From the NCBI GenBank assembly GCA_947371915.1, contig CANBRM010000011.1:1-46180 (forward strand): a stretch of DNA of 46,180 nucleotides. Reading direction: 5' to 3'. Shown in pieces: positions 1-46,180 of the stretch. A program made the translations under genes and the position numbers. Numbering within the stretch: the first letter of the stretch is position 1; every line of letters starts with the position of its first letter. The notes beneath the pieces were generated by a model, which was not told where the DNA came from, did not search any database, and saw only the letters and a list, made by a program, of their open reading frames with translations. The DNA is from Comamonadaceae bacterium (lineage in GTDB: Bacteria; Pseudomonadota; Gammaproteobacteria; Burkholderiales; Burkholderiaceae_C).

Positions 1-399
1 ATGCGACTCGCGATACGCCAAAATTTCTAGGCCCAATGCGCTGCCTTCGGCATCAAAGCCAGCGGCGTAGTCGATCAAGTCGTATTTGCCAATCACGCGA
101 TCAGACACAACGTAGCCCCATGTTTTGTCGCCTTGCAGGGCACGCCAAATTTTGGGGCTGAAGCTTTTAGGGACGCGCGTGTCGCTGGCTTTGGCGATGG
201 CATTGAGCTTGGCGTCGTCCAGAAAAAACGCCCATGGCACAAAACCATCGGCCTGCGGTTGCAGCAACTTTTGCGCTTGCTCGATCTCCATAAAGGCAGC
301 GGCGAACACGCTGCTGCCCATCAGTGGCGTGGCGCTGAGGCCCAGCGCGCCCATGCGTTGCAAGGCTTGCCGACGGCTGGCGAAGGAGGTGTGCGTCAT
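1..399 (-). CDS. FMN-binding domain protein, Tat-exported, 3' end cut by window edge
   Basis: This frame reads openly from an ATG at 399 to the left edge, so only the first 133 codons are present. The N-terminus has a twin-arginine-like signal (SRRQAL about residues 8-13, then an Ala/Gly/Leu-rich stretch ending near VFAAA), predicting export of a folded, cofactor-bearing protein. The mature part contains WGYVVSDRVIGKYDLIDYA followed by D..G...GLEILAYRES, a pattern I recognise from the FMN-binding domain of the NosR/RnfG family. The C-terminal Ser/Thr flavinylation motif that would prove covalent FMN lies beyond the window. The gene starts 1 base after the stop of the porin gene, so it is the third gene of a di-heme protein-porin-flavoprotein operon. 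Inferred role: periplasmic electron carrier or reductase. Confidence 0.72.
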   Translation of the reverse strand, partial: MTHTSFASRRQALQRMGALGLSATPLMGSSVFAAAFMEIEQAQKLLQPQADGFVPWAFFLDDAKLNAIAKASDTRVPKSFSPKIWRALQGDKTWGYVVSDRVIGKYDLIDYAAGFDAEGSALGLEILAYRESH

Positions 400-400
400 A

Positions 401-1714
401 TCAGTAATGAAAGCCTAAGCCCATGTTGAAGCGGTCGAGTGCGCTGTTGTTGACGTACTTTTGAAGGTCCATCTTGACCACCACTTGCGGGTGCAAGTAG
501 TAGCTCGCGCCCACGGTCCACACTTGGGTGTCGGGGTCATTGGCAGGCGCTAACCCACCCAAACCTGAAAAGCCAAGGGCGGTGTTGACCCGCTCATAAC
601 GCGTGAAGGGCACCAAGCTGTTGTCGCCGCTGCGCCACAACCGGTAAGCCGCTTGGGCGTACCAGCCTCTGAATTGGTTGGGCACGGGGTTGACACCGTT
701 GCCCGAAGCGTTGAAGGCGCTGACGTCGTGGAACCGACCTTGCGCCGCCAACGTGGACAGGTCCCACGCGCTCACTTGCCACTTGGCATGCACTTCGGCC
801 AAGGTGACGGACGCATTGGGCGAGGCGATGGTGGCTTGCTTTTGGCCAATGCCACCTTGGAACAGGCTGCCGCCGAAGTTCACACCGGGTACGCCGTCAA
901 AGTTGAGCGCGCCGTAATAGCCCAACGAAGCGGCTTTGGCTTTTTGCCCTTCTTGGTGAATGGACCCAAGGGGCGAGGCTTTGGTGTCGGCACTGTCGGT
1001 GGGCCACTTGGTCAAATCAAAGCTGGTGACCACGCCGGCATCCCAACGCAAGCCGGAGTCTTGCAAGCCGCGAAAGCCAATGCCGAGCTCACGCCATGTT
1101 GAGGGAATGATGGCGGTTTCCACCAAATTTCGGGTCACGCCGTAATAGCGGGTGGGCTCATGGTTTTCGTTCATGTAGCCCACGGGCAACAAGAAGAGGC
1201 CCATCTTGGCGGTCAGGCCGTCGGTGATGTCATGCTCAACGTACAACTGCTCAAAGGCGACCTCGCCGCTGTCGTCTTTAGAGACCACAGCGTGCTCCAC
1301 CTCCAACTCGGCCGCAAAGCGTGTGCGCTCGTTAAATTTGTAGCCAAAGCCCAGTACGGCACGACGCGCTGTGGCCTCTGAGCCTGCGATGTTGTTTTTG
1401 GGGCGCGTGAAGTTGAGCTCGCCATAGCCAAATAGGCTCACCGCGTTGGCGGGGGCTTCTGGTGCATTGCCGTTCTGGGCGACATGCAGGCTGGCTTCTG
1501 CGTTAGCCTGGCTTTGTGGTGGAACGGCTGTTGCAGCAACAGACGTGGGGGCTGAATTTTTTTGCACCTTCAGCGCATCAAGCTCGGCACGAAGTTGGCG
1601 CATTTCTTCGCGCATCTTGCGCATCTCGGCGGCCACGTCGGGTCCTGTTTGGGCATGGCCCACTTGGCACGCCAAAAGAACGGCGGAGGCAATGAGTGTG
1701 GTTTTGAATGTCAT
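401..1714 (-). CDS. OprP/OprO-like outer-membrane porin with N-terminal coiled coil
   Basis: About 437 residues from the ATG at 1714, which has an AGGGAC ribosome site 9 bases upstream; an in-frame start at 1744 lacks one. A Sec signal peptide ends near GHAQ. It is followed by a short charged helix (MRKMREEMRQLRAELDALK) typical of trimeric phosphate-selective porins, an Ala/Pro-rich linker, then a beta-strand-rich domain beginning FGYGELNF and ending in an aromatic residue (GLGFHY). Motifs such as MGLFLLPVGYMNENHEP and STWRELGIGF fit the OprP/OprO-type porin family. The substrate cannot be read from the sequence. It lies 13 bases after the di-heme lipoprotein gene and directly before the FMN-binding gene, so it probably supplies outer-membrane passage for that system. 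Confidence 0.78.
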   Translation of the reverse strand: MTFKTTLIASAVLLACQVGHAQTGPDVAAEMRKMREEMRQLRAELDALKVQKNSAPTSVAATAVPPQSQANAEASLHVAQNGNAPEAPANAVSLFGYGELNFTRPKNNIAGSEATARRAVLGFGYKFNERTRFAAELEVEHAVVSKDDSGEVAFEQLYVEHDITDGLTAKMGLFLLPVGYMNENHEPTRYYGVTRNLVETAIIPSTWRELGIGFRGLQDSGLRWDAGVVTSFDLTKWPTDSADTKASPLGSIHQEGQKAKAASLGYYGALNFDGVPGVNFGGSLFQGGIGQKQATIASPNASVTLAEVHAKWQVSAWDLSTLAAQGRFHDVSAFNASGNGVNPVPNQFRGWYAQAAYRLWRSGDNSLVPFTRYERVNTALGFSGLGGLAPANDPDTQVWTVGASYYLHPQVVVKMDLQKYVNNSALDRFNMGLGFHY

Positions 1715-1727
1715 GGCAGTGTCCCTT

Positions 1728-2909
1728 TCAAGGCAGGTAGCCATCGCTCAGGGTTCTGAGGAAGGCGATCAATTCGTTGATTTCTGTTGGCGTCAACACG
1801 GGGGCTTGGCCCACGCTGCGGTTGTAGGGACCTTCGGTCACGTTCACGTTGCCACGCTCCAAGGCAGGCAAGTCGTTGTAGACCAACACTTGGCCTGGGT
1901 CGCTCGGATACCAAGCCTCGGGGCTGGTGTCGCGCGTGATGTAGAAATTGACCACCTGCGCCAGCATGGTGAACTTGCCGTTGTGAAAGAAGCGTTTGCG
2001 TTGCGCCACGTTTCTCAAGCTCGGCACTTTGAAGGCACCGCAACGCTCCGTTTTGGTAGACAAATCGGTTCGCACAGGCCCGCACAAACCTTTGTCATAA
2101 AAGCTGGCCACGGCGTTCGCAGGAATCTCTGCATTGCGCGGCACGCCTAGGTTGTCGTAACTGAAATCGGTGAACAGTGCAGCGGGGGCGTTGTCTGGCT
2201 TGGTGCTGGGGTGACACGCGGCGCAATTGCCTTTGTCGGCACGGTTGAACCAAGCCAGCCCTTTGAGCTCCTCGGGCGTGAAGGTCGCTTGGCCTTGGTT
2301 CACCGCATCAAATTTGCTGGTGAAGGGGGCGAAGTCTGTGTCTTCAATTTGGTAACGCTCTAACGCAAAGGCCACGCGCTCGAAAGCGGCATTGGGGTCA
2401 TTGAAGATGTTGGCACCAAACACCTTTTTGAATAGGTCGGCATAAGGCGTCAAGCGGAGTTTGGCGATGACCTCGGCGGGCGAGTTGTTGGCCATCTCGT
2501 TGCTGCCCAGGAATGGCCCTTTGGCTTGCTCGGCCAAGGAGTTGGCGCGGCCGTCCCAAAAGAAGCCGCCCTTTGCCACGCCCTCTGCGTCGAACTTGAA
2601 GGCGTCGTTGAACTTGAGGTAATTGATGGCCGGCGGCGTTCTCAGGCCCGCCAAGGTGAAAGGTTGGCTTGCGCCACCCAATGCCACGGGCGTCTCAAAC
2701 GGCGACGCATGGCCGATGCGGGGGTCGTGACACGTGGCGCACGACATGGCCCCCGAGGCAGACAAACTCGGGTCTTTGAAGATCAATTGACCCAGCTGCG
2801 CCGCCGCGCCCATCGCTTGCGCTGACACACTTTCGCCGCCACTTCCCCCACAAGATGCGAGAAATGTCGAACAGATCAAGAACGGCGCTAAAAAATGATG
2901 CTTTGCCAT
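1728..2909 (-). CDS. Di-heme cytochrome c peroxidase/MauG-family lipoprotein
   Basis: About 393 residues from the ATG at 2909. The N-terminus is a lipoprotein signal with lipobox LASC (Cys20), so the mature protein should be membrane-anchored in the periplasm. Two c-type heme motifs are present: CATCH at about 57-61 and CAACH at about 229-233. A FFHNGKFTMLAQVVNFY segment matches the conserved C-terminal region of bacterial di-heme peroxidases (CcpA/MauG). Whether it reduces peroxide or acts as an electron-transfer or oxidase partner cannot be told from sequence. It is the first gene of a minus-strand operon with a porin and an FMN-binding protein, and is divergent from feoAB across a Fur-box-like palindrome. 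This suggests iron-responsive expression. An upstream in-frame start at 2999 would destroy the signal peptide and was rejected. Confidence 0.85.
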   Translation of the reverse strand: MAKHHFLAPFLICSTFLASCGGSGGESVSAQAMGAAAQLGQLIFKDPSLSASGAMSCATCHDPRIGHASPFETPVALGGASQPFTLAGLRTPPAINYLKFNDAFKFDAEGVAKGGFFWDGRANSLAEQAKGPFLGSNEMANNSPAEVIAKLRLTPYADLFKKVFGANIFNDPNAAFERVAFALERYQIEDTDFAPFTSKFDAVNQGQATFTPEELKGLAWFNRADKGNCAACHPSTKPDNAPAALFTDFSYDNLGVPRNAEIPANAVASFYDKGLCGPVRTDLSTKTERCGAFKVPSLRNVAQRKRFFHNGKFTMLAQVVNFYITRDTSPEAWYPSDPGQVLVYNDLPALERGNVNVTEGPYNRSVGQAPVLTPTEINELIAFLRTLSDGYLP

Positions 2910-2950
2910 GGGGTGACAGGGTGTTTCTTCCGTTTGGGAGTAAAATAAGT

Positions 2951-2980
2951 GTAAACGCAAATCATTCCTATTTGCGTTAC
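2951..2980. promoter_or_regulatory. Fur-box-like palindrome between feoA and the di-heme operon
   Basis: An inverted repeat has arms GTAAACGCAAAT (2951-2962) and ATTTGCGTTAC (2970-2980), matching except for one extra A, around a 7-base centre. GCAAAT...ATTTGC arms in an AT-rich divergent intergenic region fit Fur boxes of betaproteobacteria, though the core is shorter than the 19-bp enterobacterial consensus. It sits about 30 bases before the feoA start and about 42 before the di-heme gene start, so one site could repress both. Fur is inferred from the feoAB context. Confidence 0.6.
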
Positions 2981-3010
2981 GGATCAAAATCTCTCGCAAA
3001 GTTCTTCGCT

Positions 3011-3283
3011 ATGCATGCACCTCTGTCGGTCGGTCCTCATCACGCACCCTTTCCATTGACGCTGGAAAAACTCGCCATGGGTGAGTCGGCCAGCGTCATG
3101 TCCATCAACATGGACGGTGCGTTGAAGAAGCGCCTCTTTGCCTTGGGTCTGAAAGAAGGCGCGCAGGTGCGCGTGCTGCGCCGGGCCATCTTTGGCGGCC
3201 CCATGCATCTGCGCGTGGGGACCAGTGAATTGATCGTGCGTTTGAAAGAAGCCAGCTGCATTTGTTTGGCAACCGCATCATGA
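3011..3283 (+). CDS. feoA: FeoA, ferrous iron transport protein A
   Basis: 90 residues from the ATG at 3011, chosen because an upstream in-frame start (2855) would run through the Fur-like palindrome and the divergent promoter. The protein has the FeoA SH3-like pattern: LTLEKLAMGESASV, then LKKRLFALGLKEGAQVRVLRRAIFGGPMHLRVG and an LIVRLKEA end. FeoA is a small cytosolic partner of FeoB in Fe(II) uptake. Its stop overlaps the feoB start as ATGA (3280-3283), indicating translational coupling. No feoC gene follows feoB. Confidence 0.93.
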   Translation: MHAPLSVGPHHAPFPLTLEKLAMGESASVMSINMDGALKKRLFALGLKEGAQVRVLRRAIFGGPMHLRVGTSELIVRLKEASCICLATAS

Positions 3284-5037
3284 AACGTGTCGCATTACTG
3301 GGCATGCCCAACACAGGCAAGTCAACCCTGTTCAACCGATTGACGGGCTCGCATGCCAAAGTGGGCAATTGGCCAGGGCTCACGGTGGAGCTGCTCAATG
3401 CGCGGCTGATCGTGGGCGATCAAGTGGTGCGCTTGGTCGACTTGCCTGGCATTTACGACCTCAACGGCTACTCAGGCGACGAGAAAGTGGTGACCCATTT
3501 TCTGGACACCCAAGCCACTGACCTCGTCATCTTTGTGCTCAACACCTCGCAATACGAACGCCAGCTGCACTTGCTGAGCCAAGTAATGGCCAAAGGCATT
3601 CCCATGCTGGTGGTGATGAACATGGTGGACGAAGCCAGCGCCATGGGCATCAGCGTCGATGTCGATGTCTTGCGCGAAAAACTGCAACACCCCGTGCACC
3701 TGCTCTCGGCCAAATATGGCCAAGGCATGGAGCGATTGCTCCCCGCGGTGCGCCAAGCGCTGGTACACAGCGAGAACCTCACACATACGGCCTCACTGTC
3801 AGACGTGGAAAGCGCGTTTCAAGCCGCGATGCGCGTCCCCGCACAGGCATCGCATGCACTGACCGAGAAGCTCGACAACGTGCTGCTGCACCCTATCTTG
3901 GGGTTGCCGATCTTTTTTGCCGTCATGCTGCTGCTCTTTCAAGGCGTATTTGCCATTGGCAAACCGCTGCAAGACGGTACGGCTTGGTTACTCACCGAAT
4001 TTCGCACACTGGCATTGGACCCTTTGGGCGCGCACTTGCCGGTGATGCTGCAAGGCTTGCTGCTGGACGGGGTCTACAACGGCTTGAGCACGGTGGCCAG
4101 TTTTGTCCCGCTCATCGTGTTGTTCTTTCTGTTCATGGGCATTGTGGAAGACACAGGCTATTTGTCGCGTGCGGCGTTTTTGATGGATGCGCTCATGGCC
4201 AAGTTCGGACTTGATGGCCGCAGCTTTGTGATGCTGCTCATGGGTTTTGGCTGCAACGTGCCCGCCTTGATGGGCACACGGGTCATTCGCTCCAAAGGGC
4301 TGCGCTATTTGACAATGCTGACCATTCCGTTCTCTTTGTGCTCGGCGCGCATGCAAGTGTTTGTGTTTTTCATCGCCGCTTTGTTCACCGCCGAACAAGC
4401 GCCGTGGGTGCTGTTTTCGCTCTACGTGATGAGCATCGCGATGTCCATCCTCACGTCGCTGATCTTCAAGCAAGCGTATGTGAACAACGACGCGTTCGTG
4501 TTGGAAATGCCGCCCTACCGCTTCCCCACGGTGCGCCAAATGGCGATCACAGGATGGCAAGAGGTTCGACACTTTTTGCACCGGGCCACGCGCTTCATCG
4601 TGATTGGTGTGGTGATGATTTGGATACTCACCAACTTCCCGCTCGGCGTTCAGCCGGGCAGCATTGACTCATGGGCGGGTCAAATCGGTAACTGGCTGCA
4701 ACCGCTGTTCAGCCCCATTGGCATCAACGCAGAGCTGACGATTGCGCTCTTGTTTGGCTTCATTGCCAAAGAAATTGTGATTGGCTCCTTGGCTGTGATT
4801 TATGGCCAAGAGGGCGGCGCTTTGGTACAAACCATCACGCAACACATCACGTGGATTCAGGCCTACAGCTTCATGCTGTTTGTGTTGATTTACACGCCTT
4901 GCGTGTCCGCCATCGCCGCCATCCGCAACGAAACCAAGAGCCTGAAATTCACAGCGCTCTCGATTGCATGGCCCTTGCTGGCGGCTTGGGTCATCAGCTT
5001 TGCGTTTTACCAGGTGACGATGGCATTTTTTAGGTGA
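3280..5037 (+). CDS. feoB: FeoB, ferrous iron transporter with GTPase domain
   Basis: 585 residues from the ATG in the ATGA overlap with feoA. The N-terminal G domain has G1 GMPNTGKST (8-16), G3 DLPG (54-57) and G4 NMVD (114-117). The membrane part carries both FeoB gate motifs: GCNVPALMGTRVI in the first half and YTPCVSAIAAIRNE near the C-terminus. It drives Fe(II) uptake across the inner membrane. The length is well below the about 770 residues of the Escherichia coli protein, but the GTPase and both gates are intact, so it looks like a compact form and not a truncation. Transcription probably starts upstream of feoA under the shared Fur-like site. Confidence 0.95.
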   Translation: MKRVALLGMPNTGKSTLFNRLTGSHAKVGNWPGLTVELLNARLIVGDQVVRLVDLPGIYDLNGYSGDEKVVTHFLDTQATDLVIFVLNTSQYERQLHLLSQVMAKGIPMLVVMNMVDEASAMGISVDVDVLREKLQHPVHLLSAKYGQGMERLLPAVRQALVHSENLTHTASLSDVESAFQAAMRVPAQASHALTEKLDNVLLHPILGLPIFFAVMLLLFQGVFAIGKPLQDGTAWLLTEFRTLALDPLGAHLPVMLQGLLLDGVYNGLSTVASFVPLIVLFFLFMGIVEDTGYLSRAAFLMDALMAKFGLDGRSFVMLLMGFGCNVPALMGTRVIRSKGLRYLTMLTIPFSLCSARMQVFVFFIAALFTAEQAPWVLFSLYVMSIAMSILTSLIFKQAYVNNDAFVLEMPPYRFPTVRQMAITGWQEVRHFLHRATRFIVIGVVMIWILTNFPLGVQPGSIDSWAGQIGNWLQPLFSPIGINAELTIALLFGFIAKEIVIGSLAVIYGQEGGALVQTITQHITWIQAYSFMLFVLIYTPCVSAIAAIRNETKSLKFTALSIAWPLLAAWVISFAFYQVTMAFFR

Positions 5038-5069
5038 CCCGCGCAATCGCCGGGTAGACCGAAGACAAG

Positions 5070-5099
5070 TGCGTCAACGCTTGCGCAAAGCGCGACGCA
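5070..5099. terminator. Hairpin between convergent feoB and hydrolase gene
   Basis: A long imperfect stem (TGCGTC..CGCTT / AAGCG.GACGCA, loop GCGCA) overlaps the stop codon of the minus-strand hydrolase gene, 33 bases past the feoB stop. It has no T-run on either side, so intrinsic termination is uncertain. It may be only a transcript-end stabilising hairpin. Confidence 0.3.
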
Positions 5100-5949
5100 A
5101 CTCGGCGGATTGCACCGTCGCCACGTCGAACGCCGGCTCATCCATCGACAAATTCACCGCGCTTTTCAAAAATCGGATCGACTCTTGGTTGACCGTTTCG
5201 CGCTCGTTGTCGACGGTGATCATGTGATAACTGTCACCCAGATAAATAAAGTCTTTGTCTTTGGAAGACACGCGGTCATAGGCCCATTCCGCATTGCGCA
5301 TGTGCACGGTTTCATCGTCGGCTGAATGAATGAAGAGCACCGGGCAATCGACAGAGCGCACCTCGGCGCGGGCTTCTTTGATCAGCAAAATGCCTTGCGA
5401 CACATAGCCAAAAGACAGCGCATCGGCACCCACTTCAGAAATATGGTCCTTAGCCAAAGCACGCTTGATCATGGCGCGCATTTCGGGATTTTTAACCCCG
5501 AATGGCTCCGCTTCTGCATAGCGGTAGCGCTTTGCAAACGGCACCCAACGTGAGAAATTAAGCAGAAAACCGTACCAAGGAATGGCCCAACCGTCGTAGG
5601 CCAGAGCGGTAGACAAAAGCACCAAACCTGTGACTTGTTCGCGTTGCGCCAGCACCATGGCCAAAGTCGCGCCCATTGACAAACCCACCACAGAAACGGT
5701 TTTGTAGGTCTTTTGCAACGCCCATAGGATCTCTTGCACATGCTCGACCCACTGCTCCCAAGTCCCGCACGGTGAGCCAAAACTGTAGTTAGGAATGTTC
5801 GGCGCAAAAATGGAGAACCCCTCGCTGTGCAGGTCTTTGGCGAGTCGCGTCAACTCAATGGGGCTGGCACCCAAGCCATGTAACATCAAGACGCAATGAT
5901 CGCCAGCAACGAGGTTGATGTCTTCTTGCAGCTTCAGTGAATCACTCAT
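5074..5949 (-). CDS. Alpha/beta hydrolase, carboxylesterase-like
   Basis: 291 residues from the ATG at 5949; a TTG six codons upstream is less likely. The fold signature is clear: MLHGLGASPIELTRLAKDL (oxyanion region), nucleophile elbow GLSMG, acid in LFIHSADDETV and the catalytic His in SYHMITVD. The pattern resembles monoacylglycerol-lipase/carboxylesterase proteins of COG1647, which hydrolyse short to medium acyl esters in the cytosol. There is no signal peptide. The start codon overlaps head-to-head with that of the divergent membrane-protein gene (CATG at 5947-5950), so the promoter must lie inside the neighbour's coding sequence. The natural substrate is unknown. Confidence 0.8.
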   Translation of the reverse strand: MSDSLKLQEDINLVAGDHCVLMLHGLGASPIELTRLAKDLHSEGFSIFAPNIPNYSFGSPCGTWEQWVEHVQEILWALQKTYKTVSVVGLSMGATLAMVLAQREQVTGLVLLSTALAYDGWAIPWYGFLLNFSRWVPFAKRYRYAEAEPFGVKNPEMRAMIKRALAKDHISEVGADALSFGYVSQGILLIKEARAEVRSVDCPVLFIHSADDETVHMRNAEWAYDRVSSKDKDFIYLGDSYHMITVDNERETVNQESIRFLKSAVNLSMDEPAFDVATVQSAELRRALRKR

Positions 5950-6742
5950 GCGTATTAAAAATTCCAAATTCTGGGTCGGTCATTCGCTCACGCGATCAGC
6001 GGTGTATTCGCTGCTGCTATTGTGCATGGCGTTCGTTGCACGAATGCTGCTGCATCCTTATATCGAGCCCTATGCGCCGTTCCATTTTTTCATCGTTGCG
6101 TGCCTGTTCATCGCCTATTTCTTTGGCTACAAACTAGCGCTGATCGGCGTCTTGATCAGCGCGCTTATCGGCAATTATTTCTTCATTCGGCCCTATGTCC
6201 AGTTTGGCCCCATCTCCACCACTGACCTGATTCAGTTTTTCACCTTCGCCTCTGTGGCTGTGGTTGCCATTTATGTGATCGAGCAGTTGCAGCGCACTGC
6301 CTACGCGCGCAACATGGTGGTGAAGATCATGAAATCACGCCACAAAATTTCATTGCAGCGCGAGAACGACCGTTTGTATTTTGCGAAAAAACAAAATCAA
6401 TCCTGGGCCATTCTTGAAGGCATCTTGACAAATTTTGATGAGATTGTGTTGCTCAAATACGGCACAGCCAATATCCGACTTGAACCCCTTTTTCTTGAGT
6501 TGGCTCACAGCCCAAAACATGTGCTGTCCCAAGACGAATGGTTGACACTGGTTCACCCCGATGACGCTGCGCAACTCCAAGCCGCCCTCGACGCGAAGCT
6601 TTCGCTGTTGCCCCAGCGCCTCTCACTGCGCTTCACAAGAGACCCCAGCCTAACCGCCTATGACGTGATCGTGGAAAGCAATCTCTTCATGGACAAAGCC
6701 CTCAAAATTGTGCGTCTGAGCAAAGAGATCGTCCATGGTTAA
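5948..6742 (+). CDS. DUF4118-type membrane protein with PAS-like tail, no kinase domain
   Basis: 264 residues from the ATG at 5948; TTG or ATG starts at 5915/5918 are possible. Four closely spaced hydrophobic segments lie within about residues 15-112 (SLLLLCMAFVARMLL, FFIVACLFIAYFFGY, LALIGVLISALIGNYFF, FFTFASVAVVAIYVI). A basic linker and an about 130-residue cytosolic part containing LVHPDDAAQLQAALDAKL, a PAS-like pattern, follow. The N-terminal block resembles the DUF4118 sensor module of KdpD-like kinases. No HisKA, ATPase, GGDEF or EAL domain follows, so its output is unknown. Its last 8 bases overlap the start of the MipA/OmpV gene, suggesting a two-gene unit. Confidence 0.6.
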   Translation: MRIKNSKFWVGHSLTRSAVYSLLLLCMAFVARMLLHPYIEPYAPFHFFIVACLFIAYFFGYKLALIGVLISALIGNYFFIRPYVQFGPISTTDLIQFFTFASVAVVAIYVIEQLQRTAYARNMVVKIMKSRHKISLQRENDRLYFAKKQNQSWAILEGILTNFDEIVLLKYGTANIRLEPLFLELAHSPKHVLSQDEWLTLVHPDDAAQLQAALDAKLSLLPQRLSLRFTRDPSLTAYDVIVESNLFMDKALKIVRLSKEIVHG

Positions 6743-7517
6743 GCAAGCTTGGTTCGTTGCGGCGATGAGCGTAGTCATCTCGGCCAACAGTCACGCCGAT
6801 GCGCCCCCATCGCCTGACAAGTTCGAAGCGAGCTATGGGTTCACCCGAACCAACCAGTCGTTGATCAACGGCGTGCTGATTCACACCAAAAACGATCCAA
6901 CCCTGAATGTGACTTACGAAAACGCCACCGGTTTTGCCAGCATCCAAAACGGGGTGGGGGTGTGGTTGGTTCGTGAAACGCAAGTCAAGTCGGGCGTGTC
7001 ACTGAACTACATGATGGGGCGCAAGGCCTCTGCCGATGCGCGTTACACGGGCATGGGCAATGTGGCGGGCTCTGGTATGGCCTACGTGTGGGGCGAATGG
7101 CAACCCGTTCAAGACGCCATCACGCTGTATGCAAATTACGGCAACGCCCTGCGCGAATCACAAGGCGCGCTAGCGCAATGGGGCCTCACCCTCGGCCTGC
7201 CCCTGATGTCTGGCGTCAACGTGTTTGCCGATGTGTCGCGAAGCTGGGCCAACCAAAACTACCTTCAAACCTATTACGGCGTCGGTGCATCGCAAGCTAA
7301 CCTCTCGGGTTACTCGCCCTTTGCGGCAACGTCCTCGGGTGTGCTGTACAGCAACCGTCAAGTTGGCCTGCTCATCGAAGCCAGCAAAGATGTCGACGTC
7401 ATCGTAGGCTACGGCAAATCCTCGGCTTCGGCGCTGCTGATGCACAGCCCCTTGCTCGATCGCCAAGTTCAATCCCTCTCCACTGTTGTGCTCAATCAAC
7501 GTTTTAATCTCGAATGA
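6735..7517 (+). CDS. MipA/OmpV family outer-membrane protein
   Basis: 260 residues with a Sec signal peptide (cleavage near NSHA-DAPP). Alternating beta-strand patterns follow, with the family hallmark QTYYGVGASQANLSGYSPFAATSSG and a C-terminal strand ending LNQRFNLE. MipA/OmpV proteins are outer-membrane barrels; in Escherichia coli MipA binds the murein transglycosylase MltA and PBP1B, but in many bacteria the role is unclear. The gene overlaps the preceding DUF4118 gene by 8 bases, so translation is probably coupled. Confidence 0.72.
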   Translation: MVKQAWFVAAMSVVISANSHADAPPSPDKFEASYGFTRTNQSLINGVLIHTKNDPTLNVTYENATGFASIQNGVGVWLVRETQVKSGVSLNYMMGRKASADARYTGMGNVAGSGMAYVWGEWQPVQDAITLYANYGNALRESQGALAQWGLTLGLPLMSGVNVFADVSRSWANQNYLQTYYGVGASQANLSGYSPFAATSSGVLYSNRQVGLLIEASKDVDVIVGYGKSSASALLMHSPLLDRQVQSLSTVVLNQRFNLE

Positions 7518-7526
7518 AGCCTCGCC

Positions 7527-8165
7527 ATGCTCCAATATGAAACCGTTCCCGTCACGCCCTTCCAGCAAAACTGCTCCATCGTCTGGGACGATGAGACGAT
7601 GCAAGGTGCCATCATCGACCCGGGTGGTGACTTAGAACTCCTGCTCGGTGCGTGCAAACAACTGGGCGTCACGCTCGAACAAATCTGGATCACCCACGCA
7701 CACATCGACCACGCGGGGGGCACGGCCGACTTGGCCGAACACTTGAAGCTGCCCATCGTCGGCCCGCATGTGGGCGACCAGTTTTGGATTGATGGCTTGG
7801 CGCAAGCCGCTGCGAACTATGGCTTTCCGCCCTCACGCGCCTTCACACCCACACGCTGGTTGTTAGACGGCGACACCGTCACGCTGGGCAAGCACACCCT
7901 GCAAGTGCGCCACTGCCCCGGCCACACACCCGGCCATGTGGTGTTTTACTCGCCCGAGATCAAACGCGCGTTTGTGGGTGATGTGCTGTTTGCGGGCAGC
8001 ATTGGCCGCACCGACTTTCCGCAAGGCAACCACGACGATTTGATCAACAGCATCACCCAGCGCCTGTGGCCCATGGGCGACGACACGGTGTTCATTCCCG
8101 GTCACGGCCCTGAAAGTACCTTTGGGCGCGAGCGTCGCAGCAACCCGTACGTGGGTGGGACCTGA
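7527..8165 (+). CDS. MBL-fold metallo-hydrolase, YcbL/glyoxalase II-like
   Basis: 212 residues with the metallo-beta-lactamase metal motif THAHIDHAGG (HxHxDH), a later H in HCPGHTPGHVVF, D in FVGDVLFAGSIGRTDF and H in FIPGHGPEST. The order and spacing fit the YcbL type of hydroxyacylglutathione-hydrolase-like proteins, which lack the long C-terminal substrate domain of GloB. It likely hydrolyses a thioester in the cytosol; the exact substrate is not readable. It follows the MipA/OmpV gene by 9 bases on the same strand. Confidence 0.85.
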   Translation: MLQYETVPVTPFQQNCSIVWDDETMQGAIIDPGGDLELLLGACKQLGVTLEQIWITHAHIDHAGGTADLAEHLKLPIVGPHVGDQFWIDGLAQAAANYGFPPSRAFTPTRWLLDGDTVTLGKHTLQVRHCPGHTPGHVVFYSPEIKRAFVGDVLFAGSIGRTDFPQGNHDDLINSITQRLWPMGDDTVFIPGHGPESTFGRERRSNPYVGGT

Positions 8166-8172
8166 AGCCGCC

Positions 8173-8841
8173 ATGCCGCGCTTTCCCGCTATCGCTCACG
8201 GGTTTCTGGCCCGGCCTCGGTTTTTAATCGCCATAGCGGCCGGTGCCACCGGCTATGCGCTGCTCCCCACGCAATGGGATTTGCCAAACATCACACGCGC
8301 CATCGTGGCTTGGAATGTCGGCTGCGTGCTGTATTTGGTGTTGGAGGCGCACATGATGTTTGGCGCCACGCACGAACGCATGCGCAGCCGTGCGATGAAG
8401 CACAACAATGGCCGATTTTTGGTGCTCTGCCTGGTCATCTTGGCGGCGCTGTTTTCATTGGGTGGAATCGTGGCAGAACTGTCGCTGGCCAAACAATTAC
8501 AGGGCGAATTGAAGGTGACACACATGGACTTGGTGGCACTGACGGTGTTGACCACCTGGCTGTTTACACAAGTGATGTTCGCGCTGCATTACGCGCATGA
8601 GTTCTACATGCCCTTGCATGACGGCATCGCAGGTGGGTTGGAGTTTCCGGGCGGCCATGCACCCGACTACGGCGACTTTTTGTACGTGGCCTGCGTCATC
8701 GGCACCTCGGGTCAAACCGCGGATGTGAGCTTCAGCAGCCGCAATTTAAGACGCATTGGCTTGGTGCATTGCGTGTTGGCATTTTTCTTCAACACCACGC
8801 TCGTGGCGCTCACCATCAACATCGCGTCGGGCTTGCTGTAA
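8173..8841 (+). CDS. DUF1345 family integral membrane protein
   Basis: 222 residues from the ATG at 8173, 7 bases after the MBL-hydrolase stop; an upstream in-frame start at 8122 would overlap that gene by 44 bases. About five hydrophobic segments are visible: FLIAIAAGATGYALL, AIVAWNVGCVLYLVLEA, FLVLCLVILAALFSLGGIV, LVALTVLTTWLFTQVMFALHY and the C-terminal LVHCVLAFFFNTTLVALTINIASGLL. The PDYGDFLYVACVIGTSGQTADVSF segment is a strong DUF1345 signature. No function is established for this family. Confidence 0.8.
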   Translation: MPRFPAIAHGFLARPRFLIAIAAGATGYALLPTQWDLPNITRAIVAWNVGCVLYLVLEAHMMFGATHERMRSRAMKHNNGRFLVLCLVILAALFSLGGIVAELSLAKQLQGELKVTHMDLVALTVLTTWLFTQVMFALHYAHEFYMPLHDGIAGGLEFPGGHAPDYGDFLYVACVIGTSGQTADVSFSSRNLRRIGLVHCVLAFFFNTTLVALTINIASGLL

Positions 8842-8857
8842 CCCCAACGCGCAAGCG

Positions 8858-9691
8858 TCACTGTCCGTTTTTACCGCGCTCGTAGAGCGGCAACACCTTG
8901 GGCAAGTTGGCCTGAATTTCTTGAATGCGCGAGTTGCCGGAAGGATGGGTGCTGAGCCACTGCGGCGGCGCACCTTTGTTGGCGTCGCTCATTTTTTGCC
9001 ACAGCGTCACGCCTGAACGGGGGTCGTAACCTGCGCGAGCGGCCAACTCCATGCCCACCAAATCGGCCTCGGTTTCATCGTCACGGCTGAACTTCAGGTT
9101 CAACAACCCGGCGCCTTGCTTGGCCACCAAATCGGTGAGTTGCGGGTTGACGCCAAAAAACACCGACGCCACCGTGCTGCCAATGGCCGCCAAGCCATTG
9201 GTGGCAGTGGCCTTGCCCATGCGCTCACGCGCATGTTCGCGCAAGGCGTGGGCGACTTCATGGCCCATCACCATGGCCACTTCGTCGTCGGTGAGTTTGA
9301 GTTGGTTCAAGATGCCGGTGTAAAAAGCAATCTTGCCGCCAGGCATGCAAAACGCGTTGATCTGGTTCGAGCCAATCAGGTTCACTTCCCACTTCCACTC
9401 GCGGGCTCGGGCGTTCCATTCGTAGCTGTGTGGAATGATCTCTTTGGCAATGCGGCGCAAGCGCTGCACTTGCGGATGGTCGTCGGGGCCCAGCGCGTTT
9501 TTGCTGGCCGCCTCTTTGAGCATTTGGCCGTATTGCTGACGTGCCGATTGCTCCACTTCGCCCGCAGGCACCAAGCTGGCAAACGCCGATTCTTTGCCCA
9601 CCTCCACGCCGTCGCGCGCCAACAAAGCGCCCGAACCGAGGCCACAGGCGCAGCCAACACAACCATAAAGAAACGCACGTTTGGTGAGCAT
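8858..9691 (-). CDS. M48 family metallopeptidase (LoiP/HtpX-like)
   Basis: 277 residues from the ATG at 9691; an upstream start at 9784 would overlap the divergent permease gene. It has an N-terminal signal sequence (AFLYGCVGCACGLGSGALLA), then the zinc-protease core: HEVAH in VMGHEVAHALREH and the third ligand Glu in DDETEADLVG. A conserved WLSTHPSGNSRIQEI near the end is typical of M48 proteins such as LoiP/YcaL and BepA-like enzymes. It probably acts in envelope protein quality control. It is divergent from ampG with 35 bases between the start codons. Confidence 0.87.
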   Translation of the reverse strand: MLTKRAFLYGCVGCACGLGSGALLARDGVEVGKESAFASLVPAGEVEQSARQQYGQMLKEAASKNALGPDDHPQVQRLRRIAKEIIPHSYEWNARAREWKWEVNLIGSNQINAFCMPGGKIAFYTGILNQLKLTDDEVAMVMGHEVAHALREHARERMGKATATNGLAAIGSTVASVFFGVNPQLTDLVAKQGAGLLNLKFSRDDETEADLVGMELAARAGYDPRSGVTLWQKMSDANKGAPPQWLSTHPSGNSRIQEIQANLPKVLPLYERGKNGQ

Positions 9692-9726
9692 GAAAAGTCT
9701 CTGCTTGAAAGCCTGAAAATAGAGGC

Positions 9727-11100
9727 ATGAACGATACAACAAGTCAGCCCGCTGACACGACTTCACCTGATAAATCCACATCACAAACGCCCAGTTGGTT
9801 GGCCGCGTTCAAGGTGTATTTGGAGCCGGCGTCTTGGCGCATGTTGTGTTTGGGATTTTCGGCAGGTTTGCCACTTTTGTTGGTTCTAGGAACACTCAGT
9901 TTCAGACTGCGCGAAGCGGGCATAGACCGCAGCACGATTGGTTTTTTGAGCTGGGTCGGTTTGGCTTACGGGTTCAAGTGGGTGTGGTCGCCCTTGGTCG
10001 ACCGCTTGCCGCTGCCCCTGCTCACACGCTGGCTGGGACGGCGTCGCAGTTGGTTGTTGTTGGCGCAAGCGATGGTGGTGAGTGGCTTGGTCGGCATGGC
10101 CTTGCTGGACCCGCAACACGCGCTCGAACCCGTGGTGTGGTGCGCGCTGCTGGTGGCCTTTGGCTCGGCCACACAAGACATTGCGCTCGATGCGTTTCGC
10201 ATTGAATCTGCCGATGCCCAGCACCAAGCCGCGCTCGCAGCCACCTACCAAACCGGCTACCGCCTCGCCATGATTTGGGCGGGGGCAGGCGTGTTGTGGA
10301 TCGCTGCCCGCGTCGCCACCGGTCCCGATGCCGACACAGCCTACCAACACGCCGCGTGGCAAGCCGCGTATTTGGTGATGGCAGCCTCCATGAGTTTGGG
10401 CGTGTTGACCGTGCTGCTGTCGCCCGAGCCCGAGCAGCAGCCCATGGTCCCCGCACGCAACGCCCGCGAATGGTTGCAAAGCGCCTTGGTCGCGCCGTTT
10501 GCCGACTTCATCGGACGCTACCGTTGGCAAGCCGCCATCATCTTGGGGCTGATCGCCATCTACCGCATCAGCGACGTGGTGATGGGCATCATGGCCAACC
10601 CGTTTTATGTGGATATGGGCTACACCAAAGACGAAGTGGCCGCCGTGACCAAAGTGTTTGGTGTGATCATGACACTGCTGGGCGCGTTCATCGGTGGCGT
10701 GTTGTCCATGCGTTTGGGCGTCATGCGCATCTTGATGCTGGGTGCCGTGTTGAGCGCGCTGACCAACCTGCTGTTCGCCTGGTTGGCCACCCGTGGGCAC
10801 GATTTGACGGCCTTGGTGTGGGTCATCTCCGCCGACAACTTGGCCAGCGGCATTGCTTCGGCGGCCTTCATCGCGTATCTGTCGAGCCTGACCAACGTCA
10901 ATTACTCGGCCACGCAGTACGCCCTGTTCAGCTCCATGATGCTGCTCGCGCCCAAATGGCTGGCGGGGTTTTCAGGCGTGTATGTGGACGCGCACGGCTA
11001 TGCCGACTTCTTCACCCACACCGCGTGGCTGGGCGCGCCTGTGCTGCTGTTGGTGTGGTCGGCGGCTCGGGTGTTGCCGGTGCAAGAACGTTTGAAATAA
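9727..11100 (+). CDS. ampG: AmpG-like MFS permease (muropeptide transporter)
   Basis: 457 residues, starting with a Ser/Thr-rich cytosolic tail and then about 12-14 hydrophobic helices. LGFSAGLPLLLVLGTLSFRLREAGI, GLAYGFKWVWSPLVDRLPLP and FGSATQDIALDAFRIE are characteristic of AmpG, which imports GlcNAc-anhydroMurNAc peptides for murein recycling and beta-lactamase signalling. No ampC/ampR pair is seen here. Family membership is strong; the exact substrate is inferred from the family. Confidence 0.85.
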   Translation: MNDTTSQPADTTSPDKSTSQTPSWLAAFKVYLEPASWRMLCLGFSAGLPLLLVLGTLSFRLREAGIDRSTIGFLSWVGLAYGFKWVWSPLVDRLPLPLLTRWLGRRRSWLLLAQAMVVSGLVGMALLDPQHALEPVVWCALLVAFGSATQDIALDAFRIESADAQHQAALAATYQTGYRLAMIWAGAGVLWIAARVATGPDADTAYQHAAWQAAYLVMAASMSLGVLTVLLSPEPEQQPMVPARNAREWLQSALVAPFADFIGRYRWQAAIILGLIAIYRISDVVMGIMANPFYVDMGYTKDEVAAVTKVFGVIMTLLGAFIGGVLSMRLGVMRILMLGAVLSALTNLLFAWLATRGHDLTALVWVISADNLASGIASAAFIAYLSSLTNVNYSATQYALFSSMMLLAPKWLAGFSGVYVDAHGYADFFTHTAWLGAPVLLLVWSAARVLPVQERLK

Positions 11101-11194
11101 GGCATGGGCAGGCAGCGCTGATGCTGTGTATTTACGTCGTCTTTACGCAGCAGATAAGTTCAGGTCAAGGTTCACCCCGCATGATGGAAACACC

Positions 11195-11929
11195 ATGAAC
11201 ACACTCTTATTGATTGAAGACGACCACCGCTTGGCCCACATGGTGGGCGAGTACCTGCGGCAATCGGGCTTTGAGGTGCAACACGCCGCCAATGGCTTGA
11301 CCGGACTGCGGCTGCTGCAAGAGGCCGACAGTCGTGGCGAACCCACCTCGTTGGTGCTGCTCGACTTGATGTTGCCCGACATCGATGGCTTGGACGTCTG
11401 CCGCCGCATCCGTGGCTTGCCCGGCCATTTGGCCCAGACGCCAGTGCTGATGTTGACCGCCAAAGGCGACCAGATGGACCGCATCGTGGGCCTTGAAATT
11501 GGCGCGGACGACTACCTGCCCAAGCCCTTCGAGCCGCGCGAATTGTTAGCGCGCATCCGTGCGGTGCTGCGTCGCCATAGTCCTAATGCGTCACAAGACG
11601 GAGCCCCCACCTCAGCGCATCAGTTGCTCAAATTTGGCGCATTGGAACTCGACCGCGATGCCCGTCTGGTCACCGTGCACGGCAACACCTGTGAGCTCAC
11701 GTCTTACCAGTTCGATTTGTTGTGGGTCTTGGCTGAACGCGCGGGCCGTGTGCTCAGCCGGGATCAAATCATGGAGGCGGTGCGTGGTCGCGAACTCGAA
11801 GCCTTTGACCGCTCGATCGACGTGCACATGGGCCGCATTCGTGCTGCCATTGAAGACGACGCCAAATCGCCCAAACGCATCTTGACCGTGCGTGGCGTAG
11901 GCTACGTGTTTGCCAAACAACAAGACTGA
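11195..11929 (+). CDS. OmpR-family response regulator (RstA-like)
   Basis: 244 residues from the ATG at 11195, preceded by GGAAA 5 bases upstream; an in-frame start at 11126 adds 23 unrelated residues. The receiver domain has acidic pair D9/D10, phospho-acceptor D57 in LVLLDLMLPDIDG and K in YLPKPFEP. The C-terminal winged helix includes LTSYQFDLLWVLAERAGRVLSRDQI and ends RGVGYVFAKQQD. It forms an operon with the kinase starting 4 bases later. Confidence 0.92.
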   Translation: MNTLLLIEDDHRLAHMVGEYLRQSGFEVQHAANGLTGLRLLQEADSRGEPTSLVLLDLMLPDIDGLDVCRRIRGLPGHLAQTPVLMLTAKGDQMDRIVGLEIGADDYLPKPFEPRELLARIRAVLRRHSPNASQDGAPTSAHQLLKFGALELDRDARLVTVHGNTCELTSYQFDLLWVLAERAGRVLSRDQIMEAVRGRELEAFDRSIDVHMGRIRAAIEDDAKSPKRILTVRGVGYVFAKQQD

Positions 11930-11933
11930 CACC

Positions 11934-13169
11934 ATGCCTTTTTTCGCCACGCGCAGCCGTTACCTGCACCTGCCCTTGTATGTGCGCATTTGGTTTGCCG
12001 TGGTGCTGGCCGTAGCCATGCTCACGCTGCTGGCCGGTTGGATCATGCGCGTGACCGCCGAGCCGCCTCTGCGCGATGTGGTGGTGCGCAACGTGGCCGG
12101 TGACATGGTGGGCCAAGGCCAAGCCCGACTGCGCCCACCCGATGGCTTTCCGGTCGAAGCCCCTCCTCTGCCCCCGCCTGACATGCCCCATCCTCCCGGG
12201 CACTTTGGCACAGGGCCCGAGTTCATGGTGCGCATGCACAACGGCGAGCTGATGCACATCCATTTGCCGCGCCCACCACGCAGCTTTTGGAGCCGCCCGC
12301 CCTACGGATTTTTCTGGACACTCGGCCTCGTGGGCTTGGCCGTGGCGCTGGGCACCTACCCCATCGTGCGCCGACTCACACGCCGTTTGGAACATTTGCA
12401 AAAAGGTGTGGAGCAATGGGGCACGGGCAATCTTTCAGCACGCGTGGCCGAAGAGGGGCACGACGAAGTGACCTACCTCGCGCAGCGCTTCAACCACGCG
12501 GCCGCGCAAGTGGAGCAATTGGTCACGTCACACAAGTCGCTGCTGGCCAATGCCTCGCACGAGTTACGCTCGCCGCTCACGCGCATTCGCATGGGCCTCG
12601 AGTTGATGGGCGACACGCCCTCGCCCGCCATGAAGGCCGAAATCTCGCGCAGCGTGGGCGAGCTCGATCAGTTGATTGACGAAATTTTGCTGGCCAGCCG
12701 CCTTGATGCCAAAGACGTCGACTTAGGCACCATCGAACAAATCGACCTGACGGGCTTGGCCAGCGAAGAATGCGCCCGTTTCGACGCCATGCTGGATTTG
12801 GGTGAGCACCCGCAGAGCCTGATCGTGCCGGGCGTGGCCAAGCTGCTGCGCCGCATGTTGCGCAACTTGCTCGAAAACGCACGGCGTTACGGCACCTCAG
12901 ACATTCAAGTCGGACTGGCGCGGGTAACACGCAACGACAAGTCTTGGCTGCGACTGAATGTGGCCGACCGTGGCCCTGGCGTGCCGCTGGAATTGCGTGA
13001 ACGCATTTTTGAACCGTTTTACCGCCTGCCCGGTGCCAGCGAACGCGAAGGTGGCGTGGGCTTAGGCTTGTCGCTGGTGCGCTCTATCGTGCAACGCCAC
13101 GGTGGTGAGGTTCACTGTGAAGACCGCGCAGGTGGCGGCGCTAACTTTGTGGTGATGTTGCCGATCTAA
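11934..13169 (+). CDS. Sensor histidine kinase (RstB-like) with His/Met/Pro-rich periplasmic loop
   Basis: 411 residues from the ATG at 11934. TM1 lies about 18-38, the periplasmic loop about 41-124 and TM2 about 125-146. HAMP follows, then HisKA with H209 in LLANASHELRSPLTRIR, N box NLLENARRYG, G1 DRGPGVP and G2 GVGLGLSLVRS. All catalytic boxes are intact. The loop is unusually rich in Pro, His and Met (DMPHPPGHF and MVRMHNGELMHIHLP), which may hint at metal sensing; the signal is not known. It pairs with the response regulator immediately upstream. Confidence 0.9.
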   Translation: MPFFATRSRYLHLPLYVRIWFAVVLAVAMLTLLAGWIMRVTAEPPLRDVVVRNVAGDMVGQGQARLRPPDGFPVEAPPLPPPDMPHPPGHFGTGPEFMVRMHNGELMHIHLPRPPRSFWSRPPYGFFWTLGLVGLAVALGTYPIVRRLTRRLEHLQKGVEQWGTGNLSARVAEEGHDEVTYLAQRFNHAAAQVEQLVTSHKSLLANASHELRSPLTRIRMGLELMGDTPSPAMKAEISRSVGELDQLIDEILLASRLDAKDVDLGTIEQIDLTGLASEECARFDAMLDLGEHPQSLIVPGVAKLLRRMLRNLLENARRYGTSDIQVGLARVTRNDKSWLRLNVADRGPGVPLELRERIFEPFYRLPGASEREGGVGLGLSLVRSIVQRHGGEVHCEDRAGGGANFVVMLPI

Positions 13170-13196
13170 AGCATCGGCGCACAGGGTCGCTCAAAC

Positions 13197-14279
13197 TCAG
13201 AGCAGTTTGTAAACGCGCTCGGCTGACACGTCTTCCAAACAGCGCATGTGGCCCAGCGGGCAGGTGCGTTCGTAGCAAGGCGCACACGCCAAAGGTGGCT
13301 GATAGTTGGGGTCCACACGCAGCCACACCACACGGGCACGGTCGTTCAACGGCGGCGTGTGCTCTGGGCTGGACGAGCCATACACCGCGACTTGTGGCAC
13401 ACCAAAGGCGGCAGCCACATGCATCAAGCCGGAGTCGTTACTGACCACGCGGTGCGCGTTGGCGATCAAGGCAAACGCTTGCTCCAAATTGGTGTTACCC
13501 GCCAAGTTGTGGCAATGGCCCGGCAGCTGCGCGTTAGCGATGCGGGTGATTTCTTCGGCAATGTCGTGCTCTTTGGCGGAGCCCAACACCAACACAGGGC
13601 GATCAATTTTGATCGCCAATTCAGCAAAGTGCTTGGCTGGCCAACGCTTGGCCGGACCGTACTCAGCACCTGGCGCAAACACCACATAGCTGTTGCGCGC
13701 CAACACCGGCAAGCTGGAAATGCGGCTCAACTCTTCCAGCGCTTGGTCCATCAGCTGCGGCGGCATTTTGAGAATAGGCCGCAAGTCGCCCGTCAACTTC
13801 ATGGGCTGCTCGGGCTGTGCATAGGTCTGGCCCATCAAACTCAGTGCGGCGTACCACTCCACCATGGGGGGACGCTCTTCGAGTTGGGGGTTGTCCAGCC
13901 GGTCGGTCAACAAACCAAAGCGCATTTCGCCGGTGTAACCCATGCGTTTGGGAATGCCCGCCAACCAAGGAATCAGCGCGCTTTTGAGCGAGTTGGGGCA
14001 CACATAAGCTGCCTCAAAACGACCGCTCAGTTGGCGAGCCAACTTCCAGCGGCCCTTGAGCTGCAAGCCACCGTGTTTGAACGGCATCTCAATCACTTCC
14101 GCCACGCCGGGCATGGCGCGGTAGACCGGCGCAATCCAAGGCAAAGCGGCGACGGTGAGACGCTCACCGCGCGCGGCCAAGCGGCGCAGCAAAGGCTCTG
14201 TCATCACGGCATCCCCAATCCATTGGGGGGCGATGATCAGCGCGTTTTTGGCCAGTGCTTTTTTAATGGTGCCCGCCAA
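13197..14279 (-). CDS. waaF: WaaF, LPS heptosyltransferase II
   Basis: Glycosyltransferase family 9 protein. The N-terminus IIAPQWIGDAVMTEPLLRRLAARG matches WaaF/WaaC, and the C-terminal half has VFAPGAEYGPAKRWPAKHFAELA, a pattern for ADP-heptose binding, and SNDSGLMHVAAAFGVPQVAVYGSSSPEHTPPL. The enzyme adds the second heptose to the LPS inner core on the cytosolic face of the membrane. No good ATG exists; the TTG at 14279 is my best start and overlaps the preceding zinc-finger gene by 17 bases. CTG or ATT starts just inside are also possible. The frame itself is open further upstream to 14351. Confidence 0.88.
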   Translation of the reverse strand: MAGTIKKALAKNALIIAPQWIGDAVMTEPLLRRLAARGERLTVAALPWIAPVYRAMPGVAEVIEMPFKHGGLQLKGRWKLARQLSGRFEAAYVCPNSLKSALIPWLAGIPKRMGYTGEMRFGLLTDRLDNPQLEERPPMVEWYAALSLMGQTYAQPEQPMKLTGDLRPILKMPPQLMDQALEELSRISSLPVLARNSYVVFAPGAEYGPAKRWPAKHFAELAIKIDRPVLVLGSAKEHDIAEEITRIANAQLPGHCHNLAGNTNLEQAFALIANAHRVVSNDSGLMHVAAAFGVPQVAVYGSSSPEHTPPLNDRARVVWLRVDPNYQPPLACAPCYERTCPLGHMRCLEDVSAERVYKLL

Positions 14280-14466
14280 CGTGTTCGCCGGCTTTGAGTT
14301 TGTACACGGTGCCGCAATACGGGCACTTGGCTTCACCGGTGCTGGCCACATCCAAGTAGACCTTGGGGTGGCTGTTCCACAACTTCATGTCGGCTTTGGG
14401 GCTGGGGCAAAACACGCCCCCATGCCCATTGAGGTCGCTGGCTAAGAGTTCAACTGTGTGGCTCAT
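14263..14466 (-). CDS. Small zinc-finger protein (CHCC type)
   Basis: 67 residues from the ATG at 14466 (MSHTVELLASDL). It carries a C-H-C-C set: FCPSP, the HPKVYLDV His, and KCPYCGTVYKL, the zinc-ribbon pattern of the zf-CHCC family related to the mitochondrial complex I subunit NDUFS6. In many betaproteobacteria such a gene sits between ilvE and waaF, as here. Its function in these bacteria is unknown. Confidence 0.82.
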   Translation of the reverse strand: MSHTVELLASDLNGHGGVFCPSPKADMKLWNSHPKVYLDVASTGEAKCPYCGTVYKLKAGEHVGGHH

Positions 14467-14498
14467 GGTCTGATCCTGCAAAAATTTCAGCCAGCCAC

Positions 14499-15437
14499 TT
14501 AGACCAAGGTCAACCAGTGGGCGTACTTGGGATTGCGGCCGTTGACGATGTCAAAGAACGCCGTTTGGATTTTTTCAGTGATTGGGCCGCGGCTGCCTTC
14601 ACCCAATTGGATGCGGTCGAGTTCGCGGATAGGCGTGACTTCAGCGGCAGTGCCAGTGAAGAAGGCTTCGTCAGCGATGTACACCTCGTCGCGGGTGATG
14701 CGCTTTTGCACAATCTCTAGGCCCAAATCCTTGGCAATGTGGAACACGGTATTGCGGGTGATGCCGTTCAAAGCGCCAGCCGACAAGTCAGGGGTGTAGA
14801 TGACACCGTCCTTGACCACGAAGATGTTTTCGCCAGCGCCTTCAGACACAAAGCCCGAGGTGTCGAGCAACAGGGCCTCGTCGTAACCTTCGTCGGTCAC
14901 TTCCATGTTGGCCAAGATCGAGTTGGTGTAGTTGCTCACCGCCTTGGCCTGCGTCATGGTGATGTTGACGTGGTGGCGTGTGTAGCTCGACGTTTTCACG
15001 CGGATGCCGCGCTTCATGCCTTCTTCGCCGAGGTAGGCACCCCAAGTCCAAGCGGCGACCATCAAGTGGATGGTGTTGCCTTTAGGCGAGACGCCCAATT
15101 TTTTGTCGCCAATCCAAGTCAGGGGGCGAATGTAACCCGACTCCAAATTGTTTTCACGCACCACATCGCGTTGGGCTTGGTTGACTTGGTCTTTGGTGAA
15201 CGGAATGGCCATGCGCAAAATCTTCGCGCTGTTGAACAGGCGGTCGGTGTGCTCTTGCAAACGGAAGATGGCCGTGCCTTGCTCGGTTTTGTAAGCGCGG
15301 ACGCCTTCAAAGGCACCGCAACCGTAGTGCAGGGTGTGGCTCAACACGTGAATCTTGGCATCGCGCCAATCGACCATCTGGCCGTCCATCCAGATTTTGC
15401 CGTCACGGTCAGACATGGAAGGGATGACTACGCTCAT
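14499..15437 (-). CDS. ilvE: Branched-chain amino acid aminotransferase
   Basis: 312 residues from the ATG at 15437, preceded by AAGGAAA; an in-frame start 17 codons upstream was rejected. PLP-dependent class IV features include HVLSHTLHYGCGAFEGVRAY, YIRPLTWIG, the PLP-lysine region MTQAKAVSNYTNSILA and EGAGENIFVVKDG. It makes the last transamination in Val, Leu and Ile synthesis. It is followed 32 bases later by the zinc-finger gene and then waaF on the same strand. Confidence 0.95.
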   Translation of the reverse strand: MSVVIPSMSDRDGKIWMDGQMVDWRDAKIHVLSHTLHYGCGAFEGVRAYKTEQGTAIFRLQEHTDRLFNSAKILRMAIPFTKDQVNQAQRDVVRENNLESGYIRPLTWIGDKKLGVSPKGNTIHLMVAAWTWGAYLGEEGMKRGIRVKTSSYTRHHVNITMTQAKAVSNYTNSILANMEVTDEGYDEALLLDTSGFVSEGAGENIFVVKDGVIYTPDLSAGALNGITRNTVFHIAKDLGLEIVQKRITRDEVYIADEAFFTGTAAEVTPIRELDRIQLGEGSRGPITEKIQTAFFDIVNGRNPKYAHWLTLV

Positions 15438-15523
15438 GGGGTTTCCTTTGGACTTGTAAGTGGGGTTGCCAATTTGGCTGATCGGCACATTTTAGCGAGC
15501 CCGCCAAGGGCTTTGGCTGACGG

Positions 15524-15958
15524 TCAGTCGTTGGCGGACACGGTGGTGGGCTCGACATCTTCCGCTTGGAACGGGCGATCCAGCGTCCAGCTTTGCAGTT
15601 TGCCGCTCACCAAGGTGCAACGCACCACCGATTGGCTGCCGTCGCGCCAGCTGAAAACTTCGGGTTGGGCGTCTTTTTCGGTCTCGGCCTGACCCAAAGC
15701 GCGCGTCATGGCCACGATGTGCATGAGACTCATGCCGGGTTTGAGTTTGGCGTTGAGCATGACTGCGCTGTCCACGAAGCCAATCGGGCGGTTGTTCGCA
15801 CGCTTCAAAATTTGCACCAAACGGGTGAAATACATCAGTAGCCACATCACGCCGCCGGTGAACACCATGATGACGCCCATCCAGCCGCTGGTTTGCCAAG
15901 CCCACGCGGTGAGCCCCACAGCGCCGATGGGCACGAGAAATTTTTGATAGTTCGTCAT
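15524..15958 (-). CDS. Hypothetical inner-membrane protein with cytosolic tail
   Basis: 144 residues from the ATG at 15958. Two adjacent hydrophobic helices (FLVPIGAVGLTAWAW and GVIMVFTGGVMWLLMYF) are followed by an about 90-residue soluble domain containing IGFVDSAVMLNAKLKPGMSLMHIVAMTRALG and ending in a Trp/Asp-rich stretch. I do not recognise a named family. It lies between radA and ilvE on the same strand, with 63 bases before radA and 86 after ilvE. Confidence 0.65.
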   Translation of the reverse strand: MTNYQKFLVPIGAVGLTAWAWQTSGWMGVIMVFTGGVMWLLMYFTRLVQILKRANNRPIGFVDSAVMLNAKLKPGMSLMHIVAMTRALGQAETEKDAQPEVFSWRDGSQSVVRCTLVSGKLQSWTLDRPFQAEDVEPTTVSAND

Positions 15959-16021
15959 AGTTCGGATTGTCTCAGGCCCGAATGCGTCCACACCCCGGCT
16001 TCTACGTATGGCGTTGTCGCC

Positions 16022-17398
16022 TTAGCTCAGTGAGCGCACCAAATTGATGGCCTCGTCCACACGCTCGACCGCATGCACGGTCATGCCCTCAATTGGTTTT
16101 TTGGGCGCGTTGGCTTTGGGAATCAAGGCCACGGTGAAGCCCAACTTAGCGGCCTCTTTCAAACGCTCTTGCCCACGAGGCGCAGGACGCACTTCGCCCG
16201 CCAAACCCACTTCGCCAAAGGCGATGAAGCCTTGAGGCAACGGTTTGCCACGCAAGCTGCTTTGAATCGCCAGCAACACGGCCAAGTCAGCCGCTGGCTC
16301 GCTGATGCGCACACCGCCCACGGCGTTCACAAACACATCTTGGTCCATACACGCCACACCCGCGTGGCGATGCAACACAGCCAGCAACATAGCCAAACGG
16401 TCACGGTCCAAACCCACGCTCAAGCGACGCGGTGACGGACCACCGCTGTCCACCAGCGCTTGGATTTCGACCAACATGGGGCGGGTGCCTTCCAGCGTGA
16501 CCAACACGCAGCTTCCGGGCACGGGCTCGGCGTGTTGGCTCAAAAAGATGGCGCTGGGGTTGGTGACGCCTTTCAGGCCTTTTTCGGTCATGGCAAACAC
16601 GCCAATCTCGTTGACAGCGCCAAAGCGGTTTTTGATGGCGCGCACCAGCCGATAGGTAGAGTGCGTGTCGCCTTCAAAGTACAACACGGTGTCGACCATG
16701 TGCTCCAACACGCGTGGCCCCGCCAACGCGCCCTCTTTGGTGACGTGGCCCACCAGCACAACCGCCGTGCCTGTGGACTTGGCCATGCGCGTCAAATGCG
16801 CCGCGCATTCGCGCACCTGCGCCACCGAGCCGGGGGCACTGGTGAGCTGGTCGGAATACACGGTTTGGATGGAGTCCATCACCACAATCGATGGCTGCAG
16901 TTTGTCCACCGTGGCCAGCACTTTTTCGAGCAAGGTTTCGGCCAACACCTGCACTTGGCTATGGTCCAGCCCCAAGCGACGCGAGCGCAGGGCCACTTGC
17001 GCGGCCGACTCTTCGCCCGTCACATACAAGGTGCGCATGCCGCTGCGTTGCAATCCGTCCATCGCCTGCAACAACAAGGTAGATTTGCCAATGCCGGGGT
17101 CACCGCCAATCAGCACCACACCGCCTTCGACCATGCCACCGCCTAAAACACGGTCGAGCTCTTCTTGGCCCGTAGGCGTGCGTGGTACTTCGGAGGCCTC
17201 AATGTCAGACAGCGTGGCCACTTCGGCACTGGGCGCGAGGGCCGCCATGCCCGCGTAGCGGTTTTTGGTGGGACCTGTGGCGTCGACCACGCTCTCGACC
17301 AAGGTGTTCCATGCGGTACAACTCGGGCATTTGCCCAGCCATTTCGGGCTGGTACCGCCACATTCGGTGCAGATGTAATGTGTTTTTTCTTTGGCCAT
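16022..17398 (-). CDS. radA: RadA (Sms) DNA repair ATPase
   Basis: 458 residues. There is an N-terminal C4 zinc finger (CTECGGTSPKWLGKCPSC), Walker A GGDPGIGKSTLLLQ, Walker B region SIVVMDSIQT, the RadA-specific KNRFG motif (IKNRFGAVNEIG) and a C-terminal Lon-like domain (FVNAVGGVRISEPAADLAV and IAFGEVGLAGEVRP). RadA is a helicase-like branch-migration factor in recombinational repair and transformation. The length is normal for the family. It follows the hybrid kinase gene on the same strand. Confidence 0.96.
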   Translation of the reverse strand: MAKEKTHYICTECGGTSPKWLGKCPSCTAWNTLVESVVDATGPTKNRYAGMAALAPSAEVATLSDIEASEVPRTPTGQEELDRVLGGGMVEGGVVLIGGDPGIGKSTLLLQAMDGLQRSGMRTLYVTGEESAAQVALRSRRLGLDHSQVQVLAETLLEKVLATVDKLQPSIVVMDSIQTVYSDQLTSAPGSVAQVRECAAHLTRMAKSTGTAVVLVGHVTKEGALAGPRVLEHMVDTVLYFEGDTHSTYRLVRAIKNRFGAVNEIGVFAMTEKGLKGVTNPSAIFLSQHAEPVPGSCVLVTLEGTRPMLVEIQALVDSGGPSPRRLSVGLDRDRLAMLLAVLHRHAGVACMDQDVFVNAVGGVRISEPAADLAVLLAIQSSLRGKPLPQGFIAFGEVGLAGEVRPAPRGQERLKEAAKLGFTVALIPKANAPKKPIEGMTVHAVERVDEAINLVRSLS

Positions 17399-17439
17399 AG
17401 GGGCTCAAGTGTGCCTGATCGTGGCCCCAAAAGCTCGGC

Positions 17440-20172
17440 TCAGGCGCTGTCCTGCGCCTCTGAAACCAGATCGGGCACCTCACCTTGCGCCGCTTGTTTG
17501 GCAAATCGCGCTGACGCCATCAAGCCTTGAATTTCGAGCTTCAAGGCCTCGAATGAAATGGGTTTAGACACATAACCATCCACGCCCGAGGCCATGTAAT
17601 GCTCGCGATCGCCTTTGAGCGCATTGGCCGTCACTGCAATGATGGGCGTACGCGACGAACGCCGTGCCACCTCAAATTCACGAATCAGCTGCGCAGCCTC
17701 CAAGCCCCCCATTTCAGGCATCTGGATGTCCATCAGCACCAAGTCAAACGCCCCGCTTCGGAACGCTTCAACCGCCTCTAAGCCGTTATTGGCAATGCTG
17801 ACCTCGTAGCCCATGCGGTTCAGCAAGATGGTTTGCAAGGTTTGGTTGATGGGCGTGTCTTCTGCCAACAACACACGTTTGGTGGCATCTACCGTCACCT
17901 CAAGGGGCGTGATGGTGGGCTCGCTGTCATCAACCTGGACGGGACGCAGTGGCTGGCTGAGTGCAGCCACCAGCTCTTCAGAATCCACGGGCTTGACCAA
18001 AAAGCCCTGCACATCCACACGGTCCAATTCCTCTTGGCCTTGCTGCTCGCTCAAAGCCCCCAGCATGATGATGTGCAACTGCTCAGCGCTGTAGGTCTGG
18101 CGCAGCTGCGCCGCCAAGGCATAGCCGTCAATGTCGGGCATGTTGACGTCGATCAAGGCATAGCGCGCTTTCGCCACATGCGGGCTGTGCAAAGCATGGG
18201 CAGCGCTGTCACTGACCACAGCATGCAAACCCGCACAGGTCAGGCGCTTGGTCAGCACCATGCGGCTGTTGGCGTTGTCGTCGACCACCAGCACCGTTTG
18301 CCCCATCAGCGCGGCGGGTACTTGATGACGCACGGCCGAGGTGGCGCTTGCGCGCTGCAGTTGAACCGTGAAACTGAAGGTGCTGCCTTGACCCACTTGG
18401 CTGCGCACCGTCACGTCGCCCCCCATCAGTTGCACCAAATTGCGGCTGATGGCCAAGCCCAAACCCGAGCCCCCAAAGCGGCGAGCCGTGCTGGAATCGG
18501 CTTGGGTGAAGACATCAAAAATCAGCGCTTGCTTGTCTTGTGGAATACCAATGCCGGTGTCTTTGATCTGGATTTCCAGCCACACGCCCTCTTCGTTCGG
18601 TGGGTTTTTCAGGCTCGCCACCTTGAGCATCACTTCGCCCTTGCCTGTGAATTTGATGGCGTTGCCCAACAAATTGGTGATGACTTGCTGCAAGCGCAAA
18701 GGATCGCCCACCACTTGATCGGGCACATCGGGGGCCAAATCACAGACCAACTCCAGCTCTTTTTCGGTGGCGCGAAGGGACAAGGTGCGTGTCGCTTGAC
18801 GAATCAATGCGTGCAGCGAAAACTCGTGCGGGTCTAAGTAGAGTTTTTGGGCTTCGATTTTGGAGAAATCCAAGATGTCGTTGATCACGGCAAGCAAGGA
18901 GTTCGCAGACAGCGACACCATTTCTAGGTAACTCCGCTGCTCCGTCGTCATCTGGGTTTGCAGGCACAGCTCGGTCATGCCCAAAATCCCGTTCATGGGC
19001 GTGCGGATTTCATGGCTCATATTTGCCAAAAAGTGGCCCTTGGACGTGTTGGCCGCTTGCGCCGCATCGCGGGCCAGCAACAATTCGCTTTCCGCGTGAA
19101 TCCGGGCGTCCACAAACTCGTTGAAAGCATGCACCACGATGTTGACTTCTTTGCCGCCCACCTCGGGCAGCGGGGCCACCGTTTCGCCGTGCCGCATGCG
19201 TGTGGCGGTTTCAAGCATGGCTTTGGCCACGACACCCAAAGGGCGTATCAAGTGCGAGACAAACCCCCACATCAAGGGGGTGATGGTCAGCATGAGCAAC
19301 ACGGTGACCCAAATCATTTTTTGGTAAAGAGCGCCAATCGGCGCAAACGCTTCAGCCGACGGAATGACAGAGGCTACGATCCAACCCGTAGTGTCCAACT
19401 GCTTGAAGGTGAACAGCCCTTTCAAGCCACGCGCTGTCACACCCTCTTGCGTGCCCTCAAATCCATTCAAAGCATTTTCCAGCGGTTGATTAACGCTGCC
19501 TGGTGCAACGACCTTCAGCACCAAACTGGGGTCTGGGTGCGAAATACGCACACGGTCTTTGGTGACCAAATAAAAATAGCCTGTTTCGCCATTTTTTCGG
19601 TTCGCAATGGCACCCAACAAATTGGGTTTGAACAGGTTCAACACACCGCCCATGATGCCCACCAGCTGGTTGTTTTGGTCAAAGATGGGGGCAGCCACCA
19701 CCACGATGGGCTGTTTGGTTGCTTTGCCCATGATGGGGGCAGAGATGACGGTTTGACGCGTCTCGATCACGCCTTGGATGTAGTCACGCGCAGACATGTC
19801 TAGCGTGCGCCGTCCGGGCTTCATGGGCCAATCCACCTGCAGCACGCCCTTGGCATCAAACACGTAGAGGTCATCAAACACCGTCAGCAAGGCATGTTCG
19901 TGCTGAAGAAAACTTTCCAACTTGCCCAAATCGGCCATGTCTTTGACCGGTGCATTCAACGCCACCGTCGAGAGCATGCCCATGCTCTCTTGCAATTTGT
20001 CGTCCAAGTGGCCCGCAAACTCGGTCAACTGCTTGAACTCATGCTTTTCAATGCGTTGCACGATGTCGCTGCGCAGCACATAAAACTGCAAGCCCAGTTG
20101 TGCCAGCAACAACACAAACCCCATGGCGATGGCCGTCAAGGACAACTGAAGCCGAATACTCAGGTTTTTCAT
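17440..20172 (-). CDS. Hybrid sensor histidine kinase with two receiver domains
   Basis: 910 residues from the ATG at 20172 (MKNLSIRLQLSL). Domains in order: TM about 10-33; a periplasmic dCache-like sensor about 34-285 (LYVFDAKGVLQVDWP, ISAPIMGKATKQPIVVVAAPIF and TGYFYLVTKDRVRISHPD); TM about 288-308; HAMP; HisKA with H387; HATPase (NLLGNAIKFTG, DTGIGIP and FGGSGLGLAIS). Receiver 1 has D675 and lysine in FLVKPVD. Receiver 2 has D815 and lysine in YVSKPIS. Both receivers look intact; no Hpt domain is present, so a separate phosphotransfer protein is expected. The ligand is unknown; such dCache domains often bind small organic molecules. The upstream region is AT-rich and shared with the divergent hpaR. 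Confidence 0.93.
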   Translation of the reverse strand: MKNLSIRLQLSLTAIAMGFVLLLAQLGLQFYVLRSDIVQRIEKHEFKQLTEFAGHLDDKLQESMGMLSTVALNAPVKDMADLGKLESFLQHEHALLTVFDDLYVFDAKGVLQVDWPMKPGRRTLDMSARDYIQGVIETRQTVISAPIMGKATKQPIVVVAAPIFDQNNQLVGIMGGVLNLFKPNLLGAIANRKNGETGYFYLVTKDRVRISHPDPSLVLKVVAPGSVNQPLENALNGFEGTQEGVTARGLKGLFTFKQLDTTGWIVASVIPSAEAFAPIGALYQKMIWVTVLLMLTITPLMWGFVSHLIRPLGVVAKAMLETATRMRHGETVAPLPEVGGKEVNIVVHAFNEFVDARIHAESELLLARDAAQAANTSKGHFLANMSHEIRTPMNGILGMTELCLQTQMTTEQRSYLEMVSLSANSLLAVINDILDFSKIEAQKLYLDPHEFSLHALIRQATRTLSLRATEKELELVCDLAPDVPDQVVGDPLRLQQVITNLLGNAIKFTGKGEVMLKVASLKNPPNEEGVWLEIQIKDTGIGIPQDKQALIFDVFTQADSSTARRFGGSGLGLAISRNLVQLMGGDVTVRSQVGQGSTFSFTVQLQRASATSAVRHQVPAALMGQTVLVVDDNANSRMVLTKRLTCAGLHAVVSDSAAHALHSPHVAKARYALIDVNMPDIDGYALAAQLRQTYSAEQLHIIMLGALSEQQGQEELDRVDVQGFLVKPVDSEELVAALSQPLRPVQVDDSEPTITPLEVTVDATKRVLLAEDTPINQTLQTILLNRMGYEVSIANNGLEAVEAFRSGAFDLVLMDIQMPEMGGLEAAQLIREFEVARRSSRTPIIAVTANALKGDREHYMASGVDGYVSKPISFEALKLEIQGLMASARFAKQAAQGEVPDLVSEAQDSA

Positions 20173-20378
20173 AGTGAAGCGGTTTACGTGGCAACGCCAA
20201 AGCGCCCAAAGGCAGCGTCTACAAAATATCAAAAAGAGTGATATTGTAAACCTTTTTGTTAAATTTATGAATACTTAAATATTCCAAACAATTAAAACTC
20301 CAATTATCAACAAGTAGTACTTTGAAACGGGTAAACCCTAGAAGTCAACACATGACAACCATTTAACATGTTAAGTAA
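20173..20378. other. AT-rich divergent intergenic region, hybrid kinase / hpaR
   Basis: 206 bases, notably AT-rich against the GC-rich surroundings. It must hold the promoters of the hybrid kinase (-) and hpaR (+). The only clear structured site is the 12-bp palindrome at 20363-20374. A short GGGTAAACCC hairpin lies near 20329. No convincing -35/-10 pair could be fixed by eye. Confidence 0.5.
20363..20374. promoter_or_regulatory. Candidate HpaR operator palindrome
   Basis: TTAACATGTTAA is a perfect 12-bp palindrome ending 4 bases before the hpaR start codon. MarR-family regulators bind short AT-rich palindromes and commonly repress themselves, so a site overlapping the initiation region fits autoregulation by HpaR. 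No second copy was noticed before hpaG1 or hpaE. Confidence 0.5.
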
Positions 20379-20864
20379 ATGAGTCCCGTCACCCCTTTTG
20401 TCCACCGCAATTTGCCTCGCCTCTTGCTTCAAGCCCGAGAAGCGGTGATGACACACACCCGCCCGAGCCTGCGCGACCAAGGGTTGAGCGACCAGCAATG
20501 GCGTGTGCTGCGTGTGTTGGGCGAAGACCATGGCAACGGCGGTACGGGCGTCGAAACCGGCCGCATTGCACGCGAGGCCTTCATCATCGGCCCCAGCTTG
20601 AGTGGGGTGCTGACCCGCATGGAACGCGACGGCTTGATTCAACGCGCACGCGCCACCCACGACCAGCGCCGCACCGTTGTGCAAGCCACCGAACTCGGGC
20701 TGGCGCGTGTCGCCACCCTCTCCACCACCATTGAGGCGCATTACCAATGGATGGAGCAGCACATGGGCAAAGCCAAGTTGCAAGCCCTTTACGAATTGCT
20801 CGACGAGGTGATCTCGCTAGAAGCCCCTGCTGACAGCACCTCCACCCACACCTTCACCGAATAA
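20379..20864 (+). CDS. hpaR: HpaR, MarR-family repressor of the homoprotocatechuate operon
   Basis: 161 residues. The N-terminus HRNLPRLLLQAREAVMTHTRPSL and the winged-helix core LSDQQWRVLRVLGE...FIIGPSLSGVLTRMERDGLIQRARATHDQRRTVVQ match HpaR/HpcR closely, as does the position directly before hpaG. HpaR represses meta-pathway genes until homoprotocatechuate or a relative binds. The start at 20379 lacks a clear ribosome site; a later ATG (20448) would remove the conserved first helix. Confidence 0.9.
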   Translation: MSPVTPFVHRNLPRLLLQAREAVMTHTRPSLRDQGLSDQQWRVLRVLGEDHGNGGTGVETGRIAREAFIIGPSLSGVLTRMERDGLIQRARATHDQRRTVVQATELGLARVATLSTTIEAHYQWMEQHMGKAKLQALYELLDEVISLEAPADSTSTHTFTE

Positions 20865-20880
20865 CGCACCTGCACCACCT

Positions 20881-21588
20881 ATGACCACCCACGAACTCCC
20901 CATTCACGGCACCGTCTACGGCGTGCTGTTGAATTCAAACGCCGAATGGCAAAGCGCCAGCGCGCACATGAACGAGGCCCCGTACAAAGCGCCGCCCGTC
21001 GCGCCGGTGTTGTATATCAAAACCGCCAACACCTGGTCGACCAACGGCAGCAACATCCCCGTGCCCGCTGATGTGCCCGAGGTAGAAATCGGGGCCACAC
21101 TGGGCGTGGTGCTGGGTTTGCCTAACGCCGCAGGCGCACCGCATCTGCGTGGCTTTGTGTTGCTCAACGACGTGTCCATCCCGCACAGCGTCGATGCGCA
21201 AGGCTTTTATCGCCCGCCCGTCAAATACAAATGCTTAGACGGCTTTTTGGGCGTCGGCCCCAACTTGGTGCCTGCCAGCGATGTGGCGCACCCCAATGCC
21301 TTGCAACTCGAAGTCCGCATCAATGGCGTGGTGCGCCAAACCGTTCACCTCGCCGACATGCGTCGCCTGCTGCCCGACTTGCTCGCCGATGTGAACGACT
21401 TCATGACCCTGCAAGCCGGTGACGTGCTGATGCTAGGACTCGGTATTTGCCAAGATGGCCCCGAAGCTGGCCACCGCCCCCGTGCCCGCGTGGGCGACGT
21501 GATCGACATTCAGGCGCTGAACCTACCCAGCTTGAGCGTCTTGCGCCACACCTTGGTGGCAGCCCCCGCTTTGGAGATGCCGGTATGA
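20881..21588 (+). CDS. hpaG1: HpaG1, N-terminal half of the isomerase/decarboxylase
   Basis: 235 residues of the fumarylacetoacetate-hydrolase superfamily: an N-terminal GTVYGVLLNS, then APVLYIKTANTWSTNG, VEIGATLGVVLG, FVLLNDVSIPH, YKCLDGFLGVGPNLVP and a late GDVLMLG. In Escherichia coli HpaG is one polypeptide of two homologous halves; here the halves are separate genes, overlapping by ATGA. Together they decarboxylate 5-oxo-pent-3-ene-1,2,5-tricarboxylate and isomerise the product. It starts 16 bases after hpaR. Confidence 0.9.
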   Translation: MTTHELPIHGTVYGVLLNSNAEWQSASAHMNEAPYKAPPVAPVLYIKTANTWSTNGSNIPVPADVPEVEIGATLGVVLGLPNAAGAPHLRGFVLLNDVSIPHSVDAQGFYRPPVKYKCLDGFLGVGPNLVPASDVAHPNALQLEVRINGVVRQTVHLADMRRLLPDLLADVNDFMTLQAGDVLMLGLGICQDGPEAGHRPRARVGDVIDIQALNLPSLSVLRHTLVAAPALEMPV

Positions 21589-22376
21589 CACACCCCACAC
21601 CCCACTTACACGCCCGCGTGCAGTTCAACGGCCACACCTTGGACGCCACCGAACAAGACGGCCAACTGCTGCTGGCCGACGGCCGCTTGGTCGCCTTTGA
21701 CCAAGTGCAATGGCTGCCGCCCTTGGCACCGGTCGCACGCCCCCGCACCGTGATTGCCTTGGGCCTGAACTACGCCGACCACGCCAAAGAACTGGCCTTC
21801 AAAGAGCCCCCCAAAGAGCCTTTGGCGTTTGTCAAAGGCGAAGCGTCGTTCATCGGTCATCAACAGCTCACGGTGCGCCCGGCCGACGTCGCCTACATGC
21901 ACTACGAATGCGAGCTGGCCGTGGTGATTGGCCGCACCGCCCGCCGCGTGAGCAAAGAAGACGCTTACGACTACGTGCGCGGCTACACCGTGGCCAATGA
22001 CTACGCCATCCGCGACTATTTAGAGAACTGGTACCGCCCCAACCTGCGCGTGAAAAACCGCGACACCTGCACCCCCATCGGCCCTTGGCTGGTCGACGCC
22101 GCCTATGTGCACGCCCAATACGGCGACCCGATGAACTTGGCGCTGCAAACCACCGTCAACGGCAAAGTGACCCAAAGCGGCAACACCCGCGACATGATCT
22201 TTGATGTGCCCACCCTCATCGCCTACTTCAGCCGCTTCATGACGCTCAACCCCGGTGATGTCATCCTGACCGGCACCCCCGACGGCATCGTGGACTGCCA
22301 GCCCGGCGACGTCATCGTCGCCGAGATCGAAGGCATTGGCGCGCTGACCAACACCATCACGGTCGCCACACGCTGA
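21585..22376 (+). CDS. hpaG2: HpaG2, C-terminal half of the isomerase/decarboxylase
   Basis: 263 residues from the ATG at 21585 (ATGA overlap with hpaG1). The fumarylacetoacetate-hydrolase fold is clear: VIALGLNYADHAKEL, PLAFVKGEASFIG, metal ligands in MHYECELAVVIG, GYTVANDYAIRDYLE, DTCTPIGPWLV, and the C-terminal LNPGDVILTGTPDGI. It acts after HpaE, decarboxylating the tricarboxylate intermediate. The FAH metal residues (ExE and D) are present. A 55-base gap separates it from hpaE. Confidence 0.92.
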   Translation: MTHPTPHLHARVQFNGHTLDATEQDGQLLLADGRLVAFDQVQWLPPLAPVARPRTVIALGLNYADHAKELAFKEPPKEPLAFVKGEASFIGHQQLTVRPADVAYMHYECELAVVIGRTARRVSKEDAYDYVRGYTVANDYAIRDYLENWYRPNLRVKNRDTCTPIGPWLVDAAYVHAQYGDPMNLALQTTVNGKVTQSGNTRDMIFDVPTLIAYFSRFMTLNPGDVILTGTPDGIVDCQPGDVIVAEIEGIGALTNTITVATR

Positions 22377-22431
22377 ACCCCAAGCTCACGCCAATCCACA
22401 CGCTCACCCACACGCCCACGGACACATCGCC

Positions 22432-23904
22432 ATGTCACACATCCAACACCTCATCAACGGCCAACACGTCAGCAGCAGCCAGACGTTCGAGACCATCAAC
22501 CCCGCTACCCAAGAAGTGCTGGCCGAAGTGGCCGCAGGTGGCACCGACGAAGTCAACGCGGCGGTGGCTGCGGCCAAAGCAGCGTTCCCGAAATGGGCCA
22601 ACACCCCCGCGCCCGAACGCGCCAAACTGATGCGCAAACTCGGCGACTTGATTGCCCAGCATGTGCCCGAGATCGCGCAAACCGAAACCAACGACTGCGG
22701 TCAAACCATCTCGCAAACGGGCAAGCAACTCATTCCCCGTGCCGGCGACAACTTTCATTACTTCGCCGAGATGTGCACCCGCGTGGACGGCCACACCTAC
22801 CCCACGCCCACGCACCTGAACTACACCCTGTTTCACCCCGTGGGCGTGTGCGCGCTGATCAGCCCATGGAATGTGCCGTTCATGACCGCCACGTGGAAAG
22901 TGGCCCCCTGCTTGGCCTTTGGCAACACCGCCGTACTCAAGATGAGCGAGCTGTCGCCCCTCAGCGCCGCCCGTTTGGGCGAGTTGGCGTTGGAGGCGGG
23001 CATTCCTGCGGGCGTGCTCAACCTCGTGCACGGCTACGGGCAAGACACCGGCGAGCCCTTGGTGGCGCACCCCGATGTGCGCGCCATTTCGTTCACCGGC
23101 TCCACGGCCACGGGCAACCGCATTGTCAAAACCGCAGGCCTGAAAAAGTTCAGCATGGAATTGGGCGGCAAATCGCCCTTCGTGATTTTTGAAGACGCTG
23201 ATTTGGACCGCGCCTTGGACGCCGCCATCTTCATGATCTTCAGCAACAACGGCGAGCGCTGTACCGCGGGCAGCCGCATCTTGGTGCAACAAAGCATCTA
23301 CGCCGACTTTGTGGCCAAGTTCACCGAACGCGCCAAACGCATCACCGTGGGCGACCCGTTGGACGAAAAAACCATCGTCGGCCCCATGATCTCCAAAGCG
23401 CATTTGGCCAAGGTGAAAAGCTACATCGAGCTCGGCCCCAAAGAAGGCGCCACCTTGCTGTGCGGCGGCTTGGACCGCCCGAGCTACGCACCCGAGTTGT
23501 CAGCCCGCGTCAAAAACGGCAACTTCGTGTGGCCCACCGTGTTTGCCGATGTGGACAACCGCATGAAGATCGCACAAGACGAAATTTTTGGCCCCGTCGC
23601 CTGCCTGATTCCCTTCAAAGACGAAGCCCACGCCATCGAATTGGCCAACGACATTGCCTACGGATTAAGCAGCTATGTCTGGACCGAAAACATCGGCAAA
23701 GCCCACCGCGTGGCCGCCGCGGTCGAGGCTGGCATGTGCTTTGTGAACAGCCAAAACGTGCGCGACCTGCGCCAGCCCTTCGGCGGCACCAAGGCCAGCG
23801 GGACCGGCCGCGAAGGCGGCACCTGGAGCTACGAGGTGTTTTGCGAACCCAAGAACGTGGCAGTGAGTTTGGGCAGCCACCACATTCCGCATTGGGGCGT
23901 TTGA
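22432..23904 (+). CDS. hpaE: HpaE, 5-carboxymethyl-2-hydroxymuconate semialdehyde dehydrogenase
   Basis: 490 residues, an NAD-dependent aldehyde dehydrogenase of normal length. SPWNVPFMTATWKVAP and FTGSTATGNRI form the cofactor site. The catalytic pair is E243 in MELGGKSPF and C277 in NNGERCTAGSR; EIFGPVACLIPF and PFGGTKASGTGREGG follow. It oxidises the ring-fission semialdehyde produced by HpaD. Position between hpaG2 and the operon's transporter gene supports the call. The operon order (G1-G2-E-tctC-D-F-H-I) resembles other Burkholderiales hpa clusters. Confidence 0.93.
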   Translation: MSHIQHLINGQHVSSSQTFETINPATQEVLAEVAAGGTDEVNAAVAAAKAAFPKWANTPAPERAKLMRKLGDLIAQHVPEIAQTETNDCGQTISQTGKQLIPRAGDNFHYFAEMCTRVDGHTYPTPTHLNYTLFHPVGVCALISPWNVPFMTATWKVAPCLAFGNTAVLKMSELSPLSAARLGELALEAGIPAGVLNLVHGYGQDTGEPLVAHPDVRAISFTGSTATGNRIVKTAGLKKFSMELGGKSPFVIFEDADLDRALDAAIFMIFSNNGERCTAGSRILVQQSIYADFVAKFTERAKRITVGDPLDEKTIVGPMISKAHLAKVKSYIELGPKEGATLLCGGLDRPSYAPELSARVKNGNFVWPTVFADVDNRMKIAQDEIFGPVACLIPFKDEAHAIELANDIAYGLSSYVWTENIGKAHRVAAAVEAGMCFVNSQNVRDLRQPFGGTKASGTGREGGTWSYEVFCEPKNVAVSLGSHHIPHWGV

Positions 23905-23906
23905 GC

Positions 23907-24881
23907 ATGCAACGCCGCGGCTGTTTGCAAACCTTGACGGCGGGCCTCGCGCTCGCCGCCACACCGTTGTGGGCGCAAAACGCGGCTTGGCCCACCAAAC
24001 CGATCCGCCTGATCGTGCCTTTCCCACCGGGTGGCACCACCGACGTGGTGACGCGTTTGATCGCTGCGGAGTTGACCAAGGCCTTGGGCCAGAGCGTGGT
24101 GGTGGACAACAAACCCGGCGCCGGCACCGTGCTTGGCGTAGACCTGGCCGCCAAGTCGCCGCCCGATGGTTACACCCTGGTGACCGTGGCCAACAGCTTT
24201 TGTGTGAACCAAACGCTGGTTAAAAATCTGCCCTACGACGGGCTGCGCGATTTGCGACCCGTCGGTCTCATGGGCATGTCCGAGCATGTGCTGGCCACGC
24301 ACCCGGGTAGCAACCTCAAGTCCCTCGCCGACCTGATCGCAGCGGCCAAAAAGCAGCCCGGCAAACTCAGTTATGCATCCTTCGGTGCAGGCACTTCGGC
24401 GCACTTGGCGGGTGCCATGCTCGAATCTCAAGCGGGCATCGAGATGATCCATGTGCCCTACAAGGGCCAGGCACCCGCACTCAACGATTTGATCGGCGGA
24501 CAGGTGACGGTAATGTTTGGCAACTGGCCCGAGTTTCGCCAGCATGTGCAAAGCGGCAAGCTGGTCGCTTTAGGTATGGCCACCGCTAAGCGCTCGCCAC
24601 TGGCCCCGCAGATCGCGACACTTACCGAGCAGGGTCTGCCGATCGAGTCGAACTCTTGGAACGGCATCCTCACGCGCAGCGGCACGCCTGATGCGGTGGT
24701 GCAGCGCTTGAATGTCGAGATCAACAAAGCCCTGCAAGCACCTGCGGTGGTGCAGGCCTTTCAAGATGGCGGCATCGTGTCGCTGGCAGCCAGCCCCGAG
24801 CGCTTTGCGGCCTTCATCCGCAGCGAGACCGACAAATATGCGCAAGTGATCCGCAAAGCGGCCATCACCGCCGAGAGCTAA
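23907..24881 (+). CDS. TctC/Bug-family periplasmic binding protein in the hpa operon
   Basis: 324 residues from the ATG 2 bases after the hpaE stop. It has an export signal with two Arg (MQRRGCLQTLTAGLALAATPLWAQ) and the Bug signature PTKPIRLIVPFPPGGTTDVVTRLIA, VVVDNKPGAGTVLGVDLAAK, YASFGAGTSAHLAGAMLE and HVPYKGQAPALNDLIGGQVTVMF. Bug proteins bind carboxylates for tripartite tricarboxylate transporters, but many are orphans, and no tctA/tctB genes are here. Its place inside the operon suggests it binds homoprotocatechuate or a related aromatic acid; that is inference. Confidence 0.9.
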   Translation: MQRRGCLQTLTAGLALAATPLWAQNAAWPTKPIRLIVPFPPGGTTDVVTRLIAAELTKALGQSVVVDNKPGAGTVLGVDLAAKSPPDGYTLVTVANSFCVNQTLVKNLPYDGLRDLRPVGLMGMSEHVLATHPGSNLKSLADLIAAAKKQPGKLSYASFGAGTSAHLAGAMLESQAGIEMIHVPYKGQAPALNDLIGGQVTVMFGNWPEFRQHVQSGKLVALGMATAKRSPLAPQIATLTEQGLPIESNSWNGILTRSGTPDAVVQRLNVEINKALQAPAVVQAFQDGGIVSLAASPERFAAFIRSETDKYAQVIRKAAITAES

Positions 24882-24895
24882 ACAAGGAACACACT

Positions 24896-25819
24896 ATGGG
24901 ACAACTTGCCCTCGCCGCCAAAATCACCCACGTCCCGTCGATGTACCTCAGCGAGTTGCCGGGGCCGCGCTTTGGCTCACGCCAAGACGCGATTGACGGC
25001 CACCACGAAATCAGCCGTCGCTGCCGCGAACTCGGCGTGGACACGCTGGTGGTGTTTGACACGCATTGGCTGGTGAACGCGAGTTACCACATCAACTGCG
25101 CGCCGCACTTCAAAGGCACGTACACCAGCAACGAATTGCCCCACTTCATCAGCAACCTCGGCTATGAGTCGCCGGGCAATCCCGAGTTGGGCAAGCTGTT
25201 GGCGAAAACCTGCAACGAGTTTGGTGTGGACACCTTGGCGCACGACGCCACCACGCTCGCCCCCGAGTACGGCACGCTGGTGCCGCTGCGCTACATGAAC
25301 GCGGACCAGCATTTCAAAGTGGTGTCGGTGTCGGCCTTGTGCCAAGCGCATTACTTGAACGACAGCGCCCGCTTGGGCTGGGCCATGCGCCAAGCGGTGG
25401 AGCAGCATTACGACGGCACGGTGGCGTTTTTGGCCAGCGGCTCCTTGAGTCACCGCTTTGCCCAAAACGGTTTGGCGCCTGAATTTGCCTTCAAGGTGTG
25501 GAGCCCATTTTTAGAACAGCTCGACCGACGCGTGCTCGAAATTTGGGAACGCGGCGACTGGGCCACCTTCTGCGAAATGCTGCCCGAGTACGCCAGCAAG
25601 GGCCACGGCGAAGGCTTCATGCACGACACGGCCATGCTGCTGGGCGCTTTGGGCTGGAAGGGTTACGACGCACCCGCCGAAATCATCACCCCATACTTTG
25701 GCGCGTCGGGCACTGGGCAACTCAATGCGGTGTTTCCGGTCACGCCACAAAGTGGCGACCACATTCCGGCGGCACAAGCCAGTGCGGCCCTCGGTTTTCA
25801 AGCGGTGAACCGCCTTTAA
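24896..25819 (+). CDS. hpaD: HpaD, homoprotocatechuate 2,3-dioxygenase
   Basis: 307 residues, preceded by AAGGAA. The class III extradiol (LigB-like) pattern is clear: MGQLALAAKITHVPSMYLSELPG, DTLVVFDTHWLV, APHFKGTYTSNELPHFI and LASGSLSHRFAQNG. It cleaves the 3,4-dihydroxyphenylacetate ring to 5-carboxymethyl-2-hydroxymuconate semialdehyde, the first step encoded here. It lies 14 bases after the binding-protein gene and 13 before hpaF. Confidence 0.94.
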   Translation: MGQLALAAKITHVPSMYLSELPGPRFGSRQDAIDGHHEISRRCRELGVDTLVVFDTHWLVNASYHINCAPHFKGTYTSNELPHFISNLGYESPGNPELGKLLAKTCNEFGVDTLAHDATTLAPEYGTLVPLRYMNADQHFKVVSVSALCQAHYLNDSARLGWAMRQAVEQHYDGTVAFLASGSLSHRFAQNGLAPEFAFKVWSPFLEQLDRRVLEIWERGDWATFCEMLPEYASKGHGEGFMHDTAMLLGALGWKGYDAPAEIITPYFGASGTGQLNAVFPVTPQSGDHIPAAQASAALGFQAVNRL

Positions 25820-25832
25820 CAAACACACATCT

Positions 25833-26306
25833 ATGCCTCACTTGGTCATCCTCTACACCGGTCAACTCGACCGCGAAACCGACATGGGCCTGCTGTGTCG
25901 ACGCTTGGCCGACGCCATGCTCACCATCAAAGACGAAGCCGACAAACCCGTCTTCCCCACGGGTGGCACTCGCGTGCTGGCGTACCCCGCCGCGCACTAT
26001 GCCGTGGCCGATGGCGGCACGGCAGGCCGTGACGCAGCGCAATTCAACGACAACCCCCACAGCGGCCCCAACGGGTCGGGCGATTCCAGCGACTACGCGT
26101 TTGTGTACCTCAACCTGCGCGTGGGCCGAGGCCGTACCGACGCCACGCTGCAACGCGCGGGCCAAACACTGGCCGATGTTGCCCAAGCGCACTTGGCCGA
26201 GGTGTTTGGCAAACGCCACATCGGCATTACCTTCCAAGTGGACGTGGGCGCCGAGGTGTTCGACAGCAAACACAGCAACCTACACCCGCTCTTTAACAAG
26301 CGCTGA
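25833..26306 (+). CDS. hpaF: HpaF, 5-carboxymethyl-2-hydroxymuconate isomerase, with an internal insertion
   Basis: 157 residues. Pro2, which becomes the catalytic N-terminal proline after Met removal, is present (MPHLVILYT). The C-terminal half [29 protein letters not shown] and the end NLHPLFNK match HpaF/HpcD. An about 25-residue Gly/Asn/Asp-rich insertion at about 62-86 makes it longer than the about 126-residue Escherichia coli protein as I recall it. The enzyme tautomerises the dehydrogenated ring-fission product before HpaG. Confidence 0.87.
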
Positions 26307-26329
26307 TTTCAATTTTGCAAAGGCTTTTT

Positions 26330-27145
26330 ATGTTCGATGACACCTTGATCCAACAACTCGCCGCTGAGTTGAACCAGTCCGAAAAATCGGGCGTGCAAAT
26401 TGAGCACTTCTCCAAACGTTTTCCTGGCATGACCATCGAAGACGGCTACCGCATCAACCGCGCGTGGATGGCACTCAAACTCGCCGAAGGCCACCAAGTG
26501 ATGGGCCACAAAATTGGCCTGACCAGCCGCGCCATGCAGCAAGCCAGCCAAATTGACGAGCCCGACTACGGCACCTTGCTGGAGCACATGCGTTACACCT
26601 GCACGCCGGGCCAAGTGCTGGACATTCCGGTGGAAAATTTCATCGCCCCACGCGTCGAAGTAGAGCTGGCCTTTGTGCTCAAACACGAACTGCGCGGCCC
26701 CAACGTGACCGTGGCCCAAGTGCTGGCTGCTACCGACTACGTGACGCCCGCCATCGAAATCATCGACTCACGCATTGAGCAGTTCGACCGCCACACCAAA
26801 GTCATGCGCAAGGTGTTTGACACCATCAGCGACAACGCAGCCAACGCGGGCATCGTGCTGGGCGGCGCGCATGTCGACCCCAACACCACCAACCTCCCAT
26901 GGTGCGGCGCCGTGCTGCGCCAAAACGGCGTGGTGGAAGAAACCGGCCTCGCCGCAGGCGTGCAAGGCGACCCCGCCATTGGCGTGGCCTGGCTGGCCAA
27001 CAAACTCGCGCCTTGGGGCGAACACCTGCAAGCCGGCGAGGTGGTGCTGGCGGGCTCGTTCACGCGTCCCGTGGGTGCCAAGGCGGGCGACGTCTTTGAG
27101 GCAGACTACGGCCCCTTGGGCTGCTTGCAATTCCGCTTTGTTTGA
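26330..27145 (+). CDS. hpaH: HpaH, 2-oxo-hept-4-ene-1,7-dioate hydratase
   Basis: 271 residues from the ATG at 26330 with an AAAGG ribosome site. It belongs to the hydratase/decarboxylase branch of the FAH-like superfamily: [59 protein letters not shown] and [12 protein letters not shown]. It hydrates 2-oxo-hept-4-ene-1,7-dioate to the 4-hydroxy compound used by HpaI. The metal-binding residues (E in RVEVELA and in AIEIIDSR) are in place. Confidence 0.92.
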
Positions 27146-27212
27146 AGCGAACATCCACCTCATTCACGCGCATTCACCCACTCTTCAACCTCTTTTTTCA
27201 CACGGCCACACC

Positions 27213-28034
27213 ATGCAAACACCTGTCAACGCTTTCAAACAAGCCCTTCACAACAAGCAAGCCCAAATCGGTTTATGGATGGGTTTGGGCAACGCGGTCG
27301 CCGCCGAAATTTGTGCGGGCGCTGGCTTTGATTGGCTGGTGCTCGACGGCGAGCACGGCCCCAACGACCTGACCACCTTGCTCTCGCAGCTGCAAACCGT
27401 GGCCGCCTACCCCGGCGCCAACCCCGTGGTGCGCGTGCCGCACGACCACCCCGCCTTGCTGAAACAAATCTTGGACATTGGCGCACCCACCGTGTTGGTG
27501 CCCATGGTCGACACAGCCGAACAAGCCGCCGCCATCGTCAAAGCCTGCCGCTACCCCCAAGACGACGGCAACGGCGGCATCCGCGGCATGGCGGGCACAC
27601 GCGCTGCCCGCTGGGGCCGCTACCCCAACTATGGCAAAGAAGCCAACGCGCAGGTCTGCGTGCTGGTGCAAGCCGAAACGCGTGAAGCCCTGAACAACCT
27701 CGACGCCATTGCCTCCACAGAAGGGGTGGACGGCGTGTTCATCGGCCCCGCCGATTTGTCGGCCTCCATGGGCCACATCGGCAACCCCATGCACCCCGAA
27801 GTGCAGGCTGCCATTGAAGATGCAATTGCCCGCATCCGCAAAGCGGGCAAGGCCCCCGGCATCTTGATGGGCGACGAAACCTTGGCCCGCCATTACCTGT
27901 CACTCGGCGCTTTGTTTGTCGCCGTGGGTGTGGACGCGGTGATCTTGGCGCGTCAAACCTCGGCGCTGGCCGCCAAGTTCAAAGACAGCTTGCCCACCGC
28001 TAACCCCGCCAATGACAAAGGCCGTGTTTACTAA
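27213..28034 (+). CDS. hpaI: HpaI, 4-hydroxy-2-oxoheptane-1,7-dioate aldolase
   Basis: 273 residues from the ATG at 27213. It is a metal-dependent HpcH/HpaI-family aldolase: [87 protein letters not shown] and [15 protein letters not shown]. It splits the substrate to pyruvate and succinic semialdehyde, ending the pathway. A 67-base gap with no structured element precedes it. Confidence 0.94.
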
Positions 28035-28075
28035 AACAAGCTTTGTGCTTTGCCTTGAATTGCGAGGAACTCACC

Positions 28076-28837
28076 ATGTCTGAACAACGCTTTCACCCCG
28101 ACGAGTGGGCTGCCCGCGTGCAGCTCGCGGCCTGCTACCGCATCTTCGCCATGCAGGGCTGGACCGAGATGATCTACAACCACATCACCGTGCGCGTGCC
28201 GCACAGCGTGAGTGGTGACGACAAGCAGTTTTTGATCAACCCGTTTGGCTTGCATTACAGCGAAGTGACCGCCAGCAACTTGGTGAAGATCAACCTCCAA
28301 GGCGAAGTGCTCGACGGCTCCACCCACCGCGTGAATCCTGCGGGCTTTGTGGTGCACGCCACCTTGCACGCGGGACTAGAAGGCGCGCACTGCGTGATGC
28401 ACACCCACACCACCGCGGGTGTGGCGGTGGCCAGCTTGCAAGGCGGCTTGTCGCAAAGCAACTTTTACTCGGCGCAGCTGCACGACATGGTGGCGTACCA
28501 CGACTTCGAGGGCATCACCATCCACGCCGACGAGGGGCCACGCGTGCTGCAAAGCATTGGCCGCAAACGAGCCGTGATCTTGCGCAACCACGGCCTGTTG
28601 GCATGGGGCAGCACCGTGCCCGAAACCTTCGCCATTTTGTGGACGTTGCAACGCGCCTGCGAAATTCAACTCGCCACCTTGAGCATGGGCACGCCCATTG
28701 CGGTGCCCGAGCCCGTCGCGGCCAAATGCACCCGCGACTCCCTGCAGTTCGACAACCAACACGGCGGCGCGGGCGTGGACGTGTTTGACGCGCTGGTCCG
28801 TCAAGTCAACCGCATCGACGCGAGCTACCAACAATGA
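28076..28837 (+). CDS. Class II aldolase/adducin family protein
   Basis: 253 residues from the ATG at 28076 (GAGGAA ribosome site). Zinc-ligand positions are visible: H109 and H111 in MHTHTTAG and H172 in LRNHGLLAWG. IYNHITVRVPH and FLINPFGLHYSEVTASNLVKI are usual in the family. Members include fuculose- and ribulose-phosphate aldolases and several decarboxylases; substrate cannot be assigned. It is downstream of hpaI and overlaps the reductase gene by ATGA (28834-28837), so it is probably co-transcribed with the operon, but it is not one of the standard hpa steps. Confidence 0.85.
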   Translation: MSEQRFHPDEWAARVQLAACYRIFAMQGWTEMIYNHITVRVPHSVSGDDKQFLINPFGLHYSEVTASNLVKINLQGEVLDGSTHRVNPAGFVVHATLHAGLEGAHCVMHTHTTAGVAVASLQGGLSQSNFYSAQLHDMVAYHDFEGITIHADEGPRVLQSIGRKRAVILRNHGLLAWGSTVPETFAILWTLQRACEIQLATLSMGTPIAVPEPVAAKCTRDSLQFDNQHGGAGVDVFDALVRQVNRIDASYQQ

Positions 28838-29835
28838 CGTTTTCCAAAGTTTGTATTTACGGCGCAGGCGCCATTGGCGGCTGGATCGGTGCCCGACTGG
28901 CGCAGCAGCCTGGTGTGAAACTCTCGGTGGTCGCACGCGGCGCGACGCTGGCAGCGTTGCAGCAGCATGGGTTGCGCTTGCAGATGGGCGCCGAGACCCC
29001 GTTGTTGTCCGTACCTGTGAAGACCAGCGCACAGCCTGCCGATTTAGGCGTGCAAGACCTCGTGGTCATCGCGGTCAAAGCGCCGGCATTGGCCGAGGTC
29101 GCGCAACACATCGCCCCACTGATCGGCCCGCACACCGTGGTGCTGACAGCGATGAACGGCGTGCCGTGGTGGTTTTTGCAAGGCTTTGGTGGCGAGCACG
29201 CCAACACGTCGCTGGCCAGCGTGGACCCGCAAGGGCGCATCGCCCAAAGCATTCCCGCCCAGCACATCATGGGCTGCGTGGTGCATTCAAGTTGTTCACT
29301 GCGTGGCCCCGCCGAGGTGCAGCATCATTTCGGCAATGGCCTGATCATTGGCGAGCCTTCGGGCGAGGTCAGCCCCCGCGTGCAAGCGTTGCATGCCCTG
29401 CTGCAAAGCGCAGGCTTTGACGCCACGCTGTCGCCGCAGATTCAAAAAGACACTTGGTACAAGCTGTGGGGCAACATGACGGTCAACCCCGTGAGTGCGT
29501 TGACGGGTGCCACGACCGACAAAATTTTGAACGACCCGCTGGTGCGCGGCTTCATCTCGCAGGTGATGTTGGAGGCCAAGGCGATTGGCGCGGCCATCGG
29601 CATTCCCATCGACCAACAACCGGAAGATCGCCATGCGGTCACGCGCAAACTTGGGGCATTCAAAACCTCGATGCTGCAGGACGTGGAAGCCAAGCGGGCT
29701 GTGGAGCTGGATGCGTTGGTGGGGGCGGTGCGGGAGTTGGGGCAGATCGTGGGGGTGGCGACGCCTTTTACCGATGCTTTGCTTGGGTTGGCTAGGTTGC
29801 AGGCACAGGAGATGGGGCTTTATCCGGCTGCTTGA
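28834..29835 (+). CDS. 2-dehydropantoate 2-reductase-like protein (ApbA/PanE family)
   Basis: 333 residues. The N-terminal NADP-binding Rossmann motif is GAGAIGGWIGARLA. AMNGVPWWF and DTWYKLWGNMTVNPVSALTG, with a catalytic-type Lys, fit the ApbA/PanE family, as does the late KRAVELDALVGAVRELG. Family members reduce 2-oxo acids; PanE makes pantoate, but paralogues in catabolic operons often act on other 2-oxo acids. Translational coupling to the class II aldolase suggests a two-gene module with a shared intermediate. The last about 150 bases look lower in quality (repeated G-runs) but the frame stays open. Confidence 0.85.
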   Translation: MTFSKVCIYGAGAIGGWIGARLAQQPGVKLSVVARGATLAALQQHGLRLQMGAETPLLSVPVKTSAQPADLGVQDLVVIAVKAPALAEVAQHIAPLIGPHTVVLTAMNGVPWWFLQGFGGEHANTSLASVDPQGRIAQSIPAQHIMGCVVHSSCSLRGPAEVQHHFGNGLIIGEPSGEVSPRVQALHALLQSAGFDATLSPQIQKDTWYKLWGNMTVNPVSALTGATTDKILNDPLVRGFISQVMLEAKAIGAAIGIPIDQQPEDRHAVTRKLGAFKTSMLQDVEAKRAVELDALVGAVRELGQIVGVATPFTDALLGLARLQAQEMGLYPAA

Positions 29836-29858
29836 TTGTTTGCGCTGGCTTTGGCCCC

Positions 29859-29943
29859 GCGAAGGGGTGCAGTCGGCGCTCGCTGCAGCTCCTTCGCTTC
29901 GCTCTTAACGTCGCTGCATCGAGCGCCGACTGCACCCCTTCGC
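29859..29943. repeat. Perfect 24-bp inverted repeat, possible dispersed hairpin element
   Basis: Arms 29859-29882 and 29920-29943 are exact reverse complements and enclose a 37-base loop (29883-29919). The loop has CTGCAG and a CTTCGCTTCGCTC tract. The element lies just past the stop of the reductase gene (29835) and 112 bases before the stop of the convergent EamA gene. There is no T-run, so it is not a standard terminator. It may be a REP-like intergenic element or protect mRNA ends. Confidence 0.8.
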
Positions 29944-30055
29944 TGCGATGTTTGAGTGGCTGACTGTTTCAGTGGCTCAATGTTCGTGCGCCGGAGTGTT
30001 TCGTTTTTTTGCTTGCTTGTCCGCGTGTTGGAAAAATTGCGTTGCTAAAGGCGCG

Positions 30056-30949
30056 TCAATTTTTGACGGCTTGGCGTTCTTGCCAATGGGGCCACAACAC
30101 GTTCAGCGCCAAGCCGGTCATGACCAAGCCTGCGGCGATGAGTTTCCATGCGGGCAAGGGTTCGGCTAGCAACAGGGCTGAGGCGCCCATGCCAAAGACG
30201 GGGACTAACAAGGCCATGGGGGTGATGGTGGAGGCGGGGTGGCGGGCGAGCAACCAGCCCCACGCGGCGTAACCAAAGAGGGTGTTTCCAAACGACTGCC
30301 ACGCGACGGCCAGCCATGTGCCCCAGGTGGCGCGGTCGAGTCCGGCTTGCATGGCGGAGGCGCCTTCTACTAGCCATGACAAGGCGAACAAGGGCAGCAC
30401 GGCGAAGCCGCTGGACCACACCACATAAGCCAGCATGTTCACTTGGCCGGCTTGTTTGCCCACCATGTTGCCGATGGACCAACCCAAGGCGGCGAGGAGC
30501 ACGAGGCCCAAGCCTAGGACTGAGGTGCTGGCATCTGTATGTGCGCCAATGACGGCAATGCCTGACACGGCCAACGCCAAAGCGACCCACTGAAAACGGC
30601 GCAGTCGTTCTTTGGCCACATACATGGCCAAGCCAATGGTGAAGAACACCTGCGTTTGCACCACCAGCGACGCCAAGCCGGGCGCAATGTGGCCGTTGAT
30701 GGCCATGTAGAGCGAGCCAAACTGCACCAAGCCAATCAGCAAGCCATAGGCAGCCAAGTTGCGCCACGGCACGTTGGGCTTGGGTAAAAAGAAAGCGGCG
30801 GGCACAAAGGCCAACGAAAACCGCAGCGCTGCAAACAGCAAAGGCGGCAAATCGGCCAAGGCATTTTTGATGACCACAAAGTTGCTGCCCCACACCGCCA
30901 CCACGGCCAGCGCCAACAGACCGTGACGCAAGGGCAGGTGCTGGCTCAT
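30056..30949 (-). CDS. EamA/DMT-family permease
   Basis: 297 residues from the ATG at 30949; an upstream in-frame start (30982) overlaps alr. Ten hydrophobic helices are arranged as two EamA repeats: ALAVVAVWGSNFVVIKNALADLPPLLFAALRF in the first and VVWSSGFAVLPLF, WQSFGNTLFGYAAWGWLLARHPASTITPMALLVPVFG in the second. It resembles YedA/RhaT-type drug/metabolite exporters. The gene starts 4 bases after the alr stop, so the two are likely one operon. Substrate unknown. Confidence 0.86.
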   Translation of the reverse strand: MSQHLPLRHGLLALAVVAVWGSNFVVIKNALADLPPLLFAALRFSLAFVPAAFFLPKPNVPWRNLAAYGLLIGLVQFGSLYMAINGHIAPGLASLVVQTQVFFTIGLAMYVAKERLRRFQWVALALAVSGIAVIGAHTDASTSVLGLGLVLLAALGWSIGNMVGKQAGQVNMLAYVVWSSGFAVLPLFALSWLVEGASAMQAGLDRATWGTWLAVAWQSFGNTLFGYAAWGWLLARHPASTITPMALLVPVFGMGASALLLAEPLPAWKLIAAGLVMTGLALNVLWPHWQERQAVKN

Positions 30950-30953
30950 GGCC

Positions 30954-32063
30954 TCAAGCTTTCGACTCAGTATCAGCCACAAAGCCCACGCGGCCAGACA
31001 CGGCGCACATCAGCTCGTAGCCCACGGTGCCCGCCGCTTGAGCCACCTCGTCGATGGACAACACGGTGCCGTTGGCAGCGCGCCCCCACAGGGTGACGTC
31101 GCTGCCAAAGTCGGCGTCGGGACACGGGGTCAAGTCGACGGCGATCATGTCCATGCTGACGCGGCCCAAGGTGCGGGTGCGCACGCCGTTCACCAACACG
31201 GGCGTACCGGTCGGGCAGTGACGCGGGTAGCCGTCGGCGTAACCGCAGGCCACCACGCCCAAACGCAGCGCAGATTCCGCTTTGAAAGAAGAGCCGTAGC
31301 CCACGGTGTCGCCCGCTTGCAGCTGCTGCACCGCGATGATGCGGCTGCTCAAGGTGAGCGTAGGCTGCAAGTCCCAATGGGCGATGTCGTGTTCAGGAAA
31401 ATCGGGTGAGCTGCCGTACAACGCGATGCCGGGGCGCACCCAGTCGGCAGCCACCGCCGCGTCGGTTGCGTGGCGCAGCAAGGCGGCGCTGTTGCAGGTG
31501 CTGCGTTCGCCAGGCAAATCTTGGGTGGTGTGTGCAAACACGGCCATTTGCTCGGCCAAACCTTTGGGGCCATCGGCGTCGCTGAAATGGGTGACCAGCG
31601 AGATTTCGTCGACTTGGGGTAACAGATTCAGGCGCGTCCAAGCCGATCGGAAGCGCACAGGGGTAAATCCTAGGCGGTTCATTCCGCTGTTCATTTTGAG
31701 AAACACCCGATGCGGCACTTGGGTTTTGTGACGGCTGAGCATGTCAATTTGCGCGTCGCAATGCACGGTGTGCCACAGGTCAAGGCGCGAGCACAGCTCC
31801 AAGTCACGGGGCTCAAACACACCCTCTAACAAAAGGATGGGGCCGCGCCAGCCCAAGGCCCGCAGGCGTTGCGCTTCATCGAGGTCGAGCAGGGCGAAGC
31901 CATCGGCCGCACGCAGGCCCTCAAACACCCGCTCAATGCCGTGGCCATAGGCATTGGCTTTGACCACGGCCCACAGGCGTGCATCGGGTGCTGCCGCATG
32001 CACGCGCTGCAGGTTGTGACGCAACGCGTCGGTGTGAACATGGGCTTGAATCGGGCGGGGCAT
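30954..32063 (-). CDS. alr: Alanine racemase
   Basis: 369 residues from the ATG at 32063; a TTG two codons upstream is the alternative. PLP lysine is in [11 protein letters not shown] and the catalytic Tyr in [33 protein letters not shown] and [14 protein letters not shown] are further family signatures. It makes D-alanine for peptidoglycan. The promoter lies in the 109-base divergent gap with lplT, which also holds an imperfect inverted repeat (32085-32109). Confidence 0.95.
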
Positions 32064-32084
32064 GGCCAATATTGTGGCACCCGC

Positions 32085-32109
32085 GTGATATAACCTTGAC
32101 CGTTATCAC
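32085..32109. promoter_or_regulatory. Imperfect inverted repeat between alr and lplT
   Basis: Arms GTGATATAAC (32085-32094) and GTTATCAC (32102-32109) pair apart from a 2-base bulge, in the divergent gap between alr and lplT. An operator for one or both genes is possible; no regulator is known to me. Confidence 0.3.
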
Positions 32110-32172
32110 TAGAAAGAAGTCACGGCAACGCTACTCCGCACATTAACGTGCGCGTCTTGCTCCACTCCCCCC

Positions 32173-33480
32173 ATGAAGCGCGGTTTTTACACCATCATGT
32201 CGGCTCAGTTTTTCAGTTCGTTGGCCGACAACGCACTGTTTGTGACAGCCGTCGAATTACTCAAGTCAGACGGTGCGGCCGAGTGGCAACGCGCTGCGCT
32301 GGTGCCCATGTTTGCCTTGTTTTATGTGATCTTGGCCCCGTTTGTGGGCGCTTTCGCCGACTCACGGCCCAAAGGCCAAGTGATGCTGATGAGCAACGCC
32401 ATCAAAGTGGTGGGTTGCCTGCTGATGCTGTTTGGCTTGCACCCCTTGGCAGCTTATGCGGTGGTCGGTTTGGGCGCAGCCGCCTATTCGCCCGCCAAAT
32501 ACGGCATCTTGACCGAGTTACTCCCCTCCTCTCAGTTGGTCAAAGCCAACGGTTGGATTGAAGGGTTGACCATTGCTTCGATCATCTTGGGTGTGTTGTT
32601 GGGCGGCCAGCTGGTGGGTCACAACCTCTCCACGTGGTTGCTGTCGTTTGACCTGCCTTTTGTCACCACCGGCATCGACAACTCGGCAGAAGCCGCCATC
32701 TGTTTGCTGGTGCCTCTGTATGCCTTGGCCGCTTGGTTCAACACACGCATTCCCGACACGGGCGCTACCTTGACCCCCATGCAAGCCGACCCCAACAAAA
32801 GCATGGCGCACAACCTGTTGGCCTTGGTGCCCGATTTTTGGGACTGCAACAAGCGCCTGTGGCAAGACAAATTGGGCCAAATTTCGCTGGCCACAACCAC
32901 CCTGTTTTGGGGTGTGAGCGGCAACTTGCGCTACATCGTGCTCGCATGGAGCGCCGCGGCTTTGGGCTACAGCACCACCCAAGCCTCTAGTTTGGTGGGC
33001 GTGGTGGCCATTGGCACCGCCGTTGGCGCGGTGGTGGCCTCGATGAAGATGAAGCTCGACCACGCCACCCGCTTGATGCCTTTGGGCATCGCCATGGGCG
33101 TGTTTGTGGTGGGCATGAACTTCATCGACAACCTCTGGTTGGCTGTACCTTTCTTAATCGTTCTAGGTGGTTTGGGCGGCTTCCTGGTCGTGCCCATGAA
33201 CGCGTTGTTGCAACACCGTGGCCACAACTTAATGGGCGCAGGTCGGTCGATTGCGGTGCAAAACATGAACGAGCAGTTGTGCATTTTGGGCCTCGGCTTC
33301 ATGTACACCTTCAGCACGGGCATGGGCTTGAGCGCTTTTGGTGCCATCACTGCGTTTGGCGTGCTGGTGGGCTATGTGATGTGGCTGATCAAACTCTGGC
33401 ATGCCCACAACCATGTGCACCACCGCGAAGAACTCGCGCGCTTGATGCACATTGCCCGCAACGACGACTTGCACGGCTAA
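32173..33480 (+). CDS. lplT: LplT, lysophospholipid transporter
   Basis: 435 residues, an MFS protein with N-terminus MKRGFYTIMSAQFFSSLADNALFVTAVELL and AAYSPAKYGILTELLPSSQLVKANGWIEGLTI, the LplT signature. The C-terminal half has PMNALLQHRGHNLMGAGRSIAVQNMNEQ. LplT flips lysophosphatidylethanolamine inward for reacylation by Aas; no aas gene is present here. The divergent alr/lplT arrangement is common in related bacteria. No strong ribosome site precedes the ATG. Confidence 0.92.
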   Translation: MKRGFYTIMSAQFFSSLADNALFVTAVELLKSDGAAEWQRAALVPMFALFYVILAPFVGAFADSRPKGQVMLMSNAIKVVGCLLMLFGLHPLAAYAVVGLGAAAYSPAKYGILTELLPSSQLVKANGWIEGLTIASIILGVLLGGQLVGHNLSTWLLSFDLPFVTTGIDNSAEAAICLLVPLYALAAWFNTRIPDTGATLTPMQADPNKSMAHNLLALVPDFWDCNKRLWQDKLGQISLATTTLFWGVSGNLRYIVLAWSAAALGYSTTQASSLVGVVAIGTAVGAVVASMKMKLDHATRLMPLGIAMGVFVVGMNFIDNLWLAVPFLIVLGGLGGFLVVPMNALLQHRGHNLMGAGRSIAVQNMNEQLCILGLGFMYTFSTGMGLSAFGAITAFGVLVGYVMWLIKLWHAHNHVHHREELARLMHIARNDDLHG

Positions 33481-33481
33481 G

Positions 33482-34372
33482 GTGAAGAAGCCCTGGCTGC
33501 CTGCGTTGGGCTTGGTGCTCAACGCCTTGGTGTGGGGCCTGTCTTGGTGGCCTTTTCGGGAACTGCAGGCGCAAGGGTTGCACCCTTTGTGGGCCACCGC
33601 CGCGGTTTTTGCGGTGGCGTGGCTGGGACTCATGCTGGTCTACCCTCGCGCTTGGCAACACCTCACAACACATCCCGAACTCTTTTGGCTGATGGCGGCC
33701 TCTGGCCTGACCAACGTCGGCTTCAACTGGGCCGTCACCACCGGCGATGTGGTGCGCGTGGTCTTGCTGTTTTATTTGATGCCCACTTGGGCGCTGCTGC
33801 TGGCGTGGTGGCTGCTGCACGAACGCCCCACCCGCGGCGCTTTAGCGCGCATGGGTTTGGCCTTGGCGGGCGTGGTGCTGGTGCTCAAAACCCCCGATAC
33901 CCCGTGGCCCATTCCGCAAGACTTGCCCGATGTGTTGGCACTGCTGGCCGGCATGAGCTTTGCGCTGACCAATATTTTGTTGCTGCGCTTGCAACACACG
34001 CCGGACGCCACGCGCATGGTTGCCATGTTTGGTGGCGGGGCCTTGATGGCTTTGGCTTGCGCCACGTTGGCCACAGTAACAGGCATCGTGCCTGAGATCA
34101 CCATCACCGCATCCGAAGCCAGCGGATGGGCCCCGTGGGTGTTGGGCTTGAGCGTGGCGTTCTTGGTGTCCAACTTCGCCTTGCAATACGGTGCGGCCCG
34201 GTTGAGCGCACACACCACCGCCATGCTGATGATGTCGGAAGTGGTGTTTGCCAGCGTGTCCTCGGTCGCAGCAGGGGCATCGGTGCTGACGTGGCGCTTG
34301 GGGCTGGGTGGAGGCATGATTGTGCTGGCTGCTTTGCTGGCCTCGCAAACCCACACCAAACCCATCGATTGA
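33482..34372 (+). CDS. EamA/DMT-family permease
   Basis: 296 residues if started at the GTG at 33482, 1 base after the lplT stop; a TTG at 33452 would overlap lplT by 29 bases. Ten hydrophobic helices with two EamA repeats: LGLVLNALVWGLSWWPFRELQAQGL in the first and SVAFLVSNFALQYGAARLSAHTTAMLMMSEVVFASVSS in the second. It is likely translated by coupling to lplT. The protein is unrelated in detail to the EamA protein beyond alr, so this is not a recent duplication. Substrate unknown. Confidence 0.84.
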   Translation: MKKPWLPALGLVLNALVWGLSWWPFRELQAQGLHPLWATAAVFAVAWLGLMLVYPRAWQHLTTHPELFWLMAASGLTNVGFNWAVTTGDVVRVVLLFYLMPTWALLLAWWLLHERPTRGALARMGLALAGVVLVLKTPDTPWPIPQDLPDVLALLAGMSFALTNILLLRLQHTPDATRMVAMFGGGALMALACATLATVTGIVPEITITASEASGWAPWVLGLSVAFLVSNFALQYGAARLSAHTTAMLMMSEVVFASVSSVAAGASVLTWRLGLGGGMIVLAALLASQTHTKPID

Positions 34373-34431
34373 TGGACCGCTAGCAAACTGCGGCCATCAC
34401 GCTTTGAATTTACTTTGACAAGGACTGCCCC

Positions 34432-34917
34432 ATGACCACACTGACCGACTTCACCGCAACCCGCATTGATGGCACACCCATGGCGTTGGCCGACCTGAAG
34501 GGCCAAGTTTTGCTCATCGTCAACACCGCCAGTGCCTGCGGGTTCACACCGCAGTTTGAAGGCTTGGAAGCCCTGCACAAAACGTATGGCGACAAAGGCT
34601 TGGCCGTCATCGGTTTTCCGTGCAACCAATTCGGCGCGCAAGACTCAGGCAGCAACGCCGAGATTGGCGCGTTTTGCCAAAAGAACTACGGCGTGAGCTT
34701 TGCGATGATGGAAAAAGTCGAAGTCAACGGCGACAACGCGCACCCTCTGTTCAAGTGGCTCAAATCTGAAGCACCGGGCCTGTTGGGTAGCGAAGGCATC
34801 AAATGGAACTTCACCAAGTTCTTGGTGGGCAAAGACGGCCAAGTGATCAAACGCTACGCGTCAATGGATGCCCCCGCCAAACTGGCGGGGGATATTGAGG
34901 CGGCTTTAGCGGGTTGA
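34432..34917 (+). CDS. Glutathione peroxidase-family protein, Cys type
   Basis: 161 residues with an AAGGA ribosome site. Catalytic residues are C36 in NTASACGFT, Q66 in GFPCNQFG and W125 in KWNFTKFLVG. A second Cys, C82 in FCQKNYGVSF, fits the thioredoxin-dependent peroxidases of this family, in which a resolving Cys forms a disulfide with the peroxidatic Cys. It reduces hydrogen and lipid peroxides in the cytosol. The gene is monocistronic by spacing (59 bases after the EamA gene). Confidence 0.92.
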   Translation: MTTLTDFTATRIDGTPMALADLKGQVLLIVNTASACGFTPQFEGLEALHKTYGDKGLAVIGFPCNQFGAQDSGSNAEIGAFCQKNYGVSFAMMEKVEVNGDNAHPLFKWLKSEAPGLLGSEGIKWNFTKFLVGKDGQVIKRYASMDAPAKLAGDIEAALAG

Positions 34918-34977
34918 AACGGGCGACTCATGGACGCGCTCTGGGCAAGCTCGGGGGTGGCGAAGTAAGTCGCATTT

Positions 34978-35059
34978 AATCTCGCAAAAATTAAAGCATG
35001 GATTGAATAAAACTGTTGATTGACATAGACTTAGAACAAATGTCAATCTCGCAAAAATT
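34978..35059. repeat. 15-bp direct repeat flanking the fic start region
   Basis: AATCTCGCAAAAATT occurs at 34978-34992 and again at 35045-35059, 67 bases apart, the second copy inside the first codons of the Fic gene. The surrounding sequence is more AT-rich than its neighbours. It could be an operator pair or a small duplication. Confidence 0.6.
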
Positions 35060-36263
35060 TCAACTCTATGACCATCCAACGCAGATGGAGCCCCTGCTTC
35101 CTTCGGAGCACAAGATGGGGGCATTGCTGGAGCGCGCGCATGATTTGATTCGCCAAGCAGACCGGCTTTCGGGCTGGTGCCCTGCCGGTGCGCTGCCAGG
35201 GCTGCGCACCTTGCTGCGGTCCATGAACTCGTATTACTCCAACAAGATCGAAGGCCAACACACCCTGCCGCTGGAAATTGAGCAAGCCTTGCGCAACGAC
35301 TATGCGCAAGACACAGACAAAGCCCGCAGACAGCGCCTCGCCTTGGCCCACATGGCCACCGAAGCACAACTGGAAGCCCATTGGCCGCAGTGGAGTAGCG
35401 AGCAGATCTGGTCCGCCCAGACCGTGCAACACATCCATCAAGAATTGTTTTCACGTTTGCCCGAGGAAGATCGCACCCTCAACACCGCAGACACGCCGCT
35501 CATCATGACGCCCGGCGCTTGGCGCACGCAAGAGGTCAGCGTCGGTCGTCATGCCGCCCCAACAGCCGCTGCTTTACCGCTCTTTTTAACGCGCTGGTCG
35601 TCGGTGTATGCCGGCGCTAGACGCGGTGAAATGCAAGTGCTGGCCATGGCAGCGGCCCATCAACGTCTGGCGTGGATTCACCCTTTTTTAGATGGCAACG
35701 GACGCGTGGTTCGCCTACATAGCCACTTGGTACTGGGCCAGATGGGCCTGACCAACGGCTTGTGGTCCCCCCTTCGAGGCTTTGCCCGTACGCACGAAAC
35801 CTACTACCAACGCTTGGCAGCCGCCGACGAGCCGCGAGCGGGCGATCTCGACGGGCGCGGCAATTTGAGCGAAAGCGGACTGATTCATTGGATCGACTAC
35901 GTGTTGAGCCTGTGCCTTGACCAAGTGGACTTCATGGCTGGCTTGCTGTCGCTCGATGCGATGAAGAACCGCATGGCCGCTTGTCTGGCTTATGAGCAAG
36001 AAGTGGTGCAGAAAGGCGTTCGTACCGAAGCGTTGCGGCCATTGCATTACCTGTTTGCCTCACAAAATGAGCTGGACCGCGCTGACTTCAAAGCCATGCT
36101 CGGCTTAGGCGACCGACTGGCCTCGGCGCAAGTGACGGCGCTGCTCAAGCGCGGCCTACTTGAGACCGACTCACCTTACGGCAAATTGCGCTTGGGCGTA
36201 CCGCAGCATGCACTGCGGTTTTACTTTCCCCGTTTGTGGCCGGAGGCAGAGGGCCAAGACTGA
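35040..36263 (+). CDS. Fic-domain AMPylase (adenylyltransferase), class II-like
   Basis: 407 residues from the ATG at 35040; a TTG at 35016 would add 8. The catalytic motif HPFLDGNGRVVR (His at about 214) matches the Fic consensus HPFxxGNGRxxR. An inhibitory-helix motif SNKIEG (S-x-x-x-E-G) lies at about 67-72, N-terminal to the Fic core, which defines class II autoinhibited Fic proteins. The C-terminus (LDRADFKAMLGLGDRLASAQVTALLKRGLLE) looks like a winged helix. Such proteins AMPylate target proteins; target unknown. No separate antitoxin gene is adjacent, which fits internal inhibition. No clear ribosome site was found. Confidence 0.88.
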   Translation: MSISQKFQLYDHPTQMEPLLPSEHKMGALLERAHDLIRQADRLSGWCPAGALPGLRTLLRSMNSYYSNKIEGQHTLPLEIEQALRNDYAQDTDKARRQRLALAHMATEAQLEAHWPQWSSEQIWSAQTVQHIHQELFSRLPEEDRTLNTADTPLIMTPGAWRTQEVSVGRHAAPTAAALPLFLTRWSSVYAGARRGEMQVLAMAAAHQRLAWIHPFLDGNGRVVRLHSHLVLGQMGLTNGLWSPLRGFARTHETYYQRLAAADEPRAGDLDGRGNLSESGLIHWIDYVLSLCLDQVDFMAGLLSLDAMKNRMAACLAYEQEVVQKGVRTEALRPLHYLFASQNELDRADFKAMLGLGDRLASAQVTALLKRGLLETDSPYGKLRLGVPQHALRFYFPRLWPEAEGQD

Positions 36264-36269
36264 CGCACG

Positions 36270-37502
36270 TCAGTTCAACGCCGCGTCCAACACCTCCACC
36301 CAATGCTTCACCGGCACATCGGTGCCGCTTTGCAAGTGGGTGATGCAGCCGACGTTGGCGCTCAGGATGGCCTTGGGTTGCAGCGCATCTAAGTGACCCA
36401 ACTTGCGGTCGCGCAAGGTGGTGCTGATCTCAGGGTTCAACACGCTGTAGGTGCCAGCTGAGCCGCAGCACAGGTGCGCTTCGGTGTTGGCCACTTGGAT
36501 GGCAAAGCCCAAATCAGCCAAGTGTTTTTCAACGCCGCCTTTGAGTTGCTGGCCGTGCTGCAAGGTGCAGGGCGGATGGAAAGCTTGCATGCCCGCGTTG
36601 GCCAAGGCTGCGGCATTGAGTTTGGGCTTGAGCACGGGCACCAAATCGGGCAAGAGTTCGCTCAGGTCTTGGGTGAGTTCACTAATGCGCTTGGCTTTGG
36701 CAGCGTAAGCGGCATCGTCTTTCAGCACATGGCCGTAGTCTTTGACCATCACGCCGCAGCCTGAGGCGTTCATCACGATGGCCTCCACACCTTGTTCCAC
36801 ATAGGGCCACCACGCATCGATGTTGGCGCGCATGTGGGCCTTGCCGCCATCTTGGTCGTTCAAGTGGAATTTCACAGCGCCACAGCAGCCCGCTTTGGTG
36901 GCTACAACGGTTTGAATGCCTGCTGCATCCAACACGCGTGCGGTGGCGGTGTTGACATTGGGCATCATGGCGGGCTGCACGCAGCCTGCCAACATCAGCA
37001 CTTTGCGGGCGTGCGTTTGCGTCGGCCACGCGCCAGCAGCTTGTGGCGCAGGCACTTTGGCTTTGAGCTTGGCCGGCAACACGCCGCGCACGGCTTGGCC
37101 CAACTTCATGGCGGGGGCAAACAGCGGTGAGGGCAAGCCTTCTTTCAAGGCCCAACGCAGCATGCGCTCGCCCATGGGGCGGGGCACTTGGGCATCGACC
37201 ACTTTGCGGCCCACGTCCACCAAGTGGCCGTATTGCACGCCGCTGGGGCAGGTGCTTTCGCAGTTGCGGCAGGTGAGGCAGCGGTCTAAATGCTGCTGCG
37301 TCTTGCGCGTGGGCGTGGCGCCTTCAAACACTTGCTTCATCAAATAGATGCGGCCGCGTGGGCCGTCTAACTCATCGCCCAAGAGTTGGTAGGTGGGACA
37401 CGTCGCGGTGCAAAAACCGCAGTGCACGCACTTGCGCAAGATGGCTTCGGCTGCTTCGCCCTCGGGTGTGCCGACGTATTGGGGGGCCAGGTTGGTTTGC
37501 AT
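36270..37502 (-). CDS. glcF: Glycolate oxidase iron-sulfur subunit
   Basis: 410 residues. Two 4Fe-4S ferredoxin-type clusters at the N-terminus, CVHCGFCTATCP and CLTCRNCESTCP, are followed by two CCG domains: AGCCGAVKFHLND and LCCGSAGTYSVL. The order and length match GlcF. It passes electrons from glycolate (via GlcD) to the quinone pool at the membrane. It lies 27 bases after glcE on the same strand and converges with fic with a 6-base gap. Confidence 0.93.
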   Translation of the reverse strand: MQTNLAPQYVGTPEGEAAEAILRKCVHCGFCTATCPTYQLLGDELDGPRGRIYLMKQVFEGATPTRKTQQHLDRCLTCRNCESTCPSGVQYGHLVDVGRKVVDAQVPRPMGERMLRWALKEGLPSPLFAPAMKLGQAVRGVLPAKLKAKVPAPQAAGAWPTQTHARKVLMLAGCVQPAMMPNVNTATARVLDAAGIQTVVATKAGCCGAVKFHLNDQDGGKAHMRANIDAWWPYVEQGVEAIVMNASGCGVMVKDYGHVLKDDAAYAAKAKRISELTQDLSELLPDLVPVLKPKLNAAALANAGMQAFHPPCTLQHGQQLKGGVEKHLADLGFAIQVANTEAHLCCGSAGTYSVLNPEISTTLRDRKLGHLDALQPKAILSANVGCITHLQSGTDVPVKHWVEVLDAALN

Positions 37503-37529
37503 GTGGGGCTTTGAATGTGAAGCTGTGGT

Positions 37530-38714
37530 TTAAGCGCGACCGGGGTTGAAGATGCCCGCTGGGTCAAACTGCTTTTTGAGTTCGTTTTGAATGCGTTGCT
37601 GCACGGCATTGAGCGGGGTGTAGACGCCCACTTGCTTGTCCACATCGCCCGACGTTTGACGGCTGGCCGCACTCGTGCGGAACAAAGTGGCGTGGCCTCC
37701 CGCCTTCACCGCAGCCTCGCGTACTTGCGCTGCGGCAGACGCTGGCGCCCACAACCAACGCTCTGCGCCGTGCCACTCGATGTATTGGGCACAGGCTGCG
37801 CCGTTCACACGCACGTCGAGCACAGGGGCGGTTTGGGCCACGCTCAAACGCCACAAGCAGTCTTGCTCGGTGGGCGCTTTGAAGAAGTTTAGGGTTTGCT
37901 CGCCACTGGCTTTCCAATCGGCGGCCACGTCGGCGGCGCTCAGGCGCGTGACCTGTGCGCCCAAGGCGTTCACGTCAGCACGCATCTTGATCACAGCGGC
38001 ATCCACCGCTGCGATGGCACCACGCAGGCGCACGTAGAAAACGTCTTGCGATGGGCTCGCTGTGGTGTCGTGCACCCACGCACTGGCGTTCAAAGGCAGC
38101 GGCTGGCCGCCCCATTGGTTGATCAGTTTCAACGCTTGCGCTTGGCTCACACCCGCGCACACCAAGGTGGCTTCGCCGGGCGCCACAGGCAACACCTTCA
38201 AAGACACTTCGGTGATGAGGCCCAGCTGACCCCAGCTGCCCGCCAGCAAACGCGACACGTCGTAACCCGCCACGTTTTTCATCACCTGACCGCCGAAGGT
38301 GAGGTGCTCGCCTTTGCCGTTGATCACGCGTGCGCCCAGAACAAAGTCGCGCACCGTGCCCACACTGGCGCGGGCTGGACCACTCAAACCTGCGGCAACC
38401 ATGCCGCCAATCGTCGCGCCAGCACCAAAGTGCGGTGGCTCGAAGGCAAAGCTCTGGCCTTTCTCGGCCAAGGCGGCTTCCACCTCAGCCAAGGGCGTGC
38501 CGCAGCGCACGGTGATCACCAGCTCACTCGGCTCGTAACTCAAGATGCCGCTGTAAGCAGTGGTGTCCAACACCTCGCCTTGCAGGTTTTGGCCTAAAAA
38601 GTCTTTGGTGCCGCCGCCGCGCAAGCGCAAAGGCTGGCCGGTTTGGCTGGCTTGAAGAATGCGATCGGTGAAATCTTGGAGGGTCTGTTGCGCGGTATCT
38701 TGCATGTTGAACAT
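37530..38714 (-). CDS. glcE: Glycolate oxidase FAD-binding subunit GlcE
   Basis: 394 residues from the ATG at 38714; a second ATG at 38705 is the alternative. The FAD-binding type 4 pattern is present: PLRLRGGGTKDFLG, VITVRCGTPLAEVEAALAEKGQSFAFEPPHFGAGATIGGMVAAGLSGPARASVGTVRDFVLGARVINGKGEHLTFGG and VAGYDVSRLLAGSWGQLGLITEV. The C-terminus QFDPAGIFNPGRA fits. GlcD, normally encoded directly upstream, is missing here: the next upstream gene is amtB, ending in a terminator. The complex would need a glcD encoded elsewhere. Confidence 0.93.
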   Translation of the reverse strand: MFNMQDTAQQTLQDFTDRILQASQTGQPLRLRGGGTKDFLGQNLQGEVLDTTAYSGILSYEPSELVITVRCGTPLAEVEAALAEKGQSFAFEPPHFGAGATIGGMVAAGLSGPARASVGTVRDFVLGARVINGKGEHLTFGGQVMKNVAGYDVSRLLAGSWGQLGLITEVSLKVLPVAPGEATLVCAGVSQAQALKLINQWGGQPLPLNASAWVHDTTASPSQDVFYVRLRGAIAAVDAAVIKMRADVNALGAQVTRLSAADVAADWKASGEQTLNFFKAPTEQDCLWRLSVAQTAPVLDVRVNGAACAQYIEWHGAERWLWAPASAAAQVREAAVKAGGHATLFRTSAASRQTSGDVDKQVGVYTPLNAVQQRIQNELKKQFDPAGIFNPGRA

Positions 38715-38902
38715 GTTAGCCGCTGGGGTTGGTGCGAGCTTTGAATTTTTTGAACAACGCCGTCAAAAATCGCTGTGCCGCAAACGCGATGGCTGTGACT
38801 TGTCTAAACGCAATCAGCGCGGCGCAGAGACTTTCAGACGAAAAAAAGCCCGCCGTGAGGCGGGCTGAAAGTCCAAGGAAAACTTGAAATAAACCTTGAT
38901 TT
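38715..38902. other. Intergenic region glcE / amtB
   Basis: 188 bases between glcE and amtB, both on the minus strand. It holds the amtB terminator (38840-38866) and, presumably, the glcE promoter; no strong promoter pair was seen. Confidence 0.4.
38840..38866 (-). terminator. Rho-independent terminator of torF-glnK-amtB
   Basis: On the minus strand AGCCCGCC-TCAC-GGCGGGCT is followed by TTTTTTT. The 8-bp GC-rich stem, 4-base loop and T-run are textbook. It starts 36 bases after the amtB stop and separates amtB from glcE. Confidence 0.92.
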
Positions 38903-40375
38903 TTAACGGTGGTAGGCGGTTTCGCCGTGTGAGCTGATGTCCAAGCCTTCGCGCTCTTCTTCTTCCGTCACACGCAGACCGATCACCAGATCAACCAACT
39001 TGTAAGCGATGAAGGAGACCACAGCCGACCACACGATGGTGGTGGCGATTGCTTGGAATTGGATCCAAACTTGGCCAGAGATCGAGTACTCAGGGTTCAC
39101 AGCGTTGGCCACGTAGTCATAGATGCCTGTGCCGCCCAACGATGGCGCAGCAAACACGCCGGTCAACAACGCACCCAAGATACCGCCCACGCCGTGGACA
39201 CCAAAGACGTCCAACGAGTCATCAGCACCCAACATGCGCTTGAGGCTGTTCACACCCCACAAGCAAACGAAGCCTGCCAACAAACCGATCACGATGGCAC
39301 CCATGGGGCCCACGAATCCGCACGCTGGGGTGATGGCCACCAAACCAGCAACCGCACCAGACGCAGCGCCCAACATGGAAGCTTTGCCTTTGGAGAGGCC
39401 TTCGCCAGCAATCCAGCTCAAGGTAGCAGCAGCAGTCGCGACCAAGGTGTTCATGAAGGCCAGTGCGGTGACGCCGTTAGCTTCGAGGTTAGAGCCAGCG
39501 TTGAAGCCGAACCAACCCACCCACAGCAAGGCAGCGCCCACCATGGTCAATGTCAGGCTGTGAGGAGCCATCGATTCTTTGCCGTAGCCGGTGCGTTTGC
39601 CGATCACGTAAGCGCCGACCAAACCTGCCACAGCAGCGTTGATGTGCACCACGGTACCGCCTGCGAAGTCGAGCGCACCTTTGGCCCACAACCAGCCGGC
39701 AGCAGCGGTCACAGCGTCAAGGGAAGCCGCGTCGGTGATCGCATCTGGGCCGTCCCAGTACCAAACCATGTGAGCGACAGGCATGTAGCTGAACGTGAAC
39801 CACAGAGCGCAGAACAACAACACAGCAGAGAAGCGAGCGCGTTCAGCGAAAGCACCCACGATCAAGGTGCATGTGATGGCAGCAAACGTGGCTTGGAAGG
39901 CCGCGAAGGTCAACTCAGGAATCACAACACCTTTGCTGAACGTGGCAGCAATGGAGTCAGGCGTGATGCCTTTGAAGAACAGCTTATCCATGCCACCAAT
40001 GAACGGTGAACCGCCCGTGAAGGTGAACGAGTAGCCGTAGATGACCCACAAGACGTAAATCAGCGCGGTGACCACGAAGACTTGCATCAAGACGGAGAGC
40101 ATGTTCTTGCTGCGGACCAACCCGCCGTAGAACAAGGCCAAGCCAGGAATGGTCATCAAGATCACGAGGATGGTGGAGATGGTCATCCAAGCGGTGTCGC
40201 CCTTGTTAGGGACGGCAACAGGTGCGGCAGCAGCGGGGGCTTCAGCAGCTGCGGCGGGGGCAGCGGCTTTGGCTTCAGCGACGGGTGCCGCAGGGGCAGC
40301 GGTCTGCGCCATGACGGCAGCGCCGCCAAACAGCAGACCCAAGCCTAGGGCTAGGGAAGCGAGCAGTTTTTTCAT
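38903..40375 (-). CDS. amtB: AmtB ammonium transporter
   Basis: 490 residues with a signal peptide (to about VMAQ) and a long Ala/Pro-rich linker, then an 11-helix Amt channel: TIPGLALFYGGLVRSKNMLSVLMQ, GAFAERARFSAVLLFCALWFTFSY, DFAGGTVVHINAAVAGLVGAYVIG (pore His), VGWFGFNAGSNLEANG and VFGVHGVGGILGALLTG. It conducts ammonium across the inner membrane and is blocked by GlnK. It follows glnK by 39 bases and ends in a strong terminator. Confidence 0.96.
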   Translation of the reverse strand: MKKLLASLALGLGLLFGGAAVMAQTAAPAAPVAEAKAAAPAAAAEAPAAAAPVAVPNKGDTAWMTISTILVILMTIPGLALFYGGLVRSKNMLSVLMQVFVVTALIYVLWVIYGYSFTFTGGSPFIGGMDKLFFKGITPDSIAATFSKGVVIPELTFAAFQATFAAITCTLIVGAFAERARFSAVLLFCALWFTFSYMPVAHMVWYWDGPDAITDAASLDAVTAAAGWLWAKGALDFAGGTVVHINAAVAGLVGAYVIGKRTGYGKESMAPHSLTLTMVGAALLWVGWFGFNAGSNLEANGVTALAFMNTLVATAAATLSWIAGEGLSKGKASMLGAASGAVAGLVAITPACGFVGPMGAIVIGLLAGFVCLWGVNSLKRMLGADDSLDVFGVHGVGGILGALLTGVFAAPSLGGTGIYDYVANAVNPEYSISGQVWIQFQAIATTIVWSAVVSFIAYKLVDLVIGLRVTEEEEREGLDISSHGETAYHR

Positions 40376-40414
40376 GATGGATCTTCTTTCGAAAGGACGA
40401 TGGGGGCGCTGCGA

Positions 40415-41558
<1,144 letters not shown>

Positions 41559-41598
41559 AGTTTTCTCCATTGAAAAATTTAAAAGGACACACCTACTT

Positions 41599-41614
41599 AG
41601 CAGGGTCCGTGCCA
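41599..41614 (-). promoter_or_regulatory. Sigma-54 promoter of torF-glnK-amtB
   Basis: On the minus strand TGGCACG-GACC-CTGCT matches the sigma-54 consensus TGGCACG-N4-TTGCW with a single change (C for T). Transcription would begin about 30 bases before the torF start codon. Confidence 0.82.
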
Positions 41615-41696
41615 GCGCAGAAGTCCACAAAAGTGCTCCCAACACCCGCCCTAAGACCCAAAGTGATGCAGTAATCTGAACCACACCCCATTTTGA

Positions 41697-41713
41697 TGCA
41701 CACAACTGGTGCA
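41697..41713. promoter_or_regulatory. NtrC binding site upstream of torF-glnK-amtB
   Basis: TGCACACAACTGGTGCA matches the NtrC consensus TGCAC-N5-TGGTGCA at every fixed position. It lies about 90 bases upstream of the sigma-54 promoter, the usual enhancer distance. A weaker partial match lies at about 41669-41685. Confidence 0.82.
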
Positions 41714-41768
41714 TAAACGCCCCAAAACTGCCCCGCCTTGGGGATAAATACTCAGAAAGCGAAGATTT

Positions 41769-43316
41769 ATGGCCTTAGCCTTGATTCACAGCCGTGCACT
41801 TTTGGGTTTGCAGGCGCCTGCCGTGACCGTTGAGGTGCATTTAGCCAACGGCTTGCCGAGCTTTAGCTTGGTGGGCTTGGCGGACACCGAAGTCAAAGAA
41901 GCGCGCGAGCGGGTGCGCTGCGCCATTCAAAACGCGGGTTTGGACTTTCCCAGCAACAAACGCATCACGGTCAACCTTGCCCCTGCCGATCTGCCCAAAG
42001 ATTCGGGACGTTTTGATTTGCCCATCGCCTTGGGCATCTTGGCCGCGCACGGCCAGCTCGACGAGGCGGCACTGGCGTTGCACGAGTTCGCGGGTGAGTT
42101 GTCGCTGTCTGGCGCGCTACGACCTGTGCGCGGCGCTTTGGCCATGGGCTTGGCGCTGCACAGCGCTGGGCTTCGCACGCGCTTGGTGCTGCCGCCTGGC
42201 AGCGCCGAAGAAGCGGCCTTGGTGCCCACGGCCGAGGTGTACCGCGCGCAACATTTGTGCGACGTGGTGGCGCGCTTTGCAAAACCTGGGCTGAGCAACG
42301 CCGCACCAACCGAGAGCGACACCAGCGGTTGGTGCCGCATTGCATCGCCTGTGGGTCAAAGCACCACGCCCTTGCGTGGGCCCGATTTGTCGGACGTGAA
42401 AGGCCAAGCTGCACCGCGACGTGCCCTAGAAATTGCAGCGGCGGGTGGCCACTCTCTTTTATTAGTGGGCCCTCCCGGCACCGGCAAATCCATGTTGGCG
42501 CAACGCTTTGCAGACTTGCTGCCCCCCATGACGCTGGACGAAGCGTTGGAGAGTGCCGCCATCGCCAGCTTGGCGGGGCGCTTTGAGCTGAGTCAATGGC
42601 TGCATCGGCCCACACGAAGCCCGCATCACACCGCAACCTCTGTTGCATTAGTGGGCGGTGGCACGCCGCCGCGGCCAGGTGAGATCTCGTTGGCGCACCA
42701 CGGGGTCTTGTTTTTGGACGAGCTGGCCGAGGTGAACCGCAGCGCACTCGAAGCCTTGCGCGAACCTCTGGAAAACGGCCACATCACCATTTCACGGGCG
42801 GCGCGGCAAGCGCGTTTTCCGGCCAAGTTTCAATTGATTGCGGCCATGAACCCATGTCCCTGTGGCTATTTGGGCTCCACGCTGAAAGCATGTCGCTGCA
42901 CGCCAGACCAAGTGGCGCGCTACCAAGGCAAGCTCAGCGGCCCGTTGTTAGACCGCATTGATTTGCAAGTCGAAGTGCCGACCCTCGCACCCGAGGTGTT
43001 GATGCAGTCAGCACCGGGCGAGCCGACATCTGCCGTGCGGGCGCGTTGCGCGGCGGCCCATGCCAAAGCCATGGCGCGTCAAGGCGCACCGAACCAAGCC
43101 TTGGCGGGTCAAGCTCTCGATGATCATGTGCAACTCGAAAAATCTGCTGCTCAGTTTTTGCAAAGCGCCGCCAACAAACTGGGCTGGTCAGGCCGCAGCA
43201 CCCATCGCACCTTGCGGGTGGCACGCACCATCGCCGATTTGGCCGATGCCTCCCACATTCAAGTGGCGCATGTGGCAGAGGCCGTGCAGTACCGACGGGT
43301 CTTGGTGAGCCGCTGA
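41769..43316 (+). CDS. comM: ComM/YifB, Mg-chelatase-like AAA+ helicase
   Basis: 515 residues. N-terminal ALIHSRALLGLQAPAVTVEVHLANGLPSFSLVGLAD and NAGLDFPSNKRITVNLAPADLPKDSGRFDL are the YifB/ComM domain. The AAA+ core has Walker A GPPGTGKSM, Walker B LFLDELAE, and the C-terminal domain has AMNPCPCGYLG and a Cys pair (CRCTPDQVARY). ComM drives branch migration during natural transformation; whether this strain is competent is not known. It is divergent from torF. Confidence 0.94.
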   Translation: MALALIHSRALLGLQAPAVTVEVHLANGLPSFSLVGLADTEVKEARERVRCAIQNAGLDFPSNKRITVNLAPADLPKDSGRFDLPIALGILAAHGQLDEAALALHEFAGELSLSGALRPVRGALAMGLALHSAGLRTRLVLPPGSAEEAALVPTAEVYRAQHLCDVVARFAKPGLSNAAPTESDTSGWCRIASPVGQSTTPLRGPDLSDVKGQAAPRRALEIAAAGGHSLLLVGPPGTGKSMLAQRFADLLPPMTLDEALESAAIASLAGRFELSQWLHRPTRSPHHTATSVALVGGGTPPRPGEISLAHHGVLFLDELAEVNRSALEALREPLENGHITISRAARQARFPAKFQLIAAMNPCPCGYLGSTLKACRCTPDQVARYQGKLSGPLLDRIDLQVEVPTLAPEVLMQSAPGEPTSAVRARCAAAHAKAMARQGAPNQALAGQALDDHVQLEKSAAQFLQSAANKLGWSGRSTHRTLRVARTIADLADASHIQVAHVAEAVQYRRVLVSR

Positions 43317-43441
43317 GGGCAAGCCGTAGCTTCTATTTATGTGTGTGAGGCTTGAACCTCAAGGTGAAGCGGGTTTTAAAAATGTTCCCACGTTTTGCCG
43401 CACGCAAGGCGCATTTGATCGACACCTACTTAGGAGCTGCC

Positions 43442-43765
43442 ATGTCTAAATTTCTGATCTTGACCACGCTGAGCGTTTCATTGATGCTCGGCATTGCGCA
43501 TGCCGACGAAGAGAAAGCGCCGCGCAAAAACAAAATGGGCCAGTGCCAAGCGCAAGCTGGTGATAAAAAAGGCGATGAGCGCAAGGCCTTCATGAAAGAA
43601 TGCCTGAGCGCCAAAGCTAGCCCTACCGATGGCGACAAGGCCAGCGACAAGAGGAGCGAAAAGAACCCAGAACAGGCCGCCAAAACCAAAGCCTGTAAGG
43701 CCCAAGCCAAAGGCCTCAAAGGCGACGAACGCAAAGCCAAGATAAGCGAGTGCTTGAAAGCCTGA
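43442..43765 (+). CDS. PsiF-repeat secreted protein
   Basis: 107 residues from the ATG at 43442 with a TAGGAG ribosome site. A signal peptide ends near IAHA-DEE. The mature part has two PsiF-type repeats: NKMGQCQAQAGDKKGDERKAFMKECLSAK and TKACKAQAKGLKGDERKAKISECLKA, each with two Cys, joined by a Lys/Ser/Asp-rich linker. Named after a phosphate-starvation-inducible Escherichia coli protein; its role is unknown. It abuts the convergent DUF2063 gene with no spacing between the two stop codons (43763-43768). Confidence 0.83.
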   Translation: MSKFLILTTLSVSLMLGIAHADEEKAPRKNKMGQCQAQAGDKKGDERKAFMKECLSAKASPTDGDKASDKRSEKNPEQAAKTKACKAQAKGLKGDERKAKISECLKA

Positions 43766-44521
43766 TCAGGCCGCCATCTTCCCGCCCAAGATCACGCCTT
43801 CGCGCTGGTATTGCGCCAGCAAATCGGGCCCATAGCTCAACAGGTCTTCGGGGTTCGGGTGTTGCAACCAGACAGCCATGGCTTTGAACGCTTGGCTGCC
43901 TGTCATCCCCTCATTGAACAAAGACAGTAACTGCCCGCGAAACACGTTGCTCGGCACCACTTGCACCGCGCCGTCCACGTCACGCAGCACTGACACATAA
44001 GTGGCCTGCATCTCATCGGGGCGGTGATCCAAATCGATGATGTCCACGGGCCAGTCGTAAGTCACCTCGACATAAGTCGGGTTCATCACCACGACGTGTG
44101 TCATCAAATCAGCGGTGACGTCCACCGCCACACCCGGTTGCGGCAAGACCAAGGCAGAGGTTGCCACTGCGCCTTTGAGCCATTCGAAATGCGAGACATC
44201 TTTGAGCCAGGCGGGCAAGTTTTGCGTCTCAGGACTCTCACGCAAAAAGCGCGCAAACTCCAACAAAACGGTACGTGGCCAAGGCGCTTTCGCTGGATAG
44301 TCACGCAGAAAGTAACGCACCGCAGCGCGCCAAGCCCAGTCGCCCAGCAACCCCCGCGTCACCGGATAAGCGGGATTCACGATGTCACACAAGTTTTTAA
44401 ACATCGCGCGCTCGTACGTGGCCGCCTGTTCAGCCGATACGCCAACAGGCAAGGGCATCGTGTGTGGGTCACGTAAATGGCGCGCCAACGCAAACTGAAA
44501 TTCACGGAAATCGTTCAACAT
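43766..44521 (-). CDS. DUF2063/HvfC-like partner protein
   Basis: 251 residues. The N-terminal DUF2063 pattern is clear: DFREFQFALARHLRD, SAEQAATYERAMFKNLCDIVNPAYPVTRGLLGDWAWRAAVRYFLRDYP and LLEFARFLRE. DUF2063 (HvfC/BufC) proteins partner DUF692 MNIO enzymes in making copper- or metal-binding modified peptides, presenting the precursor to the enzyme. The start overlaps the stop of the DUF692 gene by 7 bases, confirming the pairing. The C-terminal half is longer than needed for a minimal RRE-like domain and ends with WLQHPNPEDLLSYGPDLL. Confidence 0.82.
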   Translation of the reverse strand: MLNDFREFQFALARHLRDPHTMPLPVGVSAEQAATYERAMFKNLCDIVNPAYPVTRGLLGDWAWRAAVRYFLRDYPAKAPWPRTVLLEFARFLRESPETQNLPAWLKDVSHFEWLKGAVATSALVLPQPGVAVDVTADLMTHVVVMNPTYVEVTYDWPVDIIDLDHRPDEMQATYVSVLRDVDGAVQVVPSNVFRGQLLSLFNEGMTGSQAFKAMAVWLQHPNPEDLLSYGPDLLAQYQREGVILGGKMAA

Positions 44522-45348
44522 GCCACAGCCTTTGTGGAAGTCGACACGGCCGCATCGGACCAGCGCTTGAGTTGTGCCAAATCATCCACGCACACAGGGA
44601 CGTCGGGTTTCAAGTGTGACAACACGGCGGGTAACAATCGCCCAGCCACCGAGCTCAATGAGGCTTCGGCATGACCGCCCTCCTCGCCCCCTAAACGCAC
44701 GTAATTCACATGCTGCATGGGCAGCGCAGCCAAGAACTGCAACGCATCGAAATCGTACCGATGGCTGTTTTCAGCCAACGCCGTGATGTCTAAATGCACA
44801 TGGCAACCCGTTTGCGTGACCAATGCGCTGATGAACTCAGCCTCATTCATGGCGGACATGGGCGGCACTGCATGGTGCGACACGTTGCGAATACCGATCG
44901 AATGGCCCAAGGTATCTTGCACGCGCATGATGCGATCTGCGGTCCATTGCAACGCGGCGGTTGTGGCTGGAATTGGCAAACAGGTGAACAACGGGGTGTC
45001 GTCATCGCTCCAACTCAAAGCCTCCGAGAACATCACCATCTCATAGTCGCGCATGAACGCCGCCAGCTGGCTGACCAGCCCCGTGTCCAAACGCCCAGGG
45101 CCACCCAGTGAAAGACTTCGACTCACGCATACACTGGGCCAACGCTGCGTGGCTTCACGCAACCGCTGCCCCCATGGTCCGCCTAGGCCCAACCACTGTT
45201 CGGCCGCCACTTCAATAAATTGAAGATCATCGGGCTCAGGCAACGCCAAATGGGCGCGCAAAGCAGCATCCGAAACGTGAGCGGGGTGTATGGCAATGGG
45301 GGCCGGCTTGAGCACCAAGCCGGTGCCTGTGATTCTGTGATTGTTCAT
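44515..45348 (-). CDS. DUF692 (MNIO-fold) protein lacking the usual metal ligands
   Basis: 277 residues. Family landmarks can be aligned along the TIM-barrel: ITGTGLVLKP, LQFIEVAAEQWLGLGGP, LSLGGPGRLD, FSEALSWSDDDTPLFTCLPIP, HSIGIRNVSHH, CHVHLDITALAENSHRYDFDALQFLAALP and NYVRLGG. The residues that are metal ligands in normal members are changed here: the HGVGLS histidine is replaced, SEHL is SEAL, LEN is IRN, DVNN is DITA, and HLAG is RLGG. It is therefore probably not a standard multinuclear iron oxidase but a pseudoenzyme or divergent relative. It is coupled to a DUF2063 gene and divergent from an ECF sigma factor. Confidence 0.72.
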   Translation of the reverse strand: MNNHRITGTGLVLKPAPIAIHPAHVSDAALRAHLALPEPDDLQFIEVAAEQWLGLGGPWGQRLREATQRWPSVCVSRSLSLGGPGRLDTGLVSQLAAFMRDYEMVMFSEALSWSDDDTPLFTCLPIPATTAALQWTADRIMRVQDTLGHSIGIRNVSHHAVPPMSAMNEAEFISALVTQTGCHVHLDITALAENSHRYDFDALQFLAALPMQHVNYVRLGGEEGGHAEASLSSVAGRLLPAVLSHLKPDVPVCVDDLAQLKRWSDAAVSTSTKAVAC

Positions 45349-45398
45349 AGCTCGTTTTGTAGCAAGGGGTAGCCGATAAATGGGCCTGAGTGACTAAA

Positions 45399-45424
45399 TT
45401 CGACGCGAAGACCACTTTCGTTAC
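45399..45424 (-). promoter_or_regulatory. Candidate ECF promoter of the DUF692-DUF2063 operon
   Basis: On the minus strand GTAACG-N16-CGAA is found, the -10 CGAA (45399-45402) lying about 50 bases before the DUF692 start. From memory, the Caulobacter SigF consensus is GTAACC-N16-CGAA, so this differs at one base. The adjacent sigma gene encodes the same kind of ECF factor. A GTAACC also occurs on the plus strand at 45451-45456 but without a CGAA at the right distance. Confidence 0.55.
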
Positions 45425-45479
45425 GGAATGGAACGCAAATAACAATCTTTGTAACCAAAACCCCCAATACTAAACAATT

Positions 45480-46040
45480 ATGAATGCGCGACTCCAAATC
45501 ATTGAAGCGGACCTGCACGCCGCTTGGTTGGAGGCGCTGGCGGGTGATGCACCCAGCTACCAAGCGGTCCTGACGCGCTTGAGCGGGCATTTGCGGCTAT
45601 TTTTAAGGCGTCGATTACGGGATAAACCCGAAGATGTGGAAGATTTAGTACAAGAAATATTGTTATCAATACATCAAAAGCGTCATACTTACGATCCAAA
45701 GCAACCGTTAACGGCGTGGATTTACGCCATCGCCCGCTACAAGCTGATCGACCACCTGCGCGCCCAAGCACGACATGACGACAAAAACGACTCAATTGAC
45801 GATTGGCATGACCAACTCTGGATGGTCAGCACCGAAGACGCCGACGCGTCCAAAGCCCATTTGACGCACATGCTCAGCCAATTGCCAGACAAACAACGCC
45901 TCCCGATTGAGCACACCAAGCTCGAAGGGCACACCGTGGCCGAAGCCGCCGAACTCACGGGGCAATCCGAGTCGGCTGTGAAGGTGAACATTCACCGAGG
46001 ACTCAAAGCGCTGGCCAAACTGTACGGAGGTGTCTTTTGA
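45480..46040 (+). CDS. ECF sigma factor (SigF-like, NrsF-linked)
   Basis: 186 residues. Region 2 is LRDKPEDVEDLVQEILLSIHQKRHTYDPKQPLTAWIYAIARYKLIDHLRAQAR and region 4 is LPDKQRLPIEHTKLEGHTVAEAAELTGQSESAVKVNIHRGLKAL, so both DNA-binding parts are complete. The SigF/NrsF group responds to oxidative or metal stress in related bacteria and controls DUF692/DUF2063 clusters. The ATG has no ribosome site in the AT-rich leader. The next gene, overlapping by TTGA, encodes the anti-sigma factor. Confidence 0.9.
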   Translation: MNARLQIIEADLHAAWLEALAGDAPSYQAVLTRLSGHLRLFLRRRLRDKPEDVEDLVQEILLSIHQKRHTYDPKQPLTAWIYAIARYKLIDHLRAQARHDDKNDSIDDWHDQLWMVSTEDADASKAHLTHMLSQLPDKQRLPIEHTKLEGHTVAEAAELTGQSESAVKVNIHRGLKALAKLYGGVF

Positions 46041-46180
46041 AAACCCATGATTTCATTGCCCAGCTGGTGGCAGACAGCCAATCGGTGGCCCCCGTGCGCA
46101 TTCACCTGCTGTTCACCCACGCGCTGTTGCTGGCCAGCTTGGTGAGCGTGACTTTGCTGCTGGTGTTTTGGGGCATTGAT
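46037..46180 (+). CDS. NrsF-type (DUF1109) anti-sigma factor, 5' part only
   Basis: The first 48 codons, starting with TTG in a TTGA overlap with the sigma-factor stop (46037-46040) and running to the window edge. The text MKTHDFIAQLVADSQSVAPVRIHLLFTHALLLASLVSVTLLLVFWGID fits the DUF1109/NrsF start: a short cytosolic helix and then the first membrane helix. NrsF holds the ECF sigma at the membrane and is thought to sense stress through membrane-helix cysteines, which are outside the window. Confidence 0.75.
   Translation, partial: MKTHDFIAQLVADSQSVAPVRIHLLFTHALLLASLVSVTLLLVFWGID

Follow-up and report, generated by a model that had tools for sequence, protein, structure and literature searches.

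A DUF692/MNIO protein of Limnohabitans with most iron ligands lost, retained together with its HvfC-type partner

Introduction

DUF692 genes are used for finding copper-binding RiPPs, and the locus studied here raises the question of what such a gene encodes when most of the residues expected to bind iron are gone. The window (the whole stretch of DNA analysed, 46,180 nucleotides) is the whole of contig C11 in a 207-contig assembly (genome G000) with an estimated completeness of 83.5%. Its last part carries the following features.

43766..44521, minus strand: HvfC-like partner (DUF2063 plus C-terminal NGO1945_C domain), 251 aa; PF09836 at 56 bits, PF22106 at 52 bits
44515..45348, minus strand: degenerate DUF692/MNIO protein (group B), 277 aa, ATG to stop; from the open reading frame, PF05114 and the ligand alignment
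45395..45425, minus strand: SigF/ECF16-type promoter-like site, CGTAAC-N17-CGAATTTA, in front of the DUF692 gene
45480..46040, plus strand: ECF sigma factor, 186 aa; Pfam Sigma70_r2 and r4_2
46037..46180, plus strand: start of an NrsF-like anti-sigma gene, cut by the contig end; the remainder lies on contig C190 and lacks both conserved cysteines

Results

Identity and iron-ligand positions of the DUF692 protein

The window DUF692 protein matched PF05114 with an E value of 4.6e-44 (151 bits against a cut-off of 25, the aligned part covering only residues 38–223 of 277), which makes it by descent a member of the DUF692/MNIO superfamily. Its best NCBIfam model was HvfB (NF003818), where it reached 169.1 bits, below the equivalog cut-off of 360; the canonical proteins of G003 and of the sister-genus genome G169 scored 393.8 and 380.7 bits, respectively. 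The closest solved structures were 3bww (E = 3e-33), for which a preprint reports a diiron cluster (PMC13419390), and TglH, 8hci (E = 2e-7).

Nine residues are given as the iron ligands of TglH (H71, H107, E151, D184, N187, H216, D229, H231 and E258; PMC10880893), and alignment placed H61, H96, E140, D173, N176, H204, D218, H220 and E248 of the canonical Limnohabitans protein at the same positions. There the window protein has V75, A110, R154, D187, A190, R218, two deletions and D255, that is, one ligand unchanged (the Asp, D187), one changed from Glu to Asp (D255), five substituted (V, A, R, A, R) and two deleted. Measured against the nine iron ligands of a functional MNIO, seven are lost. 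The whole D-T/S-H ligand loop is deleted, and the last ligand Glu is replaced by Asp (CVDD against CLERD). The original prediction that nearly every metal-ligand position is changed was thus borne out down to the single motifs: SEHL has become SEAL, (I/L)EN has become IRN, D(V/I)NN has become DITA and H(V/L)AG has become RLGG, and the His of HG(L/V)xLS is gone, with V75 at that position; the Asp of DITA is itself the ligand that is kept. Ligands present in shifted positions had been named as the finding that would overturn this reading, and they did not appear, since a profile-profile alignment (E = 4e-55) maintained the ligand register. An AlphaFold2 model, for which the input was the protein and one relative, had a mean pLDDT of 43, too low to support a structural reading.

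Distribution of the degenerate proteins

In the genus Limnohabitans, PF05114 gave 24 matches in 15 of 84 genomes. Upon reading the ligand positions of all 24, we found that 12 keep nine of nine, that one, cut by a contig end, keeps the six that are visible, and that 11 are degenerate. Nine of the degenerate proteins form group B, found in 9 of the 84 genomes (G000, G002, G003, G006, G027, G028, G029, G061 and G076); their residues at the ligand positions are V or L, A, R, D, A, R, deleted, deleted and D, so that every one of the nine has one ligand unchanged, one Glu-to-Asp change and seven lost. The sister form, group C, has H, Q, S, D, A, L or M, P, R, and Q or M, and all statements on it rest on two genomes (G034 and G053). 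Orthologues with the same changes as the window protein, for which the original prediction had proposed a search, were therefore found, and as A110, R154, D187, A190, R218 and D255 are identical in all nine group-B proteins, the changes are more than chance.

The DUF692 tree, with 9 of the 24 loci L050–L073 as outgroups and the other 15, which came from minus-strand matches, left out, placed groups B and C in one clade (support 100/99) beside the canonical Limnohabitans and G169 proteins, among which the branching was not resolved. The DUF2063 partner tree, in which the canonical sequence of G006 ends early at an in-frame stop, its frame being shorter than the others, likewise united B and C (97/100). 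The sigma tree, which lacks G064 because of a length filter, was poorly resolved. All nine ligands were present in each of 18 canonical proteins and again in each of 18 further ones, read for ligands only, from 14 of the remaining 15 L050–L073 loci (L055 having been removed by a filter) and from L133–L136.

When the group-B profile was run against drawn samples of 399 family and 399 order genomes, scores above 400 bits were reached by group B only, and the next matches stood at 249 bits or lower. The outside matches read for ligands (G169, G132, 23 of the 24 loci, and G585, G689, G829 and G742) all keep the nine, and separately degenerate MNIOs elsewhere may be among the other outside matches. 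Limnohabitans sp. B9-3 has a locus with an 81% identical protein. Scans of viral contigs gave no relative of the window protein, and among 347 matched plasmid records none was at or above 60% identity.

D184 of TglH corresponds to the single ligand kept in all 11 degenerate proteins. The TglH D184A variant is reported to be insoluble, and several other single variants to retain some activity (PMC10880893). The kept residue probably has a structural role, as its conservation suggests, which fits a protein keeping its fold without catalysis. H158, H185, D187 and D255 are conserved in the degenerate protein and could serve another site. A C-terminal Cys is also common to the nine group-B proteins; in the window its TGT codon lies within the 7-nt ATGTTGA overlap with the partner start (44515–44521). 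We set it aside as a functional sign because of this position: the overlap itself may be what keeps the residue.

Selection on the degenerate gene

Of 36 pairs of the degenerate DUF692 gene, 34 had an NG86 dN/dS of 0.03–0.34 and two an unresolved dS; dS exceeds 1 in many distant pairs, whose values are indicative only. Between the window and G002, the ratio was 0.20 for the DUF692 gene, 0.12 for the partner, 0.12 for the sigma factor, 0.06 for YifB and 0.17 for the part of NrsF on C190. The genes of the window lineage are constrained, the DUF692 gene the least among those compared.

The ligand columns were not lost preferentially at a significant level (8 of 9 against 15 of 26 other columns invariant in canonical proteins, p = 0.12), and we do not count this as a signal. 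The lost ligand columns differ in what became of them: of the six that are aligned, five hold a single residue throughout, as does only 1 of the 13 other lost columns (p = 0.003, from a hand count made after the data had been seen), so that the pocket looks rebuilt or locked, not drifting.

The partner gene, the neighbourhood and the search for a precursor

The coupling to an HvfC-like DUF2063 partner, as originally described, was confirmed: the start of the partner gene overlaps the stop of the DUF692 gene by 7 nt in the window, and the coordinates agree in all nine group-B genomes. The partner scored 161.9 bits against the NCBIfam HvfC equivalog (NF050145), above the cut-off of 142, and this model matched the partners of all 11 degenerate genes. 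The canonical HvfC of G006 (L028 9780–10523, minus strand) has a frame about 24 codons shorter than those of G003, G028 and G029. A lone DUF2063 gene in G041 (L123 4603–5929), followed by a gene that looks DoxX-type by eye, in a genome with no PF05114 match, was considered as a relative of the partner locus and dismissed, its setting being different.

In four of the nine group-B genomes (G003, G006, G028 and G029), an intact HvfABCX-type cluster adjoins the degenerate pair. The YifB-MetH locus of these genomes holds precursor, HvfB, HvfC, HvfX and sigma/NrsF, followed by the degenerate pair in the same direction. In G003, HvfB, HvfC and HvfX were above the NCBIfam cut-offs, and the precursor passed the KCGExKCG domain model and missed the HvfA equivalog (36 of 95 bits). 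Such a cluster stands at the same place in G169, where the degenerate pair is absent from the 15 kb read. Among the four genomes, dS was lower for the intact HvfB (0.17–0.43) than for the degenerate DUF692 gene (0.95–1.57), but the adjoining MetH was also low (0.35–0.57), and we make no claim that the intact cluster was transferred recently.

In each of the other five genomes (G000, G002, G027, G061 and G076), PF05114 and PF09836 match only once, both within the degenerate pair. The pair stands with sigma/NrsF alone in the window and in G002, and has no NrsF match (PF06532) in G027, G061 and G076. Estimated completeness is 100% for G002 and G027 and 80–84% for G000, G061 and G076. No precursor or HvfX gene was found in the window or in the 19-kb stretch of G002. 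With the G003 precursor as query, there was no match at E 0.1 in G000, G027, G061 and G076, and the best in G002 had an E value of 0.09. PF10048 had no match in any of 11 genomes. As the Cys-rich precursor of G053 and G034 likewise escapes this model, other precursor types are possible in the five genomes. This second Cys-rich type gave only weak matches in G000 (E = 0.014 and 0.049), and its matches in G000, G002, G027 and G061 taken together (E = 0.014–0.1, 31–40% identity, several running over stops) were not credited. For the types searched, the 83.5% complete window genome thus lacks the known-type precursor, linked or unlinked, that marks a bufferin or oxazolin cluster. The original prediction of a RiPP-type cluster holds by descent only: the window has neither precursor nor HvfX, its genome, at that completeness, has no HvfA-like precursor, and its NrsF is atypical.

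Two further observations concern possible substrates and clusters. A protein of the PsiF family (PF07769) is encoded at 43442–43765 of the window (plus strand), convergent to the HvfC-like gene and ending 1 base before it; its N-terminus is signal-like and it contains several Cys. It was rejected as a substrate, PF07769 occurring in only 2 of 11 genomes (G000 and G061, both at this locus). G034 (contig C69, L036) and G053 (contig C270, L038) have a separate cluster of intact MNIO, sigma/NrsF and the Cys-rich precursor that PF10048 misses.

Sigma factor, anti-sigma factor and promoter-like site

An adjoining ECF sigma/NrsF pair had also been foreseen, and it is present, with NrsF starting at about 46037. 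Caulobacter NrsF has two cysteines, C131 and C181; changing them to Ser is reported to raise SigF-dependent expression, and the double variant to show no further stress induction (PMC3511200). Both conserved cysteines were present in nine of nine NrsF of canonical clusters and absent from all four of the degenerate lineage (groups B and C), which share an insertion of 18–19 residues before the first Cys position. G002 NrsF scored 71.9 bits against AntiSigF_NrsF (NF042994), for which the cut-off is 300. The degenerate lineage hence departs from SigF-NrsF systems in the two cysteines that characterize them, and as the enzyme has lost its ligands, sensor and enzyme have lost thiol or metal residues in the same lineage. 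The unit of sigma factor and pair may be constitutive or sense another signal.

The Caulobacter SigF promoter is described as GTAACC-N16-CGAA (PMC3511200), and the Sinorhizobium RpoE7 promoters listed, one of them of a DUF692-DUF2063 operon, have GTAAC and CGAAT at equal spacing (PMC6180224). The pattern YGTAAC-N17-CGAATTNA, which was written after the sites had been seen, occurred once each in G000, G002, G034 and G053, before the degenerate gene, once in G006, before the precursor, and not in the six other genomes; the reversed control gave 1 hit in the 11 genomes. The looser GTAAC-N17-CGAAT had 3, 1, 2, 1 and 1 sites in G000, G002, G034, G053 and G027, against 3, 5, 2, 7 and 3 for the reversed control, so that there is no general excess. 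The core motif directed at the target genes was perfect at all four degenerate loci with a sigma factor and at four of five canonical loci (G169 has one mismatch). The core motif directed at the sigma gene was perfect at five of five canonical and none of the four degenerate loci. The seven group-B genes that are not beside a sigma factor of their own had at least 2 mismatches to the core motif. Instead of the GTAAC site, these seven (L027–L033) share another upstream block, approximately TTTGCAAATTCGTTT..TCATGTTCT, with CGAA following after 12 bases.

Discussion

Ligand loss and purifying selection, beside a stress-type switch of its own in a freshwater bacterium, suggest that the protein has turned to a use other than the original one. 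We consider it very likely that it performs no MNIO chemistry, because single HvfB variants at predicted site-3 ligands are reported to be inactive (PMC13419390) and seven ligands are gone here. As a counterpoint, loss of a single ligand need not kill an MNIO: some TglH variants keep activity, and PesH is described as active despite the absent HxD Fe3 motif (PMC13060819). A pseudoenzyme, as the original prediction had put forward, would still be the best reading of the degenerate MNIO. What is read directly from the sequences is the ligand loss, the fixed new residues, the purifying selection, the partner overlap, the promoter-like site and the NrsF change; the reading that we find the most probable, if by no means secure, is that the MNIO pseudoenzyme and its own partner work as a non-catalytic, peptide-binding heterodimer.

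On this reading, the HvfB-descended protein would be unable to build the iron centre and so would carry out no oxidative cysteine chemistry. It would be made together with its own HvfC-type partner, the two presumably still forming a heterodimer, and the C-terminal (RRE-type) domain of the partner may still hold a segment like a leader or signal peptide. The pair could then sequester or present an exported peptide without catalysis. In the window lineage, the adjacent ECF sigma factor would transcribe the pair from the promoter-like site, and with both conserved cysteines missing from NrsF, we would expect either constitutive expression of the unit or induction by a signal other than the canonical heavy-metal one. 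Against this reading, no obvious ligand is offered by the five genomes that lack an intact cluster.

The fixed residues bear on a rival reading, close to the new chemistry that the original prediction named as its alternative, in which Arg154, Arg218, Asp187 and Asp255 (with His158 and His185 near in sequence) serve a different reaction, or bind a small molecule, with the MNIO iron centre gone. Former ligand columns that are fixed and not drifting, strong purifying selection and retention in five genomes without an intact cluster would all follow from such a repurposed site, but sister group C differs there (Q, S, L/M, Q/M) and two Arg beside the kept Asp could be mere salt bridges filling an emptied site, so that we hold it to be rather unlikely. 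A wider form of the idea, which we regard as equally tentative, is that in one lineage the whole stress module (ECF sigma, anti-sigma, MNIO and partner) took on a new role together: with two cysteines lost from the sensor and the iron site from the enzyme, the main target of the sigma switch would be an iron-free MNIO fold, its Arg/Asp pocket rebuilt for a new ligand or reaction and kept after the RiPP pathway had gone. Simple decay of a gene left over after loss of the hvf cluster would account for the window locus without precursor, intact MNIO or HvfX and for the patchy distribution in 9 of 84 genomes, but open frames in all nine, a low dN/dS (0.20 between the window and G002) and the retained 7-nt overlap and promoter-like site make it scarcely credible.

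PesX, an MNIO-like protein without iron-binding residues from the nitrilobacillin pes cluster, is reported to inhibit in vitro by competing with an active MNIO for its partner (PMC13060819), and the window protein might similarly damp peptide maturation by drawing the HvfC partner away from active HvfB. With an active-looking HvfB next door, such competition could apply in four of the nine genomes and not in the other five, as these have no further PF05114 gene; moreover, all nine degenerate proteins have an overlapping partner of their own, which diverged along with them, and we judge the explanation improbable. Feedback of the pair on the adjacent sigma/NrsF would suit the window, G002, G034 and G053, where the pair is adjacent and divergent to the sigma gene with a promoter-like site before it; G027, G061 and G076 keep the pair, yet no NrsF (PF06532) was found in them (only G027 being estimated as 100% complete), which renders this very improbable.

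Compared with known systems, the non-catalytic pair resembles HvfB-HvfC, the oxazolin maturase of an MNIO and a DUF2063/RRE partner that works with HvfA and HvfX, in its best NCBIfam model and in a partner above the HvfC cut-off, and four relatives have an HvfABCX-type cluster in the same YifB-MetH locus; it is unlike HvfB-HvfC in its score far below the HvfB cut-off, in its lost ligands and in a locus without precursor and HvfX. The likeness to PesX extends to a gene adjoining that of an MNIO partner, and PesX (a 2026 preprint, PMC13060819) is an MNIO pseudoenzyme already described. Its homologues are given there only from pes-like clusters, which also encode the active MNIO PesH. Compared with this description, the window protein differs in being recognisable by sequence, in having its own overlapping partner and in occurring in genomes without another MNIO. 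As for the regulation, the SigF-NrsF regulon of Caulobacter crescentus and the RpoE7 regulon of Sinorhizobium meliloti are reported to have an ECF sigma factor and an NrsF-type anti-sigma before DUF692-DUF2063 genes, with the same promoter core (PMC3511200, PMC6180224, PMC8224329). The degenerate lineage is unlike SigF-NrsF in its cysteine-free, extended NrsF and in the missing perfect copy of the sigma-directed motif.

The main text of the landscape paper (PMC12452194) does not contain the words degenerate, inactive or pseudoenzyme, and in the open-access literature searched, we found nothing on the degenerate Limnohabitans lineage. What is new here is that a likely MNIO pseudoenzyme is kept even by genomes in which no active MNIO is present, and that the sensor changed along with it. 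A neighbourhood of DUF692, DUF2063 and ECF sigma/NrsF genes can be without iron ligands, precursor and sensor cysteines, as this clade shows, and RiPP calls made from it need a ligand check. The close relatives, which differ in what accompanies the pair (an intact cluster, only sigma/NrsF, or neither of these), offer a natural comparison for studying what a pair of MNIO and partner does without catalysis.

Another open reading frame was seen near the pair in some relatives. In G003 (L027 9554–10747) and G029 (L031 10321–11514), an opposite-strand frame of 397 aa lies between the intact cluster and the degenerate pair, and a similar frame of 399 aa precedes the degenerate pair in G027.
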